Source: Tangfeifania diversioriginum
GTDB taxonomy: Bacteria; Bacteroidota; Bacteroidia; Bacteroidales; Prolixibacteraceae
DNA: 64,000 nucleotides
Direction: 5' to 3'
Assembly: GCF_900141875.1 (NCBI RefSeq)
Contig: NZ_FQZE01000009.1
Coordinates: 1-64,000 of the forward strand
This document shows, piece after piece, positions 1-64,000 of the stretch. Position 1 is the stretch's first letter, and each line of letters opens with the position of its first letter. The notes beneath the pieces were generated by a model. The model saw only the letters and a program-made list of their open reading frames with translations. It had not been told where the DNA came from and made no database searches. Both the position numbers and the translations under genes were made by a program.

Positions 1-82
1 CAGACAATGGAATTATTAGTGAATTTTCAACCTGCTAATAACGGAGTTGAACAATGCCTATTAAAAATAAATCGTTAGTTTT

Positions 83-769
83 TCAGCAAACCCTATTTAG
101 TCCTAATTGTAATGCTCTATTCTCAATCTTATCTATTACACTTTGGAGGTTTCTAAATTCCTCTTTATCAATTTTTTCTTTTGCTTGTCTTAATGCATTA
201 ATTATAACATCTTTTTTATCTTCTTTCTCTTTATCGTTAAGTTTATAAAGAGAATAAAGTGGATTGCCTTTATTCCATGAAAAGTGTCTATCGGAATAAT
301 CTGAAATCAGAAAAGTATTTAATCTTGCTCTTGACGATGCGCTTATTACAATGCTTCCGTTCCGTTCATTAGAAATAGTCCATACCGGTTCTAAATCTTC
401 TTTTACTTCCAATCTTATAGTCATTGCAGGTTCTGAATCACCTAATTCTAAATCATCGATTAAACCGCCCTTTGCAACATCAATCCCTTGAAGAAAAAAA
501 CCAAATCTTTCATGAAAAAAATACTCAGGAAGATCAGTTAATGTTGCCTCAATTATAATAGGCTCAAAAGTATTACAATTATAGAAATCACTATCATAGA
601 ATGTAATGTTCCAATTGGATGATAATACATAAGATATTGCTTCAAGTATAGTTGATTTACCCGAATCCCCCCTTCCAATCAGGCAAACGAATTTTTGTTT
701 GTAGAAGAATTGGTCAAATGCTTTTATTCCACGAAAATTCCTTATAGAAAGTTTATAAATAGATGCCAT
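83..769 (-). pseudogene. Truncated OLD-family-like ATPase (N-terminal fragment)
   Basis: The 228-residue product starts with an ABC/SMC-type ATPase fold: a first strand like SIRNFRGIKAF, then a Walker A motif GRGDSGKSTILEAI near residues 32-45. This pattern is typical of OLD-family ATP-dependent endonucleases and related RecF-like proteins, in which the ATPase is followed by a Walker B region and a TOPRIM nuclease domain and the whole chain is usually 500 residues or more. Here translation stops after residue 228, before any Walker B or TOPRIM. All three frames of the minus strand carry stops within the next ~60 bases up to the window edge, so a single frameshift does not rescue it. I therefore read it as a truncated remnant, not a complete gene. 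It lies next to another broken gene and on the 3' side of a tRNA, which fits a decayed mobile or defence island. It could still be a short stand-alone ATPase. Confidence 0.6.
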
Positions 770-780
770 AATATTTAATC

Positions 781-1097
781 TTATTCATTTATCATCCTCA
801 AAAACTCCTCCTCATAAACCAACCGAATATCGCAACCTTGTGCAATTAATTTTTCAATTTTCTTCGTTTTAGAAGGCCCCGGCGCGCGGAGCCTGCAATA
901 ACAAAATTAGTTCGTTTGGTAATGGAAGTATCAATATCGGCTCCCAGCTTTTGAATCAAATCGGCATTAACCTTAATTTCCGACAGATTTTCAACACTTA
1001 ATTTTCTGACTAAAGGAACTTTGTTTTGCTGAATTGAATAATTGACAACAGGAGTAAATAAAAATTCAACATTGGGAATAATTTTGGTTTCAGTCAT
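781..1097 (-). pseudogene. BRCT-domain fragment with frameshift, possibly fused to the start of a DUF4011-like gene
   Basis: The open frame ends at 846, but the minus-strand frame shifted at about 883-888 continues the protein to a stop at 781. The joined product has a C-terminal half typical of a BRCT domain: KLGADIDTSITKRTNFVIAG, then GPSKTKKIEKLIAQG and a VYEEEFLRMI end. BRCT domains of this kind close NAD-dependent ligases and some DnaQ-like exonucleases. The shift falls in an alternating CGCGCG run; removing one CG restores the frame. The first ~40 residues (TPVVNYSIQQNKVPLVRKL) do not look like a BRCT but resemble, from memory, the start of DUF4011-type helicase proteins, so the gene may be a deletion fusion. 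ATG at 1097 is preferred to the TTG at 1115. Either a true pseudogene or a sequence error in the CG run. Confidence 0.55.
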
Positions 1098-1351
1098 GAT
1101 TTTTTGGTAAGTCAAGAAGTTATTAAAAGGTTGATTCGCTTTTTACTTACATGACTATAAAATTATAAAAATCATTTAACAATGAATAATAAATCAGAAG
1201 GCATTTTCAATGTGACTCACAACTTTGAAGGGAGTAGCAGAACTTAAATTTTTTCTTTTCAGGGTAGCAAAAGCTTATGCTTGAATATTTAAATCTACCG
1301 GGTTTTACGGGTGAGGCATTAAAGTGAATTTCAGGGTAAGCTAAAAACAAT

Positions 1352-1383
1352 AAAAGCCTGAAATTCATTGATTTCAAGCTTTT
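1352..1383 (-). terminator. Intrinsic terminator downstream of tRNA-Lys
   Basis: On the minus strand a 13-position stem (AAAAGCTTGAAAT with ATTTCAGGCTTTT, one mismatch, 6-base loop) is followed by TATTGTTTTT. It begins 23 bases after the tRNA 3' end and fits a terminator for the tRNA transcript. The remaining bases between 1098 and 1351 show no convincing gene. Confidence 0.7.
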
Positions 1384-1405
1384 ATAAATTTAGAAACTTT
1401 TAAAG

Positions 1406-1478
1406 TGACTCAGCTGGGTCTCGAACCCAGGACCCCATCCTTAAAAGGGATGTGCTCTACCAACTGAGCTACTGAGTC
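1406..1478 (-). tRNA. tRNA-Lys (anticodon UUU)
   Basis: A full cloverleaf is visible on the minus strand. The acceptor stem GACTCAG pairs with CTGAGTC, with discriminator A; the D-arm carries AGCTCAGTTGGTAGAGC; the anticodon stem CATCC/GGATG encloses the loop CTTTTAA, giving anticodon TTT for lysine; the T-arm is CTGGG-TTCGAGA-CCCAG. The length is 73 nt without an encoded CCA. It is transcribed away from the RraA-like gene and towards the degraded island, so the island lies at its 3' end, the usual integration side for tyrosine-integrase elements. Confidence 0.97.
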
Positions 1479-1577
1479 ATCCTTTTGGTGCCCTTTGTTT
1501 GTCAAAGGCGGGTGCAAAAGTAATATTTATTTTTTTCCATACAAACCGAGCCGGTATTTTTTACTGAAAAAATTGAA

Positions 1578-2405
1578 TTACTTAACCGTATTGTCCAGTG
1601 GCATGCCCAGGCTCTCGTATAAGTTTCTGCGGGCAGCTTTATCTTTTTCAAGAATTTCTTTGCCGTATTGTGCCACTTCTTTTGCTACTTTTCGGGGCAC
1701 AACCACCACACCGTCGCCATCGGCAACCACCACATCGCCGGGGCAAACCAGCACACCACCAATATCAATCGGGCGGTTTACTGATTCCAGTTCGTTACGG
1801 CCGGGACGTATGCCACGGCCTTTCTTACGCAGGTAAAGCGGCACTTTTTGCAGGGCAATTTCGTCGGTGTCACGCGAGCTGGCATCGGTAACAACTCCCA
1901 CAGCCCCCAGCGATACCCAGTACAGGATATTGTTGGAACCGATGGAGCCAATATCCCGGTCTTCCACGTCATCGAGGACAACCACCGAACCTTCACTGAT
2001 TACTTCCGCGAAGGCTTCGGATGACCAGGTACTGTAAAAGTTTCCTTCCCAGGCGGCAAAATCTTCATCCGGCTCCGGCCTGTTGGGGCGTTGCGTAGGA
2101 ACATAGCGGGCAGTTACGGCAATGCCGCGGATAATGTGCGACATGTTTTCGGTATCTACCCAGTCGGGATGTATTTCATGACTTACCAGCCCGGTGTTGG
2201 GAAGGCCAACCATGTCCATTCCGTCGGAAACATCGGCCACGCGTAAATTCTCATAGAGTTTCAGGATTTCGTTGTTTTCTTCCAGCGAGTAGGTTGGTGT
2301 TTCAATTAAATTCACACCTTTCTCAAGCTGTTCTTTCGATTGCCCGAATGTGGAAATGCAGGCAACCAAAAATACGGCGAGTAAAAAATAGTTTTGTTTC
2401 TTCAT
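1578..2405 (-). CDS. Secreted RraA-like protein (RraA/Dmt aldolase-like superfamily)
   Basis: This 275-residue protein has an N-terminal signal peptide (MKKQNYFLLAVFLVACISTFG) and then the RraA-like fold. The family signatures are present: LRVADVSDGMDMVGLPNTG near residues 55-75, the glycine-rich GSIGSNN region, GAVGVVTDASSRD, and PGDVVVADGDGVVVVP near the C-terminus. Members of this superfamily include the RNase E inhibitor RraA, 4-hydroxy-4-methyl-2-oxoglutarate aldolases and several enzymes of unknown substrate. The DASSRD motif corresponds to the metal/substrate-binding Asp-Arg region of the aldolases. An exported copy is unlikely to regulate RNA turnover, so a periplasmic lyase or aldolase role is more probable (inference). 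The gene stands alone, downstream of the NTF2-like gene on the same strand with a 45-base gap. The lipobox-like VACIS is not a strong one, so I favour signal peptidase I. Confidence 0.8.
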   Translation of the reverse strand: MKKQNYFLLAVFLVACISTFGQSKEQLEKGVNLIETPTYSLEENNEILKLYENLRVADVSDGMDMVGLPNTGLVSHEIHPDWVDTENMSHIIRGIAVTARYVPTQRPNRPEPDEDFAAWEGNFYSTWSSEAFAEVISEGSVVVLDDVEDRDIGSIGSNNILYWVSLGAVGVVTDASSRDTDEIALQKVPLYLRKKGRGIRPGRNELESVNRPIDIGGVLVCPGDVVVADGDGVVVVPRKVAKEVAQYGKEILEKDKAARRNLYESLGMPLDNTVK

Positions 2406-2450
2406 GGTTTAAAATGATTTAGATGAATTTTGAAATATACTGATTTAATT

Positions 2451-2915
2451 TTATTCTCCCTGAAAAGGTAAAGATGAATGGTGCAGGTTGATTTTTAATG
2501 CCCCGTTTTTCGACCGGAAAAAGCCCAGAGTGAATTCAACTTTTGTTTCTATCCCCTGGTAGTTGGTGAAAAAATAGTTGCCCATTGCAACGGCTTGTTC
2601 TTCTCCTAAAATAAACTCTGCATTTTTGAACCGTACCTTTTCCCATGGTTCGAGCGCAAAGCCCTTGTCTTCTGCGAAATCAGGATTTTGGCCAATGAAA
2701 TAGGAGACAGCGCTTTTCCGGGTTAACCGGAATTGCTTCCGGCTGGCTTTTGTGGGTTTAAACAGCACAGGACCTTCGTGGTAACCATAAAGTTCATCCA
2801 CCAGCAGCCAGGCTGTTTTTTCGAAATCCTTTTTTTCGCGATAATCCACTCCGAGTTGCACAATTTGGTTGCCCCATTTGTTTTGGGCTTCAAGTATTTC
2901 TTCCTGTTTAATCAT
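2451..2915 (-). CDS. NTF2/SnoaL-like protein of the conserved family often mislabelled phosphoribosyl-AMP cyclohydrolase
   Basis: This 154-residue soluble protein carries a highly conserved pattern I recognise from a widespread small family: EILEAQNKWGNQIVQLG at the start, a central LYGYHEGPVLFKPTKA, then AVSYFIGQN, GFALEPWEKVRF, and the closing KINLHHSSLPF. The fold expected for the family is the cone-shaped NTF2/SnoaL type. Databases sometimes name it phosphoribosyl-AMP cyclohydrolase, but the cysteine metal ligands of HisI are absent, so I do not adopt that name. No biochemical role is established to my knowledge. There is no signal peptide, so it should be cytoplasmic. It lies between the RraA-like gene and a thioredoxin-like gene on the same strand, with gaps of 45 and 71 bases, and may be co-transcribed. 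Confidence 0.75.
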   Translation of the reverse strand: MIKQEEILEAQNKWGNQIVQLGVDYREKKDFEKTAWLLVDELYGYHEGPVLFKPTKASRKQFRLTRKSAVSYFIGQNPDFAEDKGFALEPWEKVRFKNAEFILGEEQAVAMGNYFFTNYQGIETKVEFTLGFFRSKNGALKINLHHSSLPFQGE

Positions 2916-2986
2916 GAAAATAAAATTTATTGTTGCAAAATATTTAAACTACTGATTAATCAACAAGAGCAGTTTTGTGTCAGTTG

Positions 2987-4381
2987 TCAATTAAGTTGTC
3001 GCTCCATTAGTTTTTTTACCTGGGCAACGGTCATTTTCTTGCCGATAATTTTCTTGTTTTCATCCAGAATATAGAGCCCGGGTGTTTTTCGCGCATCGTA
3101 TAATATTTTAAAGCGCGAAACATGATGCTCGTCCCACACATTTATCCAGTCGAACAATGCATGTTTGGTTAAAAAATCGCCCCATTCCTTTTTATTATCC
3201 ATGCTGTAAATGGCAAAAACTTCCAGTCCTTTATCGCTGAATGGCCTGTAAACTTCTTCGTACAGTTCGGGCACAAAAACTTTGCAATGTGAGCAGCCTG
3301 GTTCGTAAATCACCACAAGGGTGTATTTTGCATCAATTTCGTGCAGGTTGCGAAATTCGCCGTCAAAAGTTTCCAGGGTAAGGTCGGGAGCGGTTTTGCC
3401 AATGAGGTTATTTTCTGCAAAAAGCACGTTCTCGCTGATTTTTTCAATCGATTCGTCTGTAGCCCAAAATGCTTCGCCTGAAAAATAATATTTACGGGCA
3501 ATGTCAACAAACAAGGCATCCATTCCCATAATGTTGCTGTTGATGCTGCTGTTCAGAAAAAATGAGGTGGCAAACTGAAAAATACGTTTGTGTGGCTTCA
3601 CTTTTTCAATAAAGTTGAAAACAGGCGGTTTAATCGAATCGTAGTGTTGAAAGAGTACTTTGGTGAACCAGGTCTCCAGCTTATTTTTAAAGAAAGGAGT
3701 GTATAAAAAACGTTCGTCGGTATAATCGAAATTATCCCAGAAGTGTTCGCGCTGGTAGTAGTAGCGGGCATTTGTCAGCAGTGAATCGTTGTTTTGGATT
3801 TCGGCAGGCAGGGTGGAAATATCGAGTGATGGCACATGATTGGCTTTCACAAATTTAGCCAAAAACCAATCAGGGTGTTCGGTTTCAATTTGCTCCCATT
3901 TTGTATGGAGTTGATTTGTCAGCTCCGCTAAATCTTCCTGTAGTTTTTCTTTTTCATTGCCTGTTGCTGATTTGATTTGGTCTCTGACTGCTGCCCCTTT
4001 TTGCTGAAGGTTTTGAAGAAAAACCACATAATCGGCAAATGCACCGGTTTCTTCAGCGCCTTCAATTTGCATGGTTTGCGAAGAAAATGAGTTGTTGGAA
4101 AGGGTGAATTGCTGATCGGCGCCCAGGAGAAAATCGAAATGGTTATCCTGATCCTGGTAAATTTTATACAATCCCTGCGGAAGCAAAGTGTCGGCGCTGA
4201 AAGTTCCCCAGCCGTCACTGTTCATCCGGATGGTTTCAACCGAATAAATGTTCCCCAGGTAATAATTGGCCAGTAATATTTTCTCCCCGGATGCGGAGTC
4301 CAGCTTAATTTTAATTTGTGCTTTCTGGCCCGAAACAACCGCGGAAATTAGTGCAAACAGAAACACGAACGTGTTTTTCAT
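2987..4381 (-). CDS. Exported thioredoxin-fold protein with CxxC and DUF4369/DUF5106-like N-terminal region
   Basis: The product is 464 residues when started at ATG 4381, which gives a clean signal peptide (MKNTFVFLFALISAVVSG). Two upstream in-frame starts (4420, 4495) would add unlikely residues ahead of it. Residues ~20-110 form a beta-rich domain like DUF4369; the middle is helical with charged stretches; the last ~140 residues are a thioredoxin/AhpC-TSA fold with IGKTAPDLTLETFDG and the redox motif CSHC in YEPGCSHCKVFVPEL. Bacteroidota encode many such TlpA/ResA-like periplasmic proteins thought to reduce or isomerise disulfides. The active pair CSHC differs from the CPPC of the smaller TlpA-like gene at 44.6 kb. 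The gene is divergent from the glycosyltransferase at 4510 with a 128-base gap that must hold both promoters. Substrate unknown. Confidence 0.75.
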   Translation of the reverse strand: MKNTFVFLFALISAVVSGQKAQIKIKLDSASGEKILLANYYLGNIYSVETIRMNSDGWGTFSADTLLPQGLYKIYQDQDNHFDFLLGADQQFTLSNNSFSSQTMQIEGAEETGAFADYVVFLQNLQQKGAAVRDQIKSATGNEKEKLQEDLAELTNQLHTKWEQIETEHPDWFLAKFVKANHVPSLDISTLPAEIQNNDSLLTNARYYYQREHFWDNFDYTDERFLYTPFFKNKLETWFTKVLFQHYDSIKPPVFNFIEKVKPHKRIFQFATSFFLNSSINSNIMGMDALFVDIARKYYFSGEAFWATDESIEKISENVLFAENNLIGKTAPDLTLETFDGEFRNLHEIDAKYTLVVIYEPGCSHCKVFVPELYEEVYRPFSDKGLEVFAIYSMDNKKEWGDFLTKHALFDWINVWDEHHVSRFKILYDARKTPGLYILDENKKIIGKKMTVAQVKKLMERQLN

Positions 4382-4509
4382 TAAAGGCAGTTTTTTAATT
4401 ATCAGTGCAAAATATTTCATCAAAAATAAAGTTTTAGCTGAAAAGTTGCGATTGTAACCTGTATTTTCGGAATGAATCGGTAAATTTAACCGCACCTAAA
4501 ATTTTTTCA

Positions 4510-5418
4510 ATGCTGTCAGTAAACATCCCGGTATATAACATCGATGCACGGCCTTTGGTTTTGCAATTGACGGAGCAGGCTAAAAAACTGGATTGCGCTG
4601 TTAAAATCAGTGTTTACGATGATGGCTCGGATGAGCAATTCAAAAAAATTAACCGGGAGTTGTGCCGGGTTTCTTTGGTTATTTATAAAGAAATGAGCGA
4701 AAACCTGGGGCGCGCTGCCATCCGCAATAAAATGGGGCAGGAGGCTGTTTTTGAGTACCTGCTTTTTATCGATGCCGATTCAACAATTATTTCGGAAAAA
4801 TACCTTGAGAATTATCTTGAGAAAATTCAAAATGCAGATGTGTTGTGTGGGGGAACGTCCTACCAATCTGATCCGCCGGAGAGTCAGGATGAATTGCTCC
4901 GCTGGCTTTACGGAACAAAACGCGAGGCGATTTCGGCAACAAAGCGAAATGAAAAAAAGGGATTTATTATTACCTCCAATAATTTTTTAATAAAAAAGGA
5001 GCTTTTTAAAAAGGTGCATTTCAGGGAAAATATTGGGCGCTATGGGCATGAAGATACGCTGCTGGGATACGATTTGTTCCGGCACGGCGTTTTGCCGGTG
5101 CATATCCAGAATCCTGTTGAGCATACCGGCCTGGAGGATGCGCGTGCATTTTTGACGAAAACGAAAACCGCGCTCGAGAATCTCCATTTTATTACCCATG
5201 AAATATTGAATGAAGCCCCGGAATTCATTCAACAGGTGCATTTTCTCAGCAGGTATGAAAGAATTACAAAGCTGATTCCGGAGTTTGTATTTCGTTTTTT
5301 CTATTCCGCTTTTTATGGCCCTATGGAGAAAAATTTAACCGGTAAAAAACCTCGTTTGTTTTGGTTCGATTTGTATAAACTTTGCATTTATTCCACAATA
5401 AAAAACCGCGAGTCTTAA
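4510..5418 (+). CDS. Glycosyltransferase family 2 protein
   Basis: This 302-residue protein has the GT-A fold of family 2: an N-terminal nucleotide-binding strand MLSVNIPVYN, YDDGSDEQFKKI (the first aspartate pair), ENLGRAAIRNKMGQ, and the DxD-type metal site in LLFIDADSTII near residues 92-100. A second acidic segment, RYGHEDTLLGYDLF, fits the catalytic-base region. The C-terminal ~60 residues are basic and aromatic with no clear membrane helix, so it is probably a peripheral membrane enzyme. Which sugar is moved is not evident; neighbours give no polysaccharide cluster. The start ATG lies directly at the beginning of homology. It is followed by two REP-like hairpins that separate it from the convergent DUF4097 gene. 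Confidence 0.85.
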   Translation: MLSVNIPVYNIDARPLVLQLTEQAKKLDCAVKISVYDDGSDEQFKKINRELCRVSLVIYKEMSENLGRAAIRNKMGQEAVFEYLLFIDADSTIISEKYLENYLEKIQNADVLCGGTSYQSDPPESQDELLRWLYGTKREAISATKRNEKKGFIITSNNFLIKKELFKKVHFRENIGRYGHEDTLLGYDLFRHGVLPVHIQNPVEHTGLEDARAFLTKTKTALENLHFITHEILNEAPEFIQQVHFLSRYERITKLIPEFVFRFFYSAFYGPMEKNLTGKKPRLFWFDLYKLCIYSTIKNRES

Positions 5419-5452
5419 TTTTACTTTGACAAATTTGGGAACAAAAAACTAA

Positions 5453-5472
5453 CACCGTTCTTTAGAGCGGTG
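5453..5472. repeat. REP-like palindrome, copy 1
   Basis: A 20-base near-perfect palindrome: arms CACCGTTCT and AGAGCGGTG around TT. It lies 34 bases after the glycosyltransferase stop. It is an inverted copy of the element at 5542-5561; the two sequence differences fall at paired positions (T-A here, C-G there), which keeps the stem intact. This is the pattern of REP elements mobilised by RAYT (TnpA-REP) enzymes, but no RAYT gene is in the window. Confidence 0.65.
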
Positions 5473-5541
5473 AAAAAGGTAAATCCTCCATTGATGTAGA
5501 AATTTTTTCAAAATTTCACGTTGCGTAATACGTTTTTTAAA

Positions 5542-5561
5542 CACCGCCCTAAAGGACGGTG
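5542..5561. repeat. REP-like palindrome, copy 2 (inverted relative to copy 1)
   Basis: Arms CACCGCCCT and AGGACGGTG around AA. It lies 69 bases from copy 1 in the opposite orientation, giving a BIME-like pair in the convergent space between 4510-5418 and 5633-6676. The spacer holds a weaker dyad (GAAATTTT / AAAATTTC near 5500-5518). The pair could also end transcription from both sides. Confidence 0.65.
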
Positions 5562-5632
5562 CTGATTTTATAAAAAGTTAAACCTGTCAAAGTTGCCCCG
5601 CGACTAAAAAATTACAATTTATTTCTTATTGT

Positions 5633-6676
5633 TCAGTTCAGTTTTATTTGTCCGTAACGGCTTTTTACAACTACTGTTCCTCCGTTTCCGGTTCCAACTT
5701 TTCCTTCAATTGTACGGGTTTGACTTTCGTTCATCCGGTTACCGGTAAAATCGTCTTCAGGATATGAAATTCCGCAGTATTCGCAAGTGGCATCAACCGA
5801 ATAGGAGGCATTGCCAAGCCCCAGTGAAATCTGCCCATAGCTGTTGGTAATTGAAATGGAATCGAAATTTTTGGCCACTCTGTTCACCCTGATTCCTCCG
5901 TAGCCAGCCTCAATGTTCAGGCGCTGCAAAAGTTCGTCGATTTTTATGTGGGTATATTTTGTTTCGCCCGAGAAACTGCCAATTTCTTCAAAATTGAACG
6001 TGTCATATTTTGATTCTGTTTCAACAGTGCTGGCTTTTTCCAGGTTAATGACTGTATATTTTGAGTTCAATAGCAGATCATCGGTTTCTCCCAAATTCAT
6101 GGTGGAGTATTTCACTTCCACATCCAAATCGTTTGAAAGGCTGATGTCGGCTTTTCCATAGGCAAGTGAAACATCCATTGTTCCGTTGGCCGGCGAATTC
6201 AGTTCGTTGGCAGTAAAATTTCCATACTGAATATCGAACGTTCCGTTTGCATTCAGCACATTCACCATGGTATTTCCGTATTTGTTGGAAATATCCAGGT
6301 TTTTGTCGGTAGGAATGTTCACCAGGTAATCGATACTGAATTCCCTGCGGCTTTTAAAACTATTATCGATGCGGGTTTCAGCCGAAACGGTGCTTCCGCT
6401 TTTTGAAAAAACGACGTTAATTTCACTAAGCAGTTCATCAGCCCGCGATTCGTTTGGCGCATCAACGGTAATTACCACGTCGATGGTAACATTGTTCCCA
6501 CCTTGGTTGGTCACCTTCACTTCGCCAAATTTGTTGTCAATTTTGAGTGTTTCAACGGTACGTGCTGGCCATGACTCGTTGTACTCTTTTGTTTTTTCTT
6601 CGGCTAAAGCTGAAGTTCCGGCGGTTAAAAAAACTGCAAGGAATAATACGGTTATAATTCTAAATTTCAGTTTCAT
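5633..6676 (-). CDS. DUF4097-type putative adhesin / envelope protein, exported
   Basis: The 347-residue product begins with a signal peptide (MKLKFRIITVLFLAVFLTAGTSALA) and continues as a repetitive beta-rich chain with motifs such as LKIDNKFGEVKVTNQGGNNV, ISNKYGNTMVNVLNANGTF, LAYGKADIS, and SRYGQIKLN. These short repeats of a parallel beta-helix are characteristic of DUF4097/DUF2807-like proteins. Proteins of this kind often sit directly downstream of an ECF sigma/anti-sigma pair in Bacteroidota, as here: the start overlaps the end of the anti-sigma-like gene by 17 bases, so the two are translationally coupled. Two cysteines (CEYC near residue 300) could form a disulfide. The likely place is the periplasm or cell surface; function is not known. 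It may be an output or a sensor of the sigma system (inference). Confidence 0.75.
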   Translation of the reverse strand: MKLKFRIITVLFLAVFLTAGTSALAEEKTKEYNESWPARTVETLKIDNKFGEVKVTNQGGNNVTIDVVITVDAPNESRADELLSEINVVFSKSGSTVSAETRIDNSFKSRREFSIDYLVNIPTDKNLDISNKYGNTMVNVLNANGTFDIQYGNFTANELNSPANGTMDVSLAYGKADISLSNDLDVEVKYSTMNLGETDDLLLNSKYTVINLEKASTVETESKYDTFNFEEIGSFSGETKYTHIKIDELLQRLNIEAGYGGIRVNRVAKNFDSISITNSYGQISLGLGNASYSVDATCEYCGISYPEDDFTGNRMNESQTRTIEGKVGTGNGGTVVVKSRYGQIKLN

Positions 6677-7244
6677 GATTTCTATTGTTTTTTTGTTTTA
6701 CTTCTTCTAATTTGTCCACTATCATATTTATAAGGCTGAGTTTTGTCTGGTAATACTCGAGCATGGCGTTAATTACGCGTTCGTCGTTAGGGTTGGCAGC
6801 CAAATCGTTCTGTAGTTTATTATACACGTTTTCAAATTCAGCCAGCTCGGTGTCCATCATTTGTTGTTCTTCTTCGGTAATGAGCCCTTCGGCAGCCATT
6901 CGTTCCCACTGGCTCAGTCCGCTGTTTATGGCGTTGGCATAATAAAATTCCACCTCTTCATATTCGTCAGAAACCGATGCAAGACTTACCTGCTCACGGC
7001 CAGTGGACTGAATTGGTTGTTCTTTGTCGGGCGAAAACCAAATGATTCCCTGGTTAACGGCCAGGAAAACAAATATGACGGCAGCGGCAACTTTCCACAC
7101 AACGTTCAGCGAGAAAGTACGTTTTTTGTGCTGCTTTGCCAGTTTTTTCTCAAACCGTTCGAAATGTCCTTCGGGAGGCTCGTTGTCGTTTAACTCCTTC
7201 AGGTTTTTCGAAATCAGTTCTTCTATGTAATCTTTTTCTTTCAT
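6660..7244 (-). CDS. Membrane-anchored anti-sigma-factor-like protein
   Basis: The 194-residue product (ATG at 7244; a TTG two codons upstream overlaps the sigma stop) has a charged cytoplasmic N-terminus of ~45 residues (KDYIEELISKNLKELNDNEP... ), one transmembrane helix at about residues 48-68 (VVWKVAAAVIFVFLAVNQGII), and a C-terminal helical region of ~120 residues, outside if the topology is that of an anti-sigma factor. That topology, and its position two bases after the ECF sigma gene, are what is expected of an anti-sigma factor. No zinc-type HxxxCxxC motif is present, so it would belong to a non-ZAS class. The C-terminal region is rich in Glu and Gln and probably a coiled coil. Role by context only. 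Confidence 0.65.
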   Translation of the reverse strand: MKEKDYIEELISKNLKELNDNEPPEGHFERFEKKLAKQHKKRTFSLNVVWKVAAAVIFVFLAVNQGIIWFSPDKEQPIQSTGREQVSLASVSDEYEEVEFYYANAINSGLSQWERMAAEGLITEEEQQMMDTELAEFENVYNKLQNDLAANPNDERVINAMLEYYQTKLSLINMIVDKLEEVKQKNNRNHETEI

Positions 7245-7246
7245 AA

Positions 7247-7801
7247 TCAATTGTATGAGAACATTTCTTTCCCCTTTAATAATTCCCGTAATTTGCTTTT
7301 TGCACGCGAGTACTGCGTTCTTGAAGCTGCGTTGCTTATTCCCAGAATTTCGCTAATCTCGTCGTGATCGTATCCTTCAATGAGGTAAAGGCTCAGTATG
7401 GTGCGGTATCCGTCAGGCAGGCATTTAATTGCCTTCTTGATGGTGTTGATATTTATATCTGCCGTTGTATCGCCAAAGTCCGGAACTTCCATTGTCCGTT
7501 CGTTTACCTCTTCAAATTTTGCTTTGCGTTTTTTCAAACAATCCAAAGAACGGTTGATCACAATCTTCTTGAGCCAGGCCCCAAAACTTACTTCACCTTT
7601 GTAGGTGTCAATTTTATTGAAGGCATTCAAAAAAGCTTCCTGCATCACATCTTCGGCCTCGCATTCATCGTTTACAATTCGCAGGCTTACACTGTACATT
7701 GCCTTGTAATATAACTTATAAAGCTGGAATTGTGCTTTCTGACTGCCTTTCCTGCACTGGTCAATTATTTCCTGATGAATATTTTTATACAGTGTTTCCA
7801 A
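7247..7801 (-). CDS. RNA polymerase ECF sigma factor (sigma-70 family)
   Basis: A 184-residue ECF sigma factor with only regions 2 and 4. Region 2 covers residues ~25-95 (YYKAMYSVSLRIVNDECEAEDVMQEAFLNAF, then FGAWLKKIVINRSLDCLKKRK). Region 4 is the C-terminal helix-turn-helix: LPDGYRTILSLYLIEGYDHDEISEILGISNAASRTQYSRAKSKLRELL. It heads a three-gene operon with the anti-sigma-like gene (2-base gap) and the DUF4097 gene. A promoter-like TTTG-N17-TATATTTT lies about 80 bases upstream, overlapped by a perfect 18-bp palindrome. ECF operons of this form are commonly autoregulated; the target regulon cannot be read from the window. Confidence 0.92.
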   Translation of the reverse strand: METLYKNIHQEIIDQCRKGSQKAQFQLYKLYYKAMYSVSLRIVNDECEAEDVMQEAFLNAFNKIDTYKGEVSFGAWLKKIVINRSLDCLKKRKAKFEEVNERTMEVPDFGDTTADININTIKKAIKCLPDGYRTILSLYLIEGYDHDEISEILGISNAASRTQYSRAKSKLRELLKGKEMFSYN

Positions 7802-7879
7802 TTTTTTAGCTGTTTCCGGTTCAATGACGCAAGCTTTTCAGCGATGTTACACCGAGATTGAATTATTTTTTACAAGGTA

Positions 7880-7908
7880 AAAATATATTGCAAAAGAAGT
7901 GATGCAAA
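7880..7908 (-). promoter_or_regulatory. Candidate promoter of the ECF sigma operon
   Basis: Minus strand TTTG (7905-7908), a 17-base spacer, then TATATTTT (7880-7887), one base off the Bacteroidota -7 consensus TAnnTTTG. It lies ~80 bases before the sigma start codon. ECF promoters may differ, so this would be the housekeeping promoter. Confidence 0.4.
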
Positions 7909-7923
7909 TTTCTCGAGAAATTT
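7906..7923. promoter_or_regulatory. Perfect 18-bp palindrome, operator-like
   Basis: AAATTTCTCGAGAAATTT is fully self-complementary and overlaps the -33 box of the candidate sigma promoter. The dyad is flanked by GAAGT and ACTTC, extending the symmetry with gaps. Its place suggests a binding site for a dimeric regulator. The remaining bases of this 325-base gap (7802-8126) show no gene. Confidence 0.45.
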
Positions 7924-8126
7924 TTTACTTCAAGAAGTGAGGGGAATTTGGGAAACATGTAGTAATTGAATTCAGTCAGTGCTTCTTCCATATCGGAAAT
8001 GACTGTGGTTTTAAAGCGGAGGCAGCTGTTTCCATGTTCTCAGGAAAAGAGGGACTATCAAACTGAATGAAACTGCATTTTATTCAGTGTTGGTTCACTG
8101 AAACGAAGTTGATGATTTTTTCTGAA

Positions 8127-8699
8127 CTATACTAAACCTGAAAATCCCATAAAAGCCATGGCCAGTATTCCTGCAGCAATCAAAGCAATTGGTGTCCCTT
8201 TCAGGCCTTTCGGCACATTTTGCAGGTCGAGGTGTTCCCGGATACCCGCAAAAAGCACCAGTGCCAGACCAAATCCAACGGCGTTGGCAATGGCAAAAAT
8301 TACGCCTTCAACCAGGTTAAAATCTTTTTGAATGGTAAGAATAGCCACACCCAGAATGGCGCAGTTAGTAGTAATGAGCGGGAGAAAAATTCCCAGGGCC
8401 TGATATAATGCCGGGCTCACTTTTTTGAGGATAATCTCAACCAGCTGAACCAGCGAGGCAATCACCAGAATGAAAGCGATGGTTTGCAGGAATGCCAGCC
8501 CGAAAGCATTGAGGATATAATTCTGAATGAGGTAGGTAACAATAGTTGCCAGCACCATTACAAAAGCCACTGCGCCGGTCATTCCAACCGCGGTTGACAG
8601 CCTTTTGGAAACCCCCAGAAAAGGGCAGATTCCCAAAAATTGCATCAATACAATGTTGTTTACAAAAATGGCCCCGATTACAATAACAAGATAATTCAT
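8127..8699 (-). CDS. rnfA: Electron transport complex subunit RnfA
   Basis: A 190-residue integral membrane protein with six predicted helices, last gene of the rnf operon. It matches RnfA/NqrE: NYLVIVIGAIFVNNIVLMQF at the start, FLGICPFLGVSKRL, and the paired TTNCAILGVAIL and FGLALVLFAGIREHL segments. RnfA and RnfE are homologous and form an inverted-topology pair around the membrane [2Fe-2S] centre held by cysteines of the two subunits; the CPFLG and TNCAILG cysteines seen here are the expected ligands. The complex couples ferredoxin oxidation by NAD+ to Na+ or H+ export. It starts 11 bases after the end of rnfE. Confidence 0.96.
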   Translation of the reverse strand: MNYLVIVIGAIFVNNIVLMQFLGICPFLGVSKRLSTAVGMTGAVAFVMVLATIVTYLIQNYILNAFGLAFLQTIAFILVIASLVQLVEIILKKVSPALYQALGIFLPLITTNCAILGVAILTIQKDFNLVEGVIFAIANAVGFGLALVLFAGIREHLDLQNVPKGLKGTPIALIAAGILAMAFMGFSGLV

Positions 8700-8710
8700 A
8701 ATTTATCCTC

Positions 8711-9295
8711 CTAATCTTTTTTAATGCGATTGATGATTGCAATTAAATACCCCAAAACAATGAAAGCTCCCGGCGCAAGCACGAAAAGCAGTGTGACGTA
8801 ATTTTCAGGATATATGGTAATACTGAATAGCTTTCCGCTTCCCAGCAGTTCCCTGATTCCCCCCAGCAGAACCAGTGCGAAACTAAATCCGAACCCTATA
8901 CCGAAACCATCAACCACCGACGAAACCAGGTTGTTTTTTGAAGCAAATGCTTCGGCGCGTCCCAAAACAATACAGTTTACTACAATTAGAGGAATGAACA
9001 GACCCAGGCTTTGAAAAAGCGATGGGAGATAGGCTTCCATAATTAGTTCTACAATTGTAACAAAGGTGGCTATGATGACTATAAAACTTGGGATTCGTAC
9101 TTTCTCGGGGATTTGCTTTTTTATGATGGATACCACCATGTTCGACATCACCAGTACAAATGTGGTGGCCAACCCCATTCCCAGTCCGTTAATTGCTGAT
9201 GAGGTAACCCCAAGAGTGGGGCACATACCCAGCAGCAAAACAAAAACCGGGTTTTCTTTGATAAATCCTTTGGTGAAATTTTTCCACTGATTCAT
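8711..9295 (-). CDS. rnfE: Electron transport complex subunit RnfE
   Basis: The 194-residue protein starts at ATG 9295; the long upstream open frame overlaps rnfG and is not part of it. Family marks are [53 protein letters not shown] and [19 protein letters not shown]. It has six predicted membrane helices and two conserved cysteines (MCPTLG, VNCIVLG) equivalent to those in RnfA, which together bind the membrane [2Fe-2S] cluster. The gene follows rnfG with a 10-base gap and precedes rnfA. Length equals typical RnfE without its C-terminal extension. Confidence 0.96.
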
Positions 9296-9305
9296 AACCT
9301 GTATT

Positions 9306-9914
9306 TTATTGTCCGGCCGAACCGGTATTTTCAATTCCGTTATTTTTATATGCATCGTAAGCGCGGTTGAGCGCATCCAGAAAAGCCCGCGATGTAATTG
9401 TGGATGCTGTAATGGCATCGATATCGCCGCCGTCTTTCGAAACCTCGAAGTGGTGCGATTCGGGATTCTTTCCGATAACACTTTGGCTCGATTTTTCAGT
9501 GCTTCGGAACCATTCATTCATTTTGGAGCCCAGGCCCGGGGTTTCGGCATGTTCGAGTACTTCGTATCCTGAGAAATTTCCCGATTGATCAATTCCTGCC
9601 ATAATGGAGATATAACCACTGAAGCCGTTGTTGGTGAATGTTTTAACGGCATAGCCAACTAATTTGTCCCCGTCGTATGCCGGGAAAATTTCAATGGTAT
9701 CTTCACTGTTTTCGGCTGCAACTTTATAGGTTTCACCCAGTTCTTCGAAATCGGGCAATACTTTTTCTATGGCTTCGCTCTGGGCTTTTAGTTTTGCCAT
9801 TTCGATGGCGTCTTTTGTCATGTCGTAAACAAAACCAAGGGCAGCTGCTGCAAAAAAGGTAACCATGAAAAGCGTGATTACCATATTTTTAAAAGATGAT
9901 TCACGATTTGCCAT
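9306..9914 (-). CDS. rnfG: Electron transport complex subunit RnfG (covalent FMN)
   Basis: A 202-residue protein with one N-terminal transmembrane helix (residues ~10-28, [21 protein letters not shown]) and a periplasmic FMN-binding domain. The flavinylation motif is in [15 protein letters not shown] near residues 165-180, where a threonine receives FMN by phosphoester bond through ApbE. GYSGYI-type glycines appear in [15 protein letters not shown], and [15 protein letters not shown] is the conserved loop of FMN-bind domains. It accepts electrons inside the Rnf chain between RnfD and the membrane iron-sulfur centre. It begins 2 bases after rnfD. The needed ApbE transferase is not in this window. 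Confidence 0.95.
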
Positions 9915-9916
9915 AT

Positions 9917-10897
9917 CTATTTTCCTCCAAATCGTTTAGGTTTCACATAATTGTTAATAAGTGGCGTAAAGGCATTCATAATAAGAATGGCAAACGAAAT
10001 TCCCTCGGGGTAAGCGCCAAACAACCGGATGCTGATGGTAATGGCGCCAATTCCCACCCCGTAAATTATTTGTCCGCGTGGTGTCATGGGGGAAGTAACC
10101 ATGTCGGTAGCCATGAAAATGGCTCCCAGCATAAGCCCACCAGTTAATAAATGATAAACGGGATTAACGTAACTTTGCGGGTCAGCCAGCCAGAATATAC
10201 CAGCAATTATTGCAACCGAGCCAATAACAGAAACCGGGATGTGCCAGGTGATCACTTTTTTGAACAACATGTACAACCCGCCAATTATCAGCATTAACGC
10301 TGAAATTTCTCCCAGCGATCCTGTTGTATTCCCAAGGAGCATATCGGTAGCTGCAGGCATTTCACTAAAAAGTTGCGACACCGGAGTCCCACTGGTAATT
10401 CCTTCTTTTATAACAGCGAGCGGGGTGGCTGATGAAACGGCATCGGTTCCTGCTTGCTGGTTAGCGGGCCAGGTGGTCATTTGTACCGGGAAGGAAATCA
10501 ACAGGAAAACCCTGCCAACCAGTGCCGGGTTGAAAATGTTGTTTCCGAGGCCGCCAAACGATAATTTTCCGATACCCATTGCTGCAACTGCGCCAATAAC
10601 AATTATCCACCAGGGCAACCCGGCCGGAACGTTAAAAGCCAGCAAAATACCTGTTATCAGTGCCGAACCGTCGTTAATTGACGGTTTAACTTTCATGAGG
10701 TATTTCTGAATGAGGTATTCAACCGCAATGCACGCAATTACTGCTATTGCCGTAACACGGAGGGCATCGGCGCCAAAAACAAATACCGACCATATAAGGG
10801 CGGGAATCAGGGCAAATACAACCCTGTACATTATTTTCCGCGTGGAATCGTCGGAGTGAATGTGCGGAGAAGGTGATACTGTTAATAAATTGCTCAT
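9917..10897 (-). CDS. rnfD: Electron transport complex subunit RnfD (covalent FMN)
   Basis: The 326-residue protein starts at ATG 10897 (MSNLLTVSPSPHIHSDDSTR), where RnfD homology begins; the upstream extension overlaps rnfC. It has about ten membrane helices. Motifs: GDGSA-like NDGSALITGILLAFNVPAGLPW, FGGLGNNIFNPALVGRVFL, the flavinylation site in DAVSSATPLAV (threonine of SAT), and the closing GVGIGAITISIRLFGAYPEG. In Rnf it carries covalent FMN in the membrane and forms part of the ion path. The gap to rnfC is 14 bases and to rnfG 2 bases. Confidence 0.95.
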   Translation of the reverse strand: MSNLLTVSPSPHIHSDDSTRKIMYRVVFALIPALIWSVFVFGADALRVTAIAVIACIAVEYLIQKYLMKVKPSINDGSALITGILLAFNVPAGLPWWIIVIGAVAAMGIGKLSFGGLGNNIFNPALVGRVFLLISFPVQMTTWPANQQAGTDAVSSATPLAVIKEGITSGTPVSQLFSEMPAATDMLLGNTTGSLGEISALMLIIGGLYMLFKKVITWHIPVSVIGSVAIIAGIFWLADPQSYVNPVYHLLTGGLMLGAIFMATDMVTSPMTPRGQIIYGVGIGAITISIRLFGAYPEGISFAILIMNAFTPLINNYVKPKRFGGK

Positions 10898-10911
10898 TCT
10901 CGGTTTAAAGT

Positions 10912-12243
10912 TTATTTTTTTCGTGATCGAATGATTTGTCCTACTTTTCCTTTTCCAAAACGAATGTAATCGAGAAGCGGCAGGCTCGAGGGACATGTGT
11001 AGCTGCACGAACCGCACTCGATGCAATCCATAATCCGGTTTTCTTCAGCCCGGTCAAAAACCTGTTTTTCAGAAACCACTTTCAGAAAATAAGGCTCCAA
11101 CCCCATGGGGCAAACGCTAACGCATCGCGAGCACCGAATGCAGGTGATTGGTTCGTTCCGTTTGGCTTCTTTGTTTTCCATTAAAAGAATTCCGGAAGTT
11201 CCTTTTGTGACAGGAACATTGAGCGAAGAAACCGCACGGCCCATCATTGGGCCGCCGCTGATTACCTTGCCGGTATCTTCGGGCAGGCCACCGGCAGCTT
11301 CTATCAGTACTTCGGTTGGTGTGCCTATTCGTGCTTTAAAATTGGAAGGCTTGGCCACGTTTTTTCCGGCAACCGTGACTACACGCTCAAAAAGCGGTTT
11401 GTTTTTTTGAACGGCTTCATATACTGCAAAGGCAGTACCCACGTTGCTTACAACCGCACCTACTGCAATGGGCAATGCTCCTGAGGGAACTTCTTTCCCG
11501 GTAACTGCTTTTATTAATTGTTTTTCGCCGCCTTGCGGATATTTAACTTTTAATGCAGTTACAGAAATGCCTTCAAATGTTTTTGATTTTTCGGTGAGCA
11601 GCTGAATGGCATCGGGTTTATTATTTTCAATGCCAATAACTGCTTTTTCAACTTTCAGCGCTTTCATTAACAAGCGGGTGCCGGTTAAAATTTTATCGGC
11701 CTTTTCAAGCATCAGCCGGTGGTCGGAAGTGAGATAAGGTTCGCATTCCACACCGTTGATTAACAGCACCTCGGCTTTCATTCCTTTGGGTGGAACCAGT
11801 TTTACATGCGTTGGAAAAGTGGCTCCTCCCAGCCCTACAATTCCGGCTTCCTGGATTTTATCGATAATGGCTTTGCCGTCTAAATCAAAATCTTTCACCA
11901 ATTCTTCAGAGCGGTCAATTTCTTCGACCCATTCATCACCGTCAACATCAATAAAAATACCTTGTTTGGGATATCCGGAACTGTCGGCAGCGAAATCAAC
12001 TCTTTTAACTTTTCCCGAGACCGAAGCATGAATATTAGTGGAAACAAAACTGCTGCTTTTGGCAATTAATTGTCCTGTTTTCACTAAGTCGCCACGCTTA
12101 ACTACGGGCGTTGCTGGCGCTCCAATGTGTTGCGCAACCGGAATAAAAACTGATTTCGGAGGCGGCAAAACTTCAATGGCATTGCCTGCTGAAATTTTAT
12201 TTTCGGGTGGATGTACCCCGCCAAGTTTGAACGTTTTTAACAT
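10912..12243 (-). CDS. rnfC: Electron transport complex subunit RnfC
   Basis: The 443-residue soluble subunit starts at ATG 12243 (MLKTFKLGGVHPPENK). It contains an N-terminal barrel-sandwich region, the NADH/FMN-binding Nqo1-like fold (GIVGLGGATFPTHVKLVPP, LLINGVECEPYLTSDHRLM) and two [4Fe-4S] clusters near the C-terminus: CIRCSRCVSVCPMGLEP and CIECGSCSYTCPSSLP. RnfC is the NADH-oxidising or NAD+-reducing face of the complex, on the cytoplasmic side. Length fits the short RnfC form without the long alanine-rich tail of proteobacteria. It follows rnfB by 8 bases. Confidence 0.96.
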   Translation of the reverse strand: MLKTFKLGGVHPPENKISAGNAIEVLPPPKSVFIPVAQHIGAPATPVVKRGDLVKTGQLIAKSSSFVSTNIHASVSGKVKRVDFAADSSGYPKQGIFIDVDGDEWVEEIDRSEELVKDFDLDGKAIIDKIQEAGIVGLGGATFPTHVKLVPPKGMKAEVLLINGVECEPYLTSDHRLMLEKADKILTGTRLLMKALKVEKAVIGIENNKPDAIQLLTEKSKTFEGISVTALKVKYPQGGEKQLIKAVTGKEVPSGALPIAVGAVVSNVGTAFAVYEAVQKNKPLFERVVTVAGKNVAKPSNFKARIGTPTEVLIEAAGGLPEDTGKVISGGPMMGRAVSSLNVPVTKGTSGILLMENKEAKRNEPITCIRCSRCVSVCPMGLEPYFLKVVSEKQVFDRAEENRIMDCIECGSCSYTCPSSLPLLDYIRFGKGKVGQIIRSRKK

Positions 12244-12251
12244 TCTGGTAG

Positions 12252-13115
12252 TTATTTTGCTGTACTCACTTCTTTTTCTTCTTTCTTCACTTTCCGTGGA
12301 GGGAAATTTTCTTCGATAATGGCGTTGGTTGGGCAAACCGGCACGCATTTGCGGCACAATTTGCATTTGTCTGAATCGATAAATGCCAGGTTGTTTTCAA
12401 TGGTAATGGCATCGAACGGACACACTTTTTCACATTTTCCACAACCAATACAGGCCACACTGCAGGCTTTACGGGCCACGCCGCCTTTGTCCTGGTTTCG
12501 GCAGGAAACCACTACTTTGCGGTCTTTGGGGAATCGTTTCCGCAGCTCGATTAAATCTTTGGGACAGGCATCCACGCAGGCGCCGCAAGCAACACACATA
12601 TCATCAATAATGCGGGGAACTCCCAGGTCGGGACGCAGTTCAATAGCATCGAAATCGCAGGCATCGTAGCAATCGCCGTATCCCAGGCAACCCCATTGGC
12701 AGTCGGTTTCGCCACTGTAAACTGAAGATGCAATGGCACATGTAGTTGCCCCGTCAAACTGATTGGTTTTGGGGCGGTGGTCGCAGGTACCATTACAACG
12801 GATATAGGCGGTGCGTGCTTCTTTTTTTACGGCTTCGAGGCCTAAAATTTCAGCCACTTTGTTCATGGTTTCGTTTCCACCAACAGGGCAGTATAAATCG
12901 GACAGGTCACCTTCTTTTACACAAGCTTCGGCAAAAGCCCTGCATCCGGCATAACCGCACCCGCCACAGTTTGCAGCGGGCAGTGCTTCTTCCACCTCGT
13001 CAATCCGCGGGTCTTCATACACCTTAAATTTTTGGGCTACAAAAAAAAGGATAACCGCAGCGGAGGTGCCTATTGCACTTAGGGTAGCTATTGTATATAT
13101 AACAGTAATACTCAT
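12252..13115 (-). CDS. rnfB: Electron transport complex subunit RnfB (ferredoxin-type)
   Basis: The 287-residue protein has an N-terminal membrane anchor (residues 1-27), then the four-cysteine cluster of the FeS domain (ALPAANCGGCGYAGCRAF, later LYCPVGG), and several [4Fe-4S] ferredoxin motifs: CVACGACVDACPKDLIEL, CIGCGKCEKVCPFDAI and CKLCRKCVPVCPTNAI. An additional cysteine-rich stretch WGCLGYGDCYDACDFDAI supplies another cluster. RnfB is the entry for electrons from reduced ferredoxin, here probably supplied by the pyruvate:ferredoxin oxidoreductase at 52.6 kb. The C-terminus is lysine-rich (RKVKKEEKEVSTAK). It starts 3 bases after the rseC-like gene. Confidence 0.96.
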   Translation of the reverse strand: MSITVIYTIATLSAIGTSAAVILFFVAQKFKVYEDPRIDEVEEALPAANCGGCGYAGCRAFAEACVKEGDLSDLYCPVGGNETMNKVAEILGLEAVKKEARTAYIRCNGTCDHRPKTNQFDGATTCAIASSVYSGETDCQWGCLGYGDCYDACDFDAIELRPDLGVPRIIDDMCVACGACVDACPKDLIELRKRFPKDRKVVVSCRNQDKGGVARKACSVACIGCGKCEKVCPFDAITIENNLAFIDSDKCKLCRKCVPVCPTNAIIEENFPPRKVKKEEKEVSTAK

Positions 13116-13118
13116 AAG

Positions 13119-13508
13119 TTAACTGATTTCTTCCACTTCGAATTTGAAAACTTTTTTTAATATATGACGAAAAAAATATAATGTTGTATAGTATGGAATC
13201 AGAATGCCAAGTGCCAGCAAACCGGAAAAAACTTCGTTGCCGGTTATTGAAGAAGCTGTTATGAGTGTTGCAAGAACCAGCAGAAAAGGTAGTAGATAAC
13301 CGTAAAACAAAGCCTTAAATCCCTGCACTTCTTTTAAAATAACAGTTACTTCCTGTCCGGGAAAATAGCTGTGTCCGTCAGGAGTTATTTCAACTTCTTT
13401 TTCCTGAACATCGGCAATTGTGCAAGCTCCCTTAGCGTGGCAGGTTGAACAAGCCGACTGGTTTATAATTGACACCACCAGCGATGAGGCGGTTGCCTCT
13501 TTAACCAA
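13119..13508 (-). CDS. RseC/MucC-family protein, SoxR-reducing system type
   Basis: This protein of about 129 residues has the RseC layout: a cysteine-rich cytoplasmic domain (SACSTCHAKGAC, then EVEITPDGHSYFPGQEVTVIL) followed by two transmembrane helices (residues ~65-85 and ~92-112) and a basic tail. It heads the rnf operon, the usual position for rseC in Bacteroidota and many anaerobes, and is thought to help Rnf or its redox regulation. The start is uncertain. There is no ATG in frame: TTG at 13508 is the first usual alternative, but family similarity seems to begin ~7 codons further upstream (KAIIKHKALVKEA), which would need an ATT or ACG start just after the in-frame stop. Confidence 0.85.
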   Translation of the reverse strand: MVKEATASSLVVSIINQSACSTCHAKGACTIADVQEKEVEITPDGHSYFPGQEVTVILKEVQGFKALFYGYLLPFLLVLATLITASSITGNEVFSGLLALGILIPYYTTLYFFRHILKKVFKFEVEEIS

Positions 13509-13644
13509 TGCCTTATGTTTGATAATTGCTTTCGTAATTCAGTTATTTTGCTATTTACAGTTTGCAAATTTATAGTTTTAATTGAACCCAGACATGCCAA
13601 AATTCAGTTTTTTCTGCAAATTTCTAATTTAGAAAAGTTCTAAT

Positions 13645-15552
13645 TTATTTCTCCCCTTCGGAGGTCAAACCAGCCTCTTCTTCTCTAATGGACTCTACAT
13701 CCCAGGCGCAATCGGCATCGTGTATTGAAAATTTTCGTTCAGCCATCAGTGTTTCCGAAACCTGTTCCGAGAACCTGCGGGTTTCCTGTATGAACCGGTT
13801 TTTGTCTTCCAGCCAGTGTTCGTAGAGATTCATGAAAACTTCTTCTTCATGATGTTTAAAGAAACGTGCCGAACGGTACGCTTCGTAACGGTTAAACCCA
13901 AGATGTTCGAGGGCTTTGGCACCCAGTTCCAGTCCGGAGTTGAAAACTTCGCGCTGTACGGTTTTTACATTGAGTTTCGCAAATTCGAAAGCATGGAAAA
14001 TATCTTTTGCGCGGGCCAGTATTCTCACATTGGGGTATTTGTCGCGTATGTATTTGGCTACTTTAAGTGAATTGTCGTATTCAGCCATACTTAAAATCAT
14101 GAGGCGGGCTTTTGCAATTCCGGCTTTTTCAAGAACCTGCGGGCGCGCAACATCACCATAATACAGTTTAAACCCGAACTTGCGCAAAACTTCCACATTT
14201 GCCGGGTTGCTGTCAATAATAGTAATTTTAAAATTATTGGCCAACAACAGGCGCCCCACAGCCAACCCAAACCGGCCGAACCCGGCAATTATAATCGGAT
14301 TGTCTTCAGGTTCAACTTCTTCGTAATCCAGTTTGTTATGCCAACGCTCCAAAATTGGGCTCACCACTTTTTCGTTTAATACAATGAGCAGTGGCGAAAA
14401 TGCCATTGAAAGTGCAACCACCAGTAAAAGTTGTCCGGCAGTTTTTCCCTCAAAAAGCTGACTTTGTTGCGAAAATGATACCAGCACAAATGCAAATTCG
14501 CTTGATTGTGCCAAAAGGAAAGCAAATAAGAATTCGTACCCTTTTTTTAGCCTGAAAAAACGGCCAAGTGCTAATAAAACCAGGAACTTAATAATAATAA
14601 GGAGAACAACCAGCCCCAGGATTTTAAACGGATCTTCAATAAACAGCATAAAATTAATACTGGCACCCACCGAGATGAAAAACAAACCTAACAGAAGTCC
14701 CTTAAACGGGTCGATGGTGGTTTCCAGTTCATGCCGGTATTCACTGTCGGCCAGCACCACACCTGCAATGAAAGTGCCGAGGGCAGGGGAGAGTCCGATT
14801 GCGCTCATGGCCAGTGCAATACCAATTACCAGCAGCAGGGCCATGGCGGTAAATATTTCATGTAAATTGGTTTCGGCAATGTACCGGAAAATGTATTTAG
14901 CCACAAACCGGCCAAGGAAAATAATTGCCCCAATAGCTCCAATTATAATGAGTAACTGCACCCACCCCGGAAGCGATGCCACTCCGGTAAGTTGCCCGAC
15001 CTGCGATTCCTGCAAGCGGGCGGGCCCGTTAAAACTGGCCAGCAAAGGTATTACAGCCAGAAAAGGTACAACTGAAATATCCTGAAATAGCAAAACTGAA
15101 AAGGCAGAACGCCCTGCGGTATTTCTGAGCAATCCTTTTTCAGTAAGGGTTTGCAGCACAATTGCTGTTGATGACAGGGCTAAAATTAATCCGATGCCAA
15201 TTGCTTTGTTCCATTCAAAGTTGAAAAATGAGGCTACAACACTTATAACTATAGTTGTTAGTAAAACCTGCAGCCCACCCAGTCCAAATATCGAGCGTCG
15301 CATTTTCCATAACAGTGCGGGTTCCAGTTCAAGGCCAATCAGGAAAAGCATCAGTACCACACCGAATTCAGCAAAATGCATTATTTCACCAGCTTCCTGT
15401 CCTACGAGTCCCAGAACGAAAGGCCCGATGATAACGCCGGCCAGTAAATAACCCAAAACGGAAACCATTCCCATTTTTTTGGCCAGTGGAACGGATACCA
15501 CAGCTGCCAAAAGGTATATTAATGCCTGAAAGAAAAAATCTTCGTTGTACAT
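13645..15552 (-). CDS. CPA2-family K+/H+ antiporter with TrkA-N (RCK) domain, KefB/KefC type
   Basis: The 635-residue protein has a ~380-residue membrane domain of about 12-13 helices (cation:proton antiporter-2 family; GYLLAGVIIGPF, LFLIGLELEP, GLILALSSTAIVLQTL, LFFISVGASINF) and then a cytosolic Rossmann TrkA-N domain (PIIIAGFGRFGLAVGRLLL near residue 415, followed by TIIDSNPANVEVLRKFG and YYGDVARPQVLEKAG). A ~120-residue C-terminal tail is charged. KefC-type systems release K+ under electrophile stress and are gated by glutathione adducts in enterobacteria. Organisms like this usually lack glutathione, so the gating ligand may differ (inference). It lies 1 base after a KefF-like gene, supporting the Kef assignment. 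Confidence 0.9.
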   Translation of the reverse strand: MYNEDFFFQALIYLLAAVVSVPLAKKMGMVSVLGYLLAGVIIGPFVLGLVGQEAGEIMHFAEFGVVLMLFLIGLELEPALLWKMRRSIFGLGGLQVLLTTIVISVVASFFNFEWNKAIGIGLILALSSTAIVLQTLTEKGLLRNTAGRSAFSVLLFQDISVVPFLAVIPLLASFNGPARLQESQVGQLTGVASLPGWVQLLIIIGAIGAIIFLGRFVAKYIFRYIAETNLHEIFTAMALLLVIGIALAMSAIGLSPALGTFIAGVVLADSEYRHELETTIDPFKGLLLGLFFISVGASINFMLFIEDPFKILGLVVLLIIIKFLVLLALGRFFRLKKGYEFLFAFLLAQSSEFAFVLVSFSQQSQLFEGKTAGQLLLVVALSMAFSPLLIVLNEKVVSPILERWHNKLDYEEVEPEDNPIIIAGFGRFGLAVGRLLLANNFKITIIDSNPANVEVLRKFGFKLYYGDVARPQVLEKAGIAKARLMILSMAEYDNSLKVAKYIRDKYPNVRILARAKDIFHAFEFAKLNVKTVQREVFNSGLELGAKALEHLGFNRYEAYRSARFFKHHEEEVFMNLYEHWLEDKNRFIQETRRFSEQVSETLMAERKFSIHDADCAWDVESIREEEAGLTSEGEK

Positions 15553-15553
15553 T

Positions 15554-16141
15554 TTAGTCGATTAAGTTGTTAAAATACTCTGCCTTTTCCAGGTCAGTTT
15601 TCGATAATTTATTGTCGCGTAATAATAACAGAACCTTTTTGTAATTAAGCGCATGTTCCTCAATTTCATCGTTTTTAACGGTATGCGAACCATGTACAAT
15701 ATAAGGCGGCAGGTAGTTCATCCGGCATAAATTGGCCGATTGCCTGAAAGGTACAAGAAACTGGTTCATTGTATAATGGTTGCGTCCTTCGGATGAATAA
15801 ACCACTTTGCCCCCTCCGGTTGAAATTACCGACAAAACACTTTTCCCTTCCAGTGCCCGGCCGTGCATTCCATACGCAAAGCCATGTTCCAGTACGAGGT
15901 CCATCCATTCTTTTAGAAGCGCCGGGGCATTGTACCAGTAAAAAGGATGGTGCCACACAATAATATCGTGTTGAGTCAGAAGTCGCTGCTCTTTTTTTAC
16001 ATCGATAAAAAAATCGGGGTAGTTTTCATATAAATCGTTAAATGTTATGCCATCCAGATTTTTTACTGCGTTAATCAGTTTTTTATTTATGCGCGATTTC
16101 TGAAATGCGGGGTGTGCAAATAGTATAAGTATTTTTTTCAT
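15554..16141 (-). CDS. NAD(P)H oxidoreductase, KefF/MdaB-like flavodoxin-fold protein
   Basis: The 195-residue protein is a flavodoxin-like NAD(P)H:quinone oxidoreductase: ILILFAHPAFQKSRINKKLI at the N-terminus, IVWHHPFYWYNAPALLKEWMD and VLEHGFAYG near residues 60-90, and SVISTGGGKVVYSSEGRN in the middle. The WHPFYWY and GFAYG segments are typical of the KefF/KefG group, which bind FMN and activate KefC/KefB. It is immediately upstream of the antiporter gene in one operon. The 559-base gap upstream (16142-16700) contains a separate plus-strand transcription unit. Confidence 0.9.
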   Translation of the reverse strand: MKKILILFAHPAFQKSRINKKLINAVKNLDGITFNDLYENYPDFFIDVKKEQRLLTQHDIIVWHHPFYWYNAPALLKEWMDLVLEHGFAYGMHGRALEGKSVLSVISTGGGKVVYSSEGRNHYTMNQFLVPFRQSANLCRMNYLPPYIVHGSHTVKNDEIEEHALNYKKVLLLLRDNKLSKTDLEKAEYFNNLID

Positions 16142-16378
16142 AGTTGTGAACTTCCTTATCCGGATATATAAACTTGTTGGGAATAGTACCGTAACGGTTT
16201 AGTATAATGCTCAAATTTACATTTTTCAAAAGAATATCGTCTTAATACACTGTTGAAAAAACTCTTCGATGCATTAATTCTTATATATTTATTCGAAGAA
16301 TCTTTCCAATAATTCCAATAAGCAATCTTTTCATTTAAAGATGTTTAACGCTGGAATGATTCTAAACTTACTTTTTTA

Positions 16379-16410
16379 TTTGCAAATGCCATTGCTTACC
16401 GTTAAATTTG
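16379..16410 (+). promoter_or_regulatory. Bacteroidota-type promoter in front of the candidate ncRNA
   Basis: TTTG at 16379-16382, 20-base spacer, TAAATTTG at 16403-16410: a full match to TTTG-N(17-23)-TAnnTTTG. The expected start of transcription is ~16415-16418. No reading frame of credible size follows before the U-run at 16636. The gap sequence 16142-16378 upstream holds nothing else I can name. Confidence 0.6.
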
Positions 16411-16415
16411 AGGTG

Positions 16416-16643
16416 TAAAAAGAGAGTTCTTTGATTGAGACAAGATATTATCCGCATTGATTCAACTTTTGGTAAACTCAACAGAATATTTTAAACCGAG
16501 TTAGCTCAACGGTTGTAAAAACAGGCCTTGTAGTTCCGAGCAATCGGGATGAGTCGAAAGACCGGTGGAAGTTTGAACAACCAGGCGCTCAAATCCTGTC
16601 ATACAGGGGTTTTACGCAAACGGAATCGATGCGGATTTTTTTT
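16416..16643 (+). ncRNA. Candidate structured non-coding RNA closed by a 14-bp terminal stem
   Basis: Positions 16450-16463 pair with 16623-16636 (14 of 14 positions, one G-U), directly followed by eight U. Inside lie further helices: 16494-16498 with 16510-16514; 16515-16520 (GTAAAA) with 16610-16615; 16525-16531 with 16580-16586 (one mismatch); two hairpins with GNRA tetraloops at 16534-16549 (loop GCAA) and 16553-16562 (loop GAAA); and CCTGT-cat-ACAGG at 16595-16607. A consensus promoter lies just upstream. The end-to-end pairing is like that of 6S RNA and many other structured RNAs, but I do not recognise the family: it lacks the marks of tmRNA, RNase P RNA and SRP RNA. The start is inferred from the promoter; a mature form may begin near 16450. 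Confidence 0.55.
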
Positions 16644-16700
16644 GTAATCCACTTCAACTTTTTTCAAACAAATAGTTGGGGGCGTCTTTTTTTACTGGAT

Positions 16701-18296
16701 TTACTCAGGAAGGAACTTTTTAGTGATCAGGAAAAGCAGGAGCAATCCGCTCATAAACAACGATATTCGTGCAATGTAATCACCATATTTTACGTAGAAA
16801 GTAATCTCATTACTGGAATTGAGCGTGCCGTTTATGGCATCTTCCGTCCACCATTCGGTTGTTTGAAGTAAATCGCCACGCTGGTTTATAAAGGCAGAAA
16901 TTCCTGTATTGGCCGAACGGGCAATGCTTCGGCGCGATTCGATGGCCCTTAGCCGGGCAAACGAAAGGTGTTGTTTGTAACCGGGCGTATTTCGCCACCA
17001 TCCGTCGTTGGTAATAATTACAATTATCCCGGCACCTTTTTCCACGTATTTTGTAAGGTATTCGCCAAAAATCGATTCGTAACAGATAACCGGCGCCACT
17101 TCCCAATTATTTTTTAATTTGAAATTTGTAGGTTCTTCCTGCCGTCCCAGGCTGCCGGTTGTTCCGCCCAGGTCGAAAACCAAATCGCTTAAAAATCCGA
17201 GGTATTTCATAAACGGCATTTTTTCAACACCAACTACCAGTATCGATTTGTGATAGGTTTGCTCTTGTCCGTTTTTGCCTATAAAAACAGCTGAATTGAA
17301 TACGTCGTAAATCATGCCGTTTCTGTGCCTGGCTGTGGAAGTCGCACTTTCGGCATCAGGATATACCTGGCTGGTTGATGCCCCGAATAATAGTTCAGCT
17401 TTGGGGAAATTTCGTAACCATTGTTGTAATTGTCTGAACTGATAGTTGTAGGTAATTTGTTCTTCGTTCCAGTCGGGGTAACGTTCAAAAAGTGTTTCGG
17501 GGCCAATGACCAAATCGGTTTGATCATCGGTTTGAGTGCTGGCAAGGCGAATGAATTTTTCCAGTTTTTCATTTTCAGCCTCCTGGTCGTACCGCTCGGA
17601 GTACGGATCAATATTGGGCTGAACCACAACAATGTTCATCGGATTTTCTTTTTCAGTATAAGAATTGTATGCCGAAACAGAAATGATAACAGGCACCACG
17701 AGGAACAAAACGAGGCCGGAAAGCGGATAAAATATTTTCCATACTGAAGCTTTACTGGTTATCAGTTTCAGAACGTTGAACAGCAGAATATTAATGAGTA
17801 AAACCCAGAGTGTTCCTCCTAAAACTCCTGTGTATTCGTACCATTGTACCATTTTAATGTTGTTGGCAAAGCCGTTTCCTAAATTCAGCCAGGGCCATTC
17901 AATGTCCCAGTGAAAATGAAAATACTCGAAAGAAATCCAGAAAACAATGAGTGACAGAAAAGCTAAGTTTGGTTTAAAACGTCTGAAGGCAACATGAGCC
18001 AGCCACCACACTACCGACATTAAAAATGAGTTGGCCACGATGGCCAGAATTGCCCCGGCCATTGTGGCATAAGCAATCCACCATGTTGTTATCCCATTCC
18101 AAATCAGGAAAGCAATCAGGGCATGTCCCCAGAACGACACACTTCGGTAGGAGTTTCTGTTGTCAATAAAAAACTGATTGAGAAAAAGCAGAGGAATGAA
18201 TGCAAAAAACAGGGTCCATCCGGGAAACCCCAGCCATGCGAGACTAAGTAATATACCTGAGGAGGCGGAAAGCCCCAGTCGGAAAATTCGTGACAT
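16701..18296 (-). CDS. lnt: Apolipoprotein N-acyltransferase
   Basis: The 531-residue inner-membrane enzyme has about seven helices in its first ~220 residues and the carbon-nitrogen hydrolase domain after that. The catalytic triad is visible: glutamate in DLVIGPETLFERYP, lysine in YHKSILVVGVEKMPF, and cysteine in APVICYESIFGEY. It transfers an acyl chain to the N-terminal diacylglyceryl cysteine of lipoproteins in the periplasm, which suits a genome rich in lipoproteins. The PFGEYVP loop common in proteobacteria reads VGVEKMPF here. The gene starts 1 base after the end of the metallophosphatase gene, so the three genes 19966-16701 are likely one operon. The stop lies ~60 bases from the end of the convergent candidate ncRNA. 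Confidence 0.92.
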   Translation of the reverse strand: MSRIFRLGLSASSGILLSLAWLGFPGWTLFFAFIPLLFLNQFFIDNRNSYRSVSFWGHALIAFLIWNGITTWWIAYATMAGAILAIVANSFLMSVVWWLAHVAFRRFKPNLAFLSLIVFWISFEYFHFHWDIEWPWLNLGNGFANNIKMVQWYEYTGVLGGTLWVLLINILLFNVLKLITSKASVWKIFYPLSGLVLFLVVPVIISVSAYNSYTEKENPMNIVVVQPNIDPYSERYDQEAENEKLEKFIRLASTQTDDQTDLVIGPETLFERYPDWNEEQITYNYQFRQLQQWLRNFPKAELLFGASTSQVYPDAESATSTARHRNGMIYDVFNSAVFIGKNGQEQTYHKSILVVGVEKMPFMKYLGFLSDLVFDLGGTTGSLGRQEEPTNFKLKNNWEVAPVICYESIFGEYLTKYVEKGAGIIVIITNDGWWRNTPGYKQHLSFARLRAIESRRSIARSANTGISAFINQRGDLLQTTEWWTEDAINGTLNSSNEITFYVKYGDYIARISLFMSGLLLLFLITKKFLPE

Positions 18297-18297
18297 G

Positions 18298-19209
18298 TTA
18301 GCTTAAATTAGTTGCAAAAACGGTTTCTTTCTTTTTTTTGTTGCGCTCAAAAATAAAATCGATTTGTCCCATTACCAAACCACCCCACCAGGCCTGGTTC
18401 ACAATTATCGGTTTGCCGGCCTTGTTTTTTGTTTCAATTGGTTGTTCCAGGAAAGTGTGGGTGTGGCCGCCAATAATTAAATCGGTAAGCGAGGTTTCGG
18501 CGGCAATTACCATGTCGCTAATTTTATTTCCATTATAACGTAATCCCAAATGCGAGAGGCAGATAACCAAATCACATTTTTTGTCATTTTTCAGAAATGT
18601 TTCCATCTCAAGGGCAGTTTTCAGCGGGTTGTTATAAATGGTATTTCCAATATTTGTTGTACTTACCAGATTGCTGAGTGCAATACCCAGTCCGTAAACG
18701 CCAATTTTTATGCCCGATTGCCGGAAAATTTTCCAACGTGGGAATTTGCCGGCCAGTATGGTATCAGAAAAATTGTAATTCGAATTAATGAGCGGGAATT
18801 TGGCATGGGGCAGCGGCTCCAAGATTCCGTTCAACCCGTTGTCGAACTCGTGATTTCCTATGGTTCCCGCATTGTAGCCGGCTTCACTCATCAATTTAAA
18901 AATGAGCTCGCCTTTAAAATAGTTGAAGTAGGGTGTTCCCTGGAACATATCGCCTGCATCGAAAAGTAGCGTGTCCGGATTTTTTTGACGGTAGCTTTTG
19001 GCCAGTGCAGCGATTTTGGCCAGTCCTCCGTTCCCTTTATATTGCGGATTGCTGCTTTCAAAAGGTTCAACATGAGTGTGTATGTCGTTGGTATGCAAAA
19101 TTGAAATTGTGGCAAAGTCATCCCAAGCATACAGATTTTGCGGTAATGCCCCCAGTGTTAATCCGGCTGCACCAATTCCCGTGTTCCTGAGAAAATTTCT
19201 TCTATTCAT
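18298..19209 (-). CDS. 5'-nucleotidase catalytic-domain protein (metallophosphatase), Tat-type signal
   Basis: The 303-residue protein carries a twin-arginine signal (MNRRNFLRNTGIGAAGLTLG) and only the metallophosphatase half of a UshA-like 5'-nucleotidase. Metal ligands are seen in LHTNDIHTHVEPF (D and H), LLFDAGDMFQG, GTIGNHEFDNG, CLSHLGLR and GGHTHTF. UshA-type enzymes are ~550 residues with a C-terminal nucleotide-binding domain; here that domain is encoded by the upstream neighbour, whose end overlaps this start by 8 bases. The two chains would be made together and may associate in the periplasm (inference). Substrate is probably a nucleotide or nucleotide sugar. Confidence 0.88.
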   Translation of the reverse strand: MNRRNFLRNTGIGAAGLTLGALPQNLYAWDDFATISILHTNDIHTHVEPFESSNPQYKGNGGLAKIAALAKSYRQKNPDTLLFDAGDMFQGTPYFNYFKGELIFKLMSEAGYNAGTIGNHEFDNGLNGILEPLPHAKFPLINSNYNFSDTILAGKFPRWKIFRQSGIKIGVYGLGIALSNLVSTTNIGNTIYNNPLKTALEMETFLKNDKKCDLVICLSHLGLRYNGNKISDMVIAAETSLTDLIIGGHTHTFLEQPIETKNKAGKPIIVNQAWWGGLVMGQIDFIFERNKKKKETVFATNLS

Positions 19210-19966
19210 AACTAATCCTCCCGTCGGTTTGAGCGGTAATTATTTTCCCCTTCTCGCTGATACTTTCCAAATGTGAAATAATTATATCCCGGATCAATTT
19301 ACCGGGTTTGAAATAGTCATCTTTTTGGGTGAAAACATCCAGGTCGTCGCCTCCTTCGGCAACATAGTTGTTGGTAGCCACCCAGTAGTATTTTTCATTT
19401 TCAATTTGTTTTTTTCCAATTGTAATATTTTTTGCTTTTCCTTCTGAAATTGAAAAGCGGACACCGCCAACACTCTCACCACCTTTTGAGGCAACTGTGT
19501 TCAGGAATTCACGTATTTGATTTCCATTTAGTTTTAAGAACACAAGTTCGTTTTCAAAGGGCATGAGTTCATAAATTTTACCCACGGTAATTTCGCCCTC
19601 CGGCAAGTAGGTGCGGATTCCACCATAATTGAAATAAGAAATGTCAGCCATAAAATCTTTTCCTGATTGCTTCAAAACTTTTTGTCCTTCTTCGAGCAGT
19701 AAGTCGGCCAGAAAATTGGTGAGCTCGCTTTCCGGTTTTCCTTTTGACATTTCTTTTTTATTTACTGCCAGAACACGAGACATATCTTTTTCCAACAATT
19801 TTTTATAGGGCAAATAAATTTGAACCAGTTGACTGTCGGGCTGTATAATACTGTCTGATACAACGACATTGCCCCCGTTTGCATCGGTTTGTATATAGTG
19901 AGTTTTGCAGGCTCCAAAGGCAATAAGCCAAGTTATTAACAATGTATAGGTGAAAGATCTTTGCAT
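19202..19966 (-). CDS. 5'-nucleotidase C-terminal-domain lipoprotein
   Basis: The 254-residue protein begins with a lipoprotein signal (ITWLIAFGAC, lipidated cysteine ~residue 20) and is otherwise a 5'-nucleotidase C-terminal domain: ELTNFLADLLLEEGQKVLK, ADISYFNYGGIRTYLPEGEI, TVGKIYELMPFENELVFLKL, and the substrate-stacking region VATNNYVAEGGDDLDVF. In UshA-like enzymes this domain binds the base, and the catalytic metals are in the other domain, here in the next gene. Standing alone it should not be catalytic. The lipid anchor would fix the pair to a membrane. First gene of the operon ending with lnt. Confidence 0.88.
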   Translation of the reverse strand: MQRSFTYTLLITWLIAFGACKTHYIQTDANGGNVVVSDSIIQPDSQLVQIYLPYKKLLEKDMSRVLAVNKKEMSKGKPESELTNFLADLLLEEGQKVLKQSGKDFMADISYFNYGGIRTYLPEGEITVGKIYELMPFENELVFLKLNGNQIREFLNTVASKGGESVGGVRFSISEGKAKNITIGKKQIENEKYYWVATNNYVAEGGDDLDVFTQKDDYFKPGKLIRDIIISHLESISEKGKIITAQTDGRISYE

Positions 19967-20045
19967 TATGAAAAAATAATGTTAAAACTTACAATTATTT
20001 TAGCATCAAGTTTGTTAGGTAAATGGAACAGTTTAAAAAAATAAT

Positions 20046-21089
20046 ATGTTTGGTTCAAACTTACAATTAAAAATAAATTTCAGAATTAAATTCATCGTTT
20101 TTTTCGCCGGATTTTTTATTCCGTTTATATTGAATGCGCAACCGCGTGAAGTAGTGGCCAAAAAAGGTGAAGGTGTTTACCGGTTGTTAACGCGAAACGG
20201 ACTTTCGGCTTCTGAATATATGGATGCTTTTATTGAGCTTAATAAAGGCAGGCTTGGTGAAGACAACATGCTTTTTGCCGGTGCAAAATATATCCTTCCG
20301 GATACAGAAATTGATCCAGCCGCTGCTGCAGAAACAACAACATCACCTGTGAAAACGGCCCGGTTCGATATTTTTGGTGAAGATTATGCCGAAGTAGAAA
20401 TACTTGACGACAAACTGGACGGTGCAATTTATTATCTGGTTGCCGGGCACGGTGGCCCCGATCCCGGAGCAGTTGGCTATTACAATAACCGGATGTTGTG
20501 TGAGGATGAATATGCTTATGATGTAACGCTGCGACTGGCCAGAGAGTTGATTGAATACGGTGCCACAGTTTATATGATTACCCGCGACCAGAATGACGGC
20601 ATTCGGGATGAAAGCTATTTAAAGCCGGATAAAGATGAACGGTGTTACCCTAATCAGGTAATTCCGATAAACCAACTGAGAAGGTTGAGGCAACGTACCG
20701 ATGCAGTAAATAATTTGTATCGGAAAAACAGGGGAGCATTTCAGCGCATGATTGCCATTCACGTTGATGCACGCAGTCACGGAGAGAATATTGATGTGTT
20801 TTTTTACCATGACAGGCGCAGTACTAACGGCGAAAAAGCCAGCAGAACACTTCAAAACAAATTTCAGGAAAAATACGACACACATCAGCCGGGCAGGGGA
20901 TATCATGGCACAGTTTCTCCACGCGCACTTTATGTAGTGAGAAATACCTACCCCGTTGCGGTTTATATTGAACTGGGGAACATTAACCATTTTCGTGATC
21001 AGCAACGCTTTATACTGCCAAATAACCGGCAGGCACTCGCCAACTGGCTGACCGAAGGGTTGCTGGATGATTTTGATAATAACAAATAG
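20046..21089 (+). CDS. N-acetylmuramoyl-L-alanine amidase (Amidase_3) with LysM-like region
   Basis: The 347-residue protein has an N-terminal signal or anchor (residues ~18-33, FIVFFAGFFIPFILNA), a LysM-like segment (VVAKKGEGVYRLLTRNGLSA ... AGAKYILP, residues ~38-80), and an Amidase_3 domain. Zinc ligands are in YYLVAGHGGPDPGA (His) and CEDEYAYDV (Glu), with a third His in MIAIHVDARSH; the catalytic glutamate fits VYIELGNINHFRD near the C-terminus. It would cut the amide bond between muramic acid and the stem peptide in cell separation or turnover. The LysM-like part may bind peptidoglycan. It is the only plus-strand gene in this stretch. Confidence 0.88.
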   Translation: MFGSNLQLKINFRIKFIVFFAGFFIPFILNAQPREVVAKKGEGVYRLLTRNGLSASEYMDAFIELNKGRLGEDNMLFAGAKYILPDTEIDPAAAAETTTSPVKTARFDIFGEDYAEVEILDDKLDGAIYYLVAGHGGPDPGAVGYYNNRMLCEDEYAYDVTLRLARELIEYGATVYMITRDQNDGIRDESYLKPDKDERCYPNQVIPINQLRRLRQRTDAVNNLYRKNRGAFQRMIAIHVDARSHGENIDVFFYHDRRSTNGEKASRTLQNKFQEKYDTHQPGRGYHGTVSPRALYVVRNTYPVAVYIELGNINHFRDQQRFILPNNRQALANWLTEGLLDDFDNNK

Positions 21090-21265
21090 CAGCTTTCATG
21101 CATTTTCAGGTATCTTTCTGAAGTTCTCATTACACACGACTTTAACCAGTATGATTTTCGAAGATTTTTAAAAACGAAAAGTTCTTTATAAAGTGCATTT
21201 GGTGTGCTTTTCTTATAAAAATATTTACCAAGATTGCTTTTTCTTTAAATATTTTTTGCAAAATC

Positions 21266-21297
21266 TTTGGTATAATTCCATCTTAGTTTTATATTTG
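21266..21297 (+). promoter_or_regulatory. Bacteroidota-type promoter in front of the candidate small RNA
   Basis: TTTG at 21266-21269, 20-base spacer, TATATTTG at 21290-21297, a full consensus match. The expected start is ~21302, exactly where the first hairpin begins. The 176 bases between the amidase stop and this promoter hold nothing else I can name. Confidence 0.65.
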
Positions 21298-21301
21298 TAA
21301 T

Positions 21302-21378
21302 GCAATACGTCCTGTATTGCTTGTGTGTTTGGGGGTTAACATTAATAAAGGACAGCTGTTGAGCTGTCCTTTTCTCTT
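21302..21378 (+). ncRNA. Candidate ~75-nt small RNA or attenuator-type leader
   Basis: The unit has a consensus promoter, a perfect 5' hairpin (GCAATAC-GTCCT-GTATTGC, 21302-21320), a single-stranded middle with a GGGGG run (21331-21335), and an intrinsic terminator. The 5' loop GTCCT is complementary to AGGAC in the ascending arm of the terminator, so an alternative fold is possible. The terminator is 42 bases before the DUF393 gene on the same strand. It is thus either a free small RNA or a premature-termination leader for that gene. I know of no named family with this sequence. Confidence 0.6.
21347..21378 (+). terminator. Strong intrinsic terminator
   Basis: An 11-bp perfect stem AAAGGACAGCT / AGCTGTCCTTT with a 4-base loop (GTTG) followed by a T-rich tail TTTTCTCTTTT. 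It ends the candidate small RNA. Confidence 0.85.
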
Positions 21379-21413
21379 TTAAACCCTTTCCTTTGTTTAC
21401 CGTTATTAGTTAA

Positions 21414-21830
21414 ATGAGTTTACATCCCATAATTTTATTCGATGGTGTTTGCAATTTGTGCAACCACACAGTTGATTTTGTCATACGCAGAAAACATGGC
21501 GGGCAATTTCGTTTTGTTGCGCTCCAGTCGGAAACGGGTGAAAAACTCCGGCAACATTTCAGCGTCCCCGCAGATACTGATTCAGTAGTATTGATTTACA
21601 ATGAGAATGTATATTTTGAATCGGATGCGATTTTGAAAACAGCCTGGCTGCTTTCTTATCCCTGGCGGCTGGCGGTTCTGTTTAAAATAATCCCCTTAAG
21701 ATGGAGAAACAAATTATACCGTTGGATTGCCTCAAACCGCTACAAATGGTTTGGGAAAAGGGAAACCTGCCGGATTCCTACTGTTGCCGAACGCAGGCAG
21801 TTCCCGGCTTGGGATGATTTAAAACTCTAA
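21414..21830 (+). CDS. DCC-family (DUF393) thiol-disulfide oxidoreductase-like protein
   Basis: This 138-residue protein starts with the family signature ILFDGVCNLCNHTVDFVIRR, whose DxxCxxC gives the family its name, and continues FRFVALQSETGEKL, then DSVVLIYNENVYFESDAIL and a membrane-associated WRLAVLFKIIPLRWRNKLYRW stretch. DUF393 proteins have a thioredoxin-like fold; their partners are not well established. The gene follows the candidate small RNA or leader and ends in a 12-base convergent overlap with the DUF4924 gene. Confidence 0.85.
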   Translation: MSLHPIILFDGVCNLCNHTVDFVIRRKHGGQFRFVALQSETGEKLRQHFSVPADTDSVVLIYNENVYFESDAILKTAWLLSYPWRLAVLFKIIPLRWRNKLYRWIASNRYKWFGKRETCRIPTVAERRQFPAWDDLKL

Positions 21831-22358
21831 ATCGCCCTTTTCGTAATCTCTGAAAAGTTTTGAAAGGTGGGCCAGCCAATGGCTCAATCGTTTTACGGCT
21901 TCTGCCGTTTCGTCCGTAATTTCTTTTTGCTGAATTTTCAACATCAGGTAGCCGTAAATCCCGTCAATTGCAACTTGCACATCCATGGTTGCCTGTGGGT
22001 TTTTTTGTTTCAACTCGTTAAGCAAACCTGCCACTGCCTGGTAAATGGAAATATAAATGCTGTCTGCTTTTGTTTCCATCAGGCGTAAATGAAACTCGTT
22101 TAACTCTCCCAGCAAATTGGTAACAAACTGCAGGTGCCCTTTTTTTTGAATGCCTTCCTTTTCCATCATCACCACCAGGTTTTCATACCAGTCCGAAATT
22201 TCTTCTGACGTTTTTTTGTCGGCCTGATATTTTGTAACCAGTTTGTCATTAATCAGGTTCATATCGAGGTGAAAAGCACGGATTAAATCCTCAACCTGAT
22301 AGAGGTATAAAATGTATTCGGCAATATTTTCTTTTCTTTTTTTCTGAGCTATGAGCAT
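21819..22358 (-). CDS. DUF4924 family protein
   Basis: This 179-residue all-helical protein matches DUF4924, a family restricted to Bacteroidota: it begins LIAQKKRKENIAEYILYLYQVEDLIRAF, continues with YENLVVMMEKEGIQKKGHLQF and LNEFHLRL, and ends VKRLSHWLAHLSKLFRDYEKGDL. No catalytic motif or signal is visible, and the role is unknown. The last 12 bases overlap the convergent DUF393 gene. It is downstream of the S4-protein gene on the same strand with a gap of 70 bases. Confidence 0.8.
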   Translation of the reverse strand: MLIAQKKRKENIAEYILYLYQVEDLIRAFHLDMNLINDKLVTKYQADKKTSEEISDWYENLVVMMEKEGIQKKGHLQFVTNLLGELNEFHLRLMETKADSIYISIYQAVAGLLNELKQKNPQATMDVQVAIDGIYGYLMLKIQQKEITDETAEAVKRLSHWLAHLSKLFRDYEKGDLEF

Positions 22359-22428
22359 TATTGATTATGGCGTTTAATGTTGTTGAAACAGATGTCGTTA
22401 AAAATAAGCAAAAATTAGATCTTTCTGC

Positions 22429-22806
22429 TTAACTGCCAAAGAAATCGTCGAGTTTGCGCCGTTCTTTTTTTGTAGGCCTTCCGGTCCCTGGTTTTCGGTT
22501 GAACCATTTCATCTGCTTTTGGGTTTCCAGTAGTTCGAGATCTTCCGCAGGGGTAATGTCTTCCACAAAATCGTCGGTGAGTTTTGCTGACATTCGTTTT
22601 TCGGCCAGCGCAAGCACTTTGTATTGTCGTGTAACCGGGGCTTTTTTTACATGGATGATGTCGCCGGAAACAATTTCTCGCGAAGGTTTCACCGGCAAAT
22701 CGTCCATGAGAATGCGTCCTTTTTTGCAGGCTTCGGTAGCTTTCGAGCGTGTTTTGTAAATACGCACTGCCCACAGCCATTTGTCAATTCTCACGTTTCC
22801 CGCCAT
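22429..22806 (-). CDS. S4-domain RNA-binding protein, Hsp15 (HslR) family
   Basis: The 125-residue protein begins with an S4 RNA-binding domain (VRIDKWLWAVRIYKTRSKAT, then GRILMDDLPVKPSREIVSGD). Its C-terminal ~40 residues are basic (NRKPGTGRPTKKERRKLDDF), as in Hsp15. Hsp15 in E. coli binds free 50S subunits carrying a nascent chain with stalled tRNA and helps recycle them. The gene is 3 bases after pth, another recycling function, and both follow the L25 gene, a ribosome-linked cluster. Confidence 0.9.
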   Translation of the reverse strand: MAGNVRIDKWLWAVRIYKTRSKATEACKKGRILMDDLPVKPSREIVSGDIIHVKKAPVTRQYKVLALAEKRMSAKLTDDFVEDITPAEDLELLETQKQMKWFNRKPGTGRPTKKERRKLDDFFGS

Positions 22807-22809
22807 TGT

Positions 22810-23376
22810 TTACTTTTTTTTATTGAAAAAGTTCATTGTGCGTTCTGTGCCTATGGTTCCGAAGCTTTTAATAATTTCAATGCAGGTATCGATTTTCTCA
22901 GAAAGCTCTTTTTGTTCTTCCCGGCTCCAGTCGCTTAGAACATAATCAACCTGAAAGCCTTTGTGAAAATCATCTCCGATACCGAATCTCAGTCTCGGGT
23001 AATTGTTGGTTCCCAAAATATCAGAAATATTTTTCAGGCCATTGTGTCCTCCCGGGCTTCCCTTTGCTTTTACCCTGAGTGTGCCAAATGGCAATGCAAT
23101 ATCATCTACAATGACCAGCATTTTTTCGAGCGGAATTTTTTCTTTTTGAAGCCAGTAGTTTACTGCTCGCCCGCTGAGGTTCATGAAGGTGGTTGGTTTT
23201 AAAAGAATAAATGTTCTTCCTTTAAATTTATATTCAGCCACAAACCCGTAACGCTTGTCGTTATAAACAATATTGGACGCCCCCGCAAGAGCGTCCAATA
23301 TTTGAAAACCTATGTTGTGACGTGTATTTTTATATTCCGGGCCTATATTTCCGAGCCCTGCAATCAAATACTTCAC
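22810..23376 (-). CDS. pth: Peptidyl-tRNA hydrolase
   Basis: A 188-residue enzyme that frees tRNA from prematurely released peptidyl-tRNA. Family motifs: [21 protein letters not shown] (catalytic histidine at the NTRHN element, residue ~20), [35 protein letters not shown] and GGHNGLKNI. Length is normal. It lies 15 bases after rplY, which is a common pairing in bacteria, and is followed by the Hsp15-like gene. Confidence 0.96.
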
Positions 23377-23391
23377 AAAATTTCATTTTAA

Positions 23392-24063
23392 TTATTCCTG
23401 ATTTTCAGAAGCATCAGATGTTTCGCCTCCTTCGGCTTCTCCACCTTCAGCTGCTTCTCCTTCTCCACCTTCTGTTTCTTCCTCTTCTTCGTCTTCAGGA
23501 AGCAACATTCCGGCCATGGCAGCTCTCGATGAAATTACACCTACAATTAAATTGGAGTGGTTGTCGAGGAACTCCAGGTTTTCTCTTTCGAGTTCGCTAA
23601 CTTTGTAGCTGTCGCCAATGCCTAATTTGGTAATGTCAATTACAATGGTATCGGGCAGGTACTTGGGCAAAGCTTTTATTTTAAGTTTGCGCATGTTGGT
23701 TTTAAGTTTACCACCTGCTTTAAGGCCTTTTGCTCTTCCGGTAATTACTATTGGAACATTTATTTTTACCGGTTTGTCGTCTTCAACTTTCAGAAAATCA
23801 ATGTGCATGACCTGTTCTTCAACCGGGTGCCACTGCATATCCTGAATAATGGCTTTGTGTTGTTCGCCGTCGATCTCGAGGTCGATTAAATATACGTTGG
23901 GAGTATAAATTAACGGTCTTAACTCACTGAACGGAACAGTGATGTGCATAAGCTCATCGGTTCCATACAGAACGGCAGGTACATCGCCTTGTTCGCGTAT
24001 TCGTTTTGCACTTTTTTTTCCGAGGGCTTCGCGTTTTGTTCCCTTAACTGTTACTGATTTCAT
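23392..24063 (-). CDS. rplY: 50S ribosomal protein L25/general stress protein Ctc
   Basis: The 223-residue protein is the long CTC form of L25: an N-terminal 5S-rRNA-binding domain (VKGTKREALGKKSAKRIREQ, DVPAVLYG) and a C-terminal beta domain ending near residue 185 (LIVGVISSRAAMAG). After that comes a very acidic, low-complexity tail of glutamate, glycine and alanine (EDEEEEETEGGEGEAAEGG). Such acidic tails are common in CTC proteins of this phylum. It begins the rplY-pth-S4-DUF4924 run. The 194-base gap to prs contains no gene. Confidence 0.95.
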   Translation of the reverse strand: MKSVTVKGTKREALGKKSAKRIREQGDVPAVLYGTDELMHITVPFSELRPLIYTPNVYLIDLEIDGEQHKAIIQDMQWHPVEEQVMHIDFLKVEDDKPVKINVPIVITGRAKGLKAGGKLKTNMRKLKIKALPKYLPDTIVIDITKLGIGDSYKVSELERENLEFLDNHSNLIVGVISSRAAMAGMLLPEDEEEEETEGGEGEAAEGGEAEGGETSDASENQE

Positions 24064-24257
24064 TTTTTAAATTTTTTGTTAATAATTATGGTACTCAGTC
24101 CTTCCCGCCAACTGACGGAACAAACAGCATGCATAATTACAGGGCCGTTTTGTTTTGATATTCTAAAATTGTTGTGCAACAAAAATTAGAAGCAAATCAA
24201 CTACTCACGCCCTCAAAATGCTCCTGCTTTTTGGAAAAAGCGGTGCAAAGATAAAAA

Positions 24258-25199
24258 TTAGCGGTAATATAACGAACTAATCGACTGATTTTTGTAAACC
24301 CTTTTAATAGCTTCGCCCATAGCATCGGCAATGGTAATGTATTTAATCTTTTCACTTTCCGATTTTTGTTTTATTGAATCGGTGAAATAGACTTCTTCAA
24401 GAGCCGAACGTTCGATGCGCTCGATGGCAGGCCCCGATAAAACACCGTGTGCCGCAAAAGCGCGCACACTGCTGGCACCTTTATCTTTCATTAAATTGGC
24501 TGCTTTGGTAATGGTGCCTGCTGTATCAATCATGTCATCAACAATAATCACATCTTTCCCTGACACATCACCAATAACAGTCATGCTGTTTATTTGATTT
24601 GCGCGTGCACGTGTTTTATGGCAAATTACCATGTCGGTTTGTAACATACGGGCGTATGTGTTGGCGCGTTTGGTACCCCCCACGTCGGGTGAGGCAATTA
24701 CCAGGTTTTCGAGTCCCATTTTGCTTATGAAAGGAATGAAAAGTGCCGAAGCAAAAAGATGGTCAACCGGTACATTGAAAAAGCCCTGGATTTGGTCGGC
24801 ATGTAAGTCCATTGTTATAATGCGGTCAACTCCCGAAGCAGAAAGTAAATCGGAAACGAGTTTTGCACCAATCGAAACACGTGGCTTGTCTTTTCTGTCT
24901 TGCCGGGCATAGCCAAAGTAGGGAATTACTGCAATAACCTTATAAGCACTGGCCCGTTTGGCGGCGTCAATCATTAAAAGGAGTTCGAGCAAATTATCGG
25001 CCGGCGGAGTGGTCGATTGCACGATAAAAACATGCGAACCGCGGATGGTTTCTTCATAACAAGGTTCAAATTCGCCATCTGCAAAAACGGGGCACGATGA
25101 TTGACCGAGGTCAACATCAAGGCTGTCGCATATTTTTTGCGTAAGATGTTGTGTGGCCCTGCCCGAAAAAATTTTTAAAGGATGATTTTTACTGCCCAT
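24258..25199 (-). CDS. prs: Ribose-phosphate pyrophosphokinase (PRPP synthetase)
   Basis: Starting at ATG 25199 gives 313 residues, the usual size; the in-frame extension upstream is not conserved. Class I PRPP synthetase motifs are present: KIFSGRATQHLTQKIC, GSHVFIVQSTTPPADNLLEL, IPYFGYARQDRKDKPR (ATP binding), TMDLHADQIQGFF (divalent metal His), and the PRPP loop VIIVDDMIDTAGTI. It makes PRPP for purine, pyrimidine, histidine and NAD synthesis. The tail VYKNQSISSLYY is the typical Bacteroidota C-terminus. Confidence 0.96.
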   Translation of the reverse strand: MGSKNHPLKIFSGRATQHLTQKICDSLDVDLGQSSCPVFADGEFEPCYEETIRGSHVFIVQSTTPPADNLLELLLMIDAAKRASAYKVIAVIPYFGYARQDRKDKPRVSIGAKLVSDLLSASGVDRIITMDLHADQIQGFFNVPVDHLFASALFIPFISKMGLENLVIASPDVGGTKRANTYARMLQTDMVICHKTRARANQINSMTVIGDVSGKDVIIVDDMIDTAGTITKAANLMKDKGASSVRAFAAHGVLSGPAIERIERSALEEVYFTDSIKQKSESEKIKYITIADAMGEAIKRVYKNQSISSLYYR

Positions 25200-25301
25200 C
25201 GCTAAATCAGTTTGGTTTTTATTACGGAAATCTAAAGATAATGCTTTATCATCTACACTTTTATCGATTTTCAAGATAATAATTTTTGATTAAATATAAA
25301 A

Positions 25302-25901
25302 TTACAAGTTTTCGTGGTTAATATCCTGTATAAATTTCAGAATTTCTTTTTTCCCTTCGCCGGTGGTTACTGATGATGTGAAAAATGGAGGCATTTCTTC
25401 CCAGCTTTCCAGCATTTTTGTTTTATAGTTTTCAATATTTTTTTCCAGTTCGCCGGGTTTTAATTTGTCGGTTTTGGTAAAAACAATAGAAAACGGAATC
25501 TGGCTTAATCCCAACCACTCCATAAACTCGAGGTCGATTGGTTGCGGCTCGTGGCGTGAATCAATCAGCACAAACAGGGCGTAAAGGTTTTCGCGCAGCA
25601 GGATGTATTTTCTGACAAATTTTTCCCATTTTTTCCGTTCTTTTCGGCCAATTTTTGCAAATCCGTATCCGGGCAAATCAACCAGGTACCACTCTTCGTT
25701 TATCAGGAAATGATTGATTAACTGCGTTTTTCCCGGATTGCCCGAAATTTTTGCCAGCGATTTTCGGTTGGTAAGCATATTGATGAGTGAGGACTTTCCC
25801 ACGTTCGACCGCCCTATAAATGCATATTCCGGCTTATTGGGGGGCGGACATTTTTCAATATCGGTGTTGCTTACTAAAAAACGGGCTTCTTTAATTTCCA
25901 T
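25302..25901 (-). CDS. engB: Ribosome biogenesis GTP-binding protein EngB (YihA/YsxC)
   Basis: The 199-residue GTPase begins at ATG 25901 ([20 protein letters not shown]), where homology begins; an upstream start would add nine poor residues. G1 is [15 protein letters not shown]3 is [14 protein letters not shown]4 is TKTDKLKP, and G5 [13 protein letters not shown]. EngB proteins act in late 50S assembly. It lies 102 bases upstream of prs and 118 bases downstream of manA on the same strand. Confidence 0.95.
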
Positions 25902-26019
25902 CGGGCAAAAATAATGCTGATTTGTCAATCAATAAAATTAAAACCGAATGATTTCTGTTTTATTGGTAAAATCTGATTCCGGTTCATGCTATTGGGAGTT
26001 TTAAAATTTTGTGATACTG

Positions 26020-27003
26020 TTACTTAATGTAGATTTCAAGAACTTTTGCACTTTCGGTTTCCGGTTTTAACCGGACCGACTCCAAACTTGCCGGCAAAAG
26101 TACTGTTTCACCTTTGTTTACTTTTTCATTTCCGCCTTCATATTCAATATTGAATTGACCTTCGAGCGTCATATAAACTACAAACGAATCGAAGTGGTGA
26201 TAGTCTTTTTCCAGTTTTTCCGAGAAATCGAGAATGTTGGTTGTGAAATAGTCGCAGCTGACAATTTCAGAAGATTTGTTTTTTTCTGCCTTGTATTTTG
26301 TTTTGTACTCGTCCTGGTAGGTAAAGTCAATGGCATCGAGCGCCAAATCAGTATGCAGTTCGCGTTTGTTTCCGTTTTCGTCTTTGCGGTCGTAGTCGTA
26401 AATGCGGTAAGTAACATCAGAGGTTTGCTGAATTTCGGCCAGTAAAATACCTTTTCCAATGGCATGCACGCGCCCGGCCGGGATGAAAAATACATCGCCC
26501 GTGGCAGTTTTTTCGTAGCACAGCAAATCAGTTAATTTCCCGTTTTCAAGGTATTCAAGGTATTTCTCGCGGGTTACCGGCTGGTTGAATCCTGAATTTA
26601 TGAGCGAACCGTCTTCAGCATTCACCACATACCACATTTCGGTTTTTCCGTAGGCATTGTGCCGTTTTTTTGAAAGTTCGTCGTTGGGGTGAACCTGAAT
26701 GGATAAATCGGCCTGGGCATCAATGAATTTGATGAGGAGCGGGAATTCAATCCCATATTTTTTGTAAATTTTTTCACCTACCAAATCGCCCATATAAACT
26801 TCGATGAGTTCCTGCAGGTTGTTGCCCTGAAGATATCCATTATTTACTTCCGAAATTTTACCTTCAACGGATGAAATTTCCCAGCTCTCGCCACAATTGG
26901 GGAGGTTGTCAATATCTTTGTTGAGTAATTCTTTCAGGCGATTGCCTCCCCAGATTTTTTCGTGCAAAATGGGCTTGAATTTCAACGGATACAAACCGGC
27001 CAT
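26020..27003 (-). CDS. manA: Mannose-6-phosphate isomerase, type I
   Basis: A 327-residue cupin-type isomerase interconverting mannose 6-phosphate and fructose 6-phosphate. The zinc ligands are visible in LSIQVHPND (Gln, His), KTEMWYVVNA (Glu) and PAGRVHAIGKG (His). PLKFKPILHEKIWGGNRLKE is the standard N-terminus of the short bacterial form. The C-terminal cupin ends in KVLEIYIK. It gives entry of mannose or supply of GDP-mannose. It follows the Dabb gene by 19 bases and may share its transcript. Confidence 0.94.
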   Translation of the reverse strand: MAGLYPLKFKPILHEKIWGGNRLKELLNKDIDNLPNCGESWEISSVEGKISEVNNGYLQGNNLQELIEVYMGDLVGEKIYKKYGIEFPLLIKFIDAQADLSIQVHPNDELSKKRHNAYGKTEMWYVVNAEDGSLINSGFNQPVTREKYLEYLENGKLTDLLCYEKTATGDVFFIPAGRVHAIGKGILLAEIQQTSDVTYRIYDYDRKDENGNKRELHTDLALDAIDFTYQDEYKTKYKAEKNKSSEIVSCDYFTTNILDFSEKLEKDYHHFDSFVVYMTLEGQFNIEYEGGNEKVNKGETVLLPASLESVRLKPETESAKVLEIYIK

Positions 27004-27022
27004 AATTTTTATTTTTTATGAA

Positions 27023-27322
27023 TTAAAATTTGTAATCAACAGCAGCACGTTCCGATGTGGTTTCTTTAATGCGTTCCACCACTTTTAAATGTTCAGGATG
27101 CACGCGATAGGTGTCCAAATCTTCCAGCGATTCGAAATGAGATATTAGTGCAATGTCGTAGCTTTTAGCTTTTAGTTCGTAGTTAGTGCCAACTTCAAGG
27201 TGTTTTACTTCTTTTATTTTTCCTTTCAGGCTCTCGAGCAATGATTTGAGTTCTTCAACAACTTTTGTTTTTTCATTTGCCGGGTAATCCTTCAGTTTAA
27301 AAAGTACAATGTGGTTAATCAT
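27023..27322 (-). CDS. Dabb-family (stress-responsive alpha/beta barrel) protein
   Basis: This 99-residue protein has the dimeric alpha/beta barrel signature: MINHIVLFKLKD at the start, KIKEVKHLEVGTNYE, DIALISHFESLEDLDTYRVHP and HLKVVERIK near the end. No enzymatic residue is diagnostic, and the function of bacterial Dabb proteins is mostly unknown. It precedes manA on the same strand, and diverges from udk (118-base gap). Confidence 0.88.
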   Translation of the reverse strand: MINHIVLFKLKDYPANEKTKVVEELKSLLESLKGKIKEVKHLEVGTNYELKAKSYDIALISHFESLEDLDTYRVHPEHLKVVERIKETTSERAAVDYKF

Positions 27323-27439
27323 AGCCTTGCTAATTTTTGTATCTTAGATTTTTCTGCCAGCGAAATTAGTGTTTTATTAGCAGCTGCATTAATTGATTTC
27401 ATTTAATTCTGTCAGTTTTAACAATTAACTAAAAAGAAG

Positions 27440-28054
27440 ATGCTTGTAATTGGCGTTGCCGGCGGCACCGGTTCGGGAAAAACAACTGTGGTACGGAAAA
27501 TTGCCGAACAATTTCAGGAAGATGAAGTGGCCATCCTTTCGCAGGATTCGTATTATTTCGATAACAGCCACCTGAGCCTTGAGGAACGAAGGAAGAAGAA
27601 TTTCGATCATCCTGATTCGGTGGAATTTGGTTTGATGATAGACCATGTAAAAAAACTTCAAAAAGGAATTCCGGTAAATGAACCGGTTTATTCTTTTATC
27701 AGCTGCACCCGTATGGAAGAAAGCCGGCAGGTAACTCCCAAAGAAGTTTTAATTGTTGAAGGGATTCTGTGCCTCACAAATAAAGCCTTGCGCAATTTAA
27801 TGGACATCAAAGTTTTTGTCGATTGCGATTCGGATATTCGGTTGTCGAGAGTCATCAGGCGCGATATGAACGAGCGGAGCCGAAATGTTGACCAGGTACT
27901 CGACCGCTACGAAAAAACAGTACGCCCCAGCCACCTGCAGTTTATTGAGCCCACCAAACGTTTTGCCGACATTATAATTCCGCAGGGGGGCATGAACCAG
28001 GTGGCAATTAATATACTGACAAATCACATCAACCACACCTTAAAAAACAATTGA
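27440..28054 (+). CDS. udk: Uridine kinase
   Basis: A 204-residue P-loop kinase: LVIGVAGGTGSGKTTVVRKI at the N-terminus, LSQDSYYFD with the catalytic aspartate, NFDHPDSVEFGLM, LIVEGILCL (Walker B-like) and DIRLSRVIRRDMNERSRN (lid arginines). It phosphorylates uridine and cytidine in pyrimidine salvage. The stop codon directly abuts the start of the exonuclease gene, so the two should be translated together. Confidence 0.95.
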   Translation: MLVIGVAGGTGSGKTTVVRKIAEQFQEDEVAILSQDSYYFDNSHLSLEERRKKNFDHPDSVEFGLMIDHVKKLQKGIPVNEPVYSFISCTRMEESRQVTPKEVLIVEGILCLTNKALRNLMDIKVFVDCDSDIRLSRVIRRDMNERSRNVDQVLDRYEKTVRPSHLQFIEPTKRFADIIIPQGGMNQVAINILTNHINHTLKNN

Positions 28055-28777
28055 ATGCTGAAAAATTTAAACATTGAAGAAGTCCTGTTTCTCGATATTG
28101 AAACTGTGCCGCTTGCACCGGAATATAACGATTTGAACGAAAAGTGGAAGCAGCTTTGGGAAAATAAAATGAAGTTTCAGATTAACAACGACGAGCCTGC
28201 CGAGGTACTTTACGACCGTGCCGGTATTTATGCCGAGTTTGGCCGGATTGTCTGTATTTCAGCCGGGTATGTTTTTCAAAAGCAGGGCGAGTTGGTTTTC
28301 AGGGTAAAATCGTTTACCAACGATGATGAAAAGGTTTTAATTCAGAATTTTTTCAATGCATGGGATGCTTTTTCGCGCACCGGGAAAAGAAGGCTTTGCG
28401 CACATAACGGGCAGGAATTTGATTTCCCCTATATTGCCCGGCGTGCCTTGGTGAATAATTTGGTATTGCCAAAAATATTTGACATTGCCGGTGCCAAACC
28501 CTGGGAACTTAAAGATCGGCTGATTGACACACTGCAGTTATGGAAATTTGGCGACTACAAACATTACACTTCTTTGTCGCTGCTGTGCGAATTGTTTAAT
28601 ATTCCAACGCCAAAAGATGACATCGATGGCAGCCAGGTGGCTAAAATTTACTGGGAAGAAAATGATATTGGCCGGATTGCAAAATATTGCGAAAAAGATA
28701 CATTGGCAGTGGCCAATTTACTGCTTAAATATAAAGGCAATAAAATTATTCCTATAGAGAATATGGAGGTGGCTTAG
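28055..28777 (+). CDS. PolB-like DEDD 3'-5' exonuclease
   Basis: The 240-residue protein has the DEDD exonuclease motifs: Exo I in [15 protein letters not shown] (D, E), Exo II in [19 protein letters not shown] (D), and Exo III in [17 protein letters not shown] (Y...D, DEDDy type). It corresponds to the predicted 3'-5' exonuclease family related to PolB, in which no polymerase domain is attached. Its exact substrate is not known. It begins on the base after the udk stop and its last 4 bases overlap the convergent smpB stop. Confidence 0.88.
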
Positions 28778-29232
28778 AACTTCATCATCCGGTCCATTTC
28801 CCGTTTCGAATCTTTTTGTTTTAACGTTTCGCGCTTGTCATACATTTTTTTACCACGTGCCAGGGCAATTTCGAGCTTGGCCAGGCCCCGGTCGTTAATA
28901 AAAAGACGAGTTGGCACAATGGTGAATCCCGATTCTTTTGTTTTGCGATCCAGTTTTTGCAGTTCTTTTTTTGTTAAGAGTAATTTCCGGTCGCGTTTGG
29001 CCTCGTGATTGCTGTGGGTTCCCATTTCATACTCCGAAATGTGAACGTTCCGGGCATAAAGCTCGCCCGAATAGAACTGGCAATACGCATCGCTCAAATT
29101 TACTTTGCCGTTTCTGATTGATTTGATTTCTGTACCTGCCAGCTGCATGCCGGCAACAAACTTTTCAATCAGTTCATACTCAAATGTAGCCTTGCGGTTC
29201 TTTACGTTAATATTTCCTTTTTGATGTGCCAC
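28774..29232 (-). CDS. smpB: SsrA-binding protein SmpB
   Basis: A 152-residue tmRNA partner needed for trans-translation. Motifs: [66 protein letters not shown], and [20 protein letters not shown] with the C-terminal helix that reads into the mRNA channel. It overlaps the upstream membrane-protein gene by 1 base. The tmRNA gene itself was not found in this window. Confidence 0.96.
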
Positions 29233-29801
29233 TATAAATATGCGGTTAAAAGTTTCGACAACGAGACACTTAAAAAACTAAAGATAAAAAAGTTTACCAG
29301 AATAGTAATTAGCGCGTACTTCTCAAATTTGCGTTCCGGAAAATCCAGCAACTCTTTTGCCCCCACCCAAAAAATATAAAAGCTGTACAAACCCAGTGCA
29401 TCCACCACGTACAGAAACTGGAAAAGGCCTGTAATAATGGAAACCAGCAAAAACGGGGTGAGTGAGAAAGCAACCAGCCTGCGGGCAGACGATTTGTTTT
29501 TTACTCCTCCAAAAGTTTTCATCAGATGATAAGTGAAAAACACCGAAATGAAATATTGTAAAGTGAAAAGCAAAATTTCGCGGAGCGATTTTAGCAGGGC
29601 AAAATCAGCATAATAATTATTGTTTTTTAGAAATTCACCTAAAAAAACAGCAATTGCAACTACTGCCAATAGTGGAACAAAGTAGCTGAAAAACAGGTTT
29701 TTTTTTGGTGATTTGTGCTGTTTCTGTTCGTTCCAGAATTCTTTTGGTTTAAAAATTACTGAACGTACTATCTGAAGATTTTCCAATACTGAAATTCCCA
29801 T
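29232..29801 (-). CDS. Yip1-like integral membrane protein
   Basis: A 189-residue protein with about five hydrophobic helices. The start, [19 protein letters not shown], followed by [16 protein letters not shown], and the later [21 protein letters not shown], are the usual pattern of bacterial Yip1/DUF1282-type proteins of Bacteroidota. Function unknown. Its stop overlaps the smpB start by one base, so it is the first gene of a two-gene unit. Confidence 0.75.
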
Positions 29802-29877
29802 ATTCTCTCCTTAAATTCGCTGCAAAAATACATTTTATTCAGCGGCTAAAAATTTTATCCTGCAAAATTGACAAAAA

Positions 29878-31896
29878 TTATTTTTTCTTCTCCTTCAGTA
29901 ATTTTTCCAGTGCAAACATTTCGTCGCGCAGGCGGGCGGCTTCAATGAAATCAAGATCTTTAGCCGCTGCTCTCATCTGTTTGCGGGTTTTTTCGATGGT
30001 TTTTTCCAGGCCTTCGGGGCTCATATATTGAACTACCGGATCGGCAGCTACATCGGGATGAACTGTATCTGCATATTCTTCCGGTTTTTTGCCACTCCTG
30101 TACTCGTATCCAATAATTTCACGCGTAGGTTTAACAATGGCAGTAGGAATGATATTATTTTCTTCGTTGTATTTGAGCTGTTTTTCTCTCCGGTAGTTTG
30201 TAGAATCGATAGTGCGCTGCATCGAGTCGGTTACTTTATCGGCATACATAATTACCTCTCCGTTCAGGTTACGTGCAGCACGGCCGGCCGTTTGTGTCAG
30301 CGATCGTTCTGAACGAAGGAATCCTTCTTTATCGGCATCGAGAATGGCCACCAGCGAAACTTCCGGTAAATCCAGACCCTCGCGGAGCAGGTTAATTCCC
30401 ACCAGCACATTGAATTCCCCTCTGCGCAGTTGCTCCATTATTTCAACACGTTCCATGGTGTCCACATCGGAATGAATATAACGCGTTTTTACGCCCATGT
30501 TCAGCAGGTATTTCGAAAGCTCTTCGGCCATTCGTTTGGTGAGGGTGGTTACCAGTGTACGTTCATTTTTTTCAATACGAAGGTTGATTTCGTGCATCAG
30601 GTCGTCAATCTGGTTGGTACTTGGCCGCACGTCGATTATGGGATCGAGCAGGCCGGTTGGCCGGATAATTTGTTCCACCACCACACCGTCGCATTTGGCC
30701 AGTTCGTAATCCGCCGGAGTGGCACTTACATAAACTACCTGGTTCACCAGTTTTTCAAACTCTTCAAATTTCAATGGGCGGTTGTCCATTGCTGCAGGCA
30801 GCCGGAATCCATATTCCACCAGTGTTGTTTTGCGCGAATTGTCGCCACCGTACATCGCCCTGATTTGTGGAATTGTTACGTGACTTTCGTCGATAACACA
30901 CATAAAATCGTCAGGGAAATAATCGAGCAAACAAAATGGGCGAGACCCCGGACTCCGTCCGTCGAAATAGCGCGAATAATTTTCAATGCCCGGACAGTAG
31001 CCCAGTTCGCGCATCATTTCCAAATCGTACTCCACCCGTTCCTGAATGCGTTTGGCTTCCTGCGGTTTACCAATTTCATTAAAATAATCGATTTGCCCCA
31101 CCAGGTCGTCCTGAATTTGTTTGATGGCTGAATTCATACGAGCTTTGGTAGTCACAAATATATTGGCCGGGTAAATCACCACTTCGTCCATCTGGCCGTA
31201 GGTCTGGCCGGTTTCCGGATCGAAACTGGAAATTTCTTCCACCTCGTCGCCCCAGAAAACCACCCGGATTCCGGTGTCGGCATAAGCCGGAAAAATATCG
31301 ACGGTGTCGCCTTTCACCCTGAAATTACCCCGCTGGAAATCTACTTCCGTTCGGGAATAAAGCGCATCTACCAGTTGACGGAGCATGGCATTCCGCGAAA
31401 CCGCCTGTCCAACTTTCAGTTCAGTAACATTGGCGTGAAAATCTTCGGGGTTTCCAATTCCGTACAAGCACGAAACAGATGAAACCACCACCACGTCACG
31501 TCTTCCGGAAAGCAGTGCCGAAGTGGTGCTCAGCCGCAGTTTTTCAATATCCTTGTTTATGGAAAGGTCTTTTTCGATGTAAGTATCGGTGGTAGGAAGA
31601 TAAGCTTCGGGTTGGTAATAATCGTAGTACGACACAAAATATTCCACGGCATTTTCGGGGAAAAACTGTTTCATTTCGCCGTAAAGCTGGGCGGCCAGTG
31701 TTTTGTTGTGGCTTAGAATCAGGGTGGGCCGCTGCACTTGCTCAACTACATTGGCCATGGTAAACGTTTTTCCCGAGCCGGTAACCCCGAGCAGGGTTTG
31801 AAACCGGTCGCCGTTTTCAATTCCCTCAGCCAGCTGCCGGATGGCTTCCGGCTGATCACCGGTTGGTTTATATTCCGAGGCTACTTTGAATTTCAT
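29878..31896 (-). CDS. uvrB: Excinuclease ABC subunit UvrB
   Basis: A full-length 672-residue DNA repair helicase-like subunit. Walker A LLGVTGSGKTFTMANV near residue 38, the damage-probing beta-hairpin YYDYYQPEAYLPTTDTYIEK near residues 90-110, VIDESH motif II, helicase motifs V and VI (GINLLREGLDLPEV, QTAGRAARN) and the C-terminal UVR motif (AAKDLDFIEAARLRDEMFAL), which contacts UvrC. Stands alone; a large antisense open frame inside it is a shadow of coding bias. Confidence 0.98.
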   Translation of the reverse strand: MKFKVASEYKPTGDQPEAIRQLAEGIENGDRFQTLLGVTGSGKTFTMANVVEQVQRPTLILSHNKTLAAQLYGEMKQFFPENAVEYFVSYYDYYQPEAYLPTTDTYIEKDLSINKDIEKLRLSTTSALLSGRRDVVVVSSVSCLYGIGNPEDFHANVTELKVGQAVSRNAMLRQLVDALYSRTEVDFQRGNFRVKGDTVDIFPAYADTGIRVVFWGDEVEEISSFDPETGQTYGQMDEVVIYPANIFVTTKARMNSAIKQIQDDLVGQIDYFNEIGKPQEAKRIQERVEYDLEMMRELGYCPGIENYSRYFDGRSPGSRPFCLLDYFPDDFMCVIDESHVTIPQIRAMYGGDNSRKTTLVEYGFRLPAAMDNRPLKFEEFEKLVNQVVYVSATPADYELAKCDGVVVEQIIRPTGLLDPIIDVRPSTNQIDDLMHEINLRIEKNERTLVTTLTKRMAEELSKYLLNMGVKTRYIHSDVDTMERVEIMEQLRRGEFNVLVGINLLREGLDLPEVSLVAILDADKEGFLRSERSLTQTAGRAARNLNGEVIMYADKVTDSMQRTIDSTNYRREKQLKYNEENNIIPTAIVKPTREIIGYEYRSGKKPEEYADTVHPDVAADPVVQYMSPEGLEKTIEKTRKQMRAAAKDLDFIEAARLRDEMFALEKLLKEKKK

Positions 31897-32110
31897 GCTG
31901 CAAAATTAGGTAACTGATTGATAAAAAAGAAATGTGGTTTGTACTAAACAAATCTCCAAAATACTGATCACAACCTGAATTTTTGCTGATTGGCTAATGT
32001 TATGTTTGCTGAAAATGAAGTACTTAATGTAATATATTGGATAAACCCTGCGTTTTGTATTTAGTTAGTATTAATTTTGGAAGCTCAAAAAATGATAATT
32101 TTTAAGATTG

Positions 32111-32812
32111 ATGAATAAAACAATTATTACTTTTTTACTGATGCTGTCAGTTTTTGTACAGGCAAAAGCCGGAGCAAATTTACTGCGATCCAATCAAACG
32201 GACGAAGCAGGTTCCGGTATTTTTGCCGGGGCGCTGGCATCAACAAATGGTTTAGGGCTGGATGTTCAGTATCAGATAAACAAGCGGTTTACTTTAAAGG
32301 CGGGGTATGAGACTTTAAATTTCAACCATTCTTTTAACCTGACCGAAGACGATATTGATTACGCTGCTAACCTGAATTACAAAACAGGTGGAATTTCCTT
32401 GTTGTTGAACTGGTTTTACCGGCCGGCGTTGTACTTATCCGGAGGTGTGGTTATAAATAAATTTCAGCCGGGTTTGGCAGGAGAGGCGGTAAGCGATATG
32501 GAGTATGGCGATATTTCCATCCCGGCAGAAGATGTGGGAGATTTCAATTTTCAGTTTAAATCTTCAGTGAAGACTGCTCCATACATAGCTGCCGGCTTTC
32601 GTAAGTTTTTGGGAAAGCAGAAAAGAATAGCCTATAATTTTGAAACCGGACTATATTACATGGGGCCGCCTGAACTGGAGATTTCAGCGAGTGGTTTGTT
32701 AAAGCCCATTGCAGATTCGGCTCATGATCATAAAACCTACCTTGAAGATCAATTTTCTGTTTACAAATTTTATCCGGTAGTAAAATTTGCTATTGCCGTC
32801 AGGCTTTTTTAA
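32111..32812 (+). CDS. Outer-membrane beta-barrel-like protein of unknown function
   Basis: The 233-residue protein has a signal peptide (residues 1-22, FLLMLSVFVQAKAG) and alternating hydrophobic strands with a C-terminal aromatic residue (VVKFAIAVRLF), as in small outer-membrane barrels. Typical strand patterns are GLDVQYQINKRFTLKAGYET and KRIAYNFETGLYYMG. No named family is evident to me. ATG at 32111 is chosen over the TTG one codon upstream. The next gene, a 546-residue lipoprotein, starts 24 bases downstream and the pair probably acts together at the cell surface. A -7-like TAATTTTG lies at 32072-32079. Confidence 0.6.
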   Translation: MNKTIITFLLMLSVFVQAKAGANLLRSNQTDEAGSGIFAGALASTNGLGLDVQYQINKRFTLKAGYETLNFNHSFNLTEDDIDYAANLNYKTGGISLLLNWFYRPALYLSGGVVINKFQPGLAGEAVSDMEYGDISIPAEDVGDFNFQFKSSVKTAPYIAAGFRKFLGKQKRIAYNFETGLYYMGPPELEISASGLLKPIADSAHDHKTYLEDQFSVYKFYPVVKFAIAVRLF

Positions 32813-32836
32813 TTTGGTAATTAAAATGTTATAAAT

Positions 32837-34477
32837 ATGAAGAACACTAAATTTAACACAATAAAAATTACAGTAGTAATAATAATTGCTGCACTTTTTG
32901 CAGGTTGCAGCGATTACCTCGACAACCCTTTAAAAGATAAAGAAACAGGCGATGACATCAACCTGCTTATTCTCGATTTTAATTTTTTTAATACCCGGAT
33001 GACTTACAAGCTGATTGATGTTACAACTGGTGAGTTGATTTCCAGTACCGCTACCATCAGCTTTTCCGGAGAAAACGGGAACGATATTGTCACTTTTTCG
33101 GGCGAAAAAAATCCTGAATATGTGTCTGATCTGGGACAGTTGGAGCTCACCGTTGACCCAGCCGTGACAATAAGTGAAAGCAGCCCATTCAAATTTTCAG
33201 TGAATGTGGAGGCAGAAGGTTATAACAATTTAACCAAAGCCTTTCAACTGAAAAATGAAGGCAAAAAAACGTTTGAACTGTATTTGTCGAAGACTGAGGA
33301 TGAAGATGAAAGTGAAATTGGCGGCGAAATCGATTACGGAGACGGAGACACAACCATTGTGTTTTCTAAAGTTGAAAGTGATGGATTGAAATCGGCGGTC
33401 GAAGAAAAGGCCTACAAAATACAATATGAAATTTCCCTGAATGATTTGGCAAAATTTAAAGATACAAACGGCGATTTATTTTTTGCATCTTCGGAAGAGG
33501 TGACAGAGGCAATCAATAACGATCCCGAAAATTTCATTAGCCTCTCACTAAAATCATTCTCCAATTATTCGCCCGAAATTGATGTGGTGAACATTGATGG
33601 CATTCCAACCAGTGTCCTGTTTCAAAAACTGGAAACCGGAAGAATTGAAAAAATTACTTTAGTGGGACGCGAAGTGGGAGACTTGAACGGCGGTGTAGTA
33701 AAGTTGAATTCAGAATATACCGGCGCGCCGGAACCCGACATTTTTGGATTTGCCGTTTTTAGTGATGTGTGGGATATTCTCGGAACACAGTCGGTTTACA
33801 ACTCGCTGGACATCAGTTACACCCTGGTGAAAGCATCTGCCGAAAATCTTTGTGATACCGGAAGTAAAATTACTTTTCAGTCGGGAGTAACATCCAGTTT
33901 TTCTATTGATGCTGACGTGTACGACATGAATGACAACTTGTTGACCACCATTAATTTTAAAGGAAATTTCCCTGAGGAATTTACCGTGGAGAACACGCCG
34001 CAAAAAGCAGTGAAACTTGTTTTCCGTGATAATAATCCGGCCTTCAAACCCATTCCAACTCTTCAAATCGATAATTTCTGTTCGGGTAGTTACACGGTGA
34101 ATGTTGACCCAAAGGAAAATTACGAACAATACCAGGTTGTTCTGAAAGCTTATTGTCCCGACAACCCGGGCGTTGCCGTTGCTCCAACTTACAGCGGTGA
34201 ATTCAAAATTAAAGACAGCGATAATCCGTGGCAGGGAGTTGATATGGCCGGCGGCGTAGTTGACTTGCTTGCTTTGCCCGGCCAGGAGTACGAATTCCGG
34301 TTGCTTTGGGAAGACGAATGGGAGTACTCCACTTTGTTTACCGAATTTGCTGACGACGGTTCATATCTGCACGAAATTGGCTCTGATGTAAGTTCCGAAT
34401 TGATGGAAGACGGTAGGGTCAGAATAAAAATTGACCATAAATTCAGCCAGAGTGTTTGTGACGATATGAACTGGTAG
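32837..34477 (+). CDS. Large lipoprotein of unknown function
   Basis: The 546-residue protein has a lipoprotein signal ending AALFAGCSDYLDN (lipidated cysteine ~residue 24), followed by acidic residues that in Bacteroidota favour surface export. Beyond that it seems all-beta: repeated Ig-like or carboxypeptidase-regulatory-like segments (FNTRMTYKLIDVTTGELIS, KFSVNVEAEGYNNLTKAF), then an acidic linker rich in Glu/Asp at ~155-175, and later domains with paired cysteines. No enzyme motif was found. The CarboxypepD_reg-like first domain, with 'GYNNL' turn, fits a surface protein that anchors or binds. It is co-oriented with the barrel gene 24 bases upstream and is followed by a terminator. Confidence 0.6.
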   Translation: MKNTKFNTIKITVVIIIAALFAGCSDYLDNPLKDKETGDDINLLILDFNFFNTRMTYKLIDVTTGELISSTATISFSGENGNDIVTFSGEKNPEYVSDLGQLELTVDPAVTISESSPFKFSVNVEAEGYNNLTKAFQLKNEGKKTFELYLSKTEDEDESEIGGEIDYGDGDTTIVFSKVESDGLKSAVEEKAYKIQYEISLNDLAKFKDTNGDLFFASSEEVTEAINNDPENFISLSLKSFSNYSPEIDVVNIDGIPTSVLFQKLETGRIEKITLVGREVGDLNGGVVKLNSEYTGAPEPDIFGFAVFSDVWDILGTQSVYNSLDISYTLVKASAENLCDTGSKITFQSGVTSSFSIDADVYDMNDNLLTTINFKGNFPEEFTVENTPQKAVKLVFRDNNPAFKPIPTLQIDNFCSGSYTVNVDPKENYEQYQVVLKAYCPDNPGVAVAPTYSGEFKIKDSDNPWQGVDMAGGVVDLLALPGQEYEFRLLWEDEWEYSTLFTEFADDGSYLHEIGSDVSSELMEDGRVRIKIDHKFSQSVCDDMNW

Positions 34478-34512
34478 TTCGATGGGGTGATAACTGATTC
34501 TCTTAGGTTTTC

Positions 34513-34540
34513 AAGGGGATATTCTCTATCCCTTTTTTTT
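34513..34540 (+). terminator. Intrinsic terminator after the lipoprotein gene
   Basis: Stem AAGGGGATA / TATCCCTTT (9 bp with one G-U), loop TTCTC, then an eight-T run. It overlaps the 3' end of the convergent LacI-type gene, whose last codons (KKKG, stop) are written in the complementary A-rich strand. Confidence 0.8.
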
Positions 34541-35557
34541 GAATGAAGATTGCCTGATAATAAGTTCAGTGGGCATTACAATGTTTTGAAAAAGGGAAGG
34601 CTGATTTTTTTGCTTTATTTGTTCAATTATCAGTTCTGCCGCTTTTTGCCCCATTTCAAATCCGGGTTGCCGAATGGTGCTTATGGAAGGCGTAACCACT
34701 TCGGAAAACGGTTCGTTGCTGAACCCGACTACCATAATATCTTCAGGTATTTTTATTCCGTTTTCAACCAAATAAATAATCACACTCAGCGCAGTGGTGT
34801 CGTTGGCACAAAAAATGGCATCAGGTTTTTGTGGGTTTTTCAGCAATTTTTTGATGGCATTGGTGCCGTCGGTTCGGGTCAGGCTGTTATGCAAAAGCAT
34901 TTGCCGGTCAACTTCAAGTCCGGCTTTTTTCATGGCAGCGCAAAATCCATCTAACCGTTTGCGGTAAATATTCAGGTTAAGTGGTCCGCCAATATGGGCA
35001 ATTTTTTTTGCTCCCTGTTCAATTAGATGTTGTGTGGCTTTAAATCCGCCGTTAAAATCATCAACCGAAATTTTATGCGCTTCAATTTCATCAACAACAC
35101 GGTCGAAAAATACCAGGGGAATGTTTCGTTCTGAAAAATGTTTGAGGTGGTTGAATTTTGTAGTTTCCATTCCAATGGATACGATTACTCCGTCAACCCG
35201 GTTGGAATAGAGGGTTTGGGCAATTTTTTCCTCTTTTTCAAAACTGTCGTTCGATTGCGTTATGGTAACGGCAAAACCACTGTTGTAGGCCACATCTTCA
35301 ATGCCGCTGATTACCGATGAGAAAAAATGCCTGTTGATGAGTGGAACGATTACCCCAATGGTATTGGTTTTTCGGGTGCGCAGGTTGGCCGCCATGGTAT
35401 TGGGCCGGTACCCCATTTTTGCCGCCGTTTCTTTAATTTTTGCTTGCGTAGCTTTGCTAATCAGAGGATTATTGTTTAACGCTCTCGAAACCGTTGAGGC
35501 CGAAATCCCCAGTTTTTTTGCAATGTCGTGAATGGTTATTTCTGCTTGCTTGCCCAT
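34526..35557 (-). CDS. LacI-family transcriptional regulator of the uronate locus
   Basis: The 343-residue protein has the LacI N-terminal helix-turn-helix (ITIHDIAKKLGISASTVSRALNNNPL, hinge KMGYRPNTMAANLRT) and a periplasmic-binding-protein-like sensor (TIGVIVPLINRHFFSSVISG, FDRVVDEIEAHKISVDDFNG, GGPLNLNIYRKRLDGF). It is divergent from kduI with 114 bases between, and a perfect 20-bp palindrome with a central CG lies at 35599-35618, the classical operator form for this family. I infer that it represses the kdu genes and perhaps itself, released by a uronate-derived product such as KDG; the ligand is not seen in sequence. Confidence 0.9.
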   Translation of the reverse strand: MGKQAEITIHDIAKKLGISASTVSRALNNNPLISKATQAKIKETAAKMGYRPNTMAANLRTRKTNTIGVIVPLINRHFFSSVISGIEDVAYNSGFAVTITQSNDSFEKEEKIAQTLYSNRVDGVIVSIGMETTKFNHLKHFSERNIPLVFFDRVVDEIEAHKISVDDFNGGFKATQHLIEQGAKKIAHIGGPLNLNIYRKRLDGFCAAMKKAGLEVDRQMLLHNSLTRTDGTNAIKKLLKNPQKPDAIFCANDTTALSVIIYLVENGIKIPEDIMVVGFSNEPFSEVVTPSISTIRQPGFEMGQKAAELIIEQIKQKNQPSLFQNIVMPTELIIRQSSFKKKG

Positions 35558-35598
35558 TTACTTCAATTTAATGGTAAAGTTAAAAATTATTTTTTTAG

Positions 35599-35618
35599 AA
35601 ATGCAATCGATTGCATTT
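35599..35618. promoter_or_regulatory. LacI-type operator palindrome upstream of kduI
   Basis: AAATGCAATCGATTGCATTT is fully palindromic over 20 bp with a central CG, as expected for LacI-family operators. It lies 42 bases from the regulator start codon and 54 from that of kduI, and covers the likely -33 region (ATTG, 35610-35613) of a kduI promoter whose -7 element TATATTTG is at 35633-35640 (19-base spacer). Binding there would block kduI transcription. Confidence 0.7.
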
Positions 35619-35632
35619 TTGTTTATTCTGGT

Positions 35633-35640
35633 TATATTTG
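35633..35640 (+). promoter_or_regulatory. -7 element of the kduI promoter
   Basis: TATATTTG matches TAnnTTTG exactly; the start of transcription would be ~35646, giving a ~26-base leader before the kduI ATG. The -33 box is imperfect (ATTG) and lies inside the operator palindrome. Confidence 0.5.
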
Positions 35641-35671
35641 TAGATAAGACTTTAATAAAAAGGAATAGATT

Positions 35672-36513
35672 ATGGCAACAATTTATGAAGAAAGGTTTGC
35701 ATACCATCCTGAGGATTTTAAAACGTATGATACAGAGCGAATAAGAAAAGAATTCTTAATGGAAAAAGTGATGGATCCCGGTAATATCCGGTTGGTTTAT
35801 TCGGCCATAGAACGGTTCATTGTGGGGGGCGCTGTTCCGGTTGACAAGCCACTGAAACTGGAGACGATTGATCCGTTGAAAGCTGAGTTTTTCTGCTACC
35901 GCCGCGAAGTAGGAGCTATCAATATTGGCGGGAAAGGTACCGTTAAAGTGGATGGAACCGCTTACGATTTGAACACCAAAGAAGCCATTTATATCGGAAA
36001 AGGAAGCAAAGAGGTGGAATTCAGTTCAGAATCAGCTGAAAATCCGGCCAAATTTTACATTAACTCGGCACCTGCCCATAAAGAATATCCGGTAAAACAC
36101 ATTACGCTGGCCGATGCCAATGTGCTGCATAAAGGTTCACTTGAAACTTCCAATGAACGCACTATCAATCAGCTGATAATTAACCAGGTAGTTGATACCT
36201 GCCAATTACAAATGGGAATGACTGAGCTGAAACCCGGAAGCGTGTGGAATACCATGCCGCCGACAGGCACAGCCGCAGGAACGAGGTGTACTTCTATTTT
36301 AACCTGCCCGAAGATCAAACCATTTGTCATTTTATGGGCGAACCGGACAATACCCGCCACATTTGGATGCACAACGAACAGGTGGTGATTTCGCCCAACT
36401 GGTCGCTTCACTCGGCGGCAGGAACGGCCAACTACACGTTCATTTGGGGCATGGCCGGCGAAAATCTCGATTACACAGATATGGACAATATTGAACCGAA
36501 AGATTTGAGGTAA
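35672..36513 (+). pseudogene. kduI: 5-keto-4-deoxyuronate isomerase, interrupted by a -1 frameshift
   Basis: Frame 1 from ATG 35672 encodes a clear KduI N-terminal part (YEERFAYHPEDFKTYDTERI, IGGKGTVKVDGTAYDL, INQLIINQVVDTCQLQMGMT) to MPP at 36262. The next frame carries the remainder ([40 protein letters not shown], stop 36513). One base is missing at 36263-36266; adding it gives 280 residues, the normal length. The break lies exactly where the metal-binding HTH of the family (PPHTHxRR) should be: only the second histidine remains. KduI converts 5-keto-4-deoxyuronate to 3-deoxy-D-glycero-2,5-hexodiulosonate, the substrate of KduD. The rest is intact and well conserved, so this is either a recent mutation or a sequence error. 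Confidence 0.88.
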
Positions 36514-36551
36514 TTTTATTTTTTAATGTGATTCAAAAAAATCAAAACGAT

Positions 36552-37346
36552 ATGAACGAACTATTCGACTTATCAGGAAAAGTTTCACTTGTAACCGGGG
36601 GCACCCACGGTATTGGAATGGCCATTGGAAAAGTGCTGGGAAAAGCCGGTGCAAAAATATGTGTGAACGATATTTCCGATGAAAAACTGGAAAGCTGCAA
36701 AAAAGAATACGCGGAGGCAGGAATTGATGTATATACGCTGAAGTTCGATGTGACAAGCGAAGAGGATGTTGACAGCGGAATCTCACGCATTGAAAAAGAG
36801 GTGGGAACCATCGATATTCTGGTGAACAATGCCGGAATCATTAAACGGATTCCCATCCTCGATATGCCAGTTGACGATTACAAGCAGGTAATTGATATCG
36901 ATTTGGTGGGCCCGTTTATCGTTTCCAAACGGGTTGTTCCCAAAATGATTGAAAAACGCTATGGAAAAATTATCAATATGTGTTCCATGATGAGCGTTTA
37001 CGGTCGCAACTCGGTTTCGGCATACGCTTCGGCTAAGGGCGGATTGAAACTTCTTACCGCCAACATGACCTGCGAATGGGCCAAGTACAACATTCAGATT
37101 AACGGAATCGGCCCCGGCTACATTGCCACTGCGCAAACAGCGCCCATCCGTGAAGGCGGCCACCCGTTCAACGATTTGGTGATGACCCGCACTCCCGCCG
37201 GTCGCTGGGGTGAGCCGGAAGATGTGGGCAATGCAGCTCTCTTTCTGGCTTCTCAGGCCAGTAACTTTGTTAACGGCCAGGTACTTTATGTCGATGGCGG
37301 AATTCTGGCAAACTTTGGGTATGTAAAAGGCGAAAATGAAATTTAA
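36552..37346 (+). CDS. kduD: 2-deoxy-D-gluconate 3-dehydrogenase / 2-keto-3-deoxygluconate-forming SDR (KduD)
   Basis: The 264-residue short-chain dehydrogenase (ATG 36552; a GTG at 36528 is also in frame) has the cofactor motif LVTGGTHGIGMAIG, NNAG, catalytic serine in NMCSMMSVYG, and YASAKGG (YxxxK). Sequence details such as EWAKYNIQINGIGPGYIATAQTAPI and RWGEPEDVGNAALFLAS are those of KduD. It reduces 3-deoxy-D-glycero-2,5-hexodiulosonate to 2-keto-3-deoxygluconate. It follows kduI by 38 bases and its 3' end overlaps the DUF4861 gene by 11 bases, so the three are one operon. Confidence 0.93.
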   Translation: MNELFDLSGKVSLVTGGTHGIGMAIGKVLGKAGAKICVNDISDEKLESCKKEYAEAGIDVYTLKFDVTSEEDVDSGISRIEKEVGTIDILVNNAGIIKRIPILDMPVDDYKQVIDIDLVGPFIVSKRVVPKMIEKRYGKIINMCSMMSVYGRNSVSAYASAKGGLKLLTANMTCEWAKYNIQINGIGPGYIATAQTAPIREGGHPFNDLVMTRTPAGRWGEPEDVGNAALFLASQASNFVNGQVLYVDGGILANFGYVKGENEI

Positions 37347-38643
37347 AATGAGTACCAAACTTTACCTGCTTGTGTTGCTGATTCCCCTTTCCTTTTCGTG
37401 TAAGAAAAAGTCAACTTACACATTTGAAAATCCTCTCGACAGCCCACGGAAAGATGAGGTCGTCTTACTGGAGAGAGCTTCCATTGCTGAGTATGTTGAA
37501 CTTGAAGCAGGGGAACTGCCGGTTTTCAAATTTGAGAATGGCGATTTTGTCCCAACCCAGGTTGATGATTTGGACGGCGACGGAGAATGGGATGAGGTGG
37601 TTTTGGTTACTGATTTTGAAGCCGGTGAAACGCTTGTAATGGAAATTGATTTCTTCCCGGAAAATGAATATCCGAAGTTTGATAAACGAACAAATCTGCG
37701 ACTGGGAATTACACAAGAGGATGGTTCATTTCAGGAAGTTGATAATTACGAAGCTTTGCCCTGCGACGATGGTTTTGAAATTATTGCCCAGGGAGAAAGT
37801 GTAAACTGGGAAAATGATAAAATCGGGTTCCGCAATTATTTCGACTGCCGGAATGTGAAAGATTTGTTTGGCAAGCTCAAACCGGAAATGATAATCGATA
37901 AAATTCATACCCCCGAGATAGGCAGCTACCACGAACTGGCCGACTGGGGAATGGATGTATTGCATTGCGGAAGCTCACTGGGATCAGGTGGTTTGGCGCT
38001 TCTGAAAGAAGATTCATTATTCCGGTTGGGGTCAACTGATGTTTACAGCTATCACAAAATTGTGGAAGGCCCGCTACGTTCGGTTTTTGAGCTGAGATAC
38101 AAAGGCTGGGAAGTGGATGGTGAAATGCTGGACGCAGTGGAACGAATTACGATTTACCCCGGGAAATACTGGTTTGAATCAGATGTTACGGTAACCGGCT
38201 GTCCCGAAGGTTCGCAAATAGTGACCGGCATTGTTACAAGCCATTTGAAACGGGAACCTTTCCAGTTTAAATCAAATGATTTCCAGGTAATCGGTACGCA
38301 CGATGTTCAGTCGCTTAATAACGATGAGCTGGGAATGGCGGTTGCTGTTCCCCTGGAGGAAGCCGGGAAAATCGGACGAACTTCGGATATCAATTTTTTT
38401 GAACGCGGCTTTGAAACCGTTTCTGAAAAAGGGTTCAGCAATATTATTTCCGAAACATACTACATCGGTCAGCATTGCGAAAGCGGCCAGCCGTCAAAAC
38501 ACTACTTTTTTGCCGTGTGGGGCCTTGACAAGGATCAGTGGAAAACAGAAGAAGGTTTCAGGAAATACATTGAAGAAGAGACTGAAAAGCTATCGTCAGG
38601 AATACCTGTTTTTTATAAATACAAATATGTACCGGGATTTTAG
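37336..38643 (+). CDS. DUF4861 lipoprotein
   Basis: The 435-residue protein has a lipoprotein signal (LLVLLIPLSFSCKKKS, cysteine ~residue 22) followed by basic residues, and then the DUF4861 domain: VDDLDGDGEWDEVVLVTDF early on, WENDKIGFRNYFDCRN, GMDVLHCGSSLGSGGLAL and the DITVTGCPEG-like WFESDVTVTGCP. The domain is often found in polysaccharide-use loci of Bacteroidota and has the look of a beta-sandwich carbohydrate-active or sugar-binding protein; I know of no settled activity. Coupled to kduD by an 11-base overlap and followed by a strong terminator, so it belongs to the uronate operon. I infer a periplasmic or surface role on uronate-containing oligosaccharides. Confidence 0.8.
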   Translation: MKFKMSTKLYLLVLLIPLSFSCKKKSTYTFENPLDSPRKDEVVLLERASIAEYVELEAGELPVFKFENGDFVPTQVDDLDGDGEWDEVVLVTDFEAGETLVMEIDFFPENEYPKFDKRTNLRLGITQEDGSFQEVDNYEALPCDDGFEIIAQGESVNWENDKIGFRNYFDCRNVKDLFGKLKPEMIIDKIHTPEIGSYHELADWGMDVLHCGSSLGSGGLALLKEDSLFRLGSTDVYSYHKIVEGPLRSVFELRYKGWEVDGEMLDAVERITIYPGKYWFESDVTVTGCPEGSQIVTGIVTSHLKREPFQFKSNDFQVIGTHDVQSLNNDELGMAVAVPLEEAGKIGRTSDINFFERGFETVSEKGFSNIISETYYIGQHCESGQPSKHYFFAVWGLDKDQWKTEEGFRKYIEEETEKLSSGIPVFYKYKYVPGF

Positions 38644-38660
38644 CGATGAGTCTTGTTTAA

Positions 38661-38696
38661 AAAGAGAGCGCCTGGCATTTTTCAGCGCTCTTTTTT
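38661..38696 (+). terminator. Intrinsic terminator of the kdu operon
   Basis: Stem AAAGAGAGCGC / GCGCTCTTTTT (11 pairs, one G-U) with a 13-base loop and a T-run of six. It separates the kduID-DUF4861 operon from the next lipoprotein gene. The following 138 bases show no clear promoter. Confidence 0.8.
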
Positions 38697-38834
38697 AACT
38701 TATGTTTTCGTATTTTCATCTTTTATGTTGGCTTTTATAAGAAAATATGCACGAACGATGTTCATTTGATTCCGCCTGGAGCCGAACACCATAAAGATTT
38801 GCTAAATTGAGCCGGAAAAACTTAAACCAGAATC

Positions 38835-40976
38835 ATGCGACCGTTATTTTCCGTTGTAATTATTTCCCTCGCCTTTTTGTCCTGTTCTCAAAAGAGAAAA
38901 TCTGCTTCAGAAAAAATCGACCGTTTTTCTTTGGTTTCAAGACATAATGTAACGGTCAACAAATTTGATTCGCTGGGCTCACTTTCGGTTGGAAATGGTA
39001 GTTTTGCTTTTTCAGTAGATGCCACCGGGTTGCAAACCTTCCCCGAAATGTATGAAAACGGCGTTTGCCTGGGAACCCAATCTGAATGGGGCTGGCACAG
39101 TTTTCCAAACCAGGGAAATTACCGGCTGGAGGAAACATATCAGTATTTTGATGTGGAAGGAAGAAAAGTTTCGTATGCGGTACAATGGAACGAGCCCGGC
39201 AGAAAACGCGATGCAGCCAACTATTTCAGGCAAAATCCGCATCGGCTACACCTCGGAAATATCGGTTTCGAACTTTTAAAAGCAGGCGGACAGCGTGTAA
39301 AGCCGGATGCAATTGAGGAAATTGAACAAACCCTGAATCTTTGGGAAGGTGTCATTTCCAGCTCATTCAAAATTGAACAGAAAAAGGTGGAAGTTCAGAC
39401 AACCTGCCATCCATCGCGCGATATAATTGCAGTTGAGGTTCAATCCGAAAGAATAAAAAATGGGCTGGTTGGTATCAATTTGCGTTTTCCTTATCCCACC
39501 GGAAACCATACCGGCGGAGCTTCCGACTGGCAAAGTCCGGAAAAACATCAGTCAGCAGTTATCAGCGAAAATAATAACAGCGCTGTTTTTGAACACAATC
39601 TCGATTCCACTACTTATTTTGTAAAATTGAATTGGAGTGGAAATGCCAAAATCATTCAAAAAGAACCGCATTATTTTGTGCTTCAGCCAGCTGGTGAATC
39701 GGAAATTTTCTCGTTTTCAGCCGAATACAGTCCGAATAATAATTTTGCTGAGCCATTAAATTTTTTGCAAACAAAGGAAGTTGCAGCCAGTCATTGGCAG
39801 GAATTCTGGGAAACCGGCGGTGCTGTTGATTTTTCAGGAACTGACGATCCGCGAGCTGAAGAACTGGAGCGCCGGACTATACTTTCGCAATACTTAACCA
39901 GAATACAGTGTGCCGGCGAATTTCCGCCACAGGAAACGGGACTCACTTTCAACAGCTGGTACGGAAAATTTCATCTTGAAATGCACTGGTGGCATGGTGT
40001 GCACTGGGCACTGTGGAACCGCTCGGAATTGTTGGAAAAAGGCCTTGGTTATTATTCCGATATTTTTGAAAAGGCAAAAAAGAAGGCCGAAATTCAGGGT
40101 TACAAAGGTGTGCGCTGGCCCAAAATGACTGGCCCGGCAGGAAATGACAGCCCGTCGGGAGTAGGGGAGTTCCTTATCTGGCAGCAACCGCACATCATCT
40201 ATTTTGCCGAATTGGTTTACCGGGAGAAACCATATCGGGAAACGCTCGAAAAATATGCGCCATTGGTTTTTGAAACCGCAGAATTTATGGCCGATTTTGC
40301 CCGTTGGAATGACGAAAACAATCGCTACATTTTAGGTCCGCCACTGATTCCGGCGCAGGAGAGCCTCGAAAAGGAGAAAACTTACAATCCGCCGTTTGAA
40401 GTGGCCTATTGGCATTGGGGATTGTCGGTTGCCCAAAAATGGCGACAGCGAATGAACCTGCCAGAAAACGAGGAATGGCAAAAAGTGATTGACGGGCTGC
40501 CGTCGTTTGCGCAAAAAGACGGATTATACCTGGCGGCAGAAAGTGCACCTGATTCTTATGAGAATGAGCATTACTATTCCGACCATCCAATGGTTTTGGG
40601 AGCATTTGGACTGCTCCCCGAAACGGTTCCGGCTGAAAGGCAAATCATGGAAAATACTTTCAACTACATCGCTGAAAATTGGAACTGGCCGCGCACCTGG
40701 GGCTGGGATTACCCGATGGCAGCCATTTGCGCAGTCCGCCAGGGAAAACCGGAAGAGGCTGTTGAACTGCTTCTGAAAGATGTTCAGAAAAACAGTTATT
40801 TGCCCAACGGGCACAATTACCAGGATGACCGTTTACGGATTTACCTTCCGGGAAATGGCGGGTTGCTTTGGGCTGTGGCCGCCATGTGTACCGGTTTTGA
40901 AGGAGAAGAAAACCACAATCCTGGCTTCCCCGACGACTGGAAAGTGCAATGGGAAAATCTTGACCCTCCGTTTTAA
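38835..40976 (+). CDS. Six-hairpin glycosidase-like lipoprotein (GH65-like fold)
   Basis: The 713-residue protein begins with a lipoprotein signal (VVIISLAFLSCSQKRKS). Residues ~35-310 are a beta-sandwich (SRHNVTVNKFDSLGSLSVGNGSF), and from ~320 an (alpha/alpha)6-barrel region. TFNSWYGKFHLEMHWWHGVHWALWNR resembles the substrate face of GH65/GH95-type enzymes, and NWNWPRTWGWDYPMAA and GNGGLLWAVAAM are also typical of unclassified Bacteroidota glycosidases. Candidate catalytic acids are the glutamate in LEMHWW and the aspartate in WGWDYP, unproved. The position downstream of kduID and DUF4861 suggests action on uronate- or deoxysugar-bearing glycans. It could equally serve an unlinked pathway, as a terminator lies between. 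Confidence 0.75.
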   Translation: MRPLFSVVIISLAFLSCSQKRKSASEKIDRFSLVSRHNVTVNKFDSLGSLSVGNGSFAFSVDATGLQTFPEMYENGVCLGTQSEWGWHSFPNQGNYRLEETYQYFDVEGRKVSYAVQWNEPGRKRDAANYFRQNPHRLHLGNIGFELLKAGGQRVKPDAIEEIEQTLNLWEGVISSSFKIEQKKVEVQTTCHPSRDIIAVEVQSERIKNGLVGINLRFPYPTGNHTGGASDWQSPEKHQSAVISENNNSAVFEHNLDSTTYFVKLNWSGNAKIIQKEPHYFVLQPAGESEIFSFSAEYSPNNNFAEPLNFLQTKEVAASHWQEFWETGGAVDFSGTDDPRAEELERRTILSQYLTRIQCAGEFPPQETGLTFNSWYGKFHLEMHWWHGVHWALWNRSELLEKGLGYYSDIFEKAKKKAEIQGYKGVRWPKMTGPAGNDSPSGVGEFLIWQQPHIIYFAELVYREKPYRETLEKYAPLVFETAEFMADFARWNDENNRYILGPPLIPAQESLEKEKTYNPPFEVAYWHWGLSVAQKWRQRMNLPENEEWQKVIDGLPSFAQKDGLYLAAESAPDSYENEHYYSDHPMVLGAFGLLPETVPAERQIMENTFNYIAENWNWPRTWGWDYPMAAICAVRQGKPEEAVELLLKDVQKNSYLPNGHNYQDDRLRIYLPGNGGLLWAVAAMCTGFEGEENHNPGFPDDWKVQWENLDPPF

Positions 40977-41013
40977 GTAAAGAAAATCACGCAAAGGCGC
41001 AAAGACGCTAAGT
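40977..41013. repeat. Short dispersed-type repeat (CGCAAAGGCGCAAAGACGC)
   Basis: The bases 40990-41012 (ATCACGCAAAGGCGCAAAGACG...) form an imperfect tandem of GCAAAG(G/A)CGC. I remember very similar sequence from intergenic spots of many Bacteroidota and other genomes, so it probably is a dispersed element; only one copy is in this window. Confidence 0.4.
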
Positions 41014-41019
41014 TTAAAA

Positions 41020-42261
41020 TTATTTTACCCGAATGTCAAACGCCATCAAAGCATCTCCTCTGCGCTGATATAAAACTCCGTTTTTAATCACCGGATGCGA
41101 AAAATGCTCTTTGCTACCCCGTGTCATTTTGAATGAACTTTGTTTTTGGAGCTTGCCGTTTTCACAGCTTAGCAGCGAGAGTTCCCCGCGCCAGTTGTAA
41201 TAATAAAGCATATTATCGGCTGCAACAATTGCCCCCGTTCCAGCTTTCAGCGAATCGACCGGCTGGCCTGTTTCTGCATCAAAACTTTTCAAATCTTTTT
41301 TGCGCGTGCCGCAACCGTAAATGTAATCGCCCAGTTTTACAAAACCGCCCATGTAAGTATCCAAATCAGTGGTTCGCCATATTTCGGTAATTTCAGAACC
41401 GTCTTCTGAAAGCTGAAGTTTTACGCCGCGGTTACCGTCACCTACCGCATAATAAATGAATCCATCTTCAAAAATTACATTGTTGCTGTGTGTATCGCCA
41501 ACACCCTGTTCACGTTTGTCAACGGGAGTGTTGTCCTGCAATTGTGTCCACAGCAGTTCTCCGGTTTCCGCATCAATTCCTAGCATGTGATAAGCCGAAA
41601 ATGTTACGTAAATTTTTCGGTTGGGCAGTTCGATTATATTTCCGGGGTTGTAACCCATTCGCTCGCTCATTCCTTTGCAACTCCAAACCACATCACCGGA
41701 AAAACGGTCGAGAGCAACCACGTTGTGTTCTTTTCCGCCAGGCGTGCAAAAAACTTTGTTGCCACTTACAACCGGGGCTTCCGAAAAACCGTGCATCGGG
41801 AAAATGGCGTTGAAATCTTCCACATAATCTTTTTGCCAGATGAGCGTTCCGTTTTCGCGATCCAGGCACGAAATGGTTCCCGCACCCGAATTCACATAAA
41901 TCATGTTGCCAACCACTGTGGGAGCCGATCGTGAGCCGGGGTAATGTTTGGCCCACTCTTTCCCGTAGCTTTGTTTCCATTTTAATTCGCCATTCAAATC
42001 GTAGCAAAACATCCAGGCCAGGCTGTCGATTTCACCGGTAATAAACAATTCACTTTCAGTTACCGTTGGCGAACCGTAACCGTTCCCGATTCCTTCGGCA
42101 AACCATATTTCAGCTGGTCCATTTTCAGGCCATTCGTTTAAAAGATTTTCTTCTTGAAATACGCCGGTTCGGTTTTCACCACGCCATTGATAAATTTTGG
42201 ATTTTTGCTGAGAGCATGAAAAGAGCAAAACAACAGCACACAGTAGTAAAATTTTTCTCAT
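41020..42261 (-). CDS. PQQ-like beta-propeller lipoprotein
   Basis: The 413-residue protein has a lipoprotein signal (LLLCAVVLLFSCSQQKS) and a seven- or eight-bladed WD/PQQ-like propeller: repeated blades such as WMFCYDLNGELKWKQSYG, TISCLDRENGTLIWQKDY, VVALDRFSGDVVWSCKG, LGIDAETGELLWTQL and LKSFDAETGQPVDSLKAG. No quinone-binding residues are diagnostic, and most such proteins are non-enzymatic scaffolds or bind ligands. It is convergent with the glycosidase-like gene (43-base gap) and has no clear operon partner. Related proteins occur near sugar-use genes, but the link is weak. Confidence 0.85.
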   Translation of the reverse strand: MRKILLLCAVVLLFSCSQQKSKIYQWRGENRTGVFQEENLLNEWPENGPAEIWFAEGIGNGYGSPTVTESELFITGEIDSLAWMFCYDLNGELKWKQSYGKEWAKHYPGSRSAPTVVGNMIYVNSGAGTISCLDRENGTLIWQKDYVEDFNAIFPMHGFSEAPVVSGNKVFCTPGGKEHNVVALDRFSGDVVWSCKGMSERMGYNPGNIIELPNRKIYVTFSAYHMLGIDAETGELLWTQLQDNTPVDKREQGVGDTHSNNVIFEDGFIYYAVGDGNRGVKLQLSEDGSEITEIWRTTDLDTYMGGFVKLGDYIYGCGTRKKDLKSFDAETGQPVDSLKAGTGAIVAADNMLYYYNWRGELSLLSCENGKLQKQSSFKMTRGSKEHFSHPVIKNGVLYQRRGDALMAFDIRVK

Positions 42262-42356
42262 TTTGAATTAAGTCTTGATTTTTATAACAAGACACCGGTT
42301 TTTCCCGATCGTTACAACAAACTGATCAAAATCAGCAAAAAAGAGCTATAACTGAA

Positions 42357-43334
42357 TTACAGGTTGAAATAACGATAAACCTCTTCGTAGTTTTTCACCT
42401 CCATCAAATCGGCGCGCAATTTGGCGGCTCCCGGAAAACTGTTAAGGTAAATTTTGTAAAACCGTTTCAGAATATTGAAATTTTTGATGCCTCCCCAGGT
42501 TTGTTCGAAAAGCCGCGTGTGCTCCAATAATTTTCGAATGCGTTCCTCTTGTGTGATTTCCGTATTTTCTGGATCGAAGAACCATGGGTTCTGAAAAATT
42601 CCACGGCCAACCATAATTCCATCGGCACCGGTTTCTGCAGCTTTTTTGAGTCCGTCAGCATACGAAAAAATGTCGCCATTTCCGTGAAGCGGAATGTGAG
42701 GTTTTACCTGGTTTTTTACGTTCACAGCCTTAGCAATTTCGTCCCAGCAGGCTTCACCTTCAGACTGCATGCGTTGAGTGCGGCCATGTAAAATAATCGC
42801 AGCCGGATCGGTTTCCTGCAAATGTGAAATCCATTCCTCCGTTTGGTGCTGTTTTATGCCTGTGCGGGTTTTTACGCTCACCGGTAAATTGGTTCCTTCT
42901 TTGGTAGCCAAAATTATTTCCTTTGCCAGGCCTGGTTCGCCAATAAGTGCACTGCAAGCACCGGTTTTTACCACTTTTTTTACCGGGCACCCCATGTTGA
43001 TGTCAAGCCCGTCGAAATCATAATTTTCTGAAATATGTTTTGCTATGGTGTGATAAACTTCCGGATTACGGCCCCAAATCTGGGCCACCAGTTTTACGCC
43101 TTTTGCTTTTAACAGCTCATTTTCTGAATCATTTACAATTAGCCGTTCCGAAACCCGCTCCCGGCCTTTGGGATGGTTCATTCCTTCCACCGAGGTGAAT
43201 TCAGTAAAAACGATCTGCAGTTTTTCGGGGGCTGCCATACCGAGTACGATTTCGCGAAAAACCGTGTCGGTAACATCTTCCATGGGCGCCAGCGAAAATG
43301 CAGGGTCTGGTATATTTTGCCAAAAGTTGACCAT
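42357..43334 (-). CDS. tRNA-dihydrouridine synthase
   Basis: The 325-residue flavoenzyme starts at ATG 43334 (MVNFWQNIPDPAFSLAPMEDVTDTVFREIV); the upstream frame runs into a repeat. Family motifs: APMEDVTDTVF for FMN binding, QIWGRNPEVYHTIAKHI, DGLDINMGCPVKKVVKTGAC (catalytic Cys), ILHGRTQRMQ, GNGDIFS and GADGIMVGRGIFQNPW. It reduces specific uridines of tRNA D-loops with NADPH. Which Dus subgroup is not decided. The C-terminal domain ending VKNYEEVYRYFNL is normal. Confidence 0.94.
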   Translation of the reverse strand: MVNFWQNIPDPAFSLAPMEDVTDTVFREIVLGMAAPEKLQIVFTEFTSVEGMNHPKGRERVSERLIVNDSENELLKAKGVKLVAQIWGRNPEVYHTIAKHISENYDFDGLDINMGCPVKKVVKTGACSALIGEPGLAKEIILATKEGTNLPVSVKTRTGIKQHQTEEWISHLQETDPAAIILHGRTQRMQSEGEACWDEIAKAVNVKNQVKPHIPLHGNGDIFSYADGLKKAAETGADGIMVGRGIFQNPWFFDPENTEITQEERIRKLLEHTRLFEQTWGGIKNFNILKRFYKIYLNSFPGAAKLRADLMEVKNYEEVYRYFNL

Positions 43335-43339
43335 ATAAA

Positions 43340-43490
43340 ATTTCAAATTACAATTTCCAAAATACAAATAAGCTCCAATTTCCAATTAGTAATTTCCAAA
43401 TAAGAGCAGCTAAATCTGTTTGGATATTTGAATTAAAAAAATTGGAATTTATTTGAGTTTTGGTATTTGATATTTGGTGTTTTTCAAATT
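43340..43490. repeat. Low-complexity dispersed repeat of CCAAATA / TATTTGG units, dyad-symmetric
   Basis: The 150 bases between dus and trhO consist of degenerate CCAAAT, CAAATA and their complements arranged as an imperfect inverted repeat (CCAAATATC AAATACC on one arm, TTTGGAAATT TTTGTATTTTGG on the other, minus strand). I recall comparable elements in many Bacteroidota genomes. The element supplies the last ~15 codons of trhO ([10 protein letters not shown]) and the spurious extension of dus. Confidence 0.5.
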
Positions 43491-44510
43491 TTGTTCCGAA
43501 CGAATCAGTGCCAAACTTTTCCGGTATTTCCGGCTGTTGCCAAATTTTTTGGCTTTTGGTTTTTTCCCGGAAGTTTTTCCATTTTTTTCTTCCTGACACT
43601 CCGGTGTGCAGCACCCTTCATGTTTTTCGGCGCACTCCGGGCACTGTATGAAAAGAATATGGCAGCCTTCGTTGGCGCAGTTGGTGTGCGTATCACACGG
43701 TTTTCCGCACTGGTGGCACCGCGAAATAATTTGTCCGCTTACGCTTTCGCCAAGCCGTTCGTCGAACACAAAGTTTTTCCCAATGAATTTTGAATCGAGA
43801 TTGGCGGTTTTAATTTGCCGGGCATATTCCAGCACGCCGCCATGCAACTGGTTCACATCTTTAAAACCCTGATTTTTCAGGTAAGCGCTGGCTTTCTCGC
43901 AACGAATTCCGCCGGTGCAGTAAAGCAGAATTTTTTTATCTTTTTTGTCCTGCAGCAGGTCGGTCGCAATTTCCAGTTCTTCGCGGAAAGTATCCGCTTC
44001 GGGGCAAATGGCCCCTTCAAAATGGCCCACTTCGCTTTCGTAATAGTTGCGCATGTCAACCACCACGGTGTTTTTCTGGCCAACAAAATTGTGAAACTCC
44101 AAGCCAGTGAGGTGTTTGCCCACGTTGGTCACATCGTAATTTCCGTCATCCAGACCGTCGGCTACCAGTTTAGGGCGTACTTTTATGGTGAGTTTATAAA
44201 ATGACTTTCCGTCGTCTTCAATGGCATATTTGATAGGAATACCTTTCAGAATTTCATATTTACCGAGTGTTTTCAGGAAGTCATCAAAATGATGTGCCGG
44301 CACGCTCATCTGGGCATTGATTCCTTCGCGCGCCACGTAAATGCGCCCGAAACAATTCAGTGCAAACCAGTCGCGGTAAATGCTGTCCCTGAATTCCTGA
44401 GGGTTTCCCAGATAGTGATATTTGTAAAACGAAATGGTTTTGCGTTTAAACGGTTCCTCCATTAAACGCTTTTTCAGCTCTTCCTTATTTATTCTGTTGT
44501 GTAAAAACAT
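43449..44510 (-). CDS. trhO: tRNA uridine(34) hydroxylase, rhodanese-like (TrhO/YceA)
   Basis: The 353-residue protein has the N-terminal ferredoxin-like domain ([37 protein letters not shown]) and the rhodanese domain ([20 protein letters not shown], active cysteine in [18 protein letters not shown]), then a C-terminal zinc-type cysteine cluster ([34 protein letters not shown]). TrhO hydroxylates U34 of tRNA on the way to 5-carboxymethoxy- or methoxyuridine. The last ~15 residues ([10 protein letters not shown]) are encoded by a dispersed repeat and are not expected to be conserved; the core probably ends at [11 protein letters not shown]. Confidence 0.92.
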
Positions 44511-44646
44511 ATTTTTTTGAAAATAATGGGGGCAAAAATAGACATTTCAAAAATAAGGACAAAATAGTGTTTTTATTGAATGGGGTATTTCCAGGCTTTT
44601 ATGGAAAAGTGATATCAGCTAATATATTAGGAGAAGAATGACCATT

Positions 44647-45162
44647 TTATTTCTCCAAAAGTACTTCAACTTTTCGGATGATTTTTTCAAAATCTTCCTC
44701 GTTAAAACCGATGTAGGCTACCTCAATAGTTCCGTTTTTATCGATGATGAAATTTCGGGGAATATTTTGTTTGGCGTATTTCGAAAAAATTTCACGCTCA
44801 GGATCGGGATAGAAAGGCAACGCGAAATGGTGTTCTTTTTTAAATTTATTTACCTCTTCCCATGTATGCTCGCGGCCAATTACCATTACTTCAAAATCTT
44901 CACGTTTTTTGAATTTTTCATACACATCATTTTCAAGGTGAGGGAGTTCTTTCCGGCACGGAGGGCACCAGGTGGCAAAAAAGTTGATCCAGACCACTTT
45001 CCCTTCCAGGTCAGAGAGCGATTTTGATTCGCCGTTTTCAAGCGTAAGGGTAAAATCCGGTGCTTTTTGGCCTTCAGTAACAAAAGTGAATTCGTCCTGT
45101 GCGTTGAGGTTGAAGGCAAATAAAAATAAAATGATTGTCAGTAGCGAAGTTGTTGGTTTCAT
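44647..45162 (-). CDS. TlpA/ResA-like thiol-disulfide oxidoreductase
   Basis: Starting at ATG 45162 the 171-residue protein has a clean signal peptide (MKPTTSLLTIILFLFAFNLNA) and one thioredoxin-fold domain: EGQKAPDFTLTLENGESKSL, FFATWCPPCRKELPHLENDV with the CPPC motif, and NIPRNFIIDKNGTIEVAYIG with the cis-proline loop. The upstream in-frame start at 45216 would read through a hairpin and is rejected. Such periplasmic reductases keep cytochrome or other cysteines reduced. A hairpin lies between it and purC upstream. Confidence 0.9.
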   Translation of the reverse strand: MKPTTSLLTIILFLFAFNLNAQDEFTFVTEGQKAPDFTLTLENGESKSLSDLEGKVVWINFFATWCPPCRKELPHLENDVYEKFKKREDFEVMVIGREHTWEEVNKFKKEHHFALPFYPDPEREIFSKYAKQNIPRNFIIDKNGTIEVAYIGFNEEDFEKIIRKVEVLLEK

Positions 45163-45174
45163 ATTGGAATTAAT

Positions 45175-45207
45175 AGTCATAGCACCACTTTGAGTGGTGC
45201 CATGACT
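45175..45207. repeat. 33-base hairpin between purC and the TlpA-like gene
   Basis: AGTCAT and ATGACT flank GCACCACT-TTG-AGTGGTGC with one A-C mismatch, a 14-pair stem. On the coding (minus) strand it is followed by ATTAATTCC, not a U-run, so a terminator is unlikely. The inner CACCACT..AGTGGTG resembles the CACCG..CGGTG REP-like units at 5.5 kb. It may be a REP-type unit or an intercistronic mRNA stem. Confidence 0.6.
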
Positions 45208-45217
45208 TTTTATCATT

Positions 45218-46168
45218 TTATACTTGTCCCATTAAAAATTCGGTAACCGCAATTTCAATGCGTTTACTTATTTTTGAGGTATCTGATTTCATAAAATTGT
45301 CGCCGGTAATTTTTTCATATAGCTCGATGTAGCGGTCAGAAACGGAATTGATAAACTCGTCGGTCATCTCCGGAATTTGCTGGCCTTCTTTTCCCTGAAA
45401 ACCATTCTCGATGAGCCACTGACGAACGAACTCTTTTGACAGCTGTTTTTGGGGTTCGCCTTTGCCCAGGCGTTCTACATAGCCATCAGCATAAAAATAG
45501 CGCGAAGAATCGGGTGTGTGGATTTCGTCGATGAGGTAAATTTTGTCGTCATTTTTACCGAATTCGTATTTGGTATCCACCAGGATTAATCCTTTTTCGG
45601 CTGCCATTTTTGTTCCGCGTTCAAATAGTTTGCGGGTGTAATCCTCCAGCATTTCATACTCCGCTTTGTCCACCAGTCCCTGGGCAATAATTTCCTCGCG
45701 CGAAATGTCTTCATCGTGACCTTCGTCAGCTTTGGTTGTGGGGGTAATTATCGGCTGGTCGAACTTTTGGTTTTCAACCATTCCTTCGGGCAGGGGCACT
45801 CCGCAAATCGACCGTTTCCCGTCGCGGTACTCGCGCCAGGCATGACCGGTAAGGTAGCCGCGGATAACCATTTCCACCTTGTAAGGTTGGCACATGTGAC
45901 CCACTGTAACATTGGGGTCGGGCGAATCAATTTTCCAGTTGGGGACAATATCAGCCGTGGCATCCAGGAATTTTTCGGCAATCTGGTTCAGTACTTGTCC
46001 TTTGAAAGGAATTCCTTTGGGTAGTACCACATCGAAGGCCGAAATGCGGTCGGTGGCCACCATCACCAGGATATCGTCATCGACGTTATACACGTCGCGC
46101 ACTTTCCCGTGATACACACTTTTCTGGTGGGGAAAATGATAATCTGTTTTTGTTAATGCTTTGCTCAT
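45218..46168 (-). CDS. purC: Phosphoribosylaminoimidazole-succinocarboxamide synthase (SAICAR synthetase)
   Basis: The 316-residue purine enzyme carries the expected motifs: [99 protein letters not shown] and [15 protein letters not shown]. Length fits the long bacterial/eukaryotic-type form seen in Bacteroidota. It condenses CAIR with aspartate. It lies 29 bases after phoH on the same strand, so the two may be co-transcribed. Confidence 0.97.
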
Positions 46169-46197
46169 TTTTTATTCTGTTTTTTTGTTTTGGTCTC

Positions 46198-47160
46198 TCA
46201 TCGCGCCTGTTCTTTTTCTTCAGCGTGTTTGTCGTAGGCATCTACAATATCGCGCACCAGGCGATGCCGTACAATATCATTTCTGTTGAACTGAACAACT
46301 GAAATAGACTCAATGTTCTTCAATATTTTCATGGCAAACAATAAACCTGAATTACTTCGTCGCGGAAGGTCGATTTGGGTAATGTCTCCGGTAATTATGA
46401 ACTTGGTATTCAGTCCCATGCGGGTGAGGAACATTTTCAGTTGGTTGATTGTGGTATTCTGCGCCTCGTCGAGAATGACAAACGCATTGCTCAGCGTGCG
46501 GCCGCGCATAAATGCCAGCGGGGCAATTTGTATAATGTCGTCGCGCAGGAAATCTTCCAGTTTGCGTGGTGGAATCATATCCTGTAACGCATCGTACAGC
46601 GGCTGCAGGTACGGATCGATTTTTTCTTTCAGGTCACCCGGCAAAAATCCCAGGTTTTCACCCGCTTCCACTGCCGGGCGGCTCAGGATAATTTTTTTGA
46701 TTTCACGGTTTTTCAATGCCCGAACTGCCAGCGCAATTGCGGTATAAGTTTTTCCTGTTCCGGCAGGGCCTATCGCAAAAACCAGGTCGTTTTTCAGGCT
46801 CTCCTCCGTGAGCTTTCGTTGGTTGGGAGTGCGTGCTCTCACCGGTTTGCCGCTGTTACCGAAAACGATGATGTCTTTTTCACCGGCGGTTTCTTCTTCA
46901 ATCGACGAAATACCGGTGGCCATTATCTGCAGGATAATTTCCTCGGTTAATACATTAAACTGAAAATAGTGATCGAGAAGCAAGGCAAACTTCTTTTCGA
47001 ACGTTTGAATCTCTTTTTCTTCTCCCTGTATATGAAGTGCATTACCACGGGCAGTTAATTTCAGCTTGGGAAACAATGTTTTGATGAGGTTCATTTTCGC
47101 ATTGTTGATCCCAAAAAACTCCAGCGGGTCAATCCCTTCGAGGTAAATTCGTTTTTCCAA
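46198..47160 (-). CDS. PhoH-like ATPase
   Basis: The 320-residue protein is a PhoH family nucleotide-binding protein: N-terminal KH-like region (LKLTARGNALHIQGEEKEIQ), Walker A LVFAIGPAGTGKTYTAIALA near residue 133, SRPAVEAGENLGFLPGDL, PLAFMRGRTLSNAFVILDEAQN (Walker B) and TGDITQIDLPRRSNSGL. The family is linked to RNA metabolism, often with YbeY; in this window the neighbours are purC downstream and the divergent DUF2723 gene. The C-terminus ends in YDKHAEEKEQAR. Confidence 0.93.
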   Translation of the reverse strand: MEKRIYLEGIDPLEFFGINNAKMNLIKTLFPKLKLTARGNALHIQGEEKEIQTFEKKFALLLDHYFQFNVLTEEIILQIMATGISSIEEETAGEKDIIVFGNSGKPVRARTPNQRKLTEESLKNDLVFAIGPAGTGKTYTAIALAVRALKNREIKKIILSRPAVEAGENLGFLPGDLKEKIDPYLQPLYDALQDMIPPRKLEDFLRDDIIQIAPLAFMRGRTLSNAFVILDEAQNTTINQLKMFLTRMGLNTKFIITGDITQIDLPRRSNSGLLFAMKILKNIESISVVQFNRNDIVRHRLVRDIVDAYDKHAEEKEQAR

Positions 47161-47258
47161 TCAATTCATTTTTTAATTTCTGTAGCTCAAAATTACAAAA
47201 TTAATTGCATTTCGGGTTGAACCTTTTCTTCGCGGCGTGTATATCATACCAAAAATTT

Positions 47259-50234
47259 ATGCTGAAAAAATACGATGTTAAACTGACAGGCATACTATTG
47301 TTTGTTGCCACACAGGTATTATACATTTCTACATTACAACCGACCACAAGTTTTTGGGATTGCAGCGAGTTTATCCTTTCTGCGTCGAAACTCGAAATCA
47401 ATCACCCGGCCGGGGCGCCGCTGTACATGCTCGCCGGCCGGTTGTTTTCGCTTCTGTCGATGGGAAATCCCGAAAAAACAGCGTGGGCCATAAATTTAAT
47501 GTCGGCGTTTTTTAGCGCACTCACCGTATTTTTGCTGTTTCATATTTTGGTGCTGATTATTCGCAAATTTGCCGACAACCGGCTTTTGGTAATTGGCAGC
47601 GCGTTGCTCGGTTCAGCAACATTTGCAGTGACTGATTCATTCTGGTTTTCGGCTGTGGAAAGCGAGGTGTACGGACTTTCCATGTTTATGCTCGCAATTT
47701 CATTTTGGGCAGCGTTAAAATGGGAACAAGGTTTTGGCAGGCCCGGCAATGAGAAGTGGTTGCTTTTCCTGGCGCTGATTACCGGGCTTGGAATGGGAGT
47801 TCATTTGCTCAACCTGCTGGTTTTGCCTTCTGTTGTAATGATTTGGGGCTTTAAAATATGCGGCTACAACACGAAAAATGTCTTACTGTTTTTCAGCGCA
47901 GGCAGTGCACTGCTTTTGTTTGTTTTGTATGTTTTAACACCGTTTACTTTGAAATTTCTGGCGTTTTCCGATTATCTTTTTGTGAACCGTTTTCGTTTGC
48001 CATTGCATTCCGGCGTGTTGGCGGGCATTGCAGTAATTTTTGGCTTTCTAAGCTTTTTGATTTTCTACTTTAAAAAGAAAACATCAAAAACAGGGGTGGT
48101 AATTACTTTTTTGGTGCTTCTTTTTTTAGCCGGATTCTCTGTGTATTCCGTGAATGTGATTCGCTCGTCAGCCAATCCGCCGGTCAATTTTGGACAACCC
48201 GATAATATTTATTCGCTGATAAATTACCTGAACCGCGAGCAATATCCAAAGCGGCCACTACTGACCGGCCAAAGTTACAATTCCCCGGTCGTGAGCGCAA
48301 ATGAACGTTTTTCAAAAAATTATCAGGAGGGGAAATACCGTAAAACCAATCTGGCTCCAACGTATAAATTCGATAAAGCCACAGAAACAATCTTTCCGCG
48401 GATGTACAGCCGCGAAGATCGGCATGTGAAGGCCTATAAAAGCTGGATCGATATTAAAGGGAAAAAAGTGAGAACGCACTCCGGCCGCTGGGAAACGTTG
48501 GTTGTTCCTACACTTTCCGATAATCTCCGGTTTTTTGTCCGCTACCAACTGGGATACATGTTTGGGCGGTATTTTATGTGGAACTTTGCGGGCCGGCAAA
48601 ACGATATTCAGGGCGATGGCAGCGCAATGCACGGCAACTGGCTGTCGGGGATAAATTTTATCGACAGCTGGCGGCTTGGCCCTCAGGAAAAATTTCCTGA
48701 CTGGCTGAAAAACAACAGAGCACAAAATAAATATTTTATTATTCCCCTGGTTTTTGGACTCGTAGGTTTGTTTTTTCATTACAAGACGCACCGCGAAACT
48801 TTCTGGATTGTGATGGCGCTTTTTATTTTGGGCGGGCTGGGACTGACAATTTATATTAACGAAATCCCGATTACTCCACGCGAACGCGATTACGTTTTTG
48901 TGGTGGCTTTTATGGCTTTTTGTTTTTGGATTGGCATAAGTTTGCCGGCCATCGTTTCTAAATTTGACAAATTCAAGAGGAAAAATTTGTGGATCGGAAT
49001 TACTTTTTCGTTGCTTTTTTGCGCCGCACCGGTTTTAATGCTCACTCAGAATTTTGACGATCACAACCGTGCAAACCGTTATGCTGCCCGCGATTTTGCC
49101 GCGAATATTTTGAATTCGTGCCCCGAAAATGCCATTCTTTTTACAAGTGGAGACAACGATACCTATCCTTTGTTGTATTGCCAGGAAGTGGAAAAATTAC
49201 GTACCGACGTGCGGATTGTCATTATGCCGTTTTTATCGGCTGACTGGTTTATTGGCGGGTTGCGCGAACCAAAGTACAACGATAGCGGATTGCAAATGAT
49301 GCTGCCTCAAAGAAAGTACGATTTTGGGAAACTTGATTTCATACCGGTGCTGAACCGCATTCATCGTGACACATCGTGGGAAGAGGGATTGCAGTTTCTG
49401 AAAAGTGATAACAAAAAGTCGAAAGTAACACTGAATTCAGGTGAAACAGTCGATTTTCTTCCATCGGACAACTTTTCTTTTCTTGTTTACGATGGTGGAA
49501 ATGAAGGAGAAATTGACGTTTCGCTGAAAAACAAAAAATACCTGTACAAACACGAACTGGCTTTGTGGGATATTATCAGTTCAAATGCGTTGCAGCGTCC
49601 TATTTGTTTTGTGTCGGACCAGGAGGCCGGGAAATACGGATTGCAGGAGCACCTGAAATGCCGCGGTTTTGTTTACCAGGTTGTGCCCGGTAAATTTGAA
49701 AAAACCGATATTTTTTCCCTGGGAAATTTTGATGCCGACAAATTGTACGAAAAACTGACGGAAGCATTTCAATGGGGAAATATTTCGAACCCTGCTGTGA
49801 ATATCGACTGGAATACCCGGCTGAATTTTAATGTTTTCCAGGTGCGGAATGTGTTTAACGAAGTGGCATTCGCTTTGCTGAAAAAAGGCGAAAAAGAAAA
49901 AGCGGCCAACCTGATGGAACTTTCACTGGAGCATTTCCCGTTGTCTCAGTTGCCTTACGATATTTTTACCGTTCGGCAGGTTGAAATTTTATACGAAGCG
50001 GGGCTGACTGAAGAAGCCGAAGTTTTTATTGCGAATCTGGAAAATGATATCACTCAAACACTCGACTTTTTTCAAACGCTAGACGAATCGCGTCGGGCTG
50101 GCGAACAGGAAGAAATACAGCGGCAGCTATATTACCTGAACCGTTTGGCCGTGTTTGCCGCCAAAAACGGAATGGCTGTAAAAAGCAGAAATATGAAACA
50201 AAAACTGGAAATGTACCTTCAGTCGTTCAGCTGA
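47259..50234 (+). CDS. DUF2723 multi-pass membrane protein (glycosyltransferase-like)
   Basis: The 991-residue protein (ATG 47259; an in-frame TTG at 47205 is not favoured) has ~12 membrane helices in its first ~620 residues and a soluble C-terminal part of ~350 residues with tetratricopeptide-like helices (AFALLKKGEKEKAANLMELSLEHFPLSQLP). The start YDVKLTGILLFVATQVLYIS, the early TTSFWDCSEFILSASKLEINHPAGAPL and the later NEIPITPRERDYVFV and CPENAILFTSGDNDTYPLLY are the marks of DUF2723. The early acidic WDCSEF loop resembles the catalytic loop of GT-C enzymes (protein O-mannosyltransferase type). In Bacteroidota it is proposed to act in protein or envelope glycosylation, not proved to my knowledge. 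Confidence 0.88.
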   Translation: MLKKYDVKLTGILLFVATQVLYISTLQPTTSFWDCSEFILSASKLEINHPAGAPLYMLAGRLFSLLSMGNPEKTAWAINLMSAFFSALTVFLLFHILVLIIRKFADNRLLVIGSALLGSATFAVTDSFWFSAVESEVYGLSMFMLAISFWAALKWEQGFGRPGNEKWLLFLALITGLGMGVHLLNLLVLPSVVMIWGFKICGYNTKNVLLFFSAGSALLLFVLYVLTPFTLKFLAFSDYLFVNRFRLPLHSGVLAGIAVIFGFLSFLIFYFKKKTSKTGVVITFLVLLFLAGFSVYSVNVIRSSANPPVNFGQPDNIYSLINYLNREQYPKRPLLTGQSYNSPVVSANERFSKNYQEGKYRKTNLAPTYKFDKATETIFPRMYSREDRHVKAYKSWIDIKGKKVRTHSGRWETLVVPTLSDNLRFFVRYQLGYMFGRYFMWNFAGRQNDIQGDGSAMHGNWLSGINFIDSWRLGPQEKFPDWLKNNRAQNKYFIIPLVFGLVGLFFHYKTHRETFWIVMALFILGGLGLTIYINEIPITPRERDYVFVVAFMAFCFWIGISLPAIVSKFDKFKRKNLWIGITFSLLFCAAPVLMLTQNFDDHNRANRYAARDFAANILNSCPENAILFTSGDNDTYPLLYCQEVEKLRTDVRIVIMPFLSADWFIGGLREPKYNDSGLQMMLPQRKYDFGKLDFIPVLNRIHRDTSWEEGLQFLKSDNKKSKVTLNSGETVDFLPSDNFSFLVYDGGNEGEIDVSLKNKKYLYKHELALWDIISSNALQRPICFVSDQEAGKYGLQEHLKCRGFVYQVVPGKFEKTDIFSLGNFDADKLYEKLTEAFQWGNISNPAVNIDWNTRLNFNVFQVRNVFNEVAFALLKKGEKEKAANLMELSLEHFPLSQLPYDIFTVRQVEILYEAGLTEEAEVFIANLENDITQTLDFFQTLDESRRAGEQEEIQRQLYYLNRLAVFAAKNGMAVKSRNMKQKLEMYLQSFS

Positions 50235-50236
50235 TT

Positions 50237-50605
50237 TTATGAATTTTCCGATAAACAGGTATCTGCATTGAATGGCAGCATATTTGCCGAATCGATTTTG
50301 AATGGATCGCTTTTAATCATCGTGTCGCAGCCCGGTGCCACAAACTGGTGGTTGCCCGTTTGGTGGTTCATTACCGAAATAAAAAGGACAATAGAAACCA
50401 ATGCGGCTTTTACCGGAACATTCGACCAGGAAAAAATCCATTTAAAAAATCCGGCAAATGAATTTTGAAACGTGCGGTACGACGCGCTTTTAATCATGAA
50501 TAAATGTTCCAGTCTTTTCCCAATTCCCGGATCAGCCGAAACATTTTTTGAATCTTCTTCAAAAAGCCGGGTTAAATCATCGTCAGTAAATCCGTTTTTA
50601 TTCAT
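50237..50605 (-). CDS. Small membrane protein, probable partner of the adjacent ECF sigma factor
   Basis: The ~122-residue protein (ATG 50605, or 50614 three codons earlier) has a charged cytosolic N-terminus (DDDLTRLFEEDSKNVSADPG...), a transmembrane helix at ~residues 65-82 (VPVKAALVSIVLFISVMN) and a short tail with two cysteines. Its start overlaps the sigma gene by 8 bases, so it is translationally coupled and is likely the anti-sigma factor or membrane regulator; no zinc motif is seen. I do not recognise a family. Confidence 0.6.
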   Translation of the reverse strand: MNKNGFTDDDLTRLFEEDSKNVSADPGIGKRLEHLFMIKSASYRTFQNSFAGFFKWIFSWSNVPVKAALVSIVLFISVMNHQTGNHQFVAPGCDTMIKSDPFKIDSANMLPFNADTCLSENS

Positions 50606-51191
50606 GGTTTCCATTTATTACAATTCCTTTTTCCGTCATTTTTTTTGATAATTCGAGACGTGCGTAATGCAGCCTCGACTTTACAGTTCCTTTGGGAAGT
50701 TCCAGTATTTCTGAAATTTCTTTGATGCTGAAATTTTCTTTGTACCTCAAAATCAAAATTGATTTCTGGTTTTCATCGAGTTGTTCCAGCTCAGCAAATA
50801 TTTGGGTTATCAAATCCTTTTTATCTTCGTCGCTTTCCGAATCCTGCCCGGCCGAAATTTCTGCAATGTCAGCATCTGACGAGATAATTTTTCTGACTTC
50901 CTTTCTCCGGTATTCATTTTTGCACATGTTGTTTGCCACCGAAAAAATCCAGCTCGAAAAACGATAATCGGCGTTGAACAGCTCCGGCTTATGAATAATT
51001 TTTACGAAAATATCCTGCAGCAAATCATTCGCCAGTTCGCGGTCGCTGCCAAGCATTCTGAAAAAGTAGTAAAAAAGCCGCTGATGATAACGTGCATACA
51101 GCTCGTTAAAAGCCATCTTGTCGCCGTTCCTGATGCGCAACATCAGTTTTTCATCGGTAACTTTTTGTATGTCTTTTTGCGTAAAAATCAA
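50598..51191 (-). CDS. RNA polymerase ECF sigma factor
   Basis: A 197-residue ECF sigma factor. Region 2: NELYARYHQRLFYYFFRMLGSDRELANDLLQDIFVKIIHKPELF and RFSSWIFSVANNMCKNEYRR. Region 4: LDENQKSILILRYKENFSIKEISEILELPKGTVKSRLHYARLELSKKM, a standard helix-turn-helix. An acidic linker (ISAGQDSESDEDKKDL) joins the two. It is coupled on both sides: its start overlaps the DUF3098 gene by 4 bases and its end overlaps the small membrane-protein gene. It differs from the sigma gene at 7.2 kb in sequence and partners. Confidence 0.93.
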   Translation of the reverse strand: MIFTQKDIQKVTDEKLMLRIRNGDKMAFNELYARYHQRLFYYFFRMLGSDRELANDLLQDIFVKIIHKPELFNADYRFSSWIFSVANNMCKNEYRRKEVRKIISSDADIAEISAGQDSESDEDKKDLITQIFAELEQLDENQKSILILRYKENFSIKEISEILELPKGTVKSRLHYARLELSKKMTEKGIVINGNHE

Positions 51192-51394
51192 TTCTTTTTA
51201 AAAATAACGAAGATTAATAATCCATAGGCTGATAAAATGATAACCGGTGCCAGCGTTATTCTTCTGAAACTGAACATTTCTTCACTGAATTCTCCCTGTA
51301 CTTTTTCAGGCCCTGCCATCAGCAAAAATCCCGCGACAAGTAAAATTAAAACTAATGTGATTGAAAAATATAATTTACGGCTAAAAATTTTCAT
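51188..51394 (-). CDS. DUF3098-like two-helix membrane protein
   Basis: The 68-residue protein has two transmembrane helices (residues ~9-27 and ~49-65) separated by EEMFSFRRITLAPVI, which is the hallmark of DUF3098, a short protein of Bacteroidota often encoded near cell-division or transporter genes. Function is unknown. The stop overlaps the start of the ECF sigma gene by 4 bases (ATGA), so it is the first gene of a three-gene unit, an unusual partner for a sigma factor. Confidence 0.75.
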   Translation of the reverse strand: MKIFSRKLYFSITLVLILLVAGFLLMAGPEKVQGEFSEEMFSFRRITLAPVIILSAYGLLIFVIFKKN

Positions 51395-51509
51395 CTTTAC
51401 ATATTGAATACAGCAATTATCCGGTAATACACGCGAAAAATAAAAGGTTCAATATTTTTGAAGATTTTTTTAGTGTTTTGAACAAACCGGAAATAATCAG
51501 AAAAAAATT

Positions 51510-52319
51510 ATGAAATCGAAGACAGAAGAATTTGAAAGACTGCTCGAAATAATGGACGAACTGCGCGAGAAATGTCCCTGGGACAAAAAGCAAACGCTCG
51601 AATCGCTGCGAAAACTCACGATTGAAGAAACTTATGAACTGGCAGATGCGATACTGAAAAACGATTTGCAGGAGATAAAAAAAGAATTGGGCGATTTGAT
51701 GCTGCACATTGTTTTTTATGCAAAAATTGGTTCTGAAAAAGAGGCGTTCGATATGGGTGATGTGCTGAAGGGAATCAACGAAAAGCTGGTTTACCGTCAT
51801 CCGCATGTTTTTGGCGATGTGGATGTGGACGGTTCGCCTAAAAAAGTGGAAGAAAACTGGGAGGCGCTGAAACTGAAAGAAAAAGGCGGCAACAAACGGG
51901 TTTTGGAAGGAGTGCCGGCTGCGATGCCTTCCCTGGTAAAAGCCAACCGTATTCAGGAAAAGGCCAGCGGTGTGGGGTTCGACTGGGAATACAAAGAGCA
52001 GGTTTGGGACAAAGTGAAAGAAGAAGTGGATGAACTGGCCCACGAAATTGAACAAGTGGATAAAGATAAAATTGAAGCCGAATTTGGCGACCTGTTTTTT
52101 GCAATGGTGAATGCCGCCCGTTTGTATGGCGTAGATCCGGAAGCAGCGCTGGAACGCACCAACCTGAAATTTATGAAACGATTTAATTACCTTGAAAGCA
52201 AAACGCTGATGAAAGGAAAAGACCTGCATGAAATGAGCCTCGCGGAGATGGACAAATACTGGGAAGAGGCGAAGAAAGAGGACGCCCCATCACGGCCTTC
52301 CCCGAAAGAGAAGGAGTAG
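51510..52319 (+). CDS. mazG: Nucleoside triphosphate pyrophosphohydrolase MazG
   Basis: The 269-residue protein has two MazG domains in tandem: MDELREKCPWDKKQTLESLRKLTIEETYELADAI with EExxE metal ligands, KELGDLMLHIVFYAKIG, then EEVDELAHEIEQVDKDKIEAEFGDLFFAMVNAAR. It hydrolyses abnormal or excess NTPs; E. coli MazG lowers ppGpp. The last ~12 residues (EDAPSRPSPKEKE) are proline- and charge-rich and not part of the family; their coding DNA looks like a dispersed repeat, so the ancestral stop was probably earlier. Confidence 0.95.
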   Translation: MKSKTEEFERLLEIMDELREKCPWDKKQTLESLRKLTIEETYELADAILKNDLQEIKKELGDLMLHIVFYAKIGSEKEAFDMGDVLKGINEKLVYRHPHVFGDVDVDGSPKKVEENWEALKLKEKGGNKRVLEGVPAAMPSLVKANRIQEKASGVGFDWEYKEQVWDKVKEEVDELAHEIEQVDKDKIEAEFGDLFFAMVNAARLYGVDPEAALERTNLKFMKRFNYLESKTLMKGKDLHEMSLAEMDKYWEEAKKEDAPSRPSPKEKE

Positions 52320-52490
52320 GGGCCATTAACAAATAAACGTATTTGATTGCCTGGATTTTTCGATTTGCTCAGAATGATAGCACAAAGAACTTTTGAGGCA
52401 GCTTCCTGAAATTTGTAGCGGTTTCCATTTAAGTTTTACAGACACGTTCATTGGGGGCTGATTTAGCAGTTCATCTAATCGAAGTCCGTT

Positions 52491-52513
52491 GGCGCAAATT
52501 TGTAATTTGTGCC
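52491..52513. repeat. 23-base hairpin of REP-like form
   Basis: GGCGCAAATT-TGT-AATTTGTGCC, ten pairs with one G-U. It is followed by GGCGATTACAAAC, a partly matching second unit. The 230 bases between mazG and the terminator at 52551 otherwise hold no gene. Similar units occur, by memory, in many Bacteroidota intergenic regions. Confidence 0.45.
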
Positions 52514-52550
52514 TTTAAAATCGGCGATTACAAACCTCGTTCCGGGGCAT

Positions 52551-52586
52551 AAAAAAAAACCGCCTCGCCAGGTGGCGAAGCGGTTT
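52551..52586 (-). terminator. Intrinsic terminator of the pyruvate:ferredoxin oxidoreductase gene
   Basis: On the minus strand the stem AAACCGCTTCGCC / GGCGAGGCGGTTT (12 of 13 pairs) with the loop ACCT is followed by a run of nine T or more (52551-52559). It starts 30 bases after the stop codon at 52617. Confidence 0.9.
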
Positions 52587-52616
52587 GAATCTATGCTGTG
52601 GTTTTTTATGAGCCGT

Positions 52617-55600
52617 TTATTCTTCTCCTTTTGAAAAATCCATGGCTGCATAGCGCTTGTATGAATTGTAGCGCCATTTGGCATTTTCCTCGGCCGAAGC
52701 AAACAGTTCATCAGCTTCTTTCGGGAACGATTTTTTGAGTGAAGTATAACGCACCTCGCCGTTGAGGAACTCTTGGAATTTACTCCAGTCGGGTTCTTTC
52801 GAATCGAGCTGGAACGGGTTTTTACCTTCATTTTCCAACAGCGGGTTGTAGCGGAACAGTGACCAGTAACCCGATTTAACCGCTTTTTTCTCCTCTTCCT
52901 GCGTACGCCCCATGCTTGACCTCAAGCCGTGGTTAATACACGGTGCGTATGCAATGATGATTGACGGGCCAGGGTAAGCTTCGGCTTCTTTCACTGCTTT
53001 CAGGTATTGCGTTTGGCTGGCGCCCATGGCAACCTGTGCAATGTAAACATATCCGTAAGTCATGAGCATGGCGCCCAGGTCTTTTTTACGGATTTTTTTA
53101 CCCGAAGCCGCAAACTTGGCCACTGCTCCAACGGGGGTCGATTTCGATGACTGACCTCCGGTGTTGGAATATACTTCGGTGTCCATTACCAGCACATTTA
53201 CATCTTCGCCACTGGCCATTACGTGGTCGAGGCCACCAAAGCCAATATCGTATGCCCAGCCATCGCCGCCAAATACCCAGATAGATTTTTTCACCAGGTA
53301 CTGTTTCAGTTGCAGGATTTCTTTGGCATAATCGCTCTTGCTTTTTTCAATTACTTCGAGCACTTTTTCCGAAGCAGTTACCGAACCGTCGGCGTTGTCT
53401 TTATTTTCGAGCCAAAGGTTGAATACTTCTTTTTCGGAGTCCGATGCGCCGTTGTTAACCGCGTTGGTCATGATGTCGGCAATGCGGTTGCGCTGTGCAG
53501 AAACTCCTTCAGAAAAACCAAAACCATACTCGGCATTGTCTTCGAACAGCGAGTTGGCCCATGCCGGACCGTGGCCCGAGTCTTTATTTTTGCAGTAAGG
53601 AGTTGACGGTGCCGAACCTCCGTAAATTGACGAACATCCGGTAGCGTTAGCCACCATCATGCGTTCGCCGAAAAGTTGGGTAATGAGTTTAATGTAAGGT
53701 GTTTCTCCACAACCTGCGCAGGCACCCGAGAATTCAAACAGGGGTTGTGCAAACTGTGAATTTTTAACTGATTTGGTTTTATCCACCACTTTTTCTTTCA
53801 ACGAAACTTCGTTCACCATGTAGTCCCAGCGCTCAATTTGGTCGCGTTGTGTGTCCAGTGGTTTCATAATGAGTGATTTCTCTTTCGATGGACATACGTC
53901 AACACAGTTGTCGCAGCCTGTACAATCGAGCGCGCTCACCTGGATACGGTAATTTAAGCCGTTGAACAGTTTCGATGGGGTCGCTACCCTGGTTTCGGTA
54001 CCTTCGGGTGCGGCTTCCACTTCCTCGTCGGTTAACAAAAATGGACGGATACAGCCGTGCGGACAAACATAGGCACACTGGTTACACTGAATACAGTTTT
54101 CAGCCTGCCATTCGGGAACGTTCACAGCGGTTCCCCGTTTTTCGTAAGCGGCAGTTCCGGCTTCAAAGGTGCCGTCTTCGGCCCCGTTAAATGTAGAAAC
54201 AGGAAGATCGTCGCCCTTCTGCTGATTGATGGTATCCACCACTTTTACAATGTATTCCGGGCGGGAAGAAGTGCCATTGGTGTCTTTTAGTTCAATGTTT
54301 TTCCACTCTTTCGGAATTTCGACCTTGTGCACGTTTTTACCACCGGCCTCAACGGCGGCAAAGTTCATATTTACAACTTGTTCACCTTTTCTGCCGTACG
54401 ATTTTACAATGGCTTTTTTCATTTCGTCAACAGCCATTTCGTATGGAATTACTTCGGTAATTTTGAAGAAAGCCGACTGCATAATCGTGTTGGTACGGGT
54501 TCCCAAGCCAATCTCTTCACCCAGTTTGGTGCCGTTGATAATGTAGAGTTTGATATCGTTTTCGGCCATGTACTTCTTCATGTGGTCGGGCAGGCGTTTT
54601 TTAGTTTCCTCTTCATCCCAGATGGAGTTCAGCAGGAACGAGCCACCTTTTTTTAATCCTTTTAGCATGTCGTACATATTGATGTATGCAGGAACATGGC
54701 AGGCCACAAAGTCGGGTGTGGTAACCAGGTAAGTGGAGCGGATGGTTTTATCGCCAAAACGTAGGTGCGAACAGGTGAAACCTCCCGATTTTTTCGAGTC
54801 GTACTGGAAATATCCCTGGCACGATTTGTCAGTGGCATCGCCAATAATTTTAATGGAGTTTTTGTTGGCACCCACTGTACCGTCGGACCCCAGTCCGTAA
54901 AATTTAGCCTGGTAAGTTCCTTTGGGTGTCATGTCCACTTCTTCTTTTTGCGGCAGCGATTTAAATGTTACATCATCCACAATGCCGATGGTGAAATCAT
55001 TTTTCGGCTCTTTCATTTCCAGGTTTTCGTAAACTGCCAGAATCTGCGATGGAGTGGTGTCTTTAGAGCCCAGTCCGTAACGGCCTCCAACTACAAGCGG
55101 GGCATTTTCTTTTCCGTAGAAAGTAGTTTTTATATCCTGGTAAAGTGGTTCACCGGCCGATCCGGGTTCTTTCGAACGGTCGAGCACAGCAATGCGCTTA
55201 ACTGTGTCGGGTAACGCTTTCATTAAATATTTCACTGAAAACGGACGGAACATGTGAACGGCAATCATTCCTACTTTTTTCCCTTGTGCGCTCATGTAGT
55301 CGATGGTTTCGCGAATGGTTTCGGTAACCGAGCCCATGGCCATAATTATATTTTCGGCTTCCGGGTCGCCGTAGTAGCTGAATGGTTCGTATTTGCGGCC
55401 TGTAATTTTGCTGACTTCTTTCATGTAGTGCGCTACAATATCAGGTACCGCATCGTAATATTTGTTGGCCGATTCTTTGGCCTGGAAGAAGATGTCAGGG
55501 TTTTGTGCTGTACCGCGGGTTACCGGATGTTCCGGGTTCAGGGCGCGGTTGCGGAATTCCTTCAGGGCTTCCTGATCCACCAGCGGTTTCATGTCTTCCA

Positions 55601-56168
55601 TGTCGATGGCTTCAATTTTCTGAATTTCGTGTGATGTGCGGAACCCGTCGAAGAAAGCCAGGAAAGGTACCCTCGATTTGATAGTTGCCAGGTGGGCAAC
55701 CCCTGCCAGGTCCATCTCTTCCTGTACCGACCCGGAAGCAATCATTGCAAATCCGGTTTGGCGGGCAGCGTAAATATCGCTGTGATCGCCAAAAATGGAG
55801 AGTGCATGTCCGGCCAGGGCGCGTGCGCTAACGTGGAAAACGGTAGGCAAGAGTTCGCCGGCTATTTTGTACATGTTGGGGATCATCAGCAGCAATCCCT
55901 GCGAAGCTGTGTATGTACTGGTAAGTGCACCCGACTGGGCAGCTCCGTGAACTGCTCCCGATGCGCCGCCTTCGCTTTGCAATTCTGCCAGGCGAACAGG
56001 ACGGTTAAACATATTCTTTTTACCGTTTGCTGCCCACTCGTCAACATATTCGGCCATAGTGGACGATGGGGTAATAGGGTAGATGCATGCTACCTCGCTG
56101 AACATGTAACTCATATACGATGCAGCGTAGTTGCCGTCACATGTGATGAATTTTTTTTGTTTTGTCAT
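52617..56168 (-). CDS. nifJ: Pyruvate:ferredoxin (flavodoxin) oxidoreductase, single-chain
   Basis: The 1183-residue enzyme is full length. Domains in order: pyruvate-binding domain I (CDGNYAASYMSYMFSEVACIYPITPSS), domain II/III transketolase-like (GRYGLGSKDTTPSQIL), gamma domain, a 2[4Fe-4S] ferredoxin domain (CIQCNQCAYVCPHGCIRP; CTGCDNCVDVCPSKEKSL), and the thiamine diphosphate domain VI (CAGCGETPYIKL; FGGDGWAYDIGFGGLDHVMA; DTEVYSNTGGQSSKSTP). It oxidises pyruvate with CoA to acetyl-CoA, CO2 and reduced ferredoxin, which can feed RnfB at 12-13 kb. A strong AAAGGAG ribosome site is 8 bases before ATG, rare in this genome and consistent with high expression. Upstream gap only 48 bases. Confidence 0.98.
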   Translation of the reverse strand: MTKQKKFITCDGNYAASYMSYMFSEVACIYPITPSSTMAEYVDEWAANGKKNMFNRPVRLAELQSEGGASGAVHGAAQSGALTSTYTASQGLLLMIPNMYKIAGELLPTVFHVSARALAGHALSIFGDHSDIYAARQTGFAMIASGSVQEEMDLAGVAHLATIKSRVPFLAFFDGFRTSHEIQKIEAIDMEDMKPLVDQEALKEFRNRALNPEHPVTRGTAQNPDIFFQAKESANKYYDAVPDIVAHYMKEVSKITGRKYEPFSYYGDPEAENIIMAMGSVTETIRETIDYMSAQGKKVGMIAVHMFRPFSVKYLMKALPDTVKRIAVLDRSKEPGSAGEPLYQDIKTTFYGKENAPLVVGGRYGLGSKDTTPSQILAVYENLEMKEPKNDFTIGIVDDVTFKSLPQKEEVDMTPKGTYQAKFYGLGSDGTVGANKNSIKIIGDATDKSCQGYFQYDSKKSGGFTCSHLRFGDKTIRSTYLVTTPDFVACHVPAYINMYDMLKGLKKGGSFLLNSIWDEEETKKRLPDHMKKYMAENDIKLYIINGTKLGEEIGLGTRTNTIMQSAFFKITEVIPYEMAVDEMKKAIVKSYGRKGEQVVNMNFAAVEAGGKNVHKVEIPKEWKNIELKDTNGTSSRPEYIVKVVDTINQQKGDDLPVSTFNGAEDGTFEAGTAAYEKRGTAVNVPEWQAENCIQCNQCAYVCPHGCIRPFLLTDEEVEAAPEGTETRVATPSKLFNGLNYRIQVSALDCTGCDNCVDVCPSKEKSLIMKPLDTQRDQIERWDYMVNEVSLKEKVVDKTKSVKNSQFAQPLFEFSGACAGCGETPYIKLITQLFGERMMVANATGCSSIYGGSAPSTPYCKNKDSGHGPAWANSLFEDNAEYGFGFSEGVSAQRNRIADIMTNAVNNGASDSEKEVFNLWLENKDNADGSVTASEKVLEVIEKSKSDYAKEILQLKQYLVKKSIWVFGGDGWAYDIGFGGLDHVMASGEDVNVLVMDTEVYSNTGGQSSKSTPVGAVAKFAASGKKIRKKDLGAMLMTYGYVYIAQVAMGASQTQYLKAVKEAEAYPGPSIIIAYAPCINHGLRSSMGRTQEEEKKAVKSGYWSLFRYNPLLENEGKNPFQLDSKEPDWSKFQEFLNGEVRYTSLKKSFPKEADELFASAEENAKWRYNSYKRYAAMDFSKGEE

Positions 56169-56175
56169 GGTATTT

Positions 56176-56182
56176 CTCCTTT
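56176..56182 (-). promoter_or_regulatory. Unusually strong ribosome binding site of nifJ
   Basis: AAAGGAG ends seven bases before the ATG at 56168. Most genes in this window lack any Shine-Dalgarno match, so this one stands out and suggests strong translation. Confidence 0.6.
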
Positions 56183-56216
56183 TATTGCAAAAATTAATAT
56201 TTCGTTAGTTGAATTT

Positions 56217-57392
56217 TCAGTATAAAAAACCAAACAGCCAGAGTGGTATTTTATTTTCCCGGCCTGTCTCAATCATGTCGGCTGCTGAATAAAAATTTTT
56301 CCCCGGTTCTGTTTTGCGCCCTCCAACTTTAAAATGATATTTTTCATTCACCTGGAAGTCAGCTTTTTCTGAGCTTTTTACGGTTAAGTTGTAGGCAAGC
56401 TGATTGCAAAAGAACGTATGTCGTAAGTTCAAATTATCAGTATTGTTAGGTGCTATAGCATACAGCAGATTGGTATTATGCATATATATTTTATCCGGTT
56501 TTTTCATCTCGTCTTCATCGTTGTTGGAATAGAGCAAATGAATTAACCTGGCATTTTTCAGGTAGCGTAGGTAATTCATTACCGTTGCACGCGATGTTTC
56601 AATTGCAGCTGCCAATTTACTCACATTTGGCGAAAAAGGAGTTTCTGTGGCTATGATATGCAACAGTTTTCTGAGTTTTGAGAGGTATTTTAATTCGATT
56701 TGATTGATGTATGGCACATCAATTTCGAGGGCCAGGTTAATATGTTTAAGAAGGCGGTTGGTATAAAAATTCGGATTATCGATAAAATAGGGAAAGAAAC
56801 CATTTTTCAGGTAGTCGCTGAAATGGGCCAGGGGCCTGACTTTCGATACAATTTCTTTGGCAATTTCAACATGGTTTTTCAGTATTTCCTCAAAAGTGTA
56901 AACCGGGAAACTGATACCTGTTACATGGTTGAGGTATTCACGAAAAGAGAGCCCTTCGAGGTGATAAACATTTGCAATGCCTTTCAGGTCAGGGTTTTCT
57001 TCCGTAATTCTCAATACGGGCGATGAAGTAAATATTACTTTCAGCCCGGGAAATTCATCGTGGCAGCGGCGCAGTTCTCCCGACCAGTCAGTGTATTTCT
57101 GAATCTGGTCCAGCATCAAAACCTTTCCGCCTTTTTTTACAAACTCGTCGGCAAAAGAAACGATGGTTCGTTTGGTGAAATAAAAATTATTCAGGTTTAC
57201 GTAAAGCACGCCCTTGTCGTCCGGGTAGTTTTGCCTGGTATAATCGAGCAAAAAGGTAGTTTTGCCAACGCCGCGGAAGCCTTTAATGCAGATTAGCTTT
57301 TGGTTCCAGTCAATGCTTTTTTGCAGCTCCCTTTTTAGCGTAGGGGTAGTACTTTCGAGTAATTTGTTATGTATAAATTGAAAATATTCCAA
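56217..57392 (-). CDS. AAA ATPase with DUF4143 domain
   Basis: The 391-residue protein has an AAA_14 domain (KLICIKGFRGVGKTTFLLDY, Walker A near residue 41; VLMLDQIQKYTDWSGEL, Walker B) and a C-terminal DUF4143 restriction-nuclease-like or winged-helix region (SRATVMNYLRYLKNARLIHLL, KPDKIYMHNTNLLYAI). Many copies of this family exist in anaerobic bacteria; function is not established, and they are often suspected of being mobile or toxin-linked. The C-terminal nuclease-like part is short here: after ADFQVNEKYHFKVGG the chain ends soon. It is 48 bases before nifJ on the same strand, but with no functional link evident. Confidence 0.85.
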   Translation of the reverse strand: MEYFQFIHNKLLESTTPTLKRELQKSIDWNQKLICIKGFRGVGKTTFLLDYTRQNYPDDKGVLYVNLNNFYFTKRTIVSFADEFVKKGGKVLMLDQIQKYTDWSGELRRCHDEFPGLKVIFTSSPVLRITEENPDLKGIANVYHLEGLSFREYLNHVTGISFPVYTFEEILKNHVEIAKEIVSKVRPLAHFSDYLKNGFFPYFIDNPNFYTNRLLKHINLALEIDVPYINQIELKYLSKLRKLLHIIATETPFSPNVSKLAAAIETSRATVMNYLRYLKNARLIHLLYSNNDEDEMKKPDKIYMHNTNLLYAIAPNNTDNLNLRHTFFCNQLAYNLTVKSSEKADFQVNEKYHFKVGGRKTEPGKNFYSAADMIETGRENKIPLWLFGFLY

Positions 57393-57548
57393 GACTTACT
57401 TTTTTACAAAAATAACAGTTTTTGGCTTAAATTGTAATGTGTAGATGTCAAAAATGATATTTTTATGCAATTTATATCTGTTAAAAATAACGATTGATTT
57501 TAATGTCGCTCTGACGTTTTAACAGAAGAAATGAATTTTAGATTGAAG

Positions 57549-57581
57549 CAAAAAAAAGCAGGTCGTTTTGTGACCTGCTTT
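57549..57581 (-). terminator. Intrinsic terminator of rho
   Basis: Minus strand stem AAAGCAGGTC / GACCTGCTTT (10 perfect pairs, 7-base loop ACAAAAC) followed by TTTT. It begins 28 bases after the rho stop at 57609. The 155 bases between 57393 and 57548 are AT-rich and hold no gene. Confidence 0.85.
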
Positions 57582-57608
57582 GTAAGTGTATATTTTTTTG
57601 TGCTATTG

Positions 57609-59426
57609 TTAGCTGTCGTTCATCGATGCCAGGAATTCTGCAATGGAGTTGGAACGCATCAGTCGGGTTCTCATAAAGTCCATGGCTTCCATTGAGTTCA
57701 TATCGCCGAGGTAGTTGCGTAAAATCCAGAGTTTGTTGAGCATTTCTTTGGGCAGCAGCAAATCTTCGCGGCGGGTGCTTGAGGCGGGAATATCGAGCGA
57801 CGGGAATATTCGTTTGTTCGATAATTTGCGGTCAAGTTGCAGCTCCATGTTGCCGGTACCTTTAAATTCCTCGAAAATAACATCGTCCATCTTCGAACCG
57901 GTTTCGGTGAGGGCTGTGGCCAAAATAGTAAGCGAGCCACCTTCTTCAATATTACGTGCAGCACCGAAGAAGCGTTTGGGTTTGTGCAATGCATTGGCAT
58001 CAACACCACCCGAAAGCACTTTGCCGGATGCCGGCTGAACCGTGTTGTACGCACGTGCCAGTCGGGTAATGGAATCGAGCAGAATTACCACATCGTGGCC
58101 GCACTCAACCATTCTTTTGGCTTTTTCAAGCACGATGTTGGCTACCCTCACGTGTTTGTCTGCCGGTTCGTCGAATGTGGAGGCGATTACTTCGGCATCT
58201 ACGCTGCGTGCCATATCAGTAACTTCTTCAGGACGTTCGTCAACCAGTAACACAATCATATAAGTTTCTGGGTGATTGGCAGCAATGGCATTGGCAATTT
58301 CTTTCAGCAATACGGTTTTACCGGTTTTGGGCTGCGCCACAATCAAACCACGCTGGCCTTTTCCAATCGGGGCAAACATGTCCACAATACGTGTGGAAAT
58401 ATTGTCGTGCCCGTTTCCGGTGAGTTGGAATTTTTTTTCCGGGAATAGCGGGGTAAGGTGGTCGAATGGAACGCGGTCGCGGATAAACTGCGGGGTGCGG
58501 CCGTTAATTTCGAGCACTTTAATGAGCGGAAAATATTTTTCGCCTTCTTTTGGTGGGCGAATTGTTCCTTCTACGGTGTCGCCTGTTTTTAATCCAAACA
58601 GTTTAATCTGCGATTGTGAAACGTAAATATCGTCGGGCGAATTCAGGTAGTTGTAATCGGAAGAACGAAGGAACCCATAACCGTCCTGGAGGATTTCCAG
58701 CACTCCGGTATTGGTAACAATTCCGTCGAATTCGTAATACTTGTTGTTTCCGTTTCGCTGCTGATGCTTGTTCTGGTCGCGGTTATCTTTTCTGTGAATT
58801 TTCTTTTTTTCCTGATCTTTATTTTCCTGTGGCGGCCGGTTATCCTGTTTTTCCCGGGCATTGTTTTCTTCCTCCGGGGCGTCCGCTTTTTCCTGTTTTT
58901 TCGGCTTTGCTTTTTCTTCGTGTTTTTTAGCTTTGGCAGCGGCTTTTTCTTCCTGTTCTTTTAATTTTTGTTTGGCAGCTTCTTCGGGGTTTTTCGTTTT
59001 TTCCAGGTTGAAGTTCTGGATTATCGCTTTTATCTGATCCTGTCGCGATTGTTTTATTTCGGGTTTTTGCGGTTCTTCCTTTTTGCTGCCGGGTTCAATT
59101 CGCTGGCGTTTTAATACAGGTTCCACCCTGTCGCGGCGCGGACGTCTCCCGCGGCGCTGCTGCTGGTCATCCTGCTGGTTGTCCTGCTGCTGGCTGTTGT
59201 CCTGCTTCTTTCGCAAAAAACCTTTTCGCGGGCGGTCTTCTTTATTCTGTTCTTTCGAAGTTGATTTCTGTTCTTTCTTTTCGGCTTCCTGAACAGCTTG
59301 TGTGTCTAATATCTTGTATATTAGATCTTGTTTCTTGTATGATTCTACGCGTTTGATTTTTAGTTCTTTGGCAATCTCACGCAGCTCGGGCACGAGCTTT
59401 TTGTTCAATTCTAAAATATCGTACAT
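57609..59426 (-). CDS. rho: Transcription termination factor Rho with long disordered insertion
   Basis: The 605-residue Rho is ~185 longer than E. coli Rho. Residues 1-45 are the Rho N-terminal helix domain ([20 protein letters not shown]). Residues ~50-230 are a low-complexity region rich in K, Q, E, R and N ([44 protein letters not shown]). Then the cold-shock RNA-binding domain ([20 protein letters not shown]) and the RecA-like motor with Walker [16 protein letters not shown] and the Q/R loop regions. Such inserts occur across Bacteroidota; in B. thetaiotaomicron Rho the disordered region is reported to drive phase separation. Upstream lies a ~340-base untranslated leader behind a consensus promoter. 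Confidence 0.96.
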
Positions 59427-59767
59427 TGGTGTAATATTAATATTCTCTTATCCTGTTAAATTGTTTTTTTGATAATTTATTTGGAACAAATAAAGTGGAG
59501 ACGAGAATTAGTTGAAATTCGGTTGCAATTATAGTAATTACTTGCTACATACCAAAAATTAACTTCTGTTTTTTTAATTTTCGTCCCGCAATCTTAAGTT
59601 ATTTAATTCAATATAATTGTTGTTTGTAAAAATATGTTTAAACGACTGGCAACATGAGTTTTTAGTCAGTAATGCCGTAGTCTCAATATTATTTTTACGC
59701 CTGTGCGTTTAAAAAAGTTATTTTTTAATGGTGTACATTTATTTGATAACGGATGAAATGATAAATT
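59427..59767 (-). promoter_or_regulatory. Long 5' leader of rho (~340 nt)
   Basis: The only consensus promoter seen in front of rho is at 59774-59805, so the transcript would begin near 59767 and carry a leader of ~340 nucleotides with no open frame of note. It is AU-rich, with only weak stems (GACT/AGTC around 59645-59670). rho leaders are sites of autogenous termination in other bacteria, and a long unstructured untranslated RNA is a suitable Rho target. Otherwise this gap holds nothing I can name. Confidence 0.45.
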
Positions 59768-59773
59768 ATTCCG

Positions 59774-59805
59774 CAAATATAGCGAATATTATTTTCTTCC
59801 CCAAA
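59774..59805 (-). promoter_or_regulatory. Candidate promoter of rho
   Basis: Minus strand TTTG (59802-59805), 20-base spacer, TATATTTG (59774-59781), a full match to the Bacteroidota consensus, located at the very end of the upstream methyltransferase gene. Confidence 0.6.
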
Positions 59806-60382
59806 CCTGTATAACCGAGGCTGTTCCGTTGTGAAAAATGCCTTCGGCAAGCTCAATTTGCTTTTCGGTGGTTGTTAAATGGGAAAACGATTGAAAATCG
59901 GACCGGATTTCCTGCAGGGAAAAGAGCATGGCCTCGTTGCGGGGGCCTCCGGTATTGTAGTTGATTTGTTTTTTTGAGAACCCTTCGAGGATAAGCTTAC
60001 CGCCCGGTTTCAGGAACGTGGCTAATTTGCGGTGGATTTGCTCTCTTTTCAGCGGGTGCAAATGGGCATAAATAAGCACAATGCAATCGAAACTTTCTTC
60101 CGGGAAACTCACATTTTCATAATCAACGGTGTGGTAATCAACGGAAACTCCATTTAGTACAGCCAGTCGTTCGGCTTTATTGCGAGCTTCAATGCTGGCA
60201 TCGAACGCTGTTACCTGCCAGCCGTTTGTGGCTGCATGCACTGCATTACGTCCTTCGCCCTCTGCCGGAAACAATATTTTGCCCGGTGGCAGTTGTTCTA
60301 TTTGCTCCCTGGAAAAATGGTTGGGCTCCGTTCCGTAAACATATTTTTCTACCGCATATCGTTCGTTCCAGAATTCAGTCAT
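59789..60382 (-). CDS. SAM-dependent methyltransferase (TehB/UbiE-like fold)
   Basis: Starting at ATG 60382 (MTEFWNERYAVEKYVYGTEPN) the protein has 197 residues. The SAM-binding motif I is ILFPAEGEGRNAVHAATNGW, followed by VTAFDASIEARNKAERLA and the motif IV-like FDCIVLIYAHLHPLKREQIH; the C-terminal part has GGKLILEGFSKKQINYNTGGP. The FWNERY...YG.EPN start and EGEGRN motif fit the tellurite-resistance TehB-type and related small methyltransferases. The substrate is unknown. The stop codon lies inside the rho promoter region. Confidence 0.88.
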   Translation of the reverse strand: MTEFWNERYAVEKYVYGTEPNHFSREQIEQLPPGKILFPAEGEGRNAVHAATNGWQVTAFDASIEARNKAERLAVLNGVSVDYHTVDYENVSFPEESFDCIVLIYAHLHPLKREQIHRKLATFLKPGGKLILEGFSKKQINYNTGGPRNEAMLFSLQEIRSDFQSFSHLTTTEKQIELAEGIFHNGTASVIQVWGRK

Positions 60383-60496
60383 ACTGCTATTTTTATACCC
60401 TTCAAACAATAATGCTGAAAAGAGGTTCAAGACATGTGGTTAAGATGACGGATGAGTCTTTTTTTTATAATCGGATGTACTTTCTGTTTAGTATCT

Positions 60497-63424
60497 TTAA
60501 TTTTCCAGCGCTTCATAGAGCACTTCAACCGGGTGTTTAGCTGTTTTTCCTGTGCCGTCTTTTATGTGGTGGCGGCACGAGGTGCCGGGCGCTGAAATGA
60601 TGACTTCCTCTTCTGCCTGGCGCACGGCCGGGAAAAGCACCATTTCCCCGATTTTCATGGACAGATCGTAATGTTCTTTTTCGTAACCAAAGGAACCGGC
60701 CATTCCGCAACAACCCGATGGGACCTCTTTTACCGAATAATTTTTGGGCAGCGAAAGCATCTTTTTTGTGGGTTCAGTGCTGGCTACTGCTTTTTGCTGA
60801 CAGTGTCCGTGCAGCAATACCTGTTTTTTTGCGGTTGAAAATTCCGATGTATCAATGTTTCCTTTATCCATCTCTTCTGATATAAATTCTTCAAAGAGCA
60901 ATGCATGTTGTCCCAGCTTTTTGGCAAAGGGTTGTAAATTTTCATCCACAAGATCGGGGTACTCGTCGCGGAAAGCCAGGATGGCCGATGGTTCGATGCC
61001 GATTAGCGGCGTCTCTTCTGAAATAATATCTTTGAGAAGCTCAACATTTTCGGTAGCTATTTTTTTGGAAGTCCGCACCAGGCCTTTCGACAGGAACGTG
61101 CGGCCGCTCTCTTTATGCACCGGGATTTTTACCTCGTAGCCCAGCCGCGTGAGCAGCAAAATGGCTTTAATTCCAATGTCGCTCTCGTTGTAGTTGGTAA
61201 ACTCGTCGTTGAAAAGGTAAATTTTGCCTTTGATTTCCTTCTCGGGATGCGGGATACCCTGCGCTGTGCGGCGGTTCAGGGTAATGTTGGAAAGGGAAGG
61301 CAGGTTGCGCTGTGGTGCAATCCCAATGATTTTTTTCAACAAAGTGGTTTTCATCATAAAATTGGATATCGGGCGAACCAGCATTGCCAATTGGTTGAGG
61401 CGGGGCAGGTAGGCCACCAATCGCGAGCGCAGCGGAATGCCGTGCACATCATAATAGTGCTGCAAAAATTCAGCTTTCAGTTTGGCCATATCCACATTCG
61501 ACGGGCATTCACTTTTACAGGCTTTGCACGAAATGCAGAGGTCGAGGATGTTGTATATTTCTTTTTGGTCGAAGGCGTTTCCATTTTTGGGCGAATAGAA
61601 AAATTCCCGAAGAATGTTGGCCCGTCCTCGGGTGCTTTTGTCTTCGTCGCGCGTGGCCATAAAAGTGGGGCACATGGTTCCGCCAATCATCTCGCTTTTG
61701 CGGCAGTCGCCCGAGCCGTTGCATTTTTCAATGCTGCGGATATAACCTTTGTTTTTAGAGAAATTGAAATAGGTATCTGATTCAGGAATCTCTTTTCCGG
61801 GAGTTACCCGCAGGTTTTCGGTTATGGGTGGTGTATCGGTAATTTTGCCGGGATTGAAAATGTGGTGTGGGTCCCACGTTTTTTTCAGGTTTTTTAACAG
61901 CTCGTAGTTATGTTCGCCCAACATGAAAGGAATGAATTTTCCGCGTGCACGTCCGTCACCGTGCTCGCCGCTCATGGATCCGCGGTATTTTTTCACCAGT
62001 GCCGCGGTTTCGTTCATCAGCGTGTCGAAACGTTTTACATCTTCCGGGTCTTTAAAATTGATGAGCGGCCGGAAATGGATTTCACCGGTGGCAATGTGTG
62101 CATAAAACACGCTTGACAATCCCAGTTTTTCGAGTGCTTTTTTGATGTCGGCCACGTAATCGGGCAACCGGTCGGGCGCCACGGCGGTGTCTTCAATTCC
62201 GGGAACTCCTTTGCGGTCGCCGGGAATATTGGCCAGCAGCCCGAGCCCGGCAGTGCGCAGTGCCCATACCCGTTTAATTTTATCATCGCCGGTAACCAGC
62301 GGGAAGTGGTAGCCGAGACCGGCATCCCGGAAATCTTTTTCCAGCTCAGCGGCTTTGTTTTGCAGTTCCTCTTCCGTTTCAAACGAAAATTCAATCATGA
62401 GCATGGCACCCGGATCGCCTTTCACGAAAAAGCGGTTTTTGCGCTGCTCGATGTTTTGTTTGGCAGCCTGCATCACAGTGTCGTCCATCAGTTCTATGGC
62501 CGTGGGCTGGTGCTTCAATGCAATCAAATTCCCCTGCAGCGATTCTTCCAGCGTATCAAAATGGGCACATACCAAACCTTTATGTTTGGGCGGCAGCGGA
62601 ATAATGTTCAGCTTAATCCGGTGCGAAAAAGCGAGTGTGCCTTCTGAACCGGCCAGCAGCTTGCAAAAATTGAACTGTGATTCACCGTTGGAAAATATTT
62701 CTGAGTTGAGTAGCGCATCGATGGCATAGCCCATATTGCGGCGGGTGAGTTTCGGATCGGGAAATTTTTCGCGGATTTCTTTTTGATTGTCCGGATCGGA
62801 AAGCATCTCATGAATATTTTGATAGATGGCTTTCTCGAGTTGGTTGGGGTTTCCGTTCAGCTTTCTCTGAAACTCTTTTTTTGAAAGCGATTTGAAGGTG
62901 GTTTCCGACCCATCGGAAAGAACGGCATCCACTTCGAGGATGTGTTCGCGCACGCTGCCGTAAACCAGTGAGTGCAAACCGCAGGAGTTGTTGCCCAGCA
63001 TGCCGCCAATAACACAGCGGTTGGCGGTGGATGTTTCGGGGCCAAACTGCAAATTGTATTTGGCCAGAATCTGGTTCAGCTCAGCCAAAACTACTCCCGG
63101 TTCAACAATTACATATTTTTCATCCACGTTCAGTTCGAGGATTTTATTCATGTATTTTGAAATATCCACCACAATTCCTGGGCCCACCACCTGGCCGGCC
63201 AATGACGTACCTCCGCCGCGGGGAATGATAGAAGTGCCGTTTTCGCGGGCAAAAGCAATTATTTTTTTGATGTCCTCTTTGTTTTTTGGGCGCGTAACGG
63301 CCAGCGGCAATTCTTTATATTGCGAAGCATCGGTGGAGTAGAGGACACGTTGCACGTTGTCGGCAAACAGGTCGCCTTCGAGTTGGGTTTTTAGCTGGTT
63401 GAAATCGGGTTGCATACGGTTCAT
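60497..63424 (-). CDS. FAD-linked oxidase / Fe-S oxidoreductase fusion (D-lactate or D-2-hydroxyacid dehydrogenase type)
   Basis: The 975-residue protein joins three modules. FAD-binding type 4 (VTRPKNKEDIKKIIAFAREN, SIIPRGGGTSLAGQVVGPGI, NRCVIGGMLGNNSCGLHSL) spans ~30-250. The FAD-oxidase C-terminal domain follows to ~535 (MSGEHGDGRARGKFIPFMLG). Then two [4Fe-4S] motifs (CNGSGDCRKSE... and LCISCKACKSECPSNVDM) and a CCG heterodisulfide-like domain (LHGHCQQKAVAST, EVPSGCCGMAGSFGYEKEH). This is the layout of YdiJ-like D-2-hydroxyglutarate and D-lactate dehydrogenases. It would oxidise a 2-hydroxyacid and pass electrons through Fe-S centres. Start at 63424 or 63415 (fourth codon ATG). Confidence 0.93.
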   Translation of the reverse strand: MNRMQPDFNQLKTQLEGDLFADNVQRVLYSTDASQYKELPLAVTRPKNKEDIKKIIAFARENGTSIIPRGGGTSLAGQVVGPGIVVDISKYMNKILELNVDEKYVIVEPGVVLAELNQILAKYNLQFGPETSTANRCVIGGMLGNNSCGLHSLVYGSVREHILEVDAVLSDGSETTFKSLSKKEFQRKLNGNPNQLEKAIYQNIHEMLSDPDNQKEIREKFPDPKLTRRNMGYAIDALLNSEIFSNGESQFNFCKLLAGSEGTLAFSHRIKLNIIPLPPKHKGLVCAHFDTLEESLQGNLIALKHQPTAIELMDDTVMQAAKQNIEQRKNRFFVKGDPGAMLMIEFSFETEEELQNKAAELEKDFRDAGLGYHFPLVTGDDKIKRVWALRTAGLGLLANIPGDRKGVPGIEDTAVAPDRLPDYVADIKKALEKLGLSSVFYAHIATGEIHFRPLINFKDPEDVKRFDTLMNETAALVKKYRGSMSGEHGDGRARGKFIPFMLGEHNYELLKNLKKTWDPHHIFNPGKITDTPPITENLRVTPGKEIPESDTYFNFSKNKGYIRSIEKCNGSGDCRKSEMIGGTMCPTFMATRDEDKSTRGRANILREFFYSPKNGNAFDQKEIYNILDLCISCKACKSECPSNVDMAKLKAEFLQHYYDVHGIPLRSRLVAYLPRLNQLAMLVRPISNFMMKTTLLKKIIGIAPQRNLPSLSNITLNRRTAQGIPHPEKEIKGKIYLFNDEFTNYNESDIGIKAILLLTRLGYEVKIPVHKESGRTFLSKGLVRTSKKIATENVELLKDIISEETPLIGIEPSAILAFRDEYPDLVDENLQPFAKKLGQHALLFEEFISEEMDKGNIDTSEFSTAKKQVLLHGHCQQKAVASTEPTKKMLSLPKNYSVKEVPSGCCGMAGSFGYEKEHYDLSMKIGEMVLFPAVRQAEEEVIISAPGTSCRHHIKDGTGKTAKHPVEVLYEALEN

Positions 63425-63494
63425 ATTTAAGTTCAGTAAAAATAGAAGTTTCGTTGGTTTGGCGCAAATAATGACGATAGGAGAGTTGTTTATT

Positions 63495-64000
63495 TTATTT
63501 TTCTTTCAATATTCTTTCAACTGCTAAAATTACTTCATCCACATTTTCTTTAGAAAAACACAACGGTGGTTTCGATTTGATGACATTGTCGAACGGGCCG
63601 TCGGTGCTCACGAGTACAAATTTTTCGCGCAGTTCGTTTTTTACTTTTTGTGCCAGTTCAGTGTCCGGTTCCAGTGTAATGCGGTCTTTCACAAATTCAA
63701 AACCGATAAATAGCCCTGAACCGCGCACATCGCCAATGCGCTCATTTTTTTGCTGAAGTTCTGTCAATTTTTGCAGGTAGTAATCGCCCACTTTTTTTGC
63801 ATTTTGCTGCAAATGTTCTTCTGCCAGAACATCGAGTACTGCTTGTCCGATGGAGCACGAAACGGGGTTGCCACCAAAGGAACTGAAAAATTCCATGCCG
63901 TTGTTGAACGCTTCTGCAATTTCGTCGGTGCAAATCATTGCGGCCATCGGATGGCCGTTTCCCATGGGTTTCCCAAGAATGACCATATCGGGAACAACGC
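63495..64000 (-). CDS. Class III aminotransferase (partial, 5' end beyond the window)
   Basis: The minus-strand frame is open to the window edge. The visible ~168 C-terminal residues include the pyridoxal-lysine region (VVPDMVILGKPMGNGHPMAAM), the SSFGGNPVSCSIGQAVLDVL motif that binds the phosphate of the next subunit, and GDVRGSGLFIGFEFVKD. This is the pattern of AGXT2-like and ethanolamine-phosphate phospho-lyase-like class III enzymes. The full enzyme would be ~430-450 residues or, in some relatives, part of a much longer fusion with an aminoglycoside phosphotransferase-like domain; the N-terminus is not visible, so this is not decided. Confidence 0.88.
   Translation of the reverse strand, partial: VVPDMVILGKPMGNGHPMAAMICTDEIAEAFNNGMEFFSSFGGNPVSCSIGQAVLDVLAEEHLQQNAKKVGDYYLQKLTELQQKNERIGDVRGSGLFIGFEFVKDRITLEPDTELAQKVKNELREKFVLVSTDGPFDNVIKSKPPLCFSKENVDEVILAVERILKEK

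Follow-up and report, generated by a model that had tools for sequence, protein, structure and literature searches.

A predicted noncoding transcription unit between a KefF-like gene and lnt

The window, the whole stretch of 64,000 nucleotides from Tangfeifania diversioriginum that was analyzed, contains an intergenic gap of 559 bases between a KefF-like gene and lnt, both on the minus strand. A Pfam scan of three flanking genes gave Na/H exchanger-TrkA_N, Flavodoxin_2, and Lnt. An earlier note, made from the sequence of this DNA alone, had described a noncoding unit on the plus strand of the gap, opposite to both neighbors, and this arrangement was confirmed. The features are as follows.

15554-16141, minus strand: KefF-like gene (Pfam Flavodoxin_2)
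16379-16382, plus strand: -33 element TTTG of a Bacteroidota housekeeping promoter (sequence, family alignment, promoter score)
16403-16410, plus strand: -7 element TAAATTTG of the same promoter (consensus TAnnTTTG; 20-base spacer from the -33 element; sequence, family alignment)
16426-16434, plus strand: leader element GTTCTTTGA, resembling boxA and located 17 bases upstream of the 6S core (enriched in homologs and 16S leaders)
16450-16643, plus strand: very probable 6S RNA, from the closing stem to the end of the U-run (RF01693 and RF01685 matches, R1 covariance model, fold)
16450-16463, plus strand: closing stem P1, 5' arm (fold, covariation; 11 of 14 pairs tested)
16469-16479, plus strand: P2, 5' arm (UUGGUAAACUC), paired with 16607-16619
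16469-16479 and just 3' of it, plus strand: predicted pRNA template
16480-16497, plus strand: central bubble, 5' strand (column counts; the AACA at its start is nearly invariant in 97 homologs)
16498-16590, plus strand: terminal stem and apical region, with P3 (GAG/CUC and GCU/GGC; comparative)
16510-16521 with 16571-16583, plus strand: P4, part of the terminal stem (comparative)
16533-16550, plus strand: apical hairpin with GCAA loop at 16540-16543 (predicted fold; stem covaries, loop sequence not conserved)
16553-16562, plus strand: apical hairpin with GAAA loop at 16556-16559 (predicted fold; loop sequence not conserved)
16591-16606, plus strand: 3' strand of the central bubble; its first nine bases are AAAUCCUGU
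16607-16619, plus strand: P2, 3' arm (GGGUUUUACGCAA; covariation)
16623-16636, plus strand: closing stem P1, 3' arm (fold, covariation; 11 of 14 pairs tested)
16636-16643, plus strand: U-run, an intrinsic-terminator-like end that uses the 6S closing stem (sequence, homologs)
16701-18296, minus strand: lnt (Pfam Lnt)

The promoter claimed earlier could be read directly, as TTTG, a spacer of 20 bases, and TAAATTTG, the latter fitting the consensus TAnnTTTG quoted in PMC7366714. It was conserved in the window's family, the Prolixibacteraceae: 24 of the 30 homologs scored at least 9/10 for TTTG/TAnnTTTG, which base-shuffled upstream regions did in 3.8% of cases on average and in 13% at most. Among loci from outside the family, 16/89 reached this score versus 2.3% of shuffled upstream regions. 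The start of the precursor is probably near 16416. A sigma-70 promoter scan missed the unit, all four of its promoter-like sites being on the other strand, and a simple terminator scan found no terminator and did not pick up the unit.

The ends of the unit pair over 14 positions with one G-U (16450-16463 with 16623-16636), and the unit closes with eight U, the first of them being also part of the closing stem; both had been pointed out in the earlier note. The fold of 16440-16650 had a minimum free energy of -63.2 kcal/mol, compared with a mean of -46.2 for shuffled sequences (z = -3.76), and none of 200 shuffles was as stable. The prediction of a structured noncoding RNA of about 190 to 230 nt agrees with the sequence analysis.

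The RNA matches two Rfam families labeled 6S

At the Rfam cutoffs, the sole match in the window was a tRNA, and the 6S locus was not reported. With relaxed thresholds, the 559-base gap gave seven matches, five of which had E values of at least 0.5. The other two were end to end, one with RF01693 (Bacteroidales-1) at 16450-16642 (50.1 bits, E = 3.1e-7, 10 bits short of the gathering cutoff of 60 bits) and one with RF01685 (6S-Flavo) at 16476-16612 (42.2 bits, E = 3.3e-5, below the gathering cutoff of 85 bits). Both families carry a 6S label, RF01693 being described in Rfam as "6S-Bacteroidales RNA suggested," so the RNA is not "previously unnamed" as the earlier note had it. The window aligned with RF01693 over positions 1 to 179, with the shared blocks CCGCAUUGAUU, AAACUCA, ACCGAG, and CUCAAAUC, and with RF01685 over the whole model, the loci aligned having a 5' bubble edge of the AAACUCAACA type. 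The two families also differ from the window, since the Rfam consensus of RF01693 leaves unpaired the closing stem that covaries in the homologs analyzed here, and the apical part of 6S-Flavo is shorter. The canonical 6S model RF00013 had no match in the host genome at E values up to 1; in a control run, it was positive in 6 of 14 control genomes, and Bacteroides ihuae was not among the six. The comparison with Rfam that the earlier note had proposed favored RF01693 and RF01685, below their cutoffs, but not RF00013.

Nothing was found in support of the retron-like or wholly new RNA that had also been considered, and there was no reverse transcriptase among the three flanking genes scanned with Pfam. 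The D-arm-like and T-arm-like strings GAGTTAGCTCAACGG and GCTCAAATCC were also considered as signs of a tRNA-like or tmRNA-like RNA, a reading that was rejected, since ARAGORN found only a tRNA-Lys at 1405-1478.

A DNA similarity search gave matches in 35/61 genomes, corresponding to 35/37 of the window's family and 0/24 of the others. The family, Prolixibacteraceae, belongs to Marinilabiliales in NCBI taxonomy, which agrees with the lineage in which the earlier note had proposed to look for homologs. Thirty homologs from the family were aligned (A1), and this alignment was the source of a covariance model, R1. With R1, 39 of 41 genomes of the family had one strong match, and G017 and G527 had none. 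In the host's order, 166/198 genomes matched, with one match each except in G189 (two), and 32 had no match; among the matches listed, lengths were about 160 to 210 bases. R1 labels its matches as model positions "1-190" even for a short remnant, and because of this, completeness is indicated by match length and not by the label. In a draw from the phylum, 45/296 genomes matched and 251 did not; R1 therefore does not reach most of the phylum. Two genomes showed additional matches: G525 had a weak one (E = 0.16) beside its strong one, and the second match in G189 (60.7 bits, E = 5.7e-10) was perhaps a second gene or due to a mixed assembly. As is characteristic of the 6S class, the gene was present in one copy in the host genome and was a widespread single gene in the clade. 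The earlier note had staked its reading on homologs with covarying stems; homologs were found and their stems covary (see below), and the reading was not refuted.

When homologous loci were submitted to Rfam, 3 of 10 Prolixibacteraceae relatives (L008, L012, and L018) and 0 of 10 loci from other families of the host's order passed the RF01693 cutoff, so that 17/20 were missed at the Rfam cutoffs. Among 16 loci from the phylum draw, five passed RF01685 (L093, L097, L099, L100, and L104, all matched by R1), two passed RF01693, and nine passed neither. The two RF01693-passing loci, L095 (184 bits) and L108 (167 bits), came from two congeneric genomes of the host's order and were matched by R1 with E values of 4e-15 and 4e-13. 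Because R1, built only from Prolixibacteraceae sequences, recovers loci passing each model, it links RF01693 and RF01685. The two stand in Rfam 15 without a clan and were listed as separate motifs by Weinberg et al. in 2010 (PMC2864571).

A closing stem, a central bubble, and a terminal stem are conserved

In A1, 97.6% of cells could pair, and 19/47 pairs changed on both sides, a result reached by 0/500 shuffles. P2, for example, changed among the 30 homologs from U-A to C-G in 5 and from C-G to U-A in 8. In a second alignment of 67 loci made by the model (A2), both-sided changes that kept the pairing were found in 40/45 pairs. A2 follows the structure by construction and shuffling takes no account of relatedness, so a simple tree-based null of the R-scape kind was used. 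Against it, A1 had one significant pair, outside the structure, and no pair of the structure was significant; A2 had 10 significant pairs, 9 in the structure and 1 adjacent; and A3, with 97 loci, had 18, of which 17 were in the structure and 1 was adjacent. When the 97 loci were aligned with MAFFT without regard to structure, 78% of cells paired and 10 pairs were significant. Five of these were drawn pairs, and by coordinates, three of the other five extended P4, one was shifted by one base in P2, and one flanked P3.

Comparison of relatives shows a closing stem P1-P2, a central bubble, a terminal stem P3-P4, and apical hairpins. The long closing stem of paired ends that marks the 6S class is present, with some P1 and P2 pairs significant in A3 against the tree-based null. 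The central bubble is present comparatively, whereas the window sequence, in its lowest-energy fold, lacks P2 and closes the bubble with two hairpins. On its 5' strand, AAACUCAACA was nearly invariant across 97 sequences; on the 3' strand, the commonest pattern was NANNCNUGU, with A2 in 84, C5 in 83, U7 in 86, and G8 in 68 of the 97. An imitation of the -7 box (TAnnTTTG) by NANNCNUGU was considered and is a suggestion at most, as the pattern shares A2, T7, and G8 but not T5-T6.

The two adjacent hairpins with GNRA loops of the earlier note were found in the predicted fold, but these loops are not conserved, with UUCG and others in relatives. Covariation in the GAAA hairpin was found in 1 of 4 pairs in A1 and in 2 of 2 in A2. 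The pairings of the unit are kept and covary in homologs, and the CCTGTcatACAGG hairpin is part of an alternative fold in competition with P2. Overall, the end-to-end matches with RF01693 and RF01685, the homologs, and the covariation argue that 6S RNA, the best idea offered earlier, is the most likely assignment.

An alternative fold and a predicted pRNA

In a second state, CUC would pair with GAG on the 5' side and AAUCCU with GGGGUU on the 3' side. This state was formable in nearly all 30 relatives, with pairing in 98.9% of cells for the 5' side and in 99.3% for five of six pairs of the 3' side. When four sequences were folded, the two states were 1.2 to 3.5 kcal/mol apart and 0.7 to 6.7 kcal/mol above the best fold. 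In other bacteria, 6S RNA is described as a mimic of an open promoter, with a pRNA of 14 to 20 nt copied from the central bubble (PMC3847290). The pRNA start is predicted here near 16482, and the pRNA would be copied from the 5' strand (GUUGAGUUUAC...), which is nearly invariant.

Whether a pRNA could drive a switch to the 3' hairpin was examined by blocking at least 12 nucleotides on the 5' strand of the bubble, in imitation of a pRNA. Blocking removed P2 from the ensemble, in which P2 was already minor, and left the 3' hairpin of the window sequence almost unchanged, with 5.6 to 5.8 expected pairs. The switch was not clear in the window sequence, as the hairpin formed already without pRNA. 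Because P2 is already minor and the 3' hairpin hardly shifts, we consider the switch possible but not demonstrated.

The 6S gene lies between zapA and rny in many relatives outside the family

The gene neighborhood was compared in 87 loci from other families of the order, 27 of which came from the R1 search and 60 of which were fetched with about 300 bases of flank. A ZapA gene lay shortly upstream on the same strand in 72/87 and the RNase Y gene (rny) lay downstream in 62/87, fractions that lean towards close relatives because the loci were chosen mostly from better-scoring matches. In the class family f124, in which four of eight loci pass RF01685, zapA was found in 8/8 and the RNase Y gene in 6/8, a location behind zapA that the window does not share. 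For 14 further class and phylum loci, the numbers were 7 and 11, respectively. Neither gene was found beside the two RF01693-passing loci examined (one genus) or beside the 6S gene in any of 30 loci of the window's family. Pfam confirmed 5/5 ZapA proteins tested and one RNase Y; the rest were identified by a profile of those five and by one query. The order in Escherichia coli K-12 is zapA, 41 bases, ssrS, and fau, and a linkage of zapA and ssrS has been reported in beta- and gammaproteobacteria (PMC7641849). No description of a 6S-zapA linkage in Bacteroidota was found in the freely accessible papers searched, and one may be in print elsewhere.

These data bear on whether the RNA could be a member of a structured family (Bacteroidales-1) that is 6S-like in shape only, for instance, an antisense or a protein-sequestering small RNA. 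RF00013 does not match, the 6S role is a prediction here, and the wording in Rfam is "suggested," all of which would fit such an RNA. However, R1 also recovers 6S-Flavo loci, the synteny with zapA is that of E. coli 6S, the host genome has no RF00013-type 6S, and 6S RNA and pRNAs have been reported in Bacteroides thetaiotaomicron (PMC7366714). We consider a function other than that of 6S RNA to be very unlikely.

In the host genome, zapA and rny are neighbors about 100 bases apart without 6S between them. From the sequences, the Prolixibacteraceae 6S gene appears to have moved away from the zapA-rny site and to have its own promoter. Its neighbors vary between Prolixibacteraceae relatives. In 5 of 10 family relatives (L006, L015, L018, L023, and L026), tRNA genes were observed within about 1 kb upstream of 6S on the opposite strand.

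A possible remnant at the zapA-rny site

We analyzed 31 zapA-rny gaps of the window's family (L251 and L253 to L282), with lengths of 79 to 158 bases. Most folded into a hairpin with a U-run after it and with ends like those of the closing stem of 6S RNA. CCGY...GYGG ends were found in 23/31 gaps versus about 1% of shuffled gaps, and stricter ends plus a U-run were found in 16/31, counts that are not independent because the genomes are related. R1 gave nine weak matches at E values up to 1 in these 31 loci, the best in L262 (24.5 bits). Eight of the nine were inside the gap on the zapA strand, and the one in L266 was elsewhere and was not counted as a fossil; R1 alignments were inspected for three of the weak gap matches. 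We read the hairpin as a possible fossil, that is, a 6S copy that may have been reduced to its terminator after the gene moved; a chance likeness between terminators is also possible.

Two observations would fit a cis-acting leader or terminator element of a neighboring gene: the stem and U-run resemble a terminator, and many loci of other families are flanked by zapA and rny in the same orientation. In the window, however, both neighbors are on the other strand and the unit has its own conserved promoter. Moreover, the bubble sequences are strongly conserved, and most zapA-rny sites of the family keep a terminator-sized hairpin without the rest. A cis-acting element is, in our judgment, extremely improbable, and an independent 6S gene is the preferred reading.

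A boxA-like motif precedes the 6S core

The leader carries GTTCTTTGA, which we take to be boxA. Motifs of this type, GTTC[AT]T[TA], were present in the 70 bases preceding the 6S core in 22/30 loci of the family, 64/87 loci of other families, and 8/8 loci of f124, mostly 20 to 30 bases before the core, compared with 36/2321 (1.6%) of control windows from family and other loci. The exact GTTCTTTGAA occurred in 2/30, 27/87, and 0/8 of these loci, respectively, versus 0/2321 controls. Five of 14 class and phylum loci had the motif; the two RF01693-passing loci, from one genus of another family, had no such motif upstream, unlike the window.

As expected of a boxA bound by NusB-S10, the motif was shared with rRNA leaders. 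We collected 12 16S leaders from the host genome and other loci, leaving out six loci with inner 16S pieces. GTTC[AT]TT was present in 8/12, up to 350 bases upstream (two of the four leaders without it covered fewer than 200 bases), and in 24/454 (5.3%) of 350-base control windows. In the host 16S leader (L032), AGAGTTCTTT lies about 116 bases before the 16S start, and the same string is in the 6S leader at 16423-16432. GTTC[AT]TT stands in a stable-RNA leader in both cases, with the difference that here it precedes a regulatory RNA of 200 nt and the NusB-S10 site is putative. The binding of boxA by NusB-S10 is covered in a review (PMC10931766). In the freely accessible papers searched, we did not find a boxA-like motif described before the 6S core; such a description may be in print elsewhere.

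Only 3 of the 31 zapA-rny gaps without 6S in the family carry the motif, which therefore goes with 6S and not with zapA in this family. The combination of the -7 box and the motif occurred 38 times genome-wide versus 22 times for the reversed pattern and was rejected as a unit that is specific by itself.

There is a considerable chance, a little short of even, that the motif, rather than being a NusB-S10 site, is a processing site, a part of the mature 5' end, or an early transcribed sequence preferred by these promoters. Its position is tight, some loci (both RF01693-passing ones among them) lack it, and it is partly paired in the precursor model, in which 16429-16431 are almost always paired. 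Against this, the same motif recurs in 16S leaders far above the control frequency, it is no common companion of promoters in the genome (38 versus 22), and it has been kept where the gene moved (22/30) yet is rare in the gaps left behind.

Discussion

We conclude from the sequence comparisons that the locus is very probably the Prolixibacteraceae 6S RNA gene, a single-copy gene with its own promoter that would encode a polymerase-holding RNA with a boxA-like leader. Its likeness to E. coli ssrS (RF00013) lies in a similar length (183 bases in E. coli), in an overall layout with a closing stem, a bubble, and a terminal loop, as has been described for 6S RNA (PMC3847290), and in zapA, which is directly upstream of ssrS as in most loci of other families. 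The E. coli gene differs in that its model has no match in the host genome, its gap behind zapA lacks a motif of the pattern used here, and fau, not rny, is the downstream gene. This kind of RNA is already known, because 6S-Flavo, Bacteroidales-1, and B. thetaiotaomicron 6S RNA were described previously: in B. thetaiotaomicron, 6S RNA and pRNAs were reported by sequencing, with an earlier prediction cited (Ryan et al. 2020; PMC7366714), and detection of 6S RNA has been reported for Flavobacterium psychrophilum (PMC9723704). The searches made found no description of three points: the leader motif, the relocation of the gene, and the connection between RF01693 and RF01685.

By analogy with other bacteria, the RNA would work as follows. 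Transcription would start from the TTTG/TAnnTTTG promoter, which is seen as sequence. The RNA folds, as the comparison of relatives shows, into a long hairpin with the closing stem P1-P2, the central bubble, and the terminal stem. The bubble may imitate an open promoter, and the housekeeping holoenzyme would then be sequestered by the RNA under nutrient exhaustion and released once it copies a short pRNA from the bubble. The pRNA, starting near 16482, could open P2 and favor the competing 3' hairpin AAUCCU/GGGGUU. In the leader, the boxA-like element may recruit NusB-S10 while the RNA is being made, as happens on rRNA, and NusB-S10 bound there could resist Rho and help the distant ends of the RNA meet.

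A broader proposal is that, across much of Bacteroidota, 6S RNA is an rRNA-like stable transcript whose leader boxA loads NusB-S10 on the polymerase and that, in the Prolixibacteraceae, the gene left the zapA-rny site together with its boxA, gained a promoter, and left a terminator fossil behind. As a whole, we hold this proposal tentatively and regard it as possible, though on balance doubtful.

The recovery of RF01693 and RF01685 loci by one model argues for one homologous 6S family, and the linkage to zapA in both Bacteroidota and E. coli suggests an old gene neighborhood for 6S. 6S RNA is an expected housekeeping gene, and it was missed at the Rfam cutoffs in most of the relatives tested. 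If the boxA-like leader is functional, it would be a direct connection between the machinery of rRNA antitermination and 6S RNA. If the broader proposal is true, the output of 6S RNA would depend on free ribosomal protein S10, because boxA loads NusB-S10, and ribosome supply would thereby be tied to polymerase sequestration.
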